From NCBI GenBank assembly GCA_947561715.1, contig OX387197.1, positions 3,787,001 to 3,851,000 on the forward strand: a stretch of 64,000 nucleotides of DNA. The letters run 5' to 3'. Under the pieces are notes generated by a model, which worked only from the letters and a program-made list of their open reading frames with translations, searched no databases and was not told the DNA's origin. Below are positions 1 to 64,000 of the stretch, piece by piece. Each line of letters starts with the position of its first letter. Positions within the stretch are counted from its first letter, which is position 1. Source of the stretch: Ascidia mentula. Its lineage: Eukaryota; Chordata; Ascidiacea; Phlebobranchia; Ascidiidae. Both the position numbers and the translations under genes were made by a program.

Positions 1-261
1 AACACCTCTTGTTGAGCAATGTATTGCTGTTTACAACAAAATAAATTTTAGAAATGTGGTGCTTATTTAAAATAATATTATGAGCAATTTTCAAAAACCA
101 CTCTCCCTTAACTCCCCTACATAAACCTTCACCAAGGTTTCCAAAAAAATCTAGTGAGGCTGACAAAACTTTACAATTCGACGTGGTTCAGAAAATCACA
201 AATATATCGCTTTGTGCCAAGTTTCGAAACGTGATTTTACACTTTTTGAAATAATTTCAGA

Positions 262-412
262 TCGAAACGATACAGAATACAACACTTTGGAATCAATTTC
301 AATCAAAAAACAAACAATTTTTGTTAGAATTACAAAGCAAGCCACTTGGGAACTCTGTCACGGAACTGAAATAAAACTCTTGAAAAAATCGTTAAGTTAC
401 GCGAGATAAATA
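262..412 (+). pseudogene. Relic of a PARP catalytic exon
   Basis: Translation in more than one frame gives remnants of the first PARP catalytic exon found throughout this window: a QNTTLWNQFQ-like start, then ELCHGTE, matching the conserved ELFHGTD with its NAD-binding His-Gly. The frame changes between the two pieces and no second catalytic exon with GVYF follows, so this is a decayed copy. It probably marks the 3' end of a former family member upstream of gene A. Confidence 0.5.
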
Positions 413-1118
413 GTATTGAAAAGCTTACAAGAAAGTAAAACCTTAAAAAAATGGTTTAATTTCATCTGGAGTTATACATAAAAAAAACAGTGTTGGATAT
501 GTCATTTCCAAATCGAGGCGGTTTGGTTTTATCACCCAAGCTGGTACTGATGTAATGCGTGCACACTGCACCTTACTTAGGTCAGATAATATGCGTTGGG
601 AAGTGGGTCCTTTTATTCCAGCCGCCAGTGCAAATAAAATCCATTTTTAAGAGCTCATCTACCTTGTCGTTGCGTTAGGGAACAAGGGAAGGAAATTCGG
701 GTTCCTGATTTTTGTGCTCGCTGGAAAGGCTTTGATACGACAAGCGAAAAACTTGTTTATGCTTGATGACTTGCAATGAGTAGTTTACAGTAGTTGCCTT
801 ATCGAACCCGCTACAATTTAGACAGCAAGCTTGGACCAAAAGTACAGGTGAAAAAACAATGAAAATGTTATCTGTACAAGTGCTTTGTGTGTAGGCGTTA
901 TTATATGGTCTTAGCAGTACAATGCTAACGTTAGTTATTAAGTTGTTATTTTAGCTCTTGCACACAATCATGTGAAACGTAACTGATCGAAAATTTGGGT
1001 ATAAAAAATCAGGAACAGAAATTGTGCAGTAGATTGTGTTTTGATTGAACATGTTTAGAAACTTGTACGTGATAAGATTTTCCTTTTTAGAAAAGATTTG
1101 TCCGCATTTTTCAGGTCA
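413..1118. other. Intergenic stretch, nothing recognised
   Basis: AT-rich sequence with no convincing exon. A TTTTCAG acceptor-like motif ends about five bases before the gene A start codon, so part of this stretch may be a 5' untranslated intron or an outron. Confidence 0.4.
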
Positions 1119-4100
1119 ATGATGAGCAATTCATCAACTGAGAGCAAGGGGTGTAACGGGGATTCAACTCCCGTTGTTATCCACCAACTGAGTCCCATTG
1201 TTTCCCGGTATCTTCAAAAATATCTGTGGCAAGAAAAGGATGCTGATGAGATGTTGGTAAACGTAAAGTTGGATTTTAAACACAACGAACTGGTGATTAA
1301 AGGAAAAGACTGGCAGGGTGTTTTGAGTGGTAAGCTAACGGTATCATTGTACTCCTAAAGTGAAAGGTGTAGAAGACGTCACGCGGACGATTTACTGTGT
1401 GGTCGGCTGCATAGCTCTGCGCATTAAATTTTATGAGACATAAAACCAATCCCTACCTTTGTTGGATGGAGTAAGTGTGTTTGAACACTCCTTTAATTGC
1501 CAGCTGTAAGCTGTTAGCTTCTAGGCCCAATCCACTTTTATATAGGTTTAGGTACATAAACTTAGGATTTAGTGATGGTACTCGGAATTAGTGACGTTGC
1601 GGGACTTTTACATGTGTGCTCAAGTAACTTTGACAAAACAAAACTCTTTACTGCGATCAGCGCTTCTGTGGTTGTGCATCTGCCCTTCATCAAATGCTGG
1701 TTTTCCAACTAAATGAATTGATTTCCAATTAAATTAAGTCGTTTATTTTACAATTTTGTAAATGTGTCGTGATTACATATGTCCTATATGCTATTATAAT
1801 TTTGTGTCGATAACAAACAAGTATTACTATTGCACATAATCCTGTACATGCGTTTATAGCTTTCACCTGGATTCAAGATATCATACACGATTTAATCAGA
1901 AAGGAGAAGTCAATCAAAGTTCCTGGAATTGCAAAATATCTCGCGGACAAGAAAGGAATTAACTTTCTACAGGGAATTGGAAAATCGTGCTCATGCACTT
2001 ACGAAATAGAGCATCCAGGTCAAATAAAACTTGAATACAAAACAGGAGATATCTCGACTTTCCAGGTAAATGTTTTTCTTGTTATTTTTTAATCCTGAAG
2101 CTCATTAGACTTTTTTTCATGCGCGATTTTATAGGCCAACGTAATCGTAGCGTCATCAACGTCACATGACCAAGCAAGCTGTCAAGGATCCAAAACTACA
2201 AAAGCTCTGATTCATGCTGGAAACGGTTTAAAGGTAAGAAAAATCAGTTAAACAGTATGTAAGCTATCATGGCTACAGGCAATTGTCTGGCGTTTACTTT
2301 CAGCTGTCGTATATCACTAAAAATCACTATGGCAACACTACACGCACCATATGTTTCCACGGTGACAAATTGCTAACAGACTAAATTTTGTTGCATCGAT
2401 GTTCGCAAAAATACAGTGCGGCTTTTTATCACTATTAAGACTGGTTCGTGTCTCGGAAATTTAAATACCAAACTTAGTTTCAAACCAGCATAATAAGAAT
2501 TAATACTTTGGATACAGGATGCCTGTAAAACTGCAAGTGATCAGATATTACAACCTGGTGACGTTGTCGCCACAAAGGGGTTCAACGTTTCCTGTAAAGA
2601 GGTCTACCACGTCCTCCTCTCACATTACAACCCAGCAGACGGCGAACGCTTGCTACGAAAATCTGTTAAAACCTGCCTGGAGATGGCTGAAAAGTCAGGT
2701 CATTCCTCAATCGCATTTCCATGCTTGGGTGTAGCAGAATTTTCGTATCCAACGCAAGAGTTTGTGAAAGTTCTGGAACAGGAAATCAAGTCCTTTGATT
2801 CCGTTTATCTTAGTAGAGCTTCCGTTGTTATACCACCTTACGAAAATGACGCAAAACCGGTAATGGTTTAACTGTAAACGCTACACACAAAAAAATGAAC
2901 AATAATTTTTTTTTACCCATGAAAACCAAAAGAACTATACTTGAAAAGATTACCAGCTTGAATAGTTATCACAAATATATAATTGGGAAATTGATCGTTT
3001 GGTGTTAAGTTATATTATCTCTTGTTGTGTTTTAGCAACCATCACCTCAGAAGGGATCGACGACACTGAATGTTACGCTTGGAGATATTTCGAAATTTCA
3101 GGTACAAATCCAAGTACCGAAGTCTAATTTTTGTGCATATTTTGAAAATTGTAAACCATTATGCAAGTTTTGTTATAATTTAAAGGCTGGTGTCATTGTT
3201 ACTTCGTCATCTCCTCAAAATTTACCAAGTTGTACAGGTTCTATGGTATCCCGGGATCTACTCAAGCAAGCTGGGGATAAACTGCAGGTATAAAGTAAAG
3301 TGATATTTACAATACTAAATTACACTTTCCGTCGGCTTTTTATTTTGGTTTTACAATTACACTTGTATTCGAAAGAAACATCTGGCAATAGCACTCACAA
3401 ATTTTTTGAACTATGCATCTTTGCAATAGCTCCAATAAATATCCCATTTTTTTGGCACTTTATATTAGGAATCATGTGAAAAAGCAAGCAGCGGGGATCA
3501 CTCCGTCGGTGACGTAATCACAACTCCTGGGTTCAAACTATACTGCCAGGAAGTTTATCATGTGGTTCTGGATGACTTTGACCAGAGCAGCGGAGAAGAA
3601 GTGATGAAGAAAGCAATCACGAATTGCCTAAACATGGCTGAGAAGTCAGGATATCGATCCATGGCATTTCCTGCCCTCGGTGCCGGTGGTTTCCAGTTTC
3701 CACCGGAATTGGTTTTGAGGTGTTTTGACGAAGTTGTGAAAAGCTACAAAGGAATCAACTTGCGTGATGTTTACTTGGTCATTTTTTTCACAGACACAGG
3801 CATGGTTAAGATATAAAACGAAATTTCAGGGTGCAGTTATGTCGTAATAACACTTTATGTACAGTAGGTTAATGTTCTAGAACATGCTAGACTAGAAAGT
3901 TCAAAATTACATAAGTTAGATTAACAAAAATTTAACGGAGTTTTGAAACTAAGTAATTTTATGACTTCCATTTTGTGGAACATGGAATCACTGTGAATTA
4001 AGATCAAATCAACGCCCCAAACAGCATATATTACCGTCTTATCAATTTAATTAACATTCCATGCAATTACAGGAGTTCAGTTGTCTATGTGAAGTGAATG

Positions 4101-7100
4101 ATAACAATCATTGCATAACAATGCTCTAACTTGTTAGGCAGCGGAAGATGTTTTGTCCATCAATGTCTCGGAAACGACGTTGAGCATTTCAAAGGAGAGA
4201 AGCATCATAGTATTTGTGAAGCAAGGAGCAACAACCACATGTGACGTTATCGTGAAGTTAAAAAAACATTTTGATTTGTCTAGTAAGTTGTTATTGGCTA
4301 TAAATGAATACATTACTATCAATGAGTAGTTGGAAAATGTGAAGAAGAATCAGTGAAAATTAAACAAAAACTGCTATAAACGCTTTGCTGGAAAAAGAGA
4401 AGTCAATTAACAATGAAAGCAACAAAACTTCAATTAAATCTACACCCAATATGCGTATAACGCCTGGAGGAAACTTGTAAAAATATATCTTAAACCTAGA
4501 CACACCGACTGACGATGAACTGGAAAAGCATATACTAGAATGCTTCTGTGAAGCTGATAGATTAGGAGTTGACAGCTTAGCAATATCATCGGTTGGCACA
4601 GGTAAAAATCCGCAATGTTTTGTGTTAAAGTTATAAAAAAAAACTTTGTTTGGAAAACCATTTCATAATGGGTTTGTAATGTTAGAAATTTCCATTGAAA
4701 TAGAAGTTTATTTTGAATGTTTACAGACTCTCTGTGTACCACCAGTTAAATGTTTTCGTGCGTTTTACCCTAGGTAGAATTGGTTTATCCAGCAGTGTTG
4801 TGGCCAAATGTATGGCATCCGCTATTGACAAGTTTAACGAAGGAAAACCGAAAAATGTCAAAAAGATCGAAGTTTTTGGTTTTAGGCAAAACATGGTACC
4901 TAATTTTCAAGGTCTGGCGCAACAAGCCCAAGTGAGTGTAGGCTTTGGAAATATTTTCTTTTGTGAATGGAAGCCCGGTGCGTAAACTTTTAAACAAGCA
5001 GTTGCTTCTTGCAGAATGTCCCTGAAGTGTCAAGCAAGGGACTTAATTCTCTTAGTGTCACCGCACGCCCAGGAGACATTACTTCTTCAACGTGTGAAGC
5101 GCTTGTTAATTCAACCAAACAGTTTAATTTGTCAAGTAAGTCAGTCATCAGTAATGTTGGTTTGTGGAAGTCAACAGTTGGCCCAGATCAAAAACACGAA
5201 ACGAAGTGGCATGAGTGAGTCACGTAATTTCATATATTTTGTTCTTAAAGGTCAAGTAAGCAAGGCGTTGATAGCCAAAGCAGGACAGACAATCGTGCAG
5301 GAATGCACAAACAATCCTATTAGCTCCACAAATAACATGCGGGTCACGTCAGGCGGAAATTTGTGCAAATACATTTTGCATCTAGCGACACCTAACGACA
5401 CTAGCCAACTAGAGCAAGTGCTATTTGAGTGTTTTGTTGAAGCAGACAAACTTGGAGTTCAATCACTGGCCGTTCCTCCTGCTGGCACTGGTAACCCAGA
5501 GACTTATAGTTATTTGTTACCTGCACTTATTCCGTATTGGTTTGATGTCGTGGCCATATTAAAACAAATCCATTTGCTTCTGTATCACAAAACAGTTGTA
5601 CAGAATAATTAAACTACATAAAAATTCAAAATGATACCATTATACGTGTGTTCAAATGACTAATTGTTGCAGGTGCTATAGGGTTGTCAAGTGTCATGGT
5701 AGCAAAGTGTTTTGCTGCAGCCATCAACAAATTTGATCAAAGCATACCTAAACATTTGAAACAAATTATCGTGTACGTTTATCAAATCGACATGTTAAAA
5801 GACTTTCAAAGAGAAGTGCTCAATATTCCAATGAAAGTGCTGAGGCCATCCAAACTAATCACAAAATCAAGTATGTCCATTTGTATACGGATGTACACTG
5901 CATTTATACATGCACTCCAGTATCTAACATAAAATTTAGCATAAATCTTGACAAGACATCAAAATCATTGGTTTTGTTGAGCTAAATATATCCATCTTGG
6001 TGGACAAACTGTAATACTAAAGTTCACATATTTGCACATTTCCTGCTGTTTAAATGTTTCAGGTTTTCAGCCAACAGTTACCTCAACAGTTTGTGTCGAA
6101 TTCTGTTCCCAAAGCAAAGAGAAAATTGACAAGGTAATGCATTTTGTTTTGCAGATTCTTTGTCACAGTACATTTTTGTTTTGAGGTATTTTGGTAGAAA
6201 AAGGAACATAGATATCATTGGAACAAATGTATCTAATTGTTATCGTCATATAGGCAATTGCAAAACTTGAGAAACAAGTTCAAAAATTAAGTTTTACACA
6301 AACTGTTCAAGACGGGCCAATAAAATATTTGACGCCGGACGTAGAAGAAGAACTAAAAAATCTCATGACAGGCGAAAATGTCTTGATCGAAGTTTTTAGA
6401 AAGTGAGTCAATGGTTTGGGTGATTTTGAACCAATGGTGTGTAACTTATTCACTCTATTGTAATACAGCGAATTAAAGATTCGGGGCTTACAATCAAACA
6501 TGTCGTCAGTAGTCTCGCAAGTTAATCAAGTCATCAACGAATTTAAACAAGCTTTACACGTGTCAGATTACGTAGAATGGTGGTATTTACACCCGACCGA
6601 CAACAAAATGAGAAAATTTCCTGTGCGGGCAAACTTTGTCCTTGAAATCGCGTACAAGGTGAGCTAAAGAATCTTCCTCATATTTTAATAGTTTTCTTGG
6701 TGTCCCAAGAAACTAAAACATACTACGTTGGGTCATTGCAAAACGAAGCTGAGTTCTAGGGCGCAAAAGGTCAACATTGTTTGATTGCAGGGAAGAATTA
6801 AAACATGAATTCACGAATTTATGTCAAAAATGTAAACATTGTTAGATTCTCGTTGGTTTGTTCCAGAAAAACAAGCAAGGTCATGTACTCGTACACGACA
6901 CGATTCGAAATATCCTTCTTGTTGACTTCACAAAGATGGAAGCAAACACAGGAGTTTCAACTTGTAAGGTTGAAAGAAGATTAATCTTAGAACGTGAGTC
7001 ACGCTGATCTGCGTTCATGACGTAAATAAAAAACAACCAGTACGTTCCAACAACATTTCCACATAATGTTTGACACAGTGGAAAATCATCTAGATTTTAA

Positions 7101-8202
7101 TTTGATGAAAATTGTTTTTGATGTTATTTTTATTTCAAATAGAAACTCCATTTTTACCTTTTCACAAACATGAATAACAAGCATAAATTTAAGGACCCCA
7201 AACTTGGAATGACATGGGAGATGAGACTGTGATGAAGGTTCCTGTAGCAGCAAACTCTTCAGAATTTCAAAATGTTCTTCAGAAATTTCAGAAAACCTTA
7301 AATGTTAATCCTATTTCGGTAAAACTACAAAGCCTGTCATATATTTAGTTGGAAATAAGTTCGTTTTATTGTGTGCACACGGAGGCATTTAAATTTCACT
7401 TTGAATAGATATTGTTTCCTATTTATTCTCCACCAGCATTTCTCATAGTTTCGTGTTAATTAATATTGTTGGGTGTCAACAAAACTGTATTAAACGTCAA
7501 TTTATAGCAAAAAATGCACAGCAACAAATCAAATCCGGTATCGTTTCAGTTGCACAGGATTCAAAACATTACTCAGTGGAACCAGTTTCAGGCACAGAAA
7601 AAGAAGATTGAGAAGAAAATTCCAAACCAACCTGTAACCCGCGAGCTCTTCCATGGAACTGATGCTGCGACCAGCGAAAAAATTTGGAAAGACACTTTTG
7701 ATCGAAGTCACGCAGGAAAAAATGGTTTGTAGTTTTACCAAAGCAGGTTAATTTGTAGTGGAAAAACACAGGCTAAAACCAAAAAAATATGGATTTATGC
7801 CACGTGATGCCAACAATAATAAACCGGCCTACTGTGCGTATTTTACGTCTGATTGTCGGTCCGAATTGATTTATTTGGAAGTAAATCAATAAAGTTCCTA
7901 ACTTTAAGTGACTTTCTATTTATTCAGCAACATACTTTGGAAAAGGAGTTTACTTTGCTACGACCGCAAAATATTCACACTGGTATGCAAAAAAAAGTTC
8001 ACAAGGGAACAGATGCATGTTCTTGGCTGAAGTAGTTACTGGAATCCCCTGCGTAGGCAACAGAGATACCCACACAATACCGATGCAAGCCGACGGCACC
8101 CCATTCGACAGTGTGGTGGACAATATTAAATATCCAGGAATGTTTGTAGTTTTTCGTGATGCGAGTGTGTATCCCTCGTATTTGCTTACTTACAAAAAAT
8201 AG
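1119..8202 (+). CDS. Gene A: multi-macrodomain PARP14-like mono-ADP-ribosyltransferase
   Basis: Predicted to bind ADP-ribose through macrodomains and to transfer single ADP-ribose units from NAD. Exons: 1119-1329, 1860-2065, 2135-2233, 2518-2859, 3036-3101, 3186-3287, 3469-3804, 4138-4282, 4774-4931, 5015-5135, 5251-5490, 5673-5870, 6063-6133, 6254-6402, 6469-6658, 6867-6993, 7194-7318, 7550-7724, 7928-8202. All phases agree, giving about 1111 residues if the broken exon near 4354-4601 is skipped. Order: short N-terminal module, two macrodomains of one type (2135-2859, 3186-3804), a third whose middle exon is degenerate, a complete fourth (5015-5870), a WWE-like region (6469-6993), and the PARP domain with FHGTD and GVYFA. 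The third triad position, in GMFVVFRD, is Met, so the triad reads H-Y-M. The first macrodomain has GVAEF where its sister gene H has GAGGF. At 3810 the donor used by gene H is absent and an in-frame GTTAAG six bases upstream probably replaces it. Family assignment is firm; exact transcript is inferred. Confidence 0.85.
4354..4601 (+). pseudogene. Degenerate macrodomain exon inside gene A
   Basis: This aligns with the 240-nt exon of the other macrodomains (39598-39837 in gene H). It keeps NMRITPGGNL and ECFCEADRLGVDSLA, but a TAA replaces the TGC Cys codon after GGNL and the start of the exon is poorly conserved. In intact copies this exon is a multiple of three and lies between phase-1 introns, so skipping it keeps the frame. 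It is either spliced out or makes gene A a pseudogene. Confidence 0.7.
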
Positions 8203-9794
8203 CATTTTGGAACATTCTTGAAACCAAACACTTCTTGCGTTAACATCTGCTGTACAAATGAAATCATGTTTACTCTCCTCAAAAGACTACAACGTAATTG
8301 TACTACTGGACATCGATAAAACCCCAAACGATACCAAGACATTTTTTTTTCGTGACCTGGGGGCTCCCTTCTCTCAGAATGAAGCGAAATGCGAAACATC
8401 GTTGGTTGTAGGACTACAGGGAAGTGGTGTTGTTTACTGCGAGATATGCGTAGCAGTTGTAGCGGAACGCAAATGGTTTTCTTTGGAACAGCACAAAATT
8501 TTAATTTAAATATCTTTCGAAGTTTTTATGAATAATTTAGATACCAGAAACGATAGTGTGAAATGGTAAAGCGTGTCGAAAATTCATTGTAATTTAGCTG
8601 ATAAAAAACGCCTAACACTTCCTTGCACTACAGTTGAGCACAGCGCACACAGAACTCACCAAAAAAAGAACCTTCGCTGTAAATTATTTCCACTCGAGAA
8701 ACGTTATATGTGTGTGTCGAGTGGGAATACGTTCCTGTGGCACTTACGTTTCTATATTTGAAACGCTTTAGCTTGGAATCAGCGTTTGGTTTCGTGTTAA
8801 GGTGACTATAAGATCCAGGCCATTCTATTGAATATACTGAACTTTGTAAAGGGAGTCTCCATGCATAAGGTTTGCGCCGGCCACTGTTACATCTGCCTAA
8901 AATTTGTTTGCCTTCTTTCAACTTTTTTAAACACAAGTTCAGTATATTCAATGAGATTTTTTACCAGACAATAACTTTGTCCTGAGGCTATGACTTTACT
9001 ACTTTTCCAGGTTTTTGGAACAAGGATTGCAACGTTACGGAAGTAAATCTTCTGGTGGGTAGCCACAATTAAAACGCTCGACACGTTGGTTATACTTTCC
9101 TTCAGAACCACCAAATTTTATTAAAATTAATTTAAAAAGAATAATGTCGTAATGAACCTGGTAATTTTGAGAATAAAAATTCCGCAGGTTCCAAACATAG
9201 TAAGCAGTATTCCGCAGGTTTTCTAGCAATACAAAAGCAAAATGCTTGGTTAGCCAAACTATTCTGACACCTCGAGTTTGAAACGCTTTTGCGGTCTGTT
9301 TTCATACTGGAAATGAAATTTAAGTGAGCTTCTGCCCTTTTACTCTACGCGAGGTTTCCGTCCTCGCTGAGCTCACCTTACAACATATGCGCTACTCTTC
9401 GGAAAATGTTTCGCCCAAGTCAAACTCTGCGCCTGATAAGGTCTTCAGAGCGAAACACCGAGAGCGCTGCACTTTAAGCTAAAACCGTGACCCAAAGGTC
9501 GCTTTCCACGTTAATGAGTAATGACGCAACAAGCAAAAGGATATGTTATTAAAGTTCCATGTATTTTTTTTATATGTGATTGTTGATAAAGCAAAGTGTT
9601 TACAAAATACACAAAATACTCAAATACACTCGAAAATTCCTTGCAATCATGGTAAAGTGTTTGTGGTTATTATAATTTTGGCCACTTCTAAAAATAACAA
9701 AAGAAAAAAAATTTCGATGCATTTTCCCTTATTTGTGTTTAATCACGCAACTAATTAAATTTATATGTTTTGTCAGTTGTTCTGTGCTCGTGTT
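8203..9794. other. Region between gene A and the ficolin-like gene
   Basis: The stop codon of gene A and the last exon of the ficolin-like gene converge here. No convincing exon was seen. A small inverted repeat lies at 8828-8951. The segment 9428-9460 holds a weak hammerhead-like string that did not fold properly and is listed among rejected items. Confidence 0.4.
8828..8951. repeat. Short inverted repeat, foldback-like
   Basis: TTGAATATACTGAACTT at about 8828 recurs as its reverse complement AAGTTCAGTATATTCAA at about 8935, with about 90 bases between the arms. This may be a small foldback or MITE remnant. Confidence 0.5.
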
Positions 9795-13057
<3,263 letters not shown>

Positions 13058-15326
13058 CTTGCAGTTTAAAACATGTAATGCGATAACTTGAAGTACTTTT
13101 CGTGCCCTGTCTCGAGCGTCGCGTATGATTCGTGGCAGAAAAATAACTTGGTGGGTTCTTAGTGAAAACGTGGCAGACAAATTAATTGTTAACTACATGT
13201 CTGACGCACCAACGCCACGATTTGGCAGATTTCCAAAACGACTCATTTCAGGTTTACAGAAAAAAAGTCAGATTGAAAATTAATGCCTTCCTTGGCGCAC
13301 AACGATGGTTGAGACATGACTTGCATGAATCTTCGGTCCAATAAAACGAAAATTTTACATCGCAAATTTGCATTTTAGTTTGCTTTACATCTACCCCAGG
13401 TGTTATGGAATTGGAGATATTATGGCTTTTTTTGCTCATGAGAATTCTCATACAATTATCTTGATAGTTAAGGTTTACATTAATCTGTTTTATTCTTTCT
13501 ACGCCCAACAACAATTAAAAACCACGATCTGCTTCATGATATCCATATATTCTGGACACCAATTCAATACATTACATTTATCAATCTGTATCGATAACGT
13601 CATATTTCCGGAGCATTGTGTCGTGTTTCGCATTATTATGCATATCATGATAGCCATGCACCGTTACCACATCGTGTACGACCAGTTTCACAGCACTTTT
13701 TCCCCACTTTTTAAAGGAACAATGTTTTTCGAAGAAGCCACGACATGACTCGAACCTAATTATCATACGTTTTCTAAATAATCCACATGTCATTTGCATA
13801 AAATAAGCGGTCACTGAAGATTATTAGAGATCATTGGAGATTATTAGAGACAAAGCAAGTCCTGGTTGCCAAGGCGACTGGTGTATGACAAGAAAACGAG
13901 CGTTAACGAAACGAGATGGTGAGTGGCCGTATGTTAAACGGTGTCAGATTCGATGTAAGGTTTGTTATTAGTTGCCTCGTGTTTAATAATTTTGAATTAA
14001 ATTGTTCAAGTAACCTTGTATTGATAATATCCCTTTATCCTAGAGTCAGATTAACGCAGTCGCATTAGCGCAACACAGCTGCAAGGTCGCCTGCAACAGG
14101 AGATAAAATAAAAAGAATTCACTGCTTGTAATCTCCTTTCATCTCCTTTCAAATACTTGCATTGTAAGTAATGCGGTAACTGAAAAAATAAAATAAAACA
14201 CCGTTACGAAATTAGTAGAAAAGAAACATACGTCACCTGCAGTTGATAACAAAAATGAGATTATCCTTTGTACATACAGCGATACAGCAGCAATATCCTT
14301 CAAACGTTTACGAAATGGAATGAAACAAAGAGGAAACGGTCGCGCTTATATACAGGCGTGCGTCTTGAAAATAAGAAACTATAGAAGTAATAATACAAAA
14401 GTATTGAAGCGTAACAAATGACAGGAGACGCGTAAAACATAAAAAAGACGACAAAAGAAAGTCGCACGGCAGCAAAAACGAACCTGTGTGCTGCAGTCAG
14501 ACTACCGTTAAAACACCAATGTTTGTGTTCTGGATTAATATTCGTATGGTTCATTGATACAATCAATTTATTAACGGTGTTAAATTTGCCAGTTTGGGTG
14601 TAAAGCCAAATTGTTGTTCTGTCGTAGTTGCGGCTGATTCTTTTTCATGTCAGATATCTTGCATTGGGTTTCAGGTCCTCCAGCGCGAATATAAAACTGA
14701 TTAAGAGCAAATATTTGCGTAGTTGCATTGTACGCATAATGTAAATATTTGCTGCATGCAATGTATCAGTTTTCGCCAACGTTATCGGTCTCGTGGTGTT
14801 GGCGAACTTTGGCCTGAAGCATTGTGGCAACTGTATCACTGGACTCGCATTGTGTGTACTTATTTCGTTTTATTGGGCAAGCAAGTTAATACGTTGCAAT
14901 GTGCTGCGGAGATAAAAACAAGCATATGCTTGATACATCATTTTACTGTTGCATGTCTGCGTCTGGTAGGACAGTGACAGTAACAGTGATGTTACATGTT
15001 TAATAATGTGGCATCTGTTAAACTGACTTTTACGATTAGATTTCTATTATTTTTTCCTGATCAGATCAGTGAAAAATAGAACTAAGATACTAAATTTAGA
15101 GATGGAAATACAGATACATAAAGAAGTTCACCGAAAACCAGTGAAGTTACTTAAGTACGAGCAAATAGCGTGTTTAAATACGACTAAAATGAATATTAAC
15201 ACAATTGTAATAAAAATAACTTCAACATATTTTAGTGTGCGCTGGTTAACATTTGCTATGATTTGTAATCTGACACCTGAGATTTAAAAGGCTGCCAACA
15301 CCTGTCTGATCATATGTGACTATAAT
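13058..15326. other. Intergenic stretch, nothing recognised
   Basis: About 2.3 kb upstream of the ficolin-like gene. It contains scattered short ORFs with no family resemblance, a short repeat of ATTATTAGAGA near 13820-13850, and an imperfect inverted repeat of AGCAAATATTTGC around 14705-14755. No exon of the PARP family was found. Confidence 0.4.
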
Positions 15327-15656
15327 ATGGAAGAGGTGAAAGAATTCACACTGTTTGTATGTGATATTCCGAGATACCTTGGTAACTATTCCTTGGCTAT
15401 TGAAATAAGAAAATTAATCAAATCCGCCGAAAACTTGATGTCCATAAACATTGCACGAGACAACAATGGACGGATCATCGAAGGGCTGGCTGTAGTTGTT
15501 GTCAAACATGACACAGGTTGCGTATGTGTTGCAAAGTTTATTCTAGCTGTAATTTTTGATTTGTTTTAGAGGCCGCAATTCTCATCCGCAAACCTATTTT
15601 CTTGTTACACCGTGGTGACGAATACGAATTAAGCGTCACAAACAGCAAAGAAACTG
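15327..15656 (+). pseudogene. Gene C: orphan 5' fragment of a PARP family gene
   Basis: Two exons match the first two exons of gene D in sequence and in exact length: 15327-15516 (190 nt, MEEVKEFTLFVCDIPRYLG) and 15570-15656 (87 nt, ILIRKPIFLLHRGDEYELS). Both are open, in phase and have GT donors. LFVCDIP at the start looks like the first strand of an RRM-like fold. No macrodomain or catalytic exon follows before the minisatellite and the 3' end of gene D, which lies on the other strand. This is most simply a 5' duplicate left by an inversion. It could also make a short RRM-only protein. Confidence 0.65.
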
Positions 15657-16218
15657 GTTCGTGTAAACGAGAAAGAAATTGAAAAAAATATATATCGTAA
15701 TGTTTATATTATTTTCGAAGCTTGCTTGTGGCTTGGCACTGACATTTCATTCATCGAAGATACGTCGTCAAAGTTAACTCAGCATCACATTAAAAGACAT
15801 TTCACTTCATAAGGTAGAGAGGAAAACAAAAACTATTCTATCCTCAGAATGTGATCTCGAACACAACGCCTTCTGATGCTGGAATCGGATCAAATCAAGC
15901 GCTATGCCTTCTGACGCCGGAGTCAATGAAATTCAAGTGCAACGCCAAACTGCTGTGAAATTTGTTTCGTAATATTAAACTACTATTTTTTCCTTCTTTT
16001 CGTCACAAAATGTGTTTCTTAACTTTGCTACTTTTCTCTTCCAGCCTCCCTGGTAAACATTAATTATAATACATTATGAACCCAAGAAAAGAAAAATGAG
16101 AATTATGCTAAAGACTGAAATCTGTTGCTGTTCACACGTTGTTCCCTGTTTGTGTCGCGCCCAAGTGATTTTTGACATATTGCGGATTAAATTATTCGCT
16201 CTTTCCGAAAAAAAATAA
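15657..16218. other. Stretch without a gene
   Basis: Low-complexity AT-rich sequence. A short near-repeat of GCCTTCTGA-GC-GGA occurs twice at about 15868-15925. No exon was recognised. Confidence 0.4.
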
Positions 16219-16782
16219 ACACTGGTTCAAACAGTAGCACTGGTTCAAACAGTAGCACTGGTTCAAACAATAGCACTGGTTCAAACTGCAACACTGGTTC
16301 AAACTGTAACACTGGTTCAAACAGTAGCACTGGTTCAAACTGTAACACTGGTTCAAACAGTAGCACTGGTTCAAACATAAGCACTGATTCAAACTGCAAC
16401 GCTGGTTCAAACAGTAGCACTGGTTCAAACAATAGCACTGATTCAAACTGCAACACTGGTTCAAACTGTAACACTGGTTCAAACTGTAACACTGGTTCAA
16501 ACTGTAACACTGGTTCAAACAGTAACACTGGTTCAAACAGTAGCACTGGTTCAAATAGTAGCACTGGTTCAAACTGTAACACTGGTTTAAACAGTAGCAC
16601 TGGTGCAAACTGTAACACTGGTTCAAACAGTAACACTGGTTCAAACTGTAACACTGGTTCAAACAGTAGCACTGGTTCAAATAGTAGCACTGGTTCAAAC
16701 TGTAACACTGGTTTAAACAGTAGCACTGGTGCAAACTGTAACACTAGTTCAAACAGTAACACTGGTTCAAACAGTAGCACTG
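16219..16782. repeat. 18-bp minisatellite, about 31 copies
   Basis: The unit is close to CACTGGTTCAAACAGTAG, with variants that end in CTGTAA or AATAGC. A block that contains the rare AATAGTAGC, GGTTTAAAC and GGTGCAAAC variants occurs at about 16555 and again at 16681, an offset of 126 bp, so seven units were duplicated together. Because 18 is a multiple of three, two minus-strand frames stay open for 180-207 codons and would encode FEPVLL and LNQCYC repeats. These look like by-products, not genes. Confidence 0.95.
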
Positions 16783-17284
16783 AACCATATATCTTATTCA
16801 AATGCTTCACACTACAAGGTTTTTGCGATCAATGCAGTCATAATTTTAAAACCAATTAGGGCACGATCCCGCATGATTAAATTGGAATTGCTTTGGTGGT
16901 ACCAAAATGTGTCTACGTTGCGAATACATTTACGGAAACATGCGTTTTCAATGATGAAAAAAAATACATTCGACCGCAGACGATATTGTTTGTATTTTTT
17001 GTTCCAACGCAAAGGTGTTTACTTTGTTACGGCGGTTTGCTTTTAACATCAGTAAACTCAGCAATTCGTCATATTCAAACGTCATAAAATTGAACATTTA
17101 CATGAACATAATTAATTAGCAATGTAGTCAACACAACATAAATGCATTTGTTTAATGTAGAAGGGCCCAGGAAAGAACTGGAATTTTTTTTTTAAATGCG
17201 TAACGTAATGTACTTTGGGTGAACATAATACAAGCTTTAATATCCACAGGGTAACCATTTTAGGTATATACGAAACTTTAAAAT
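16783..17284. other. 3' flank of gene D
   Basis: No further exon was seen downstream of the gene D stop codon at 17285. The stretch is AT-rich and probably holds the 3' untranslated region of gene D near 17285 and spacer next to the minisatellite. Confidence 0.4.
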
Positions 17285-20200
17285 TCACAACGAAGTTGAA
17301 GAAAAAACGTCAGTGTAACTGAGCAAATATGAGGGATAAACACTGGCGTCACGAAATACTACATAAATATTCGGATCACTTGGGTCATCAACAACGCTAT
17401 CAAATAGGGATCCATCTTCTTGTATTGGAGCTACGTGTGTAGATGTCGTTCCCTGGCAATAGGATCCTGTTACTACGCTTGCTAGAAACATACATCTTTG
17501 ACCCTGTGAAGGCGCTGGTATTGTAAATTGGTGCGAGTACTTTGCGGTGCTTGAAAAATAAACTCCTTTTCCATATCGTGTACCTGCAAATACCTGGGTT
17601 GTGTTTATACAGTCTGCTGTTTCAAAGAACATACTAACCGTTCCTTCCAGCGTGGCTCCTGTCGAATCCATCTTTGAGGATTTTTTCGCATACGTTTTCA
17701 TGAGTTCCGTGAAAAAGCTCGCAGGTTATTTGTTGGTTCGGCATTTTCGCTTGGACTTTTTGTTTTTGAGCTTGAAACTGATTCCAGAGTGTTTGGTTCT
17801 GTATTCTTTCCAGCTTGACATAAGTAATATATACAGTACTCGTAAACGTATAACCAGCGGAATGGTAGTTACTCTAATAATTTACAACAAATATTTTGAT
17901 TTTGTCACGGAAAAAGTCATGTTGGTTTATCTCAAAATATGTTAACTAAATCAATTGTGGCACCCACACCCATTTGTGTTATAGCCTCAAACATACTAGA
18001 CAACAATTAAAATATGGTCAACGGTTTTGAAACAAGGTTACCTTAATTGGAATGAAATCCAGGGTTGTCGTAAATTTTCGGAGAACATTTTGATACTCGA
18101 AAGAATTTTCACTGAGTGATACTTTTTTCAACGTTTCGCCCTCCATGTCACCCCAACTAGTTGGCATTTGTTCTGAACAAATATATTTTGCAACTTTCTG
18201 TACTTCCTATAAATATCGCGTTGAATAACGTCTTTAAAGGATAATTTGTAGCAGTACTTTTATACTGCTTTGCATTCTATTGTGCCAAAAACAAAAACGC
18301 TAGAAAACAAAGCTCCCACAATGATTCATAAGTTAAATTATACTTACGCATAATTATCTCGTTCCTCTGTAACAAAAATACTGAACCCCCAAAGTATGCT
18401 TCCATCTTCCTAAAGTCAGCTAAAACAGTAACTCTTTTTTGTCTGATTAGCGTGACAAGTTTCGTATTTCCATTCTCATTATTCTGGAGAATATATAAGC
18501 ATGAATTTTAAGACCGTTTGTGTTTCCAAACGTTAATGCATTTACCACTTCTTACTCTATAAGCTGTTTCCATCGAAAAATTTGCAGCCACAGAAAAACC
18601 ATTGGTTGCATTTGTTTTTGGGTCAGTGTATTTCCACACAATAGACTTGGATAATTTTATTTGTTCATTAAGGGTGCTTAGTAAGCTGGCAACGTGAGTA
18701 TATGCTTCCAGGACGTCCAACGGATAGCCTTTAATTGACAGCTCGCTTTGCAAAAAAGATAAAAAGATATGTAAACTACAAAAACGTGTTACATATTATA
18801 ATTGTAATTTTTTAATTTCTATCATAGTATCTTATGCTGTCCATTGGAAAAATAACGGGCTAATTAACCCTTGATATTATGACTAATCAATGCAACAACA
18901 ATGGCAATTTACAACAAAACTATTTAGTAGATCTGCCCTACCATTCCGAACTCTTTTCAATCAACACGTTACCAGATTTCATCAGATCTACCATTTCTGG
19001 GTCATCAACGCAAATAGAATGTTTAATGGCAGTATCTCGTATGGTTTTCACAACAAGCATTGTATGATCCTTGTCGGTGTTCTATGGAACGAAAATATTT
19101 GACTGTGATTCAACATTTTTGCTGGATAGATACGATGGATCTTTTGGTGATTTCCGGCACAGATACCTGACTTGAAATTATCTTGTCATCTGATTTCGGG
19201 CCAAGCGGTGTTTCTGGTTCTGATGTTGTTGTTTTTGTGGTCGTTATCGACGGGATATCTGCAAAAAACTTTTATAAATATTGTGAAAACGTTTACCAAC
19301 TCTAATTTCTGTGTTGTGGCAACGGTTTAAAACAAAATGACAGTGGCTAGTCCGATTTTGTCATGAATTATTTCTTCTATTTCCCGACCTTGGTTTTCAT
19401 CACTTGGGGTTGCAATTGCTTTTTGGTAGATTTGCATGTTCTTTGCCAGAAGCACATAAATTTCAATCCTTTTCAGACTACTGCTACAGTTTCCTTTGAA
19501 CTGCCGGACTGCTTCAGTCACACATTTGGCTGATTGTTCGAACGACAAACCGATTCCACCTGACAAGCCAGTAGGATCCAGTTACAAAACGTTTTAAAAG
19601 GTATCCATAAAAATGGGCGAACTAAATTTCGTAAGTTTTGTTTATATTTTCATGCTGAAAAATGGCTTTCAAATCTTTAGCAAAACTTGCATATCCTTCA
19701 GCGATTAGCCATATAGCAAATTTCGAAAAATCAAATCATAAAATGTTTACATTTTCGAAAAAATGAATACGGAAAACAAATAGGATATTAGACTTTACCA
19801 CTCCGATAAGTTCATTGGTTTATTTGCACAGAACTACCGTAATTTCCAAAAGTTTGTGGCCTATCTCATCCGTCTGCAAATTCTACGAACTGGAAACCAT
19901 GGTAAAACGTACAGCTTAAATATACTGCACCTGTTCCAATAGAAGGAAGTGCCAAACTTCTAACTTCAAATTTTTGGGCCATAGAAAAGCATTCCAACAG
20001 AACATTTATCAACAATCCAGGATCACTGGGTGTTGCTAAATGGAAAATATATTTCCACAAGGTTCCACCAGTGGTAACACGGATATTGTTGGTTTGTATG
20101 ATGGGGTTGGCAAACTCCCCGATGAGTGATTTACCTCCCTTTGCGATAAGGGCCTGGGATATTTGACCTTTAAAAAAGAGCAAAACCATTTTTTTCCTGT

Positions 20201-21888
20201 AATCAAAAAAAAATTGCAACAAAAAATGAGACATTACAATCATTACTTTTCGAAAAAGTTTGCATCATTACCTTTCGAAAAAAAACTTTAAAAAATTTAA
20301 AGTTGGTTATACTTACCAACTAACTGAAATAATATAACTTTTAAACCAATCACAAAAACGTACTGGAAAAGTTGAATTGTTTTGTGGAGTTGACTATCAC
20401 ATCGCTACATGTTGTTGTAATGTCACCTTGCTGTACAACAACATTGATTCTATTTATGTCCAAAGTTTTGGAGTTTCTTGTAGCCTCCGCTAAAAGAAAA
20501 TCCTGAACCGTCTAAAATTATGTACCATCTTAGCAAATAGCTGGGCAAAAATAGCCTACAAGACGTTTTTTTTGCAGGTGTGATACTCCCATTAAAACGT
20601 ACCTGCAACATATTGCCACTATCAGGAAAGACAAGTAGTTCTTTTTGTTGCAGTTTTTTTCCAGTAAAACTCTTCATTGCGTCCATAAAAATTCGCAACA
20701 CTATATCCAGTGGATATCCAAACCCTCCCGAGCCCAGCAATGGAAACGCTATAGATGAATATCCAGCAACATCTGCCATCCATAAGCAAAGCTTTATTGC
20801 ACATTCTAACTCTGTCTCGCTCTCTTTTGATTTGTAGTCTTGAAGTATTACGTGAAAAACCTTTTTGCAACTCAGATCAAATCCTGGCGTGCAAAGAACG
20901 TTGCCAGGTCTTAAGTCTGGTCGATTTGCACTTTGACAAGCTTCCTAGACAGGATAGATTTTGGCCAAATTGGTCATTTGAAATGTAGCAAAGGTATTGC
21001 TATCATATGGTTATCTCTTTTACTATCATAAACCTACCTGTAAGCGTTTTCCAGCAAGTTCCAGCAAGGCTCTTGATATAGTGGACCCCTGGCAGCTTGC
21101 AAAATTTTGTGGTGTCGTCGACGTAACAATGACGTCAGCCTAAAATTTACAATCATGTGGTTTTTATCTTTTTCGTTTGTGACCGCTAGAATTTGTATTG
21201 TAGACCGCATTTTGAATAGATATGACGTTTAAAATTTACGGATTATAGCTGTGTGACAAAAATGATGTCATGGTTTTGCCTGTTCTACCTTGTTCAACGA
21301 AATGTCTCCGCTTGCGATGATAAATTTCATTTCATTTACAGATTGTTTCTTTTTTTGGTTCATCTGCAAATAAATCCAGCTTCATTTACTGTGTTGTTAC
21401 CGACTAATTGTATTTTAAGCACAAAGACGTACCAAATCATGAGAAGCCGTGTCGTCAGTGAATGTGGTGTCAACACCAACCCACGAGGTAGCTTTGAAAA
21501 CAAAACATTCAGAAAATCATAAAATGTCTCTCAACGTCTGCTAACACATACCGGTTTCTTTACTCCTTGTGACACTTAATTCATATGTTTTACCACAATG
21601 TCGCAAGGTAAGAGGTTTACGCATGAGAACACTTGCATCTAAAATAAAACTAAATCTACAGCAACAACAGAAAATTTTACAACACATGTGAACGCTACCT
21701 GATTCAAGTTTGACGACAATAATGGCTAGTCCTTTTATAAGTTTGCCGTTCTCGTCTGTCGCCACCTTGATTGACAACAAGTTGTCAAAGGAATCTATTT
21801 TGTTTGTTATTTCAATAGACAGGTAGTAGAGACCAAGGTCGTTTGGAATATCACACACAAACAATTCGACGCCTTTTGCGTTGTCCAT
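17285..21888 (-). CDS. Gene D: two-macrodomain PARP14-like mono-ADP-ribosyltransferase
   Basis: Predicted ADP-ribose reader and writer. Exons from the minus strand: 21888-21699, 21638-21552, 21363-21289, 21139-21038, 20944-20603, 20502-20364, 20167-19931, 19559-19389, 19258-19167, 19081-18942, 18745-18556, 18483-18348, 18172-18042, 17813-17639, 17583-17285. The first exon (ELFVCDIPNDLG) is RRM-like. The first macrodomain keeps PLLGSGGFGYP; the second has NSTKQF, VTTGGTLWKYI and GGIGLSFE. Exon 19258-19167 is a Thr/Ser-rich linker. The WWE-like region lies at 18745-18348. The catalytic domain has FHGTH, GVYFS and NIYVVFRD, giving an H-Y-I triad as in mono-ADP-ribosylating PARPs. Phases agree throughout except between 21552 and 21363, where a small linker exon is probably missing from this model. 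TTTGCAG lies just two bases before the start codon. Confidence 0.85.
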
Positions 21889-22292
21889 TGCTGCAAAGCA
21901 TCACAATTTGTTTCTTCCTGTGAACATTTGATGAAAATTAACTTTGGAATCGAACATGATGAAAGATGTTTGCTATCAAAACCTATGAGAGCTGAGCTTC
22001 AAACCGCATCTGTTTGCTACGAAATTGAACTAAAGCTTTTGTGTCAACATCACATTGCCATAGTCAAGCTTTACACAAAAACACCACCATACATTGATTT
22101 TTCTAACTGTAGCTATACTATAGGTGTTCCAAAACCAACAGCTTTGACGCCTGTAACTTAGAAGTTGCATTGCTTGTGCACCTGACATTGTAAAAACAGT
22201 TGTTTGGCGAAACGTTCAATGCTCTTTGTATGTACTTCGTGTACACCTCAACAAATAGAGTGTAACGAGGGCCTCTGTTAGCTTTACATGAA

Positions 22293-22396
22293 GAGGCTGT
22301 GTGTTAAACACCAGTCAAGGTCAACAAAATGCCAGGTACAAGCCGAACCCATTACAGAGTTTATATTTCACGGGAAATCGTCGTTTATCCTTTCCA
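22293..22396. repeat. Direct repeat, copy 1
   Basis: About 104 bp beginning AGGCTGTGTGTTAAACACC recurs about 354 bp downstream with roughly 85 percent identity by eye. Shared words include CAGGTACAAGCC and CATCGTCGTT-like ends. Confidence 0.7.
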
Positions 22397-22646
22397 ACGT
22401 ATGTTTGACTTTTCCAGTCCGGCGTGGAATTTTACAACCTTTACTTTTTAAAAACCACCCTTTGTTGTAGTTTTCCGCCTCAAAAATGTTGGCATGTGAT
22501 TTTCCACGCCGAAGGAAAATCTAATGTGGAAAATTACATGTAGTTTATGTGGTAATTCCACCTTCGTAGGTTTCCATGAAAATTGCCATTCAAAAGTGTT
22601 TGCCACTCATATCAAATGCTCAAATAACCACATAATATGACTATCA

Positions 22647-22750
22647 TGAGGTTGTGTGTTAAACATAAGTCAAAGTCAACAAAATACCAGGTACAAGCCA
22701 AACCTACTGGAGAGTTTCTGTTTCGCGGGACATCGTCGTTAATCCTTAAA
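22647..22750. repeat. Direct repeat, copy 2
   Basis: Second copy of the repeat at 22293-22396, beginning AGGTTGTGTGTTAAACATA and containing CCAGGTACAAGCCAAACC. It may be a tandem remnant of one element whose middle (22400-22640) also has CCGAAGGAAAA-type palindromic words. Confidence 0.7.
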
Positions 22751-23981
22751 TTTTGGGCGTTGTCCACCGCGTAACTAACAAATAAAATACACACAGTAAA
22801 ATTGCTTTATAGCATGCCAACTTGCATAAACAACACAACCAAATTATAAGTAGAGGACTCTCGCAACAGTGTTGCTAAACCAGGGTGTTTTTTAAACTAC
22901 ACAATATTGCTTAATTGGTTTTGCTGTTAGTGAGTAATGTTGATTGACAGCATTACGCAGCATGGCACCACTATCAATATTTAACCAGTTCAAGCGAACA
23001 AATGGCATGCTTTCGACCGTCTACCTTGACTAAACATGTTACATATGTAGTATTCATGATTGTGATATTATGGAGCCAATCGCACTAGGAGGTTGCAATC
23101 CTACTGAAATCAGCTTCACAAAATTTTTAACCCTTTTCGGCCCAGTTCCATTGAACCCTGTGGCCAATCCTGTACCAAATCGACATTTTCCATTTTTTTT
23201 GTAAGACCAACATAGTTTGTTAGCAGCACCTTTGATACACATAAAAAGGTTTTGGGGGGGTTATATCCACCGTCGGTGGACCAGGTTTACGCTTACCACG
23301 CTCCAGTCGCCAGACAGAACGCAAGGCGATCGCCTTTTTTAAGCATAAAAAACACGCAGTTTCGGTACTAGTTCATTGGATGACTTTAGTTATTAAAATA
23401 ACGCAAATTTCAAAGTACACCTGAGGGAAAACCATGGTACGAGACTTGTTTTTGACCTTGTCTCCCAAGGGATGACCTTAGACCTAAAAGTGCTAAAGTT
23501 TGCTTCGTGGGTTTAATTACTGGATAATACATGCGATTTTGTACATCTGCGTGTATGAATGCTTTCAAAACAGAAAAATCCTTGCGACAGAAACGATGGA
23601 AAATGTTGGTATAATGCACATTAAACTCCTTAATTAAGTTTTCCTCAATACATGGTATAACTTGCAACAAAATATTCCACGAAACTTTACGAGTTAAAAA
23701 TTATTTTCTTTTTACAAGGTCATTGCATACATATTTCAAATCAATACTTTTTGTAAATACAACAAGTACATTACTGTATGTGGGTGAAATGAATTGTTTG
23801 CAAGACTAAGTACTACACGGGACTTTTTATAGTATTTTCGTCGAATTTCACAATTCCGAAGCTAATCAAAATAAAAACAACTGCAGATAATTAATAGAGT
23901 GACCTAAAACCTCTTTAAACAATGTTAGCATATGTCGGAGACGGTAAAATACACCTTTTTATCGTTTGATTTTTACAAATG

Positions 23982-26900
23982 TCAGTAATATATTGCTTTG
24001 TAGGTCAGTAAGTATAAGGGATAAACGCTTGCATCGCGAAAAACAGCAAAAATATAAGGATTGTCCACATCGTTCACCACGCTATCAAACGGTGTGTCGT
24101 CGTCTTGAAGCGGAACTGCTGCGAGATCAGCGGATCCTTGACAAAACATACCGGTAATAACTTCAGCCAGAAACATACGAGAACATCCAAATTCGTCCAC
24201 ATCGGTATAGCCGTTTGAATACTCGGCGATGGTTGAAAAATATACTCCCTTTCCGTAAAATGTTGCTGTAAACATGTAATAACATTTCTTCAATATAACA
24301 TTTTACGTATTTGGAAATATGCACCATTTTTTCCTGCGTGACTTCGATCAAAAGTATCTTTCAAAATAATTTCACTTGTCGCAGCATCAGTTCCATGGAA
24401 AAGCTCACGGCTTACAGGTTGGTTTGGCATTTTCTTCTCAATCTTCCTTTTTTGTTCTTGAAACTGATTCCACAGTGTAATATTTTGTATTCTGTGCAAC
24501 TAAAATAGTATTTGGGGTAATTTATTCACGCTAAAAAAAATCCTTAAACTCCTACCTCAATTGGTATCAGTGGCAAAGTTTGCCTAAACTTTTTAAGCGC
24601 TTCCTCATATTCACTCGAACTTGGGGACACGAGGACCTTTTTGGTTACTTCTTCTTCCATGTCTTCCCATACATCAGGGACGGTACCTACAAATATTGTT
24701 GTTTTAGCCTATATTTCGAGCAGAGTATCAAACAACCTAAGGCCGGGTCCACACTCACGCTTTGCGCCGGCGGATTCTTTGTTTGTTTCATTATACGCCG
24801 ACGTGCGGGCGTACGCTAGGGACATTGAAACAAACAAAGAATCCGCCGGCGCAAAGCGTGAGTGTGGACCCGGCCTAACGGCGAAAGAAGCAATGCAGGG
24901 CGGGGGGGTGCTCTAGTGTGTTAGTTAATAATGCAAAAATACATCTTTGTTTCATTTCTTGGTCTTAAATATGTCAAGCAGGAAATTTGTTTCGGCTATA
25001 AGTTGAGAGAAACTTTTGGTACAATTGACTTTGTAGTTTATTAAGTGCATGTCACGAAATGCCATAAATCATTCTAACGTGTTTTTCGTAAAAGGCCAAA
25101 ACAAAAGAACACATAGATAACAGCCAACTCTTCCTTGATTTACAATCACCGTTTGTCCCCCGACCCAAACACCCATTTGCGATATTGAACTAAAATGATG
25201 CATATTGCGTGGTATTTATGTGGTAATTAAGCACTTACTTTCATTAACTAAGCTTCTTGCCACCTTTAAATTTTCAAATCCAGATGTTGCTGTCATCGTC
25301 GAGAAATCAACAACTACGTCACTGAACATTTTGCAGAAAACTCTTACTCGTGCATGGCCTTGATTATCTATCTGTATTTTGTATTACGATTAAACATAGC
25401 TAAACATTACCACCTTCCAATAATTAACATAAAATATTTTTGTAATTTTATTATTACCTGAAAATAAATAACAAGTGTTGAAACTTATTTCAAGCTTTCA
25501 ATCCTACCTTGTAAGCATTTTCCAAATCGTAGTTCGCCCGAACTGGAAACTTTTGCATGCGATTCGTGTTCGGGTCGCAAAACTTCCACGATACGTACTC
25601 TGAGATGTGCAACGCGTGTTTAAGTTGATTAATAATATCCTTGACCATATTGTAAGACTCCATGACATTGGTTTGCAATCCTTGAATTGTTAAATCCCTG
25701 CCATAGAGAATTTTAGTGACGTAGCGTGTTACCGTGTTTAGCAGGATCTTAATTGAAACAAACGCTCAAGTGGTATTTGAAATTCAATTTCTGAAAAAAT
25801 ACTGTGACGAAATCTTACGTGCTGCTAATTTTTTCGATGAAAACATTTTTTGTTTCCATGATGATCGATATTTCTGCCTCTTCGTCCGGCGTCAAATCTT
25901 TTATCCAAATATCATTAATTGTTTTTGCAAACCGTCCATTATCCGTATTGTCTTGCATCTATAATAACGACATTAAACCGCAATACAATATAGACAAGGC
26001 TAACAAAAAGACCAGAAGAAACACAACGTTTGTAAAACGCACACCGAACGGATAGAATACATTATGCTCAAAACGAGTGGCTGAAGCATACATGATATAA
26101 AATCAACTAACCTCGTCAGCACAGTTGACGTAATTTTCATTTGAAAAAGCTTCTAAGCCTTTTATGATTCTTACTGCAATGTAAAGCCAGGCAAAGTAAC
26201 AAATAGAGTCGCTACATGCTCTTTCAAAACGCTGTTTAATAAAAAAAATATTTGCGCATTTATTTTCATATAAAGGCCTACATTTTGGTCATAGTAGTCG
26301 AAAATGTCGTTTGAATCAAAGCAATTTTTACTCCCAATAATAATAATAACACCGTTGAAAAATGAATATGTCACTTGCAGTATTTTTTGAGGCAATCCAC
26401 AACTTCGTTAACTTCCTTAACATCACAAGAAACCGTCACCTGACCTTCTGCTGTCGAATTTAAGCTTTAAAAAAATTGAGACAGGCAAAAAATTAATATT
26501 TTGGGGTTTCACTGACGTTACTCACAACAACCATTACAGAATAGACAAACATATTATAGTACCTTTCAGCCAGGAAAACATTAAAATGCTTAAACTCACA
26601 TAATGTACACTTTAACTTCTTTGTCTTGGGCAACTTTTATGTCACACAAACCCTCGTCCCCTTCCAGATCAATCGCATGCCGAAGATTCAAAATATCAGT
26701 TGGTTCCCATTTTGCAGGCCACACGCAAAATCTGTCATAGTAACTCTCTAAAGCCGAGATGCAGTTGCGCTCGAAAAGTTCTTGATTGTATTTCAAAAAG
26801 ACTTCCGCATCCTCCAAAAAATAATTTGTTGACAGTAAATTGGTTTGTTAAATTTAGATTTAATGAATAGGTCTTAGTATTTTTTCAAGAGAAAGACCTT

Positions 26901-28285
26901 CAAAGAACAAATTTAAACATATTTTACAACGCAGTGATGTTTCATGCACGCTGCACAAATCCCTACTTCACAGCGATCGTTTCGAGATCATTGGGTTTAC
27001 AGGCTTCGCAGCCCAGGCATTGCAGTCTAGCTGAATTAGCCACTTTTTTCGATGTCTGATTGTAGATAGAGATTCGTACATGTGAACGTTGCCTGGCAAG
27101 TTGTGTGCTTGCGTAATAGTGTACCCCAGTCACAATATACCCCGTAAAACAGCTAAGCTCCTGTAGCTCAGTTGGTAGAGCATTGTATCTATTTAGCCCA
27201 GGGTCGTGAGTTCAAAACTCACCTGGAGGTTAATTTTCCAAATCTCGTTCCGACTTCTCAAGAAAAAGTGGCTGATCCAGCTAGCCTGCGAAGCCTGTAA
27301 GCCTAATGTTTTTGTAATAGCTATGACCTTTTACAGAACCATGCAAAACAAATTACTGCTTTACATAACAGAGCTGTTGCGCTATTATTTTGTTGCAAAC
27401 TGAAAACGATAAGAATATCTGTACCTTGAAACATGGCTGGAAACTAACTAATGCGTCCCCTGTTTGTTTGATAAATTTGACCTTGGCTACACCCTCGAGT
27501 TTTTTTGTGAATTCGTCAAACCCATTTTCCGTTTCCAGAGCGAATTTCCACATGCATTCATTAACATTTGGGGAAAATGTGAACTCCTTTACGGTATTTA
27601 CTGCAATACAGATCCAGGGTGAGAATGTTGCTTTAAAAGTCAATCGAGTTTGGGGACTATCAGTTGTAAGAGGTTATGTAGTAAAACAAACATTTTCCAT
27701 TCCTGATTGAAAATCAATAAATAATGATACTCACTTGTCTGCACATGTTTCATCAAAATCTCGCTAATATGTAGATCGTGAGTTGAACCACCATAGTTGA
27801 TTTTCAAACCATAGGCTTTTATTGCTTGAAGACCTAATTCATACGTGGTGTGAGTGCGGTAACAAGTACAAGTTTTGGCAGGAATATACTTTTTGATCAT
27901 CACTGTCCGATATGCTTGAAATATAATTACTATAGCCTGCAAGTCTATAAACAAATTTTCACAAAAGTTGCGCTTTTAAAATTATAATTATGAAACTAAT
28001 ACACCTGGCCACCATGTATGATACGTAAAGGATGTTCCACATATATAGCATACAGGGTAAATTTCAATGATCTTACTTGTGATACAAATACCTACTTGCC
28101 AAGTCGTGTAGTGTAACTTCCGCACCACTTTTATCCTTGGTACCATCTTCCCGTTCAATAAATTGCACCTTGTGGGGCTCTTTCTTGTTTCTAAGTGAGT
28201 CTCTGATTGCGAGTCTCAGCAAAAAAAGTTTGTATCCATCTGGTATCCCCTTGACGTGAATGCGGAAATGTTTTTCAGATGACAT
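23982..28285 (-). CDS. Gene E: RRM-like, WWE and PARP mono-ADP-ribosyltransferase without macrodomain
   Basis: Exons from the minus strand: 28285-28096, 27929-27735, 27600-27425, 26811-26600, about 26464-26375, 26173-26112, 25958-25819, 25697-25508, 25371-25239, 24686-24556, 24499-24325, 24265-23982. The start MSSEKHFRIHVKGIPDGYK resembles an RRM first strand, and the 190-nt first exon matches genes D, G and J. The next two exons correspond to 56160-56351 and 57570-57736 of gene J. A WWE-like region (YVSWKFCDPNTN, VVVDFSTMTATSG) precedes the catalytic domain with LFHGTDA, GVYFS and YIFAVFRD, an H-Y-I triad. No macrodomain exon lies between the N-terminal modules and WWE, so this member would write but not read ADP-ribose. 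One phase mismatch near 26375 is unresolved. Introns carry a MITE and a tRNA-bearing foldback. Confidence 0.83.
24741..24875. mobile_element. Harbinger-like MITE, 135 bp
   Basis: Perfect 50-bp terminal inverted repeats (24741-24790 and 24826-24875), beginning GGCCGGGTCCACACTCACGC, enclose a 35-base loop. TAA flanks both ends, fitting the three-base TWA target duplication of PIF/Harbinger elements. It lies in an intron of gene E. It has no coding capacity and looks young because the arms are identical. Confidence 0.88.
26998..27300. repeat. Foldback element with tRNA-like core
   Basis: TTACAGGCTTCGCAG at 26998 and a following TAGCTGAATTAGCCACTTTTT recur as a reverse complement at 27262-27300. 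Between the arms lies a tRNA-like sequence at 27157-27229. The left arm has about 14 extra bases. The unit sits in an intron of gene E. It may be a tRNA-derived SINE captured in a foldback, or a composite of two insertions. Confidence 0.6.
27157..27229 (+). tRNA. tRNA-like sequence, probably a pseudogene or SINE head
   Basis: A clear A box (TAGCTCAGTTGGTAGAGC) with a good D arm and a T arm (GTGAG-TTCAAAA-CTCAC) are present at normal spacing. The acceptor strands pair at about five of seven positions. The anticodon stem does not pair, so no isotype can be given. This is likely a tRNA-derived pol III promoter, not a working tRNA. Confidence 0.55.
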
Positions 28286-28822
28286 CTTGATGTACAAGTG
28301 TTGCCTTGATATTGCACTATGCTTACAGCTACAACATTATCATATATCTTTCTTTTTTTAAAGATTTTGATATGAGTTTAATAGTAAACAATTAACTGCC
28401 TCCCATTTCAGGCCTAGATCCAACAGCTGAACAGCAGGTATACGTTTTTAATTGTGCTAGAAGAACAGATTGCCTGACAGCAACAGCAACATAATATCAG
28501 ATCGAACAGACTGATGTCGCTGGCGGCAGTACAAACAATGCGCGTAGTCAAATATTTGCATTTAAAGAGTCTGCATACTTTCGATTACAAATGCGGCTGA
28601 AACCAAACGAAAAATGAAAAACTGCAAAATTTAGTGTTGTCTTGAACTAAACGATCGTTACTAAGCTGTCACCAAACTATACCCCGCATCCTGGATCTTG
28701 CACGCCGAGCTTGTTTCCTCATAAGAAAAGATAGATGTTTGCTCTAGGTATTGGGTCTGCCAACAGCAAAGTTGGGCTGATTAACAGAACACCTCTTGTA
28801 AGCCTGGTTAATTATTGATAGT
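28286..28822. other. Upstream region of gene E
   Basis: Sequence between the gene E start codon and the Ty3/gypsy fossil. It presumably contains the gene E promoter, but no clear TATA box or other signal could be fixed. Confidence 0.35.
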
Positions 28823-30350
28823 GTGGCGAACTCATTAAACGTGCCACAAACTGTGTGTACTGAAGCCCATGCGTGCGTTTATGATCTCTTAATTGAAGTG
28901 CCTACAAATGAAGCTGCAACCGCCTTAACTGGTGGCCCCGACGTGATAAACAACGATTTTCTGTTGAAATTGATACGCAAGATTAAACGGAAAATTCAGT
29001 TCGCACTAGGAAATAAGACAGACGAAACAACGTTCTATCACGTGGTATTTGCACTAAACCAGGACACAGCACGTCGACTCATAGACATTTTAGAACGGCT
29101 ACCTCAAAAAGAAAAGTATACAGCCATCAAAGCACGCCTGGACACTTGTTTTTGCAACACATGGTCTAGGACAGTGCTTTTCAACCTGTTGGACCATCCG
29201 CTCTGGTGCGGATATGAAAATTTGTGGTGCGGATGGTAAACATGGTGCGGATGAGTGCGGATGACAATCGCCCGATAAGTAGGCTTTTTAGTCTAGGAAT
29301 TTTTCATATTTGGTTACGTACACTCGCTTCAATAAGCAACGCTAATCTTTCCCCTTGAATCGTCGGTAGGTTTCCAATCGTTTAAATTTCGAAACTGTTG
29401 TTTTCTTGAGTCACAAACTGTTGAAATGTATTTGTACAAAACGGTGCGCAGGTTTTATAGCCAAAGCAAACAGGCAAATATCGCCAGGAACGCAATTAAC
29501 CTTACTAAGTCGCGCAGTAATTCCACAGGCGCAAGTCACATTGCAACACATGTTGATTACACGGTGAATCTAAAACGCCCTTTGTCAGGTCAACTGTAGG
29601 ACACAAAACGATATAATTACACAACAGAAACGCTCAAGAGAGGGCAATTTATCATGCCGCCTGGAGGTTAGAATTAGTTTTACATTTTATGCGTTTGGCC
29701 GCATTGTGCGGATGAAACTTTCGTGCCACAGAAAAGTACTGATGGTCTTTAAAAAGCACTGGTCTAGGACATTCATCTTGTTCTTGCAAGTGGGGATATT
29801 CCTTGTCCCCGGGTTTTGGCAAATCGCGAGGATTTATTGTGGCAGGCAAGAACCACGACGTCTGAGTTTTCTGCAAGCAAAGAAAAGAAGCGTGCTACTC
29901 GGCAAACACTTGGCAAGCCCGACGTTGCAGGCAATGAGGAAATGTTTTATTTGGCTCCACAGCTGAATAATGTTGCCAACATTCCTTTTCCACACAAACA
30001 TTTTTGGCGTCCTTTCAGCGTTTGTCCACGCCACAGTTATCCGACTCCATTCCAAAGCATGGTATAGAGCATCACATTCAAACCACTCGACCAGCCGTAC
30101 ATGCTCGCGCGAGACGTCTTCCAACTGAAAAGTGGTCCATCGAGAAGTCGCATTCCAATAATGGATTTAGGAGTTGTTCGCCGATCATCCAGCCCCTGGT
30201 CGTTACCGCTGTACATGGTACCCAAGTCTCCTCGTGGTTGACGACCCTGTGGAGACTATCGCCACCTCAACGCAGCGACTCAACCTGGTCGGTAGTCTAA
30301 TCCCCACATCCAAGATTTCGCCGCTCGGCGGGATCACCCACAGAAATCTG
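28823..30350 (+). mobile_element. Ty3/gypsy LTR retrotransposon fossil, broken
   Basis: The 5' part resembles a gag protein of the Ty3/gypsy group, and the 3' part (about 30110-30300) resembles the start of the reverse transcriptase region of the same group. Long terminal repeats, integrase and most of pol were not found, so this is a truncated and broken internal fragment with several breaks. It is interrupted by a hAT-like element at 29172-29761 and is therefore older than that insertion. Confidence 0.65.
29172..29761. mobile_element. Non-autonomous hAT-like transposon, 590 bp
   Basis: The element begins CAGTGCTTTT and ends AAAAAGCACTG, short terminal inverted repeats typical of hAT elements. 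An exact eight-base target duplication, GTCTAGGA, flanks it at 29164-29171 and 29762-29769. The 590 bp contain no transposase. GTGCGGATG words recur near both ends as subterminal repeats. It inserted into the Ty3/gypsy fossil. Confidence 0.88.
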
Positions 30351-30564
30351 TAAAACTTTGGACATCACAGCAGTTACAGTAAGGTTTAAAACAACTTCCG
30401 TTTGCACTTAACCATGACGTTCCAAGCAGTACTTTTTTGCTAACGAATTTCAGGCGAAAAAAGGCCATACAACTTTGGTATTTTTTTTAATCTAACAAAA
30501 TCGCAATGATAAACTACGAAACAGGTTTCTCTGAAAAAACTTTACTGAACAAACTAAACTACAA

Positions 30565-31290
30565 TTGATGAGAATACAAGATCCTACATTGTGGAATCAG
30601 TTTATATCCCAAAAACAAATGGTGCAAGAGAGACTCAACAGTAAAGATGTTACTCGCCAAGATTTTCACGGGGTTGATGCAAACATCTGCGAAGCAATCC
30701 TAAAACATGGCTTTGATCGACATCACACAGGAAAACATCGTAACTTCAACGTTTTATTACGTAAATTGAAATTAACGATTTTGTCCCAAACAGAGTACGC
30801 TTTTTTCGTTTAGTTACTCTGTACGGCAAAGAGGCTTTTGCAAAAAAAAACGGAAAATATTCTCAAGGTTATACGAGAGGAGATGAATAAGGAAACCGAT
30901 GCATGCTTCTGACTGATGTCACAACTGGAATTTTCTGTCGAGGATCTAGCTAGACCTACGTGGCCCCACTACAGATGGAAAAATTTCGTGGTTTTTCGCG
31001 ATGCGTGTGTCTATCCTGCTTACTTGTTAACCTACAAAGATTGATACAATTCTGCTAAATTTATTTTCAACAACTAAGAGATTGTGTGATGGAAAATTTA
31101 TTGTCATTTAGGAATTCATTTTCCTCCCGCACGAACTTATTTTGAGTGCAGTGATTTTTTGTTGTCTTTTTGTTTTCTACATTTCGTGCATCGCAATTTT
31201 CAATGTGGTTCCAGTAACGAACCATAAATCAGACCTACAACTGGAAATATTAGTGTTTCATGCTTCTGGAACCTTACAAATGCATTTTTT
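30565..31290 (+). pseudogene. Inverted relic of the 3' end of gene I
   Basis: The first catalytic exon survives (MRIQDPTLWNQFISQKQM, 30565 to about 30740) with FHGVD in place of FHGTD. The second exon follows at about 30816-31044 with in-frame stops, loss of the GVYF tyrosine motif and loss of the DGTP block. It is closest to gene I (46976-46458, minus strand). Similarity continues into the 3' flank: about 31080-31290 is the reverse complement of about 46260-46430. The copy therefore came from a segmental duplication of genomic DNA, with its intron, and not from an mRNA. Confidence 0.8.
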
Positions 31291-32710
31291 TCTCGCAAGA
31301 ATGCTCAATTAGTAAACACTATTTTTAGCTGTTGGTTGGTTATCAACCTGTAGCTCTTTAGAAGTATTTTTTGCCAATAAAAGGGATTTACTGATGAACA
31401 CCAGGTGAAATTTAGAATCAGGTATGCATTATGCCATTTGCAAATCGAGCATACAAAGAAAAACGCTTCGTGGCACAAGCAACTTGTCACGAGACATAGA
31501 ACATGCGAATAATTAATTTTTGCAGCATATTCTGCCATTTTGAACCACATATGATGTTTGCTACGAAATAAGAAATGTTTCAAAATTACTACATACATGT
31601 TAAGAGTAGCCAATATTTCCTTAAGGATGGCCAATATACATTTTTTCCGAAAGAAATTTTCGAATTGCCTCCAATATCAAATAGTTTTAAACCAAGTAAC
31701 ACACATTGCAGAAAAAGATATTAGGCAATTGAGAGTCTGATTGATGTTTAATTATTAACCAACTGTAATTTACCGAAGTCCCATACTTCGTCCCTCTCCA
31801 ACTCTCCGCGTTGATCGATTGCACAAGGTTCAGGTTTGTAGAAGACTGTTGCCAAGACGTCACAAAAATAGTTTTAATTAATAGATGAAAATGTGAAAAC
31901 CTTTGCACCCACAACAGTATTTTCAAAACTTTTTGAAGAACTGTGACAAATGATATGATATTAATTCAACTTACTGAAGTGCTGCATTGCGCAAGTAGAG
32001 CAATACCTTGTGATGTGTGTTTGCAATGCAAACAACGCTACATAATCACCAAAGCTAACTCTACCGCGCAGAATTCAAGGCCACTAGTTTGCACTACTGA
32101 ACAGTAAGGAGGTTGGGTTTGCCAAATACCTGAAGATGTGGTGTGCTTTGCAGTAGCTGTGGAGAGTGCAACAACGCGACTATTGGTTTTAGCTGCCTAT
32201 CATTTGTAATAGAGTGTCTGTCAACGGTTGAGTAAGTCAGGCCTTGTTTAACGTCTGAGTTATCTATGTGTAAATGAGCAACACAGTTTGGAAGCCAAAA
32301 TTTGGTCATACACTGTGTTTATGTTCTTCTTTTCCATAAGCAGTCTACGTTAATCAACTGGAGCTTGGTCTCGACCCGAACAGACTCATGTTTTTCCCAT
32401 GTTTTTCGTCCCTGTGTAGAAATGTAACCACACAGTGCCAACAATGGTGCTATTAATGTATCGTGAAAGTATACATATCTAGCAGACCTTACATGTTGAG
32501 ATCAATTCTGTTCTGTCTGCCGGAGCTCCTTGAATCATATTATTTTGTCATTAAACGTGTAAGAGCTCAAAGGGTGAAACCTAAAGCAATCGAACCTCAT
32601 AACCACAGAAGTACGTTGTATCATAGACTCAGTCTGACTATAAATTGTGTTACGATGTTGTAGTCTTTACACATATTTGCATATTGTCAAAGCAAAGTTT
32701 GAGTATCGAG
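31291..32710. other. Intergenic stretch, nothing recognised
   Basis: About 1.4 kb of AT-rich sequence between the gene I relic and gene G. No conserved exon, tRNA or repeat was seen. Confidence 0.4.
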
Positions 32711-35658
32711 ATGTCTTCTGATAAACTTCCTTGTGTCTACGTCAGTGGGATTCCAGAAGGATGTAAGGTTATTGGCGTAAAACGACGATCTTTAAGTAAA
32801 AAACCTCCGCGATCTTTATTGCAGTAAGTGTCGTAAAGGAATTTAAAGTTTCCCCAAATGTCGATAATTGCGTGTGGAAATTCGCCCTGGAAACGGAAAA
32901 TGGTTACGAAGATTTTGCGGAAAATCTCGAAGGAGTGGCGGAAGCATATTTTATCAACAGGGTTGGAGTCTCCCTAGTTCGTTTTCAGCCATGTGTTGAG
33001 GTACAAATGTTCTTCTGCCAAAATAGTTGAAACATGGTAACTAACTAGAATACAGAACGGTTAGAAGAGTAGTTCTCAAGCCAAAATAGAAATTTGTGTT
33101 GGTTGCAGTTTTGTGTTGGTCACGACCAAGAACTTTTCGAACGCCACTGTACCTCGGCCATGAAGAGTTATTTCGACACATTCTGCTCATGGTCTGCAAA
33201 ATGCGACCAAATTGAGACGTTGGAACTTCGACAAGATTTGGGTTTAACTAATGACGAGGGTGTGTGCAACGTTGAAGTTGGAAATGATAAAGAAGTTGAA
33301 TTGTACATCATGTGAGTTACAAGGATTTCCCTGCTTCAGTTTCATGATAGGGCAAAGATTAATTAACTTTACGAACACAGCTTACGCAAGGATGTTACTT
33401 TGAAAATAACCATCGGTAGTGTTTGCTAAATATGGTAAAATATGGTATTTTCATTTCGAAGGTTTAAATCAGCAATCAAGCGTTATATGACAGTTGCTTG
33501 TAACGTAGAAGATGTTGGAGATGTTATGCAATACATTCGAAAATACGGTATGTTAACTATGAAAATGCTATCAGTGTTATTTGTTCAGCTAAAGTCGAAA
33601 ATATTTCGGTCATCGATCAGACCATAGACTACTTTTTGCTTTCTCTCGGGTAAAGGATATTAAAACAGAGTTTTCTTGAAGTAAGCAAACAGTGATTGGG
33701 GCTAAAAATCTCTCTTCTTGGTTATATATTGTAGTGAAACCTGCAGTCTCGTCAGACGTTTCTTCAGACGAACGTGATGTCTTATCTGAGGAGGTAGTTT
33801 TGTTTTTCACTGTTTTTTTTTAGCATATTGCGATGAGGGCACAAATTTTTGCTCCTGTATGTCATTCATGCAGAGCCGTCAGCAACATTTACACATTTAA
33901 ACAATGTCGCAGGGTTTTTGTTGACTCATGGATAGCGAGGTTAATTTACAAAATCATTTTATTGCAGATACAAGAAAATGAGGATCAAATGTGGTTTAAC
34001 GAAACAATGGATTTTTTAATAAAAGACATGACGTTGGAAGAACGTACAGAAGTTGTAAACATCTTGAAAAAAGAAAATGTAAAAATTAATAAAGTTAGCA
34101 ACACGTAAGGCTTTGCCATTTATTTTCAAAGAAACTGTAAGAATTTTTATTTACACCCGGGTAAAGTATACACTCGACAAATGACCATTCATTTTTAACG
34201 TAGGGAATTAAGAATTGAAGGAATACAAACCAATGTGTTGGAGTCTTACCATAAGGTCAAGGATATCATGAACCGACAGACACACGCATTGGACATCTCA
34301 CACTTTGTGTCGTGGAATTATATGAAGTTGAACACAAACCGAAAAAAGCAGTTCCCAGTTCGGGCAAACTACGAATTGGAAAACGCTTACAAGGTAGAAA
34401 AATTTGCAGCACTTTTCATATGTTTACGTAAAAGCCTTCTGTTATATATTTTCATACTTCAATGGAATTATTTTCAAAAAAAAACATTAACAAAACCTTT
34501 ATGTTACATGCCACTCTGATCTAACAAACTTTGATTTCCATGATGTTATGAAACCTAGATAAACAATGAAGGCGAAACTCGAGTTGCAGTTTGCGACGAT
34601 GAATGTAATGTTAAAATGAATGTTGATTTCTCGACGATGACAGGAAAATCGGGAGACGAAAATTGGATTATTGAAAGAAATTTAATTAATCAGAGTGAGT
34701 GTGATGAGAAATCATCAACTTTTCCGCAAAATTAAAAACTATCGCAATAGATGTTCTTCGCAAGAAAGTTTTGCATTACATTTTAGAACAAATCAAATGA
34801 AACCCTTTCTTTCACATTAGCTACAAACCAACGTTTGGCTCGCTTTTTTACTCAGCATCAAATTTATTCGCTATCACCACAACATGTGCACCACATAAAT
34901 AGAAACAATATGATACACACTATTTCTAGTAACAATGCCAGCTTCGTGGGAGGACATGGAAGACGAAGTAACCAAAAAGGTTCTCGTTCAACCAAATTCA
35001 AGTGAATATGAAAGAGTTGTTTCAAGGTTTCAGCAAACTTTGGATCTTACACCAGTGAAGGTAGGAAAGTCTAACTTTTTTGGCAAATCGATCGTTATTG
35101 GGTGTATTGCAGCTGCACAGGATTCAAAACATTACACAGTGGAAGCAGTTTCAAGAACAGAAAAAGAAAATTGAGAAGAAATTACAGAACGATTGTGTAA
35201 CTTGTCACCTCTTTCATGGAACTGATGCGGAAACCTGTGAGATAATAATAAAAGATTCATTTGACAGGAGTCACGCAGGAAAAAACGGTGCTCTTATCTA
35301 TAAAGTGTGTTTTTAGTACTCTGAGTCATGTTTTTGTTTTGTAGCCACCGCTTATGGAAAGGGCGTTTATTTTTCACCGATCTCCAAAGTTTCAAACCAT
35401 TACACGAGTGAAGACGAATCTGGATGTCGTTGCATGTTTCTCGCTGAGGTAATAACCGGCATATTTTGTCAGGGATCCCCCAACCTCGAAGCAGTCCCGC
35501 TTCAAGACGACGGCACACCGTTTGATAGCGTGGTGAACGATGTCGACAATCCCTTTATTTTTGTCGTTTTTCGCGATACGAGCGTTTATCCCTCATATTT
35601 GCTGACATACAAAGCATCTGATAGTTATGCTACTACAACTTCGATTTCCTATGCTTAA
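32711..35658 (+). CDS. Gene G: WWE and PARP mono-ADP-ribosyltransferase with truncated N-terminus
   Basis: Sister of gene E on the other strand. Exons: about 32711-32795, 32825-33000, 33109-33311, 33462-33547, 33735-33793, 33968-34104, 34204-34393, 34559-34694, 34930-35060, 35113-35287, 35345-35658. Phases agree, giving about 563 residues. MSSDKLPCVYVSGIPEGCK matches the RRM-like start of genes E and J, but most of that exon and the whole second module are missing. The only in-phase join to 32825 would need a 31-base intron, which is too short, so the true start is unsettled. Exon 33735-33793 is an acidic Ser linker. The WWE-like region (ISHFVSWNYMKLNTN, FSTMTGKSGDENW) and catalytic domain with LFHGTDA, GVYFS and FIFVVFRD (H-Y-I) look intact. 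Confidence 0.8.
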
Positions 35659-36672
35659 CTTCTTTTCTGTACATTTGGGCCTCTCGAAAATGAATGCAAA
35701 AGCTTTGCTGTGGATATTAAGTTCGCCAACTATAATCACGAATGCTATTTTGTCCAAACGTTGATTTTGAGCAAGTGATACCAGAGTGTTTCCTCGCGCT
35801 ACGAAAATATTATAAAAATGTGATTTGGTTCCACTTTCGCCTGCTGAAGTTGTAGTTTGGTTTGTCAAAACTCAAGCGTTGTCAACCCTGCGCTGTCGAC
35901 AGCCTATGTTACATTGTTTGTAAAAGAAATATCGCGGGGCACATAAAGAGAGCAATGCAGAATCAACAGAGGAGTGCAAAACGCCTGTCTAATGTTTGCT
36001 TGTCACATTTCCTAATTTGCTGAGTTGGGGCAATCAACCAAGTTGATTTAAACCCAAACATATGACTGCTGTGTGCGCACGTAGACTGTGAAATGTAAAT
36101 ATCGCCAGCCTGATAAAATCGTTTGCGCAAGTTTTAGACTTTGCACTAGGGTCTGTTTGGTGTATTTACTGACATGCAGTGGCTCTGTCATGTAGTAAGG
36201 ATGAAAGGTAAAATTTACTAACAAATCGTTGCCAGGTATAACAATAAATCATTCAAAATAAAAGTGAGGTATTCGTTATAAAAGTGAAACCACTTTGTTC
36301 AGTGTAAGTTTCTACATTTTCAAGAAAGTTTTTTTTATACATTTACGGCCTATATGGCGTTTACCACGTAACATATGTTACCGTCTTTATTTAATGTTAT
36401 TTGGTAAACTTTTTATGGCAGCTCAAAGTGAAAAAACAATACAAGAGGTATCTGTACACAAACATTGTTAATATTTGGCTTCAGACGGGACAGTTAATAA
36501 GTTACGCCTAATTCTGACTCCTGTCGTGACAGACATGGTACTTCACAACTTTCTTTTTTGGGCGTTGTTCGATCAACGTAAAACGTAGACACAGAGCTAA
36601 CCTAACAGAAGCAATTGTTTGAAAGGGTAACATAAAATTTAGTGTTGATGTTGCGACTTTTTCAGCTTAACG
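35659..36672. other. Intergenic region upstream of gene H
   Basis: About 1 kb without recognised exons. TTTTTCAG lies seven bases before the gene H start codon, as in gene A, so part of this stretch may be a 5' intron or outron. Confidence 0.4.
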
Positions 36673-39600
36673 ATGAGCGATTCTTCATCTGAAAGCGACG
36701 GCAACATTTCTTTGTCCGAAACCGAAACGAAATCCATTCAAGAAAGACAAATTGTTATAAACCACCTGAAAACATATTTGAAGCAGGAAAAGGATGCTGA
36801 TGAGAGATTGGAAAGCGTAGAGTTGGATTTCAAAGCAGACGAATTGGTTATTTCAGGCAAAGATCTGGATGTCAACCTCGGTAAGTAGAAGGTGTTAATC
36901 ACTAGAAGAATCTTGCGTTAAATCTTGCTGAAATTCTAGGCAAGAAAGTAAAGGGTTGTTGTTGTTCTATATTTAAATGTACCTGTAATCAGGGCCTTGA
37001 GACAAGGTAACAAGGAACGGCACAGTAACATCGTTTCGATAGAAAATGTCTTCTAACCTTTACTAAATTTAAATGAATCAAAGTTTTGAGAACACTGTTC
37101 ACGGCACATTTCAACATTGTAGAAATCACCATAGGCGAGAAATATAATCTGTAATTATAATTGTGCGTTTGTAGCTTTCGCCTGGATTAAAGAAATTGTT
37201 CAAGGTTTGATAATAGATGAGACGGTAATAAAGGTCTCCGTTGTTGGGAGATACTTCGCCGAAAAAAAGGGAATTCATCTTATCGAGCGAATTGCAAAAT
37301 CGTGCTCATGCACTCCCGAGATAAAGGAGCAAAACCAACTGAAACTACAACTTACAACAGGAGACATCTCAAGTTTTCAGGTTTACTCACGTTTTTCCCT
37401 ACAATATTCAGAATGTAAAGATTGCTCCACCTATGTAGGCTGACGTAATCGTTACGTCATCGTCGCCTGATAAGCTAGCAAGCTGCCAAGGGTCGGCAAC
37501 AACTAAGGCTTTGCTCAAACAAGCGGGAGAAAACTTGAAGGTAAATGCTTTCGGAAATTAAGCAAAATATTTGGAAACTAACAAGAATGGCTTCCGGTAA
37601 AAAAAACGTGCCACCGGACATAATTTGATGCAACACCAACGTGATTTGCCATGTAAGTAAAAATCAATAAGTATTGCGTTTAGGTTGCCTGTCAAACTGC
37701 GAGTGATCCGAAATTACAGCCTGGTGACATTTTGGCCACAAATGGTTTCAAACTTTCCTGTAAGGAGGTTTACCACGTCCTTCTCTCACATTACAACCCA
37801 GCAGATGGCGATCGTTTGTTGCGAAAATCTGTTAAAACATGTCTGGCGATGGCTGAAAAGTCTGGTCATTCCACAATAGCGTTCCCAACATTAGGTGCTG
37901 GTGGTTTTTCTTATCCGGTACAAGTGGTTGTGAAGGTCTTGGAGGAAGAAGTTAAATCATTTTATCCTGTTCATCTTAACAAGGTTTTTCTCGTAGTCTA
38001 CCCTGCTGAAAACGTATTTATACCGGTAAGTATTTTTCCATGTGATTAAGACAAACGTAGCATGGACGGTTACGATTGGCTGCAATAATTACAGTTATTT
38101 CCTACCATGCAACAATTACATAAAAGCAGTTGTGTTTCAAAAAAAACCTATACTATCTGGTGTCTTTCTTTCTAAAGCGCTTGAGAGTATTTCAGCAAAA
38201 AGTGCACTTTTTTTTAGCGAATAATACACCGCGGTGGAAAAATAAAACTCAACGTTACGTTTGGAGATCTCTCGAGGTTTCAGGTTTGATTGCTTCTTTA
38301 CCGGTTTGCTATATATTGTGAGATGTATTTCCATTATTGCGTTTGAGGCTAGATCCGTGGTATCAAAATCTAGCAGCACTTAATCACCAACTAGGCCTTT
38401 CAACTAAAATAGCTGAAGACAATTCCACTCTATCGGCGATTTTTGTAGACTTGTTGTCTTTGACGTCACTATATCGCAACTGTGACATTAACTCTTTGTA
38501 CATTAAACTAGCTGAGATAGTTGACATATAACATTAAGGTTGATGTTATTGTCACTTGTTCGTCCGCTGAAAATTTACCGGGTTGCGTTGGCTCTGCGAC
38601 ATCCCGTGCGCTGCTTGAACAAGCCGGAGATGAACTTCAGGTAAAATCTAGAGGAATAATTAATTCAAAATAAATCTCAGTTGGTTTCGACTTGGAAAAT
38701 GTTTACTCAACGTGACCAGTACATTTTGTTGATCAGGAAGCGTGTGAAAAAGCCAGTAACGGAAATCACACCGTCGGTGACGTAATTCCAACTCCCGGGT
38801 TCAACCTTGATTGTAAAGAAGTTTATCACGTGGTTCTGGATAACTTCGACCCCAGCAGCGGCGAACAAGTATTGAAGAAAGCAATCACGAATTGCCTAAA
38901 CCTGGCTGAGAAGTCAGGATATCGATCTATGGCGTTCCCTGCCCTCGGTGCCGGTGGTTTCCAGTTTCCACCGGAGTTGGTTGTGAGATGTTTAGACGAA
39001 GTGGTGAAAAAACACAAAGGAAGCAGTTTACATGATATCTACTTGGTCATATTCCCCAGTGACCTGAACGTGGCGAAGGTACCAAATGTGTGCTGACATG
39101 TATGTTTGTGTGATTTTCCTATGGCGTGGTAGTAAACTGCTGCGTATAACAAACAACAAAATCCTGTGTAAAATTAAAGCTACAAGCACAATTGCTCACT
39201 CTTGTTGAAAGGTGATTGGGTCTTTTATATGCAATACATTGTAATAAAAATAAATGAAAATAATAAAAATTACTTTTTACGCAGTTTCGGTAATTCTTTG
39301 TTACTGTTCATTATATGCCCGCATAACACAAGTATAATTTAGGCAGCAGAAGAGGTCCTGTGCATTAGCCTACGGCAAAGTACGTTGAGTATTTCGAAAA
39401 GAAGAAAAATCACAGTTTTTGTCCAGCAAGGAGATATCACGACAAGCAACTGTGACGTCATCGTCAACTCAACCAATCAGTTTAAACTTTCGGGTGAATT
39501 TCTTTTTTTTATTGTCGATATCTGAAATTAGTGCAAATTAAGACTAAACAAAAGGCCAAAAACTACTAAACTAGGAATAAAAAAATTCTTGTTGCAGGTC

Positions 39601-42600
39601 AGGTCGGATTGGCACTTGTCGCAAATGCTGGAATGTCAATCTTGTACGAAATCATTGAAAATCCCGTGAAGTCAACAACTAATATGCGGATCACATCTGG
39701 AGGAAACTTGTGCAAATATATCTTACACCTCAACACACCGACTGACTACAATGAATTGGCAAAACTTCTCTTTGAATGTTTTTGTGAGGCTGATGCATTG
39801 GGAGTGGAAAGTTTGGCAATGCCCCCTGTTGGTACAGGTAAACTTTTGTTTCAAATTTTGAAATATCGTCGAAATGTGTTCCGTTTGAAAAAATGTATGA
39901 TGACCTCAGACAAAATAAATTTTGTATGTTTAAAATGAAAATATTGATTCGTGCAGGTGGAATTGGTTTATCAAGTATCACGGTCGCCAAATGTCTAGCC
40001 TCGGCCATTAACATGTTTGACCAAAGCACACCTATAAATTTGAAACAAATTATGGTGTACGTTTACCAAATCGTAATGTTGAACGACTTTCAAAGAGAAA
40101 TAGTTGACATTCCAACGAAGCCACTTAGAACATTCAAAGAAACAGGTATTCGTATTCAAATTCACGAACAGATACCAAATTATAAATCAACATATATTTT
40201 CTTTCTTCCCAACACGTACATGCACCAATTTTGCCAAAGAAACGCACGATTTATATACATTTGAAGCACACCGCATTATTACAATTTTTCAAACACAAAT
40301 TGCAGTTTTGTGTTCTGTTACATAAACAGTGGTCTATACTCAGAGGACACTGAACTGCATTTTCCTACACAGGCCATCTAAACTTCCCAAGATATAAACA
40401 TTTTATCAAGGTTTAACTCCAAGCTGGTGCTTAATCATTAAAATGCGTTTAAATTACATGCCTGTAATTTTTTTGTGATTTACCAAAACACATTTTTTTC
40501 TCGCACAGTTTCATCGCCACAACCTCTTGGTGTTGAAAAAATCGTTGCTTCTAAAAGTCGTGTCCGGTTTTGCTCGAAAAGCAAACAAAACACCGACAAG
40601 GTAAATGGGTTGCCAAAACCTTCAATCTGGCTTTTAATCATAAAATACAATTTATATCAGTAGATTCCATAGAGCTTAGTAGTGTTCATTGAAGTTAGGC
40701 GTAAAATCAGCAAGAATTTTTTAGAAATTTTTTCTTATTGCATAGGCGATAGCATTGCTTGAGAAAAAAATCGTTGAACTGAGCTTCACACAAATCATTA
40801 AAGACGAGGCGATAAAAGACTTGACGCCCGACGAAGAACAAGAACTACAAAATCTCATGACAAGCGAAAATGTCTTGATTAAATACGTTTCCTCCACGTA
40901 AGTGTATTTGAGTTTATTTCTGTAAATTAACATATTGTCACTCAGTGGAGATATTTAACCATTGATGAACGCAGAGAACTGAAGATTCAAGGCCTAAAAA
41001 CCAACGAGTCATCTTCTTGTTTGAAAGCCACTCAAATCATAAACGAGTTTAAACATGCTTTACACATATTGGATTATGTGGAATGGTGGTATTTACACCC
41101 GAGCGACAACAAGAAGAAGAAGTTTCCTTTGCGGGCAAGCTTCGAACTTGAAAACGCCTATAAGGTAATTCCACTACATCAATCCAGATCATTTGAAATG
41201 TTAGTCTTGTCCTCTGCAGAAAAACAAGCAAGGCCAGAAAAACGTTACTGTTCACGACACGATTCCTAATCTCTACCTTGCTGTTGACTTCGCAAACATG
41301 GAAGCAAGCACAGGAGTTTCAACTTGTAAGGTTGAAAGAAGATTAGTGGCAGAAAGTAAGTTTAAATCAATTGCCTCAGGATTTATCCAAAAATGAGAAG
41401 CAATAGAGGACGGTTTGCATTCTCTTATGTTATTTTTTTGTGTTATTATGAACAACAAACAATATGATTAAAACATCCACTTCATGCAAATAAGCATATA
41501 CAGCCTTTTTTGCCGCATATCTCGGTATCCCGAAATGTAATTATGAAGGGTTTAGATATGAAATTTTGACCTGAAATTATTTCGCGGCAAATTGAAGTAA
41601 ACAGACTGTAGGGTGTAACATTGTTGTAGAACCGGACTACTGGGACGAAATGGGAGACGAAATTACCAAACAAGTTACCGTTGTTCCAAACTCTCCAGAA
41701 TTCCATAATGTTCTTCAGAAATTTAGACAAACTCAAAATTTGAACGTGGTTCAGGTAAACCTTCTGATAGTTATTTAATTTGTTTGCAATATCAATTCAT
41801 TTAAAAGGCTAAGGTTATGATGGTTGCGAAACCTATTAAAAGTGATGATGATGCCAGTGTGAGCAATTATGTAGTCAAGCTTAACCACTGCGATTTTCCA
41901 AAAAAACAGCCTCTGGTATTTTTTTTCTTTTCAGTTACACAGAATACAAAATATTACACTGTGGATCCAGTTTCAAGAACAGAAAAAGAAAATTGAGAAG
42001 AAAATGCCAAACCAGCCTGTAACCCGTGAGCTCTTTCATGGAACTGATGCAGCGACCAGTGAAAAAATTTCGAAAGATACTTTTGATCGAAGTCACGCAG
42101 GAAAAAATGGTTTGCAATGTTCATTCTTTCGTTGCACATTAACTAAATATTTGTTCGTATACACGCTTTCAATCTAAGTGCGAACTGTCTAGCTGGTGGT
42201 CTGTTGCGACCTATTATGTCAAATATGAGTCTCGAATCGGATTTAAACACTATTATTTATGATCCTATTTGATTAGCGCATTTGACATAAGATCGCACGT
42301 GAGGTTCTAATTGTTGTGTTTTCCTAACCTGACTTAATTAACTCTCGATGCAAACACTACACCAATATTCATTTACCATGAACAATTTTGGATACGAAAT
42401 TAACATGCGCAATTATACCAACGCCAAACTGAGTGAATTTACGCCCAAACGTCCAGACAGAATTGAACAAAACCGAATCACAAAATAGTAACCACTAACT
42501 CACTCACACTGCAAACCACGCACACCCATTATATGAAGCGAGAATACAAAAGACCAACGGTCAGCGGACAGTTTAACAAACACAGGTCGTTTGAAAGACG

Positions 42601-43396
42601 ATACAGGACAGTAACACAAGAAAAACGTCTAACGTCTCTAAGCGCCTTACGTCTCTACGCTACCAAACCAAACACTTCAAACTAGCCAATGAAATCACTT
42701 AACAACGCAACAGTTGCTTGGAAACTACACATGTCTTAACATCAATATGACACCAAAACAGTTGAGAAACAGTTGGAAAGGACACATAGGACACAAATCA
42801 CGTGAATACACAACCGTTGCTAACGCTGCAGTTTGAAATGAACACGCCTGGCAAGACGACCCTACTTATGACTTTACCCAAACCAATTATGAGAAATTCC
42901 GAACAATGACATACTGGCCATGCAACCTACTTCCATAAATGCAACGTTGATATACGTTACATGGTCGTTTATTGATAACATCATGAGAAGATTTTGTTCC
43001 TGTTGGACAAGAGTCACTTTTCTCCAGATTAAAAAAAATAACCCAAGAAAACATTATAACAATGCTAATTATTATGCCAAACGCCATACGTATTATTTCA
43101 CGACATTTTTATTTGTTCCAGCAACGTTTTATGGAAGAGGTGTTTACTTTGCAACGACTGCCCAATATTCGCACGGGTTTGCAAGCGAAGATCCTCAAGG
43201 ACACAGACGCATGTTCTTGGCTGAAGTAATTACTGGAACTCCCAGCGTCGGCAACAAAGATACTCACACGATACCGATGCAAGCTGACGGTACTCCATTC
43301 GACAGTGTGGTAGACAACCTCCAATCCCCCAACATGTTCGTGGTTTTTCGTGATGCGAGTGTATACCCCATGTATTTGCTCACTTACAAAACGTAG
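36673..43396 (+). CDS. Gene H: three-macrodomain PARP14-like mono-ADP-ribosyltransferase
   Basis: The cleanest multi-macrodomain member. Exons: 36673-36880, 37175-37380, 37439-37540, 37684-38025, 38218-38283, 38539-38640, 38737-39078, 39343-39493, 39598-39837, 39957-40145, 40509-40600, 40746-40897, 40975-41164, 41220-41355, 41630-41754, 41935-42109, 43122-43396. Every junction is GT-AG and in phase, giving 1030 residues with no stop. Two macrodomains have ADVIVTSS or VDVIVTCSS and the phosphate loop LGAGGF; the third has CDVIVNSTN and GGIGLSS. WWE-like: YVEWWYLHPSDNK and VDFANMEASTG. Catalytic: LFHGTDA, GVYFA and NMFVVFRD, an H-Y-M triad shared only with gene A. Predicted to act as an ADP-ribose reader and mono-transferase. 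The last intron is about 1 kb, long for this locus. Confidence 0.92.
42110..43121. other. Long last intron of gene H
   Basis: The corresponding introns of genes A, D, E, G and I are 56-203 bases. This one is 1012 bases and A/C-rich on the plus strand in its middle (42350-42870). It probably holds an inserted repeat, but terminal repeats and a target duplication were not found. Confidence 0.5.
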
Positions 43397-43841
43397 TTTT
43401 TGTATTTTCGTCGAACAAACTTAATCTGTTAATTATAATAGCTATCCAAGGCCACAAACTGTTTATAATATGCCTTGTTCATTTTTTACTGCTGTTTTCG
43501 AACTTCAATTGTTCTCAATTTTGACAGCTATCTACTGGCTAAAATCCGCATTTTTAGTATAATTTTATCTTCGTTACTCAATATAAGATTACTTTTGTGT
43601 TTAACACAATCGGTATGATACCCTCAAATGTCCGGTTGATCGTAAGAAATGTACATATTGTACATATCTGTATTTACCACAGTGCAATTAACTGCGTTAT
43701 CGTGTTGCCGAAAATGCATCATTTCAAAATGGCAATGATGTGTAATGCAAAAATAAAAAATTTTGAAACTGCAAATCATGAAGCTTAAAAATAAATATAA
43801 ATTTCCTTAAAATGAAAATAAAGTTCGATATTATTTAAACT
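43397..43841. other. 3' flank of gene H
   Basis: AT-rich sequence with an AATAAA-like polyadenylation signal at about 43751 and another near 43790. No exon was seen. Confidence 0.4.
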
Positions 43842-44415
43842 TCTCATAAGGAAACAAATGCGTTAACGTCAATGATGTTATTTTTATTTACTTTGTTTGT
43901 TTTCTTGGTTTATTTTTTCATTTTGCAATTTAAAAAAAAAGTAATGTAAGTCAGCATTAATCCTGGCGAATGTCCAAAAACAATCTTAGAATGATGTCTT
44001 CAATTAATTACAAGAACATATTGATGTATACTCACCAACCCTGTTAATTATTCTCCGCTGCAGGATCATCTGACAAGCCTGATCAGTGACTGTCTTCTGA
44101 TTGCGCTCAAGTGTTTTGACATATGTTATATTTTCACTACACGACCTTCCGGTTCCTTTAACTACATCGTGTGGTAATAATTGCGCAAAAACATCAATTG
44201 AATCCTGCTATTAAAATGTTATCAATCAGTTATTGTTAAAACAGTTCACGAAATACCTGACATCTCTAAAACGTAAGAAATGGAAGAAGCCCAAGCTGAT
44301 TGCTGACCACCCTCATAATTCAGAACAGGTGTCAAGCGATTGACGTGGGCTTTGTACCGAACTTTGCAATGAGTGACCACACAGTACTTGTACACAAATA
44401 TTTGCTGTTATGCAC
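43842..44415 (-). repeat. Dispersed duplicated block, copy 1, with coding-like exons
   Basis: About 570 bp repeated at 53612-54212 in the same orientation. On the minus strand a 169-nt exon-like segment (44204-44036) is bounded by CAG and GGTGAGTAT splice signals and is open (VFAQLLPHDVVKGTGRSC). A second segment upstream encodes HCKVRYKAHVNRLTP and YEGGQQSAWASS and ends at a GTATTTC donor. The joining phases of the two do not agree in this copy. Family not recognised. Confidence 0.6.
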
Positions 44416-44790
44416 ATCTGATATTTATGCCGGAGTGATAGCAGGTCACATCGTTTCATGTAAATGTCGAATTCATGTACCGCAAAGAAGTTATATAAGT
44501 GATTTCACTCCAAAGGCAGTATTTTATTTCTCACATACCATTTCCACAAAGTATTCTAGGAAGTTGATGGTGAAAGCAGTACAGCATTAAGTCCAAAATA
44601 GATATCGATTTTTTTGGGAAAAAACTACCATGGCCAACTACTGGGCAACAACGCACAAACCAAATGGAGCGCTTCCATCCCCATATAAAGAGTGTTTTGC
44701 CTAATTGATTCCAGTATGTTGGACGAAATATGCCTTGTTGCTTAGTGTTCATACCGATGACCTATCTTTTTCCGAGATGTCGCTATCAAA

Positions 44791-45640
44791 CGGTATGCAC
44801 CATTTTTTCCTGCATGACTTCGATCAAAAGTATCTTTCGAAATTTGTTCACTGGTAGCAGTGTAGGTTTTATGTTATGTTTACTCAGTGATAACACAAAA
44901 CCTAACTATAACTCCAAAAAGACTCCAACACTGTGCAATTAGTAATTACTGGGATGTATTAAAATTAGTAAGACATTCGAATACTCACAATAAAAGATGC
45001 AATTTCAATGACGAAGATCGAGTAAATCCAATTGGCGTTGAGACAGTACAAATGTTCAATGTTACGTTTTTGGAAATTGTCTGGCTTTACAGCCCAAGCG
45101 GTCAATTATAACGACTAACTTTCAGGCGTGTTGACCGGGTAAAAATGTCATAAACAAACGTAGATTATATAAAAATCATAAGGCTTTGGTCAGCGGAAAA
45201 GTCCGTTGTTAACCAAGATGAATTTCTCTCACGTGCTAGAGCGGGTTTATCAGATTTATAACGCTCGAGTATCATGACTTGGCGAATTAAAGAGTGACGT
45301 GCGTTAATGAACGAATGTTGGTTAAACAAACAAAAGCGATAACATACAATTTTCATTATCTTCTACAGCAGCATCAGTTCCATGGAAAAGCTCACGGGTT
45401 ACAAGTTGGTTTGGAATTTTCTTCTCAATCTTCCTTTTCTGTTCTTGAAACTGATTCCACTGAGTAACGTTTTGAGTCCTATGCAGCTAAAATTCATCCA
45501 ATGTGCTAATACTATGAAGAACTATCTCATATTCGCTCGAATTCGGTGAAACGAGAAACTTTTTGGTAACTTCGCCTTCCATGTCTTCCCACTGCAGCCA
45601 AGGTGGCATCGTTACTAGAAGTGTCGTGTCTTATTTTTTT
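44791..45640 (-). pseudogene. Fragmented PARP catalytic region
   Basis: Minus-strand pieces match the three exons before the last catalytic exon: WLQWEDMEGEVTKKFLVSPN near 45605-45500, HRTQNVTQWNQFQEQKRKI to ELFHGTDAA near 45487-45363, and SKDTFDRSHAGKN near 44860-44791. The catalytic exon is split, with about 500 bases of unrelated sequence between HGTDAA and its continuation. No GVYF exon follows. This is a broken copy most like genes A, E and H. Confidence 0.75.
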
Positions 45641-46457
45641 TTCTATGTGTGTGTTGTGCAATGCATTGTGCCGCGTGAAGAACTGTTTGAAGTGACATAT
45701 ATAACGTGACATATTTTTTTAGTTGATTTGCTTTACAGTAAGTAGGTATATTCAATGTGGACTTTCAAAAGTTCAAATAGGTTGGGCTATCTGTTACGAT
45801 AGCGGACAAACAAAACACTATACGTTCATTGATCAAGTTGGTTTAAAAATATTTTCATATTGGAGGCGCGGAGAAAAATTGTAATTGGAAACCCGTAATA
45901 TTGGCCACACTTTTAACATGTATGTAGTAATTTTGAAGTTTTGAAACATCTGTTATTCCGTAACGAACACCATGTGTGGTTTAATGCGACGACAGGTGCG
46001 TTTGTTTTTACAGTTTTCTATTTAGTTATAATGGTTGACCTATAACCGTGCGATTTCATTTGGGCAGTCGTTGGTTAATAATATTTCTTTTCTGCAAGTT
46101 TGTGGAAGAATATCCGTCGTTAGTATTATGCCATTACTACTTAAGCTAGTGCACTTTTTCTTGCGGTAAATAAATTGCCTTTGAAAGGTTCCAACAACAT
46201 CAAATAACAATATTTTCAGTTGTATGTAACTAGTTTACATGTAAAGTATACTTTCACAGCAGACTTAACACAGGGCCGATTCATGGTTCGTTTGTGGAAC
46301 CACATTGAAAACATGAAACGCAGAAAACAAAAAGACAACGAAAGAAATCACTGAACTCGAAAAAAGTTCGTGCAAGAAGAAAGTGAATTCTAAAATTATA
46401 ACATATTGTCCATTACATAATCTCATAATGGTTGAAAGTAAATTTAGCAGAATTGCA
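45641..46457. other. 3' flank of gene I
   Basis: No exon seen. The part at about 46260-46430 is the reverse complement of 31080-31290 next to the gene I relic, so it marks the extent of a past duplication. Confidence 0.5.
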
Positions 46458-49400
46458 TCAATCTTTGTAGGTTAACAAGTAAGCAGGATAGACACTCGCA
46501 TCGCGAAAAACCACAAATATGGTCGGATTGCTGGGATTGTCTACCACACAATCGTATGGCGTCCCATCCATCTGTAGTGGAGCCATGTAGGTTTCGCGAG
46601 TTCCCTGGCAGAAAACTCCAGTTATAACCTCTGCCAAAAACATCCACTTATTTCCTTCGGCGTCCGACCGTGCATAACATTCGGAAAAGTCTGCATTTTG
46701 AGCAAAATAAACTCCGTGGTGACCGTACACAGCGCCTAAAAAAAATATATATATATATATACATGAATGTGAGTGGAACGTTTAATTGATTATTGCGTTA
46801 CCGTTTTTCCCAGCGCGATGCCGATCAAATCCATGTTTCAAGATTGCTTCGCAGGTGGCTGCATCAGTCCCGTGAAAAAGTTGACGAGTAACGTCTTTAC
46901 TTTTGAGTCTCTTCTCTACCATTTGTTTTTGGGATATAAACTGATTCCACAATGTTGGATTTTGTATTCTCATCAACTGTAGTTTGTTATAAACGTAAGG
47001 TTTTTTCAGAGACACCTTTTTTTGGTAGTTTATCATTGCGATTTTAAGATTAAAATAACTGACAAACTTGCAATGCTTTCTTCGCCGGAAATTCGTTAGC
47101 AAAAATGAATTGCTTTGAACGTCATTGCATATAAAGTGTAAACAGAAGTTGTTTTGAACCTTACCTTAACTGGTGTGATGTCCAAAGTTTTTTTGTATTT
47201 TTGGAGCACCTGTCGATATTCGGCGCTAAATGGAAGTACTCTAACCTTTTTGTACATTTCACCTTTCATGTGTTCCCATGTTTCGGGAAAACCTGCACAT
47301 GATCATAAACATGTGGTCATTGACAACAAATTAAGTACAAAATTTTTTTCCTTAACGCTTATATTTGGCGTGATAAAATAAAACAAAAATTCTTAAAAAC
47401 GTAAAACTTTGTTTCAGACTTATTGTCAGTGATTTTCTATCATCTACGTAATTAGTGGAATAGACAAATGTAATTACTTTCCGTCATTGAAAACAAAAGA
47501 ATTCTTTTGATTTTGTAAGTTGTGCAGAATACCCTTGACTCCATGTCTGCAAAACCAACGCTATGAATAAAGCCTAGGAATCCTGCTTGGACGGAGGTTC
47601 GACCTTTTTTGTTTTTCTGAAAAACACAATCCCACATTGCCTTTCATAAAACTAATTAAGTTGAAACTATTTAGCTTGCTGTAGATAAAAAACATAACAT
47701 TATTTTGGTTTCTATATAAGAGTGCAAGTCAAAACGGCGAAAAAGGGCATTACCGTAAATAAAATTTATCAAGGCCAATTGCTGTGTAATTCTGTCTAGG
47801 TTTGTCAAACAGTAAACGCAAGAAAGGGGCTTTTTATGTTCGCAGTGCATTTAACGTATCTTGCAATATGGCTTGCGCCAGCGGAATTATTGTGCACCTC
47901 AGTATGTTTTATTTGCGCCCCAGGTATATATTTGCATGTTTGCGTTTGGATGTAAAATCTGCGTACCGTTTGCAATAATACGCTTCAACTGTTTTTCTCC
48001 AATAAATTGTTGCTGATGCGGCATATTTAATTGCCTAATACTGCTCTTCTGGCAAATTTTATTTTATTTACGTTTCTCAATTTTGATCAAGCATCACCGA
48101 GCCACGGAACTTGGTATTATGTTAGGTTATTCCTCACCCTACGCGTTAATTCCATACCTTGTATGCAGTTTCAAGTTCATAGTTTGCCTGAACTGAGAAC
48201 TTGACCTCCGGTCCACTTTCACCCAGATAGGTCCAAGATACATATTCAGAACATAGTCGGATTTTTTGTAACTTTAAAATGATTTCAATTACTTTGTGAG
48301 ACGCTTCTAACACATCGGTTTGCAACCTGCGAATTATCAGTTTTCTAAAATAAAATCATATATAAGTAGTCCTACTGACTGTTCGTAAGATAGAAGTAAA
48401 GAAATATAAAAACCTTCACCTTTAAAACGTATTTATTTCGCAATTTAAAAAGCAATATAAAACAACATGCCGAAGTTGGGCAATCTTACCTGACATATTT
48501 TATAACAACTACAACGTTGTAATCTTTCCTGGTTTTATGAAGTTCTTCATGTTCATATAGGGTCAGGTACTCAATAACGTCGTCTTCAAAGACTTTTTCA
48601 GTGGTTATCTCTTCTAAAATATGTTGCACCGCCACGAACGCCTATATTTTGATTAAACGTCTTTAGAAACGACAGTAATAATGTAAAGTAACCATTTCTT
48701 TTAAACAAAACCTTATCGATGTTTGCGTTCGATGCTGAACAAAACAAAATCCGAACTGGATCGAGACCTGAAAAAAGCACAAAAAAGGTTAATTGTAGTT
48801 GTTGAAATCATAATTTGTTTTGCTGATTTAATATCACATCAACCTGTTGAAAGTAGCGATTTTCCAATGCTATCACCAACAATTTTTTGGTCCACTGATA
48901 TCATCCCAGTCTGCACACGTGTGCAGTCGAATGAAAATGTTTTCCACAGAAATATGTAAAATATATGCAATGATATTTTTTAAACCGATATTGATAAGCA
49001 CTTATCTTTACCGTGATGTCATTATTCTGGTTAAATAGGACCAGAAAGACGTTGCAAAGGTTAATGCCATGGTTACGATTCACTTCCTTTTGTAGAGTAG
49101 ATAAAACTACATCTATTGGGAATCCAAAACCACCAGCACCCAGAGTGGGAAATGCGATGGACGAATAGCTCGAACTTTCAGCCATATTTAAGCATGTGCG
49201 AATGGCCGTTCTCAAAGTTCTCGTGTCGTTTTCTGAGCAATAAAATGGAAGCAAAACATGATAGACTTCATTGCAAGGAAGTTTAAAGCCTGGGGTGGCC
49301 ACCACGTTTCCGTCACTGAGCTGATCATTGCACTTTGCTTCGCAGGCCCTCTGCAAAATACACTACAGTGATTTACTTGCGTCGTACAAGAAATAATTCC

Positions 49401-52378
49401 ATTTATAAAGCTTTTACCTACCTGTAGTCCCACACCGGCTTGTTTGAGAAGAGCTTTAGATATTGCAGATCCTTGGCAACTTGAAAAGCTGTAGGTTGTT
49501 GTAGAAGTGACCATAACGTCGACCTTAAGTTTGTTACTTTTAATGAAAAAATTACACTTGTACAAATATAAAAACTTACAATCATTGTGGTAATGTCACC
49601 ATTTACCACATGGAGTTTTTTTTTGATTTTGCGTCTCGAGAATGGAGGTTCTTTCTGTGAGAATACAAAAAGCAGTTTGAGAAAAATATATCAGCTGAGC
49701 TTTCTACAAATGTGAAAATGTATTTAGAAGCAGTTAATTTTACATATTTTACCTGGAATTTTGTCTCTTTGAATGGCGTATTCACATTTTGGGGGTCAAC
49801 CACCCCAATGCTTCGGTTATTCTCCCCGATTGTTGTTATCCGAATACGACCTCTATCACTTCTGAAGTATTCCGCCCAGTAGTCAGATTGACTACATGTC
49901 ATTTCCTTTAGGATCAGTTTCTTGACCACCTTCCTCAGTATAGTACCAGCTGCAATCAAACGCAACAAAATGCAATAGGTCACAATTATTACAATTGTTT
50001 TGTAGCAATCAGACAAAACAAAGTTAGGGATATTATAAAAAATTACACAAACTCGGTATTTTGTAAATGTTTTGCCAAAATGTATAAAAAAGTATTTTCG
50101 TCACCTGGAGCTGTTGATGCTTTGGGGTGCATAAAACTATGAAATTCTATATTTCATATGATAAGGAAAGTGGAGCCAATAATACGAATTGTGTAAGCTG
50201 CAGACAGATGGCCACTGTTTCGACCTAAAAGGTCTCATCAGTGCAGCTGGTGTGACTTTCAGAAGACTTTGCTGACCAAATTGCCAAGCAAAGACTACCA
50301 CTTTGTGGTGACTATACAATCACCGTTATCCGTTGGGCACCAAACTAGGTGCAACCTTACGGAGAAAACAAGGTGGAAACATGGCCAAGCAATGCTCAAC
50401 CAATAGTGCTGTCAGGCCGTTTGATAATCACACCAGCTGCACTGATGAGACCTTTTAGGTCGAAAGAGTTGGCCATCTTTCTGCAGCTTACACAATTTTA
50501 TATTTCAAGTTAAAACTTGCATAACATTCGTTGCTAATACAACTGGAAATTTAACAATGCCTTCACTGTGTTCATCTTATAAGACTGGATTCCATTAAAA
50601 AACAATCGTCTACACTTACCAGCGTTAACTTGTTTGTTTTTTCCAGTGATCTGAATGCGAGGTGGGTTCCGTTTGAATACAAACTCAGACTTGTTGAAAG
50701 TGTTGTATTTTTCCAAATGTTTGATGACCACCTCACGTTCTGCAAACCATCGCGTTACATAGGTTTCGTCTAATATGTATTCACTGATATCTTGATGCGC
50801 TTTGTCCAAACTTCCTTGCAAGCCCACTATGTCAATGGTCGAAGAATCCGCCTAAAACATCTTTTGCTTCACGTAAATGATATTTGGTTGCATTTGTCAC
50901 AACTTGGACTTACGTTTTCATACACTGCGATAGAAGAAAAAGCGCATGTACGTCGTTTCAACAGATCCCATTCTAAAGATTTAACGATCTCCGGAAATCC
51001 TTCTTCTACTTCAACAGTTTTTTGTTCCACAATTTGCATCAAAGCGTTCTTTATTTTGTCCTTTTCGCTTGGCTCAAGAAACACTAGAACTGCCTTGTTG
51101 TCCTCTATTTGCAGAGACACTGCGCCAGACAAACAAAACTGATTAGACAACATCGACGAGCCTTTAATTCAATTGTTACACAGAGCACTGGCTGTACAGA
51201 AACTTACAATGATTTAAAACATTATAGTGAGGAGCAATTCTTAAAAAACTTTTTTCGAGAGTAAAGCATTTTTTCCTAAACTTTGGTCATTGTAAACTTA
51301 CCATAAACTTTTTTTTCTGACAAGGACGACTGAATGTTTTTTAATACACCGGATCCGTCATCATAGGCTGCCTTTAAGTGTGATAATATAAAGTCTGAAC
51401 GTTTTCCTATATCCGGAAGATCTTCTGATTTTAAATTCTGTGAATGTAAAATTACACACTTACAAAATAATATACACGGTTTGATGTACATTTTTTACCT
51501 TGATAGTGTCGTTTATTTTTGATCTGGCCTCTTCAACATTTGCTCGAATTCCAGTGAGTGAAATATTTCCACCAACTCCACTAATATCTTTGGCCAATTT
51601 CAAATCAAGCGTTTCTTGAAATTCTTCTTTGATTTGAGAAAATATGTTGCAGTATAGTAGGGCTCTGAAGTAAGCAAAATAAATACTTCGAATAATTTTT
51701 CATTGTTTGGCTACTTTTTTCCTTTTTGGCCAAATCTGACGGTAAATTCATGAGGGCCCCCTATTTGACAATATTTTTCATCTCAAGATGGGGCTTCATT
51801 GGCAAGGACTTCTTAATTTTTTGTCTTTTATGCAAGATTTTGAAACGTTTCCATTTGACACAACACGTATAAGCGAATAAAGATCACTTCAAACCTGTAA
51901 TCCCGCTGTGATAAAACGATTGTTTCATCCAACTTGTCGTCACGACTCTACCAAAAAATAATTTACTAACATAACTAACATACAGTGACTATAGATCATG
52001 AGTTTCACTGGCATTACAGTGATAGTGTTGCACCCAAGCTGGTGCAAAGGGCCTAAGTATTGGACAATCAGGTCTTGTTATGTGATAGTACGAAACACTT
52101 TCGCGTTGTAATTCGTAATGAAAGTTATAAAGTTTTAAGATAAACAAACAAATGAACTGATTTTAACTTATATTAGTTTTGCATTTTGCTTAGTTGTTTC
52201 CCAACTGTCTATTTTAGTTTTGTCAAAAACGCAAATTTATTACGAACGAAATGGTAATGCCATCGCTCGCATGTTTAAAGTTTACGTTTTAGAAAAACAT
52301 TGATACCCTTTACCATTCTTGGTGCTGGAACTGGTGGGCAATTGACTTCGTCATCTCTCTCCGATGCCGAATTTCTCC
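46458..52378 (-). CDS. Gene I: KH-like, one macrodomain, WWE and PARP mono-ADP-ribosyltransferase
   Basis: Exons from the minus strand: 52378-52314, 51947-51895, 51664-51499, 51437-51302, 51119-50914, 50851-50620, 49949-49753, 49654-49580, 49523-49422, 49350-49012, 48910-48844, 48767-48712, 48641-48490, 48344-48158, 47616-47478, 47292-47165, 46976-46802, 46735-46458. All phases agree. The first listed exon has a proline motif (CPPVPAPR). Exons 51664-50620 are KH-like (LAKDISGVGGNISLTGIRA), as in the N-terminal half of PARP14. One macrodomain follows with LGAGGFGFP, then a WWE-like region (YVSWTYLGESG) and the catalytic domain: LFHGTDA, GVYFA and TIFVVFRD, an H-Y-I triad. Closest relative is gene J. 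The exon with the start codon was not found and should lie upstream of 52378. The intron 49950-50619 carries a hammerhead palindrome. Confidence 0.85.
50196..50248 (-). ncRNA. Hammerhead ribozyme, type I, sense to gene I
   Basis: Read on the minus strand: AGCTGCA (stem I), CTGATGA, GACC-TTTTA-GGTC (stem II), GAAA, CAG-TGGCCAT-CTG (stem III), TC (with the preceding G a GTC cleavage site), then TGCAGCT pairing seven for seven with AGCTGCA. Every core nucleotide of the hammerhead consensus is present. It lies on the coding strand of gene I, so the intron RNA would contain it. The fold is seen in sequence; cleavage is not tested. Confidence 0.87.
50435..50488 (+). ncRNA. Hammerhead ribozyme, type I, antisense copy
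   Basis: AGCTGCA (50435-50441), CTGATGA (50442-50448), GACC-TTTTA-GGTC (50449-50461), GAAA (50462-50465), GAG-TTGGCCAT-CTT (50466-50479, one G-U pair), TC (50480-50481), and TGCAGCT (50482-50488). Core and stems I and II are identical to the minus-strand copy. The compensating G-U in stem III means the fold is kept despite drift. Confidence 0.87.
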
Positions 52379-53611
52379 CTAAGTATGAAAATGGTAAAAA
52401 ATAAACATATATTAGGGATGAACTGTCATCTCATATCATGCAATTTTAAAAAACAAAACGAAAACACATATCATTTGAGGCCGGGGGACACGAGAACAAA
52501 TAAAACAACACACAGTTCAATGGGTACTGTTCAATAGGTTTGTTCGAAAGCTAATTTGAAACATTTGCCCGACCAGATATAATAGCTAACCTGTGCTAAG
52601 TAAGCAGAAAAACAACTTTAGCAGGTGACAAAACGATATTCCGTTGAACACAATGTAAATATTTAACTTTTGTTGCGACATCGACTCGCTCGGTCCTTGG
52701 CATCAGTCAGATGCTGTTTGTGAATTATAGTTTGATTTACATGCTTGATTTTTGAAAACATCGACATGAAATGCACCCACACTAACAATTGTAGTTCCAC
52801 ATAAGGGTTACACAATGAGAAATATTTTTTGCAAGGTGTGGTCCGAATAGAAATTGACGACAACGCTTAAGAGCATGACATTGACATTTCAGACGAATTT
52901 GTTATTCGCATATTTAATTTGCATTGCATTTTGTGCGATTATGCAGAAGTGGTGTAATTAGTGCACGTTAATAACAGAGTTTCACAGTTAAATAACATTG
53001 TGATAGTGCATACTTGCGACAGCACAGATGCATTTTTTCGCTTTTTCGCAGCAAAGTTCGCCTGTTTTAGTAAAACTTTTTCAATGCGAACCAGTATTAT
53101 TTGTATGTGTGAGTCTACAAGCTTCTTATTTCTTGTGTGAAACTTCAATCTATCTGTTGGTGAAAACCTTGCTTCGCTAGGCCCAGTAAAACGGGAGTCT
53201 GTTCATTTAAAAATACACTTTTTTGAGTCGACATATTGATCCGGGTTTAAAACTGTTATCAGCCATTGTAATATTAGCATTATCTTTTCAATCTAACTTT
53301 GGATGTCATATTTTAAAATAACAAGTCACTTCTTATCTAGATTATGTTATTAAAGCGTAATGCGACCGGACTATGTTTTGTAGAATGAAATATGGTTTGT
53401 GAATTGAGATCATAATATAATAAATCTAAGCCACATAGAGCATTATACAACAGTACCGATGTGAAGTCCATATTCCGAAAATTCCAAATAAAAATCTTCA
53501 TCAGTCATGTTGAAATCAAGATTGTAATGACGCATCCGAATCTGTGTTTTGGATGAAATCACAAAACACTACATTTCAATAAAATTAAATGATTTACTTT
53601 ATAAACTTTCC
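52379..53611. other. Upstream of the known gene I exons
   Basis: Expected to hold the missing 5' exons of gene I, by comparison with gene J. No RRM-like exon with the family motif (V-Y-V-x-G-I-P) was found on the minus strand here. Otherwise AT-rich with no recognised feature. Confidence 0.35.
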
Positions 53612-54212
53612 GTGCATGAGAAAACAAAAGCGTTAACGTCAATGATGTTATTTTTATTTACTTATGATTTTTTTCTTGCTTTATTTTTTTCATTTTGCAA
53701 TTTTTTTCACGGTTGTAAAATAATGCGAGTCAGCAACAATCCTGACAAATGCCCTCAAACAATTTTAGGATTATGTCTTCAACTGAATATGGTATAACTT
53801 TTGAATTACAAGAACATATTGATGCATACTCACCAACCCTGTTAATTATTCGTCGCTGTAGGATCATCTGACCAGCCTGATCAGTGACTGTCTCCTGATT
53901 GCGCTCAGGTGTTTTGACACCTGTTATATTTTAACCACACGACCTTTTGGTTCCTCTCACTTCATCGTGTGGTAATAATTGCGCAAAAACATTAATTGAA
54001 ATCTGTTTGTAAAATGTCAGAAGTCAGTCATTGTTAAAACGGTTCACGAAATACCGGACATTTCCAAAACGTAAGAAATGAAGAAGCCCAAGCTGATTGC
54101 TGACCACCCTCGTATTTCAAAGCAGGTGTCAAGCGATTGACGTGGGCTTTGTACCGGACTTTGCAAAGGGTGACCACACATTACATGTATACAAATATTT
54201 GCTCTGATGCAT
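53612..54212 (-). repeat. Dispersed duplicated block, copy 2, with coding-like exons
   Basis: Second copy of 43842-44415. The exon-like segment on the minus strand is again 169 nt (54002-53834) with the same splice signals, and CKVRYKAHVNRLTPALKYEGG is nearly preserved as upstream coding-like sequence. This copy carries a stop inside the 169-nt segment. The source gene is not recognised. Confidence 0.6.
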
Positions 54213-54639
54213 TTCGCGTATTTCCTCACAAGGAAGACAAAACACTAGGCGAAATAATGAATACTTCAAAATCAACCCAATGTTTAAAGTCTTGCATTTT
54301 CTGTAACTAAAGATCGATAAAAACGGAAATGATGATGAACGCAAGATGCATTGAATTATTAAAGCCCACAGGATCTTTGCAAATATATTACTTTATTTAG
54401 TTTCTTTTAAGAAGTTCTTGCAACACTTATCAACTTTAAATCATCTTTATGAAATGTTTTTATAAAGCCAACTGGGACTTATTCGGTCACGCTTTTGCTT
54501 CAAGCTTTTGGGACATTTTAATGTCAGCAATTCAGTGGGTACGGTGAGTATACAATGCAGGATAAATGTCATCTTTCTTTGTAGTTACTTTGCAGTAACG
54601 TTGATCGCGTTAGATCAGTCGATCTTTTATTTAACTTGT

Positions 54640-54968
54640 TGATCGCTTCTGATATTGTGTTGTTTTAAAAGCCACAAAATAGGAAATACAAATATTTGAC
54701 GAGTTTTTTTGACCAAATGCTCAACTTTCAATATCGTAACAGAAATTTGTCGATTATATTCGCTGTTGGCCACCCCTTGTTTGTATTTTGTTGATGCTTT
54801 TTTTGCCACCAAAAGTAAGACATCGTTATGTGGGTTGCAAGTAATCGCCTGTTCTGATTTGTGGCTCAGTTGCAAATCCGTATAATACCAAATGAGTATA
54901 CATAGAAGGCATACACTTGTGAAAACCGTACGCGGTACGTGTGCTTTTTGTAAAATTTTATACCACAC
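54640..54968 (-). CDS. Possible first exon of a secreted or membrane-anchored protein
   Basis: A minus-strand ORF starts with a basic N-terminus and a hydrophobic run (VFTSVCLLCILIWYY), a signal peptide or anchor, followed by ITCNPHNDVLLLVAKKAST and SEYNRQISVTILKVEHL. The Cys followed by a beta-strand-like V-L-L-L-V and a later I-S-V-T-I-L-K-V faintly recall an NTR/TIMP-type fold, but this is weak. It lies upstream of the coding-like block at 53612-54212 on the same strand and might belong to the same gene. The exon end is not fixed. Confidence 0.3.
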
Positions 54969-55852
54969 TCATTGGTGACGATATTGGTCACATTTGCGCC
55001 AAGTCGTGCGCTCTGACATTTGAATTTATACTCAATTTAATGTCATTTGGTATCTTCTTGATCGAAGATTTAATGTGGAAGTTCGTCACCATGTTGATGC
55101 AATTGTTTCCCTTGTACTTTACCGGAGTGGTTTTTCAATTAAATTGTTGACATAAATCTCCACAAGTATGCGGATGTATAAACACAGTAAAACGAAACTA
55201 GTTGCGTTTAGTAAACACTTCATTGAGTGCAGTAACCCACATTTGCATACAGGAGTTGTTTTTTACCTAGCGTAGATACCCAAACTACTTCCCGGTATTT
55301 GTAACAAAAAACTTACACAAGTTGTATTACAGATTATTAAGTTCTGCCAATGTTTCGATTTTGACTGATAACAAAAACTTTCGCGTGTAATTACAGGCCC
55401 ACCTTGATAGCGTTTAAATTGCATGATTTGGATTGTTTGCCTGATCTCAAAGTCCTTCTATTGTTTGTCAATCAAATGCCTATCTCTCTTCTGTTTACCC
55501 AGGGTACATAAAATATTTTGCGATACAATTCTGGCGGGATTATGCACTATTGCTTTGTCACTGAGCTATATGATTTAGCTGTCCTATTTTGTAGGATGGA
55601 ATTTATTTTTCGGATTAACCAAGCAACTGCTCAGCTTCATCTGTTATTGTGTGTTAATGATTTCCAATGTTTTATTGCACTTTGTAACATTTGCAGAACC
55701 GTAGGCACAGCAACGTACCGACAGCTGTTAGTTATAGGCGACAGAAAACCTGGCAGGCACAATTAACTGAACTGGATTAAAGTAAATTGTCTGTATGCAT
55801 AGGCTTATGAAGGCACTGTAGTAAATATTTAATGTGATGATCGTGTTTTGTG
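54969..55852. other. Intergenic stretch upstream of gene J
   Basis: About 880 bases with no recognised exon. It lies upstream of gene J on the plus strand and of the possible secreted-protein exon on the minus strand, so it may act as a shared upstream region. Confidence 0.35.
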
Positions 55853-58800
55853 ATGTCCTCTGACAAACTTTCTCGGGTCTACGTTAACGGAATCCCAGAA
55901 GGTTTTAAACCGTTTTTGTTAAAGCTTGCAATCAGGGACTCACTTCAACAGATAGACGAACCGATATCAGTCAAATTCGTTGAACGGGAAGACGGCACAA
56001 TTGAAAGGGACTCTGCAGAAATCAAGCTAAATTATGAGACAAGTACGTTAAATTGTCATTCGACATGTTGTAATATTTCTTAATCAGCTTAGCTGTAATG
56101 CAACAAACAGACAAGCAATTTTATTGCTTTTAAGATTCGTTACGTCACTTTCATTACAGTGATTCTTTTTAGTATACAAAAGACATATGTTCCAGTGAAT
56201 TCATATAACATTATAATCAACGCATTTGTAGGCGCCGAAGTTTTATTGTCCAGTGGATTGAAGATCAAGCATCGTGATAACCTCCATTTACTTGATATCA
56301 CTGCCAGTTTGAAGAGATCACCTCCCATAAACTGTGTCAACATCCAGCCTGGTCAGTGTTTGCTGTCATATTAATATTTATTGGCGCACTCAATGCATTA
56401 GAGATTGTACCAGCAAACGGTAATTCGTCAGTGTGACTGTTACATACAGTTCCTTAGACTGGCATTTAAGAGCTAAGAATTGTACAAAGACTAAGAATTT
56501 TCATCCACAAGATCGCTTCCGTTATTTTGTAGTCAGTAATGTAGGTAGAAAATCCAGAGAAAGAAGAAATAGAGTTGATGTGGAATATTGGCTTCCACCG
56601 AAACAACGGACTGAATCTACCAAGCAGAAACGAGACGAATCTTTTCAACAAGTACGTACGCATGAAACTAAAACCAATCCAAGATACCGAATATCTATGA
56701 TGACTTTTCTTGACAGATGATCGTTTGAACATGAAAATAAAAAGTATAGTTGTCTGAATAGACAATAGTTGATCAAAATCTAACTTGACGCAACTTATTC
56801 GCAACCAGCTTTACAGATCTTACAGGGCGATCATGCCAATCATTCGATTGCATGAAACATAGCAGTTTTACATACTTCAGTATTCACCATTTCAATACAT
56901 TTTTAGAATTGTACATTTTAAAAGCAGAACCAAATCGAATTAAATCGGAGCGACCCCATATATGACACTGTGTACGAAGAATCAACAGCAGCAAAAAATG
57001 AGGACCTTACTAAAGCACCCGAAACCGTGAGTTCACCAGTAAATTTCACGTAGCACTTGTGTTGTTCAACGCAACGATTCAACTCTTGCAGACTGAAATT
57101 GCTTCGTATTCTGACAAACAGTGTAAATAATATATAATCACATTTCAAAACGAACAAACTTTATTAATTCAACACAAAATGTTTAAAATATACCTTTCAA
57201 AAGAGAAACGAATCCGACTCGAATTCCTGTGAAGCGGTTCAAGATGCTGTCCACGAAGAATCGTTAGTAATACACGACAAAGTCTCATTAAAAAAAGGCG
57301 GCGACAAGGTAAGAAATGTTTTTATTCTTTTTTCACACAAAATAGTGTTTATTTCCAGTATACGTTTTTGAATTGGCGACATTGGATTACTTTACAAATG
57401 CAAACTTCTCAAACTGTTTGGTTTGAAAGGGTCGGAAAATCATTCCGGATAAACCAAAAGTATCCCAACCCGCGACAAAAGCCTTGAAACACCCTCTTCC
57501 TTACTTGGAAGGTATAAAAACTCGCATAAATTTTATTCCTAACCTTAGCATATTTAATATGGAAAGCAGTGACGGAATTTCGACCTAACCCGAAAGTGGA
57601 ATCTGATGTAATTGAGTTCATTTCCAAATCTGACCGTGGCTTAGAGATGTTCCGGGATGAGCTTAGAGGTGTAGCTGAAGTCACAATCATCAGAAAGGGC
57701 AGAAACACAACAATTGGTTTCGTTCCCTGTGTCGAGGTACAAGTACTACTCCCAAACCTGGTTAAAAGTTTGTTTGAAATGCTAAGGTTCTAGTCGATCT
57801 CGTTACGGTTACCCGCTACTGTTCTTGTCATTGATACGAGCTGGCTTATTGTCCCGTATGCAATGCATTTCCTCAGAAGATTTTGATTTTGTTTGGTTAA
57901 AAATTGGAATAACTTTTTGTAGGATTCTAACATCAATTTGAAATACAATCAAGCCCATTATGAACTCTGTTGTACCTCAACGATGACCCGAGTTTTCAAA
58001 ACTCTTTGCTCAAAATCGAGAAAATACGAACCATCGAGTGTGGTTAATCTTCGGCAAACGCTGAATTTGTCCGAAGACGATGGGATGTGTAAGGCCAACG
58101 TAGGACGTAATAGGAAGGTGGAGGTATTTGTTAGGTGGGTCGCGAGTTTTTGTTCCGATTGTGACTAGCACATACTTAAGTGTTTGCATTCTCGCATATC
58201 GCGCTTATTACTTATCTCGTGTCCCGTGATGTGTACCGCAACGTAATGTTTGCGTCTTATTGAAGACTGTCTTATTGAATTTAAGTATTTACTTCCAGAT
58301 GGAGCCCACCGCAATATTCCAATTTAACGCTTTATGGTTTTATTGAAGATGTCAACGATGTATTTGTTTATATCGAAAACTATTGCAACTTTGTTGAAGA
58401 TGTGTTAGATTTGCCACACCGACATTACAGGTTTTGTTATACTTTTTTCTGACCCAGTTACAAAAATTTAACTTCCAGTGAAAACTTTTAGCTATGTCTG
58501 AAGATCATTAGACAATAATCATAAACTTTGATGGTCCAATGAGTAAGGCTAAAGTGTGGCACAGAAATGTTAAATACGGGTGTCAAAATTCGTAATTTTG
58601 AAAAGCATGAAACATAGGCCTTATTTTGAGTGAAAGTCGATGTGTATTAACCCGTGAAGAAGGCTTTATTAGTTAAATAAAACCGTAGCAGTGCGCACAA
58701 GTGTAATATATCTTTGTTCATAGAGCATTAAATGATTGCAACATCTGGGCTCACGTCGTCGAAAACTTCCAACAAAACCTTGATTTAAAGTTAGAAAAAA

Positions 58801-61800
58801 GTGCAGCTGGCGGAAAAGTAATAATCAAAGGAAATCGATCACACGCTGGGGAAGCCAAAGATTTCATAAACAACACTCTTATGGTGAAATCAATGTAATT
58901 TTGTACTGTTTCCTGTAAAGCATTAAAGGTTTCTAAACCTCCCAATTATAAGAGAAATACTCCCATCATTTTTCTTGCCAGGGGATCCGTAAAGCCTTAG
59001 TTATTTGTAAGCATTATCGATTTTTTAACAGGATCTGATTACGAAAGAACTTCCCGCCATGGGTAAACGCTTAGACTTCCTTCGGTCGCTCTTGAGTAAG
59101 CGTTCAGATGGATCCTCTACAGACACAGTCGATTTTATGGAGCTAATACAATCCTCATTTGCAAAAGAAAAAATTCGTGGTTTGTTTTGGGGGATCTGGC
59201 TTCATACTTTAAGACAATAAACATCTTTAAACAAGACGTTCAATTTCTAACAGCTATCGATGTAGATTATTCAACTGCTCTTAATGATGGAATCCCAGAT
59301 ATATTTTTTAATCACCATGGTCTTTTATGTAACTTTTGTATAACGACTGCGCCAAAGAACAAATATGAATTTGCCTTAACAATCTGAAATGCTTGTGTAT
59401 TGAATTGTAAAACTTCACATGAAATCTCTTTCTCCAATGTAACAACATTTGCAGTGTCGTTACAAACACAAAATGACCAAGTGTTTCTCGTCTATCGAAA
59501 GTCCGAAGAATTCGACAAGGCCGTGAACGCACTGGCTGAATCTGTAGAACAAAGGACGATCCAGATACGAGAGGGATTTCAAAGGATTATTCACCTTTCA
59601 AGCTGGAAGTTGCTCAAGCAGAAAATATGTACATCTAGCAACAACAAAGTTTACGTGAACGTAGGTGCAATGCTAGTCGTGAAGTTACATAAAATATAGT
59701 AGCCTCAAATATCGGAATTTTTTCATGTATGTTGAAAAAGTACAAAATCAAATACAGTTTTTTTTTATCTTGGAAATTATCGTTTTTTTTGTTTAGGAAA
59801 CAACATCTACCATCGATATAGTCGGATTGAAAATGTTTATAGACCGGTCGCATAAAAAAATAGAAAGTTTTGTAAAAGATCATACAATTGTCACGCGCTT
59901 GGTCGAAGAAAGGAAAGTAGCCATACAATATCTTGAAAAGTATTTTTTGTTGGACAAACACCAGCAAAAAGTTAAATATGAATTTGACGTAGAGAATTCT
60001 GTCGTTAAGATTCATGGAAAACACAGGCTTGTCGAGAAAGGTAAGGACAACAAAGTCGTGATTTGTTTTCGTTTACTGATATAATGGTTAAATTTCCATC
60101 ACTTTGATCAAGTGATAGAGGAAAATTTCGACCTGTCAGTACTCAGTGGGATTACCGCAAAAATATAAACAGAATACTATTTTATACCATTTTTTCCATT
60201 TAAACATACATTTGCAAATATTTTGCAGCTTGTGCTGAGTTACAGAATACGACAAAAGGACTTGTTTTGGAGGAGAGAAATATTTGCCAACCGGGCATGA
60301 CGAAATACTTTACAAGTGGACGGGGGCGTGACCAAATAACGGCAATAGCTCAAACAAATCGTTGCATTGGTGAGGTTGACCCAGAAAACGTGGAACACGT
60401 CACAGGAAAAATTGTTAAGTGTTGTTGTTAATGTAGCATGATTGCGTTTGCTTTTGATTTTCATAGTATAGTTTGCCTACCTGATTTTTTCCCTCTTTGT
60501 TGTAACGAAACTGTAACTCTAAAAAACGTTGCAGATAAGACCAGAATTATCTATGGAAGGTGATGGTAAATTTGAAGTAGTTGTGAAACAAGGTGATGTA
60601 ACCACAAGCTCATGCGAAGCAATTGTCAATTCAACCCATCGATTTGACTTGTCAAGTAGGTTAATTTAAATGCTCTTCTATAAAATACAGTATCACATTA
60701 ACATATTTAGGGACGAGTAGGTATCATAAAAGGCTGCAAATATTTAGGCCAGGTTGGTAAAGCATTGCTCGCCAAAGCGGGTCAGACCATTGCACAGGAA
60801 TGCGCAAACAATCCTATCAGCTCAACAAATAACATGCGGGTCACGTCGGGCGGAAATTTGTGCAAATACATCTTGCATCTGGCGACACCTAACGACACCA
60901 GCCAACTAGAGCAAGTGCTATTTGAGTGTTTGGTTGAGGTTGAAAGACTTGGCGTGAAGAGTGTCGCGCTCCCCACTGTTGGAGCAGGTATTTTATAATA
61001 AAGCTGGTTAATTAGCGGCATTTGTATTTTGGAAAACTTGTATAAAATGAAGGACTTTATTTACCAATATATAACCAAAACGTAAAGACTGCTATGCCAT
61101 GGCCGTAAAGATTTGATTCTTTCATCTAATATAACATATATGTTTCGTTCAGGTGGAATTGGTTTGTCAAGCAGTCAAGCAGCCAAATGCCTTTCCTCAG
61201 CCCTTGACAACTTGCATTTGATTAATCTAGGCAGCCTACAAAGAGTTGAAGTATTCGTGTATCAAGATGAAATGCTTTGGGATTTTCAAACGGAACTTGC
61301 CGTATACACATCCACTCTGGGTTGGTAGAATTGATGTAGATTGAAAACACGAGCTTGGTTCCGATGCTGTTGTACTTTATTTTTAGTTCCACTGGTAATC
61401 GGAATAATCTGTATATTTTACTCAAGAATAAGAAGACTTACCAACTAATTATTTTGTTGCAACAAAAACCTTTGTAAAAAAACTGGAACCCATAATTGAG
61501 ATGTTTAAAATATTTCAGCACGCTGTTCCACTAACGCCTTATATTTTTATGGCATGAGCTTTTATGTAGTTACGTTTGAAAAACTGACACATACGCTGTA
61601 AAATATGTTGCAGCCAGTACAAAGACACCTAAGTTAGAGTTGGAGGAAAAGACTATTTCCAAACCGGACTTGAAGAAACACTTCAGAAATTATCGTAAAC
61701 TCGACCGGGATATTGGGGATGATGATTCTCAAAATAATAAAGATCTTATAACAGGAACAGTAGATAAAGTAAACGAATTTGTCATTATATTACTTGCTTG

Positions 61801-63948
61801 TCTTTTACAATTGCGCAACTAAATTATGCAGGATCACTCCAGTGCAACGGTGGAACGAATCAACAACCAACTGGAAGTGGTTGTGAAACATGGAGACATT
61901 ACCACTAGCTCCTGCGAAGCAATTGTTAATTCCACCCATCGGTTTAACTTGTCAAGTGGGCATAGTTTCAATGTTGTTCAATAATATATGCATATAAGCA
62001 ATAACGCGTTATATATACGGTCTATAAAAATTTTAGGTCATGTTGGTATAGCACTGCTCGCCAAAGCGGGCCAGTCAATCGCACAAGAATGCGCAAACAA
62101 TCCTATCAGCTCAACAAACAACATGCGGGTCACGTCGGGCGGAAATTTGTGCAGATATATCCTACATCTAGCGACACCAAGTGATGTCGACCAGATGGAA
62201 ACGATCCTTTATGAGTGTTTGGTTGAGGTTGACAGACTTGGTGTAAAGAGTGTCGCGCTGCCCACTGTTGGAGCAGGTAAATTATCATTAATATGCGACA
62301 ACTAGATTTCTTATTGTATTTTTCCCTATATTTTCCCTCAGCCTAAAAAACGCTAACTATATATTTACTTCTGGCGGACAAATGTTGAAGATTGTGTTTA
62401 TACATTCAGGTGGAATTGGTTTGTCAAGCACTCAAGCGGCCAAATGCCTTTCCTCAGCTCTTGACAACTTGCATTTGATTAATCTAGGCAGCCTACAAAG
62501 AGTTGAAGTATTCGTGTACCAAGTTGAAATGCTTGGAGATTTCGAAAGAGAACTTGCCAGCCACATATCAGAGGGTAAGTTTGTAAATGTGTGTGCACAT
62601 GATAAGTAAGAAGACTTACAAAACTTACGCTATAGCAACGCGATTGGCAGGAAAACGCAATCTTTAACACACACTTTTTACCTAATCACGAATTACTTAA
62701 GACACTTGTTTTCACAACTACGTTTAGGCAAATTTGAGTTTAACGTGTAACATTTGTATCACAAATTTGCACCAACAGGTGGGAAAAAACAATTTCCTGG
62801 GTCCTTAAATCTTGGTGGAGTTCGGATTTTGTTTTGTTCCACAATGAAGGAGGACGTTGACAAGGTATGGGACAATTCCGTATTTGTTAACTGACAAAAT
62901 CATGCTACTGTTAGACAGGTATAGATACGCTAAAAGTTTTAAAAACAACTCCTATGGTTGTAGATGGCATAACACTGATCATCAGTCGGTATGTTCTCTG
63001 TTTGCACTCGCACAGGCCTTTCAAGCTGTACAGAAAGACATCGCAGAGATGAGTATCGAAAAATCTATTGATGAAACCACAATTGGACATCTGACCGACA
63101 TTGAACTCGAGGAACTTAAAAAGATTGGCAGAAGCAACGATGTTATAATTGAAAAAGCGTCAGACTCGTAAGGCCTTTCCCACATAAATTACTTTGTTTC
63201 GAATTTTCGTAATAATCAGGGCGTTTTCTTCACACAGAAAGATTACATTGCGCGGTTACAAAACAGATGTGTTGGAATGTTTTAACAAAGCAACAGCAAT
63301 CATATTGAAGTTTGAAAAAATCTTGCAACGTTCTCAATATGTGTCGTGGAAATACAAGAATGAAAGTGGAACACAAATTAAGTTTCCAGTTCAAGCCAAC
63401 TATGAACTTGAATCTGCATACCAGGTTTAAGCATAAAATGATTTTCTAGTCGGCCTTGTTCATTTCTGTGGCTCATAAGAAATTGACAATTTGTCGCATT
63501 GTAACAAATACAGCTTGAATTATTTAAATCCTTGCATAGGGGTACAAATCAATGTACATTTTCAGTTCCGGGTTATGTTGAAAGTTTTTGCTAACTTTTT
63601 TTGAACATATTATTTCAGATAAACAAAAAAGGGAAATCAAATGTAAAATTGGCCCCACAAAATGTTCAATATTCGGTTGATTTTTCAAAAATGGAAGCAT
63701 GTGAAGGATCCACGACATACAAAGTTGAAAGAACTATCCTGTCGCCTAAAGGTGACTAAAACAGTTTATATATCTTTGTTATATAAAACGTTATTAATTT
63801 TATGTTCGTTGGTCTCGAAGAGTTTCCGGAATCGTGGGACGACATGAACGGTGAAATGTTCAAAAAGGTTGAATTACTTCCATCTTGCGTTGAATATCAA
63901 CAGGTGCTTCAAAAATACAAAACAACATTAAACGTTGAACCAGTTAAA
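55853..63948 (+). CDS. Gene J: RRM-like, KH-like, two macrodomains and WWE PARP14-like protein, 3' end outside window
   Basis: Exons: 55853-56042, 56160-56351, tentative linkers (about 56449-56653, 56928-57029, 57204-57308), 57570-57736, 57923-58134, 58299-58430, 58724-58883, 59032-59179, 59455-59660, 59797-60040, 60229-60413, 60535-60655, 60748-60987, 61153-61320, 61614-61768, 61832-61955, 62037-62276, 62410-62574, 62779-62864, 63016-63167, 63238-63424, 63619-63751, 63821-63948. RRM-like start: SRVYVNGIPEGFKPFLLK. KH-like: LDLKLEKSAAGGKVIIKGN. Two near-identical macrodomains (60535-61320, 61832-62574) with CEAIVNSTHRF and GGIGLSS. WWE-like: YVSWKYKNESG. Phases agree from 57570 on; joins among the linker exons are not settled. 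The catalytic exons, expected within about 500 bases, lie past the window end. Architecture is close to vertebrate PARP14. Confidence 0.85.
60535..62574 (+). repeat. Tandem macrodomain duplication inside gene J
   Basis: Exons 60535-60655, 60748-60987 and 61153-61320 are repeated as 61832-61955, 62037-62276 and 62410-62574. The middle and last exons are nearly identical in DNA, including ISSTNNMRVTSGGNLC and SALDNLHLINLGSLQRVEV. The introns differ more, so either the copying was followed by purifying selection on exons or gene conversion has re-matched them. Confidence 0.9.
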
Positions 63949-64000
63949 GTAAGTTTCGAAACCCCTTTAAAACCACTATGCTTCAACTTTAACTTGACTT

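What the first reader, a model, noticed from the sequence alone, without database searches (positions are those of the whole stretch)
50187..50497. Two complete hammerhead ribozymes facing opposite ways in one intron of a PARP14-like gene
Both copies have the full consensus core (CTGATGA, GAAA, a GTC or TTC cleavage site) and three paired stems, with stem I seven of seven and stem II four of four. The second copy keeps stem III with a G-U pair. One is sense to the host pre-mRNA, so the intron RNA could cut itself. The opposed layout in a 311-base unit with no coding part is unlike a simple solo copy. The motif is seen directly; self-cleavage and any effect on splicing are inference.
Basis: partly seen in the sequence, partly recalled or inferred. 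Interest (0 to 1): 0.87.

Follow-up and report, generated by a model that had tools for sequence, protein, structure and literature searches.

The report
Ribozyme retroelement with Penelope-type double ends
The two facing-away hammerhead ribozymes are the two halves of one small mobile element, and its ends suggest that it was copied into both strands of a DNA break by the machinery of Penelope-type jumping genes.

Summary
The two hammerhead ribozymes are real and correctly placed, but they are not a unique intron device. They are the two arms of one insertion (about 50157-50497; 14-bp target-site duplication, one mismatch) of a family with 2484 near-exact cores in this 195.8-Mb genome. The unit is 284 bp, non-coding, often head-to-tail: a metazoan-type retrozyme. 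All 44 distinct two-arm copies parsed are divergent. Outer ends lie about 16 or about 46 nt after the cleavage site; of 40 with both ends called, 39 have one of each (19 of 20 among contig-C1 loci chosen by core alone, window excluded). A GIY-YIG Penelope-like element (PLE) of the same genome shows the same rule in 15 of 15 inverted copies examined, one of them in this window. A PLE protein in vitro cuts and extends both strands and starts at two adjacent RNA sites (published). Most likely, PLE machinery inserts these retrozymes by priming on both strands, one copy per start, from circular or multimeric RNA. PLE mobilisation of retrozymes was proposed in print but open. No cis sequence shared with a PLE was found. 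Self-cleavage of this intron is doubtful: its RNA folds into a masking hairpin.

The parts
50143..50156 (.). left copy of the target-site duplication, AATTCTATATTTCA
   Evidence: one mismatch to the right copy
50157..50418 (-). left arm: one cDNA copy of the 284-bp retrozyme unit in minus orientation, outer end of the LONG type
   Evidence: L001: unit 67 round to 52, the last bases overlapping the TSD
50196..50248 (-). hammerhead ribozyme, type I, GUC; cleavage expected between 50203 and 50202
   Evidence: its lone-RNA MFE is another fold
50419..50421 (.). junction between the two arms (3 bp belonging to neither alignment)
   Evidence: L001
50422..50497 (+). right arm: shorter cDNA in plus orientation, outer end of the SHORT type
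   Evidence: L001: unit 226 to about 17; the scripts print 25 because the TSD extends the alignment
50435..50488 (+). hammerhead ribozyme, type I, UUC, one G-U in stem III; cleavage expected between 50481 and 50482
   Evidence: lone-RNA MFE fold is the hammerhead fold, z -2.7
50494..50507 (.). right copy of the target-site duplication, AATTTTATATTTCA (overlaps the SHORT end by up to 4 bp)
49950..50619 (-). host intron (predicted) of a macro/PARP gene
   Evidence: donor GCTG|GTAAGT, acceptor TTGCAG|CTGG, frame continues; for neighbouring domains
10048..10061 (.). left TSD of the PLE copy, ACACTTCAGTTGGT
   Evidence: read
10062..11231 (.). truncated inverted copy of an autonomous GIY-YIG PLE (LONG end left, SHORT end right), under the same end rule
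11232..11245 (.). right TSD of the PLE copy, ACACTTCAGTTGGT
   Evidence: read

Best explanation
A non-autonomous metazoan-type retrozyme inserted by PLE machinery. Proposed course: tandem genomic units are transcribed; hammerheads cut the RNA to 284-nt monomers, some of which close into circles (inferred; reported for other metazoan retrozymes). A PLE protein cuts AT-rich DNA on both strands about 12-14 bp apart. Each free 3' end primes reverse transcription on retrozyme RNA, one at the SHORT site (about unit 16) and one at the LONG site (about unit 46), both just 3' of the hammerhead cleavage site. The two cDNAs run past the ribozyme junction, sometimes several times, stop at unrelated places and are joined; gap filling makes the TSD. 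Result: divergent arms, 3' ends outward, one end of each type. Shown: anatomy, TSDs, end rule, the same rule in PLEs, intact PLE ORFs. Inferred: circular template, the PLE as agent, a paired enzyme.
For: Family: 2484 cores with at most 2 mismatches, 0 for the reversed pattern. Tandem 284-bp units. TSD score of 8 or more in 44 of 69 elements against 1 of 205 mismatched flank pairs; of 40 oriented TSDs scoring 9 or more (L044/L045 both counted), 34 are 12-14 bp and A+T is 78%. End rule: 35 of 36 inverted copies with both ends called are SHORT+LONG (34 of 35 with the duplicated L044/L045 counted once); unchanged rule on 20 further loci 5 of 5; together 39 of 40. The best-match loci were found with a query that itself has both ends, which could favour the rule; the C1 loci were chosen by the 24-nt core alone and give 14 of 15 plus 5 of 5, that is 19 of 20 (window copy left out). 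At 50% per element the chance is about 2e-5 (my arithmetic). Orientation: 44 of 44 distinct two-arm copies divergent (21 of 21 in the C1 sets). PLE-A: 953-aa ORF, RVT_1 E 1.8e-6 and GIY-YIG E 0.0013, both just under Pfam's cut-offs, 3493-bp tandem unit; 15 of 15 inverted copies examined are SHORT+LONG; a PLE-C pair likewise. Published: the PAc PLE protein cuts and extends both strands and has two start sites that bound the 'tail' (PMC11167929, main text read); PLEs suggested for retrozymes, unproven (PMC7229834, sections 13 and 17 read). Template: 71 of 78 arms exceed 60 nt and 23 exceed 300 nt, though the starts lie only about 16 or 46 nt from the 5' end of a cleaved monomer.
Against: No sequence similarity between the retrozyme and PLE-A pieces (no hit in L031-L040 at E 1e-3) nor PLE-A, B and C pieces (E 0.05, same strand), so the mobilising PLE is not identified. 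The distance between the two ends differs (about 30 nt against about 80). No RNA or protein data. Exceptions: L066 is LONG/LONG (no TSD); 4 inverted elements have an uncalled end (L022, L025, L029, one in L053); L028 and L054 are three-part; L041's ends sit at the edges of the class limits without a TSD. Most single-arm copies show no trace of a second priming (13 of 17). Hammerhead stems show no convincing covariation among 49 distinct copies (one two-sided change, the window's own plus copy), stem I pairs are broken in 3 to 10 of 49, and the lone-RNA minimum-energy fold of the minus copy and of the L018 unit is not the hammerhead. The class limits were set after seeing the first set; the 18 of 40 junctions with 1-4 shared bp were not tested against chance.
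Confidence: 0.8

Rival explanations
1. Terminal-inverted-repeat DNA transposon (MITE or foldback) whose inverted ends happen to contain the ribozyme.
For: Long inverted arms and TSDs.
Against: In 39 of 40 copies the two ends are different points of the unit; arms run from 30 to 1680 nt and internal junctions are scattered; TSDs vary from 11 to 17 bp with one of 21; single-arm copies exist.
Confidence: 0.03
2. Inversion by LINE-type twin priming, or self-priming (snap-back), the reading favoured for PLE palindromes in 2013 (PMC3846280, passages).
For: Head-to-head arrangement; self-priming was proposed for PLEs.
Against: Twin priming (recalled) leaves the inverted segment's outer end at a variable place; here both outer ends are fixed. 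Snap-back makes the arms meet at the same coordinate; only 3 of 39 pairs of inner ends lie within 10 nt, about what chance gives (2.9, my arithmetic).
Confidence: 0.05
3. The same two-strand priming, but by another retroelement's protein (a LINE or an unseen PLE lineage), the end rule arising independently.
For: No shared cis sequence between retrozyme and the PLE pieces tested; LINEs were not surveyed.
Against: PMC11167929 calls internal start sites unique to PLEs and two-strand extension unlike R2 and LINE-1; PLE-A and PLE-C here show the rule. A different PLE lineage would still be PLE machinery.
Confidence: 0.12
4. The pair is a host regulatory device: an intronic self-cleaving switch in the PARP14-like gene.
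For: One complete hammerhead is sense to the predicted pre-mRNA.
Against: One of thousands of copies; RNA folds to a masking hairpin. Conservation of the site in relatives was not tested.
Confidence: 0.03

Closest known systems
Metazoan non-LTR retrozymes (Cervera and de la Pena 2020, PMC7229834; outline, passages, sections 13 and 17 seen)
   Same: Type I hammerhead, 150-450-bp tandem units, thousands of copies, non-coding, GC under 50%, TSD over 4 bp, coexisting PLEs
   Different: Described there as tandem repeats; here two divergent arms with a fixed short/long end pair are common. A word search of its main text for 'invert', 'opposite' and 'palindrom' showed only 'invertebrate' and a palindromic tetraloop; its supplement was not seen.
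Penelope-like elements with pLTRs, inverted pLTR and 'tail' (PMC3846280 passages; PMC11167929 main text)
   Same: Head-to-head inversion, TSD, a tail at one of the inverted ends, two reverse-transcription starts, hammerhead in the repeat
   Different: The retrozyme has no ORF, has a stem III, a 284-bp unit and a tail of about 30 nt; PLE-A's is about 80 nt
LINE twin-priming inversions (recalled)
   Same: Two primed strands and an inverted segment
   Different: Outer ends are not both fixed in twin priming
Intronic hammerheads of vertebrates (recalled)
   Same: Hammerhead inside an intron
   Different: Those are single conserved motifs; this is a repeat whose opposed arm masks it

Membership tests
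Hammerhead ribozyme, type I | CUGANGA...GAAA core, three stems, NUH site, stem I open | tested here: met
   136 of 143 instances collected by core have GUC
Hammerhead ribozyme, type I | Rfam gathering score | tested here: not met
   also not met by other family copies
Hammerhead ribozyme, type I | minimum-energy fold of the lone RNA | tested here: inconclusive
   met by the plus copy, not by the minus copy
Hammerhead ribozyme, type I | compensatory base changes | tested here: inconclusive
   one two-sided change over 14 pairs in 49 distinct copies
Hammerhead ribozyme, type I | self-cleavage in vitro; loop I-loop II contact | not testable with these tools
   no bench; no closed loop I is evident beyond the 7-bp stem
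Metazoan retrozyme | 150-450-bp tandem unit with type I hammerhead, non-coding, GC under 50% | tested here: met
   284 bp, GC 47.5%, longest stop-free stretch 81 aa in the tripled unit
Metazoan retrozyme | many copies, TSD longer than 4 bp | tested here: met
Metazoan retrozyme | abundant circular RNA | not testable with these tools
   no RNA data; arms longer than a unit fit it
PLE-mediated insertion | two end positions ('tail'), one at each inverted end | tested here: met
   39 of 40, compared with PLE-A 15 of 15
PLE-mediated insertion | cis sequence shared with a PLE of the genome | tested here: not met
   no blastn hit in the PLE pieces tested; other PLE lineages not tested
Penelope-like element (as a member) | RT and GIY-YIG ORF | tested here: not met
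   the retrozyme unit has no frame over 81 aa; L081 has one
TIR DNA transposon | identical inverted termini and fixed TSD length | tested here: not met

The most novel reading that the evidence does not exclude
Every PLE-type integration, of PLEs and of retrozymes alike, is made by a paired enzyme that starts once at each of two sites on one hairpin of the same small circular RNA, one start per target strand. The 'tail' is then the mark of an obligate two-start device, and the hammerhead's job is to make the circle on which both copies can run past the starting point.
Probability: 0.35. Interest if true: 0.85.

Novelty: new variant of a known kind. Interest (0 to 1): 0.62.

Why it matters
Which enzyme moves animal retrozymes is left open in the paper read (PLEs 'a strong candidate', PMC7229834), and PLE integration is said to include steps 'yet to be validated experimentally' (PMC11167929). 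Many insertions with exact ends in one genome turn both into testable questions: the unit 16 and 46 starts, the one-of-each rule, and the need for a circular or uncut template are sharp predictions.

Tried and rejected
An RF00008 search over the genome found nothing, and its controls did not ring either, so it says nothing. A title search for a 195.8-megabase genome found no paper. The organism was not established: a nine-chromosome sea squirt, Clavelina lepadiformis, was looked up (PMC10884593, listing and passages) but its span is 210.1 Mb against 195.8 here, so it is not claimed. A cis sequence shared between retrozyme and PLE was sought and not found; a resemblance by eye (CACATTG near both LONG ends) is too weak to use. 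Covariation of hammerhead stems was uninformative. Papers not held: PMC8557442, PMC4209133, PMC522041, PMC19282. Searches were unanswered (not completed); the same request was answered. One search was rejected for a character and repeated without it.

Full report
Observation. A descriptor search found only these two places in 64 kb and none in 60 shuffles. Rfam scores are below its curated threshold, but so are those of other family copies. Folded alone, the plus copy takes the hammerhead fold; the minus copy's minimum-energy fold is another. It lies in a predicted intron, 50619-49950 on the minus strand, whose flanking exons join in frame; neighbouring frames match Macro and PARP, the flanking exon piece itself matched nothing.

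Family. The 24-nt core occurs 2484 times with at most two mismatches in the 195.8-Mb genome and never when read backwards. A DNA search with the element returned 191 matches from the 40 candidates scored of 2070. In tandem copies the unit is 284 bp, GC 47.5%, with no frame over 81 aa. This fits a metazoan non-LTR retrozyme (PMC7229834; outline, passages and sections 13 and 17 seen).

Sample. I parsed 69 elements: those in the 30 best-match loci and in 40 regions around the first exact cores on contig C1, after dropping five loci that repeat a place (L010, L015, L017, L030, L057). A later set of 20 C1 regions was parsed with the unchanged rule (20 elements). The best-match loci were found with a query that holds both end types, so they may favour the rule. 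The C1 regions were chosen by the core alone, in the order of the listing, except that three places between the sets and the last eleven of the listing were not fetched, and places already held were not fetched again.

End rule. Outer 3' ends fall at two places: about unit 16 (SHORT...TTATACACAA) and about unit 46 (LONG...TTGCTTATC), counted from the ribozyme cleavage point. Of 40 two-arm elements, 35 are SHORT+LONG, one (L066) is LONG/LONG without a TSD, and 4 have an end that could not be called (L022, L025, L029, one in L053). L044 and L045 carry the same TSD and are taken as one duplicated insertion, so 34 of 35 distinct. The later set gave 5 of 5. Together 39 of 40. In the C1 sets alone, window copy left out, 14 of 15 and 5 of 5, that is 19 of 20. 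All 44 distinct two-arm elements are divergent (21 in the C1 sets); none is convergent. Two three-part elements (L028, L054) were left out of these counts. TSDs score 8 or more in 44 of 69 elements against 1 of 205 mismatched flank pairs; of 40 that score 9 or more and could be oriented, 34 are 12-14 bp and the bases are 78% A+T.

Single-arm copies. Four of the 17 single-arm copies printed (L068, L069, L070, L077), all with a SHORT 3' end, show by eye a few bases of an inverted LONG end at the other side, as if the second copy had been very short. The other 13 show no clear remnant.

Junctions and template. The inner ends of the two arms are spread over the unit, and the distance between them is no smaller than chance (3 of 39 within 10 nt, 2.9 expected by my arithmetic). 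This argues against snap-back copying. In one search (40 elements, L044 and L045 both counted) 18 joints share 1-4 bp, 15 have a gap, 3 are flush and 4 overlap by 8-21; this was not tested against chance. Of 78 arms 71 are longer than 60 nt and 23 longer than 300 nt, up to 1680. Since the starts lie about 16 and 46 nt from the 5' end of a cleaved linear monomer, such a monomer could give only very short copies. The template is therefore inferred to be circular or uncut multimeric; 5 of 78 inner ends lie at the cleavage point (about 2 expected, my arithmetic), so occasional run-off is possible.

Penelope-like elements in the same genome. The second palindrome of this window (10062-11231, TSD ACACTTCAGTTGGT on both sides) is a truncated inverted copy of a PLE. 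A full unit was fetched (L081): 953 codons with reverse transcriptase and GIY-YIG matches just under the Pfam cut-offs, 3493 bp in tandem; the genome holds 7 full-length stop-free copies at 99-100% identity, L081's own included. Its ends are at about unit 60 and unit 138. Fifteen inverted copies were examined, a part of the 44 matches: L031 (the window copy), L032, L037, L038, L039 and the array L036+L034; C2:17443 (L033 with L120) and eight more. All fifteen have one end of each type. In two of them the script printed a wrong coordinate (309) for the LONG end, and the printed letters show the end; in one (C70:1755) the TSD is only 6 bp. A second family (PLE-C, about 43% identical protein) gave one pair, again SHORT+LONG, TSD 13 bp with one mismatch.

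Interpretation. In vitro, an Anolis PLE protein cuts and extends both strands of a target, starts inside the RNA at two adjacent sites, and the stretch between them is the genomic 'tail' (PMC11167929, main text read). That paper saw no difference in start site between the strands, so a strict one-of-each rule is not shown there. In Adineta, a PLE insertion ends in an inverted repeat with a tail at one of the inverted ends and a TSD (PMC3846280, passages), explained there by self-priming. The retrozyme copies here have the same fingerprint. The simplest reading is that PLE machinery inserts the retrozyme by priming on both target strands, one start each. The retrozyme authors named PLEs as candidates (PMC7229834; PMC7761336, passages). 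A search for retrozyme with Penelope and target-primed reverse transcription found no paper; one for hammerhead ribozyme, tunicate and retrotransposon listed one paper on another subject; the listings showed no title on this point, but most of their papers were not opened, and the library lacks most subscription papers.

What stays open. No cis sequence shared by retrozyme and the PLE pieces was found, so the particular PLE is unknown. No RNA was seen. Hammerhead activity is inferred from consensus; stems show no convincing covariation. For the host gene, the opposed arms make one long hairpin in the intron RNA (-180.9 against -112.5 kcal/mol with the ribozyme enforced), so I expect little self-cleavage in place.

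Verdict. An ordinary member of a large family, but a family whose ends give unusually direct evidence on how animal retrozymes and Penelope-like elements integrate.

Noticed in passing
window 10062-11231: Truncated, inverted copy of an autonomous GIY-YIG Penelope-like element with 14-bp TSDs; its minimal hammerhead-like cores also face opposite ways.
   Followed up: yes
window 9260-9543, minus: Diverged fragment of eukaryotic large-subunit rRNA (119 bits) about 0.5 kb from the PLE copy; not known whether it is a pseudogene or a separate insertion.
   Followed up: no
window 27157-27230, plus: tRNA-like sequence, 36.5 bits.
   Followed up: no
window 44742-47165, minus: PARP-catalytic-like frames more than once (RELFHGTDAA at 45322-45486, RQLFHGTDAA at 46782-47165), suggesting duplicated exons or tandem PARP genes (only the second was tested).
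   Followed up: partly
L025, left end: Exceptional end at unit 273, where the last 7 bases of a 16-bp TSD match the ribozyme strand: looks like priming by base pairing at a third place.
   Followed up: no
L061 (C1:5360100-5363100): Two single-arm LONG-end insertions about 420 bp apart with different TSDs.
   Followed up: no
C52:9243209-9260423: Three PLE-A matches in one orientation followed by three in the other, with SHORT and LONG outer ends.
   Followed up: partly
L049, L050, L051; L097, L098, L099; L100, L101: Similar retrozyme copies with the same or nearly the same borders at different places on C1: segmental duplications or copies within a larger repeat.
   Followed up: no
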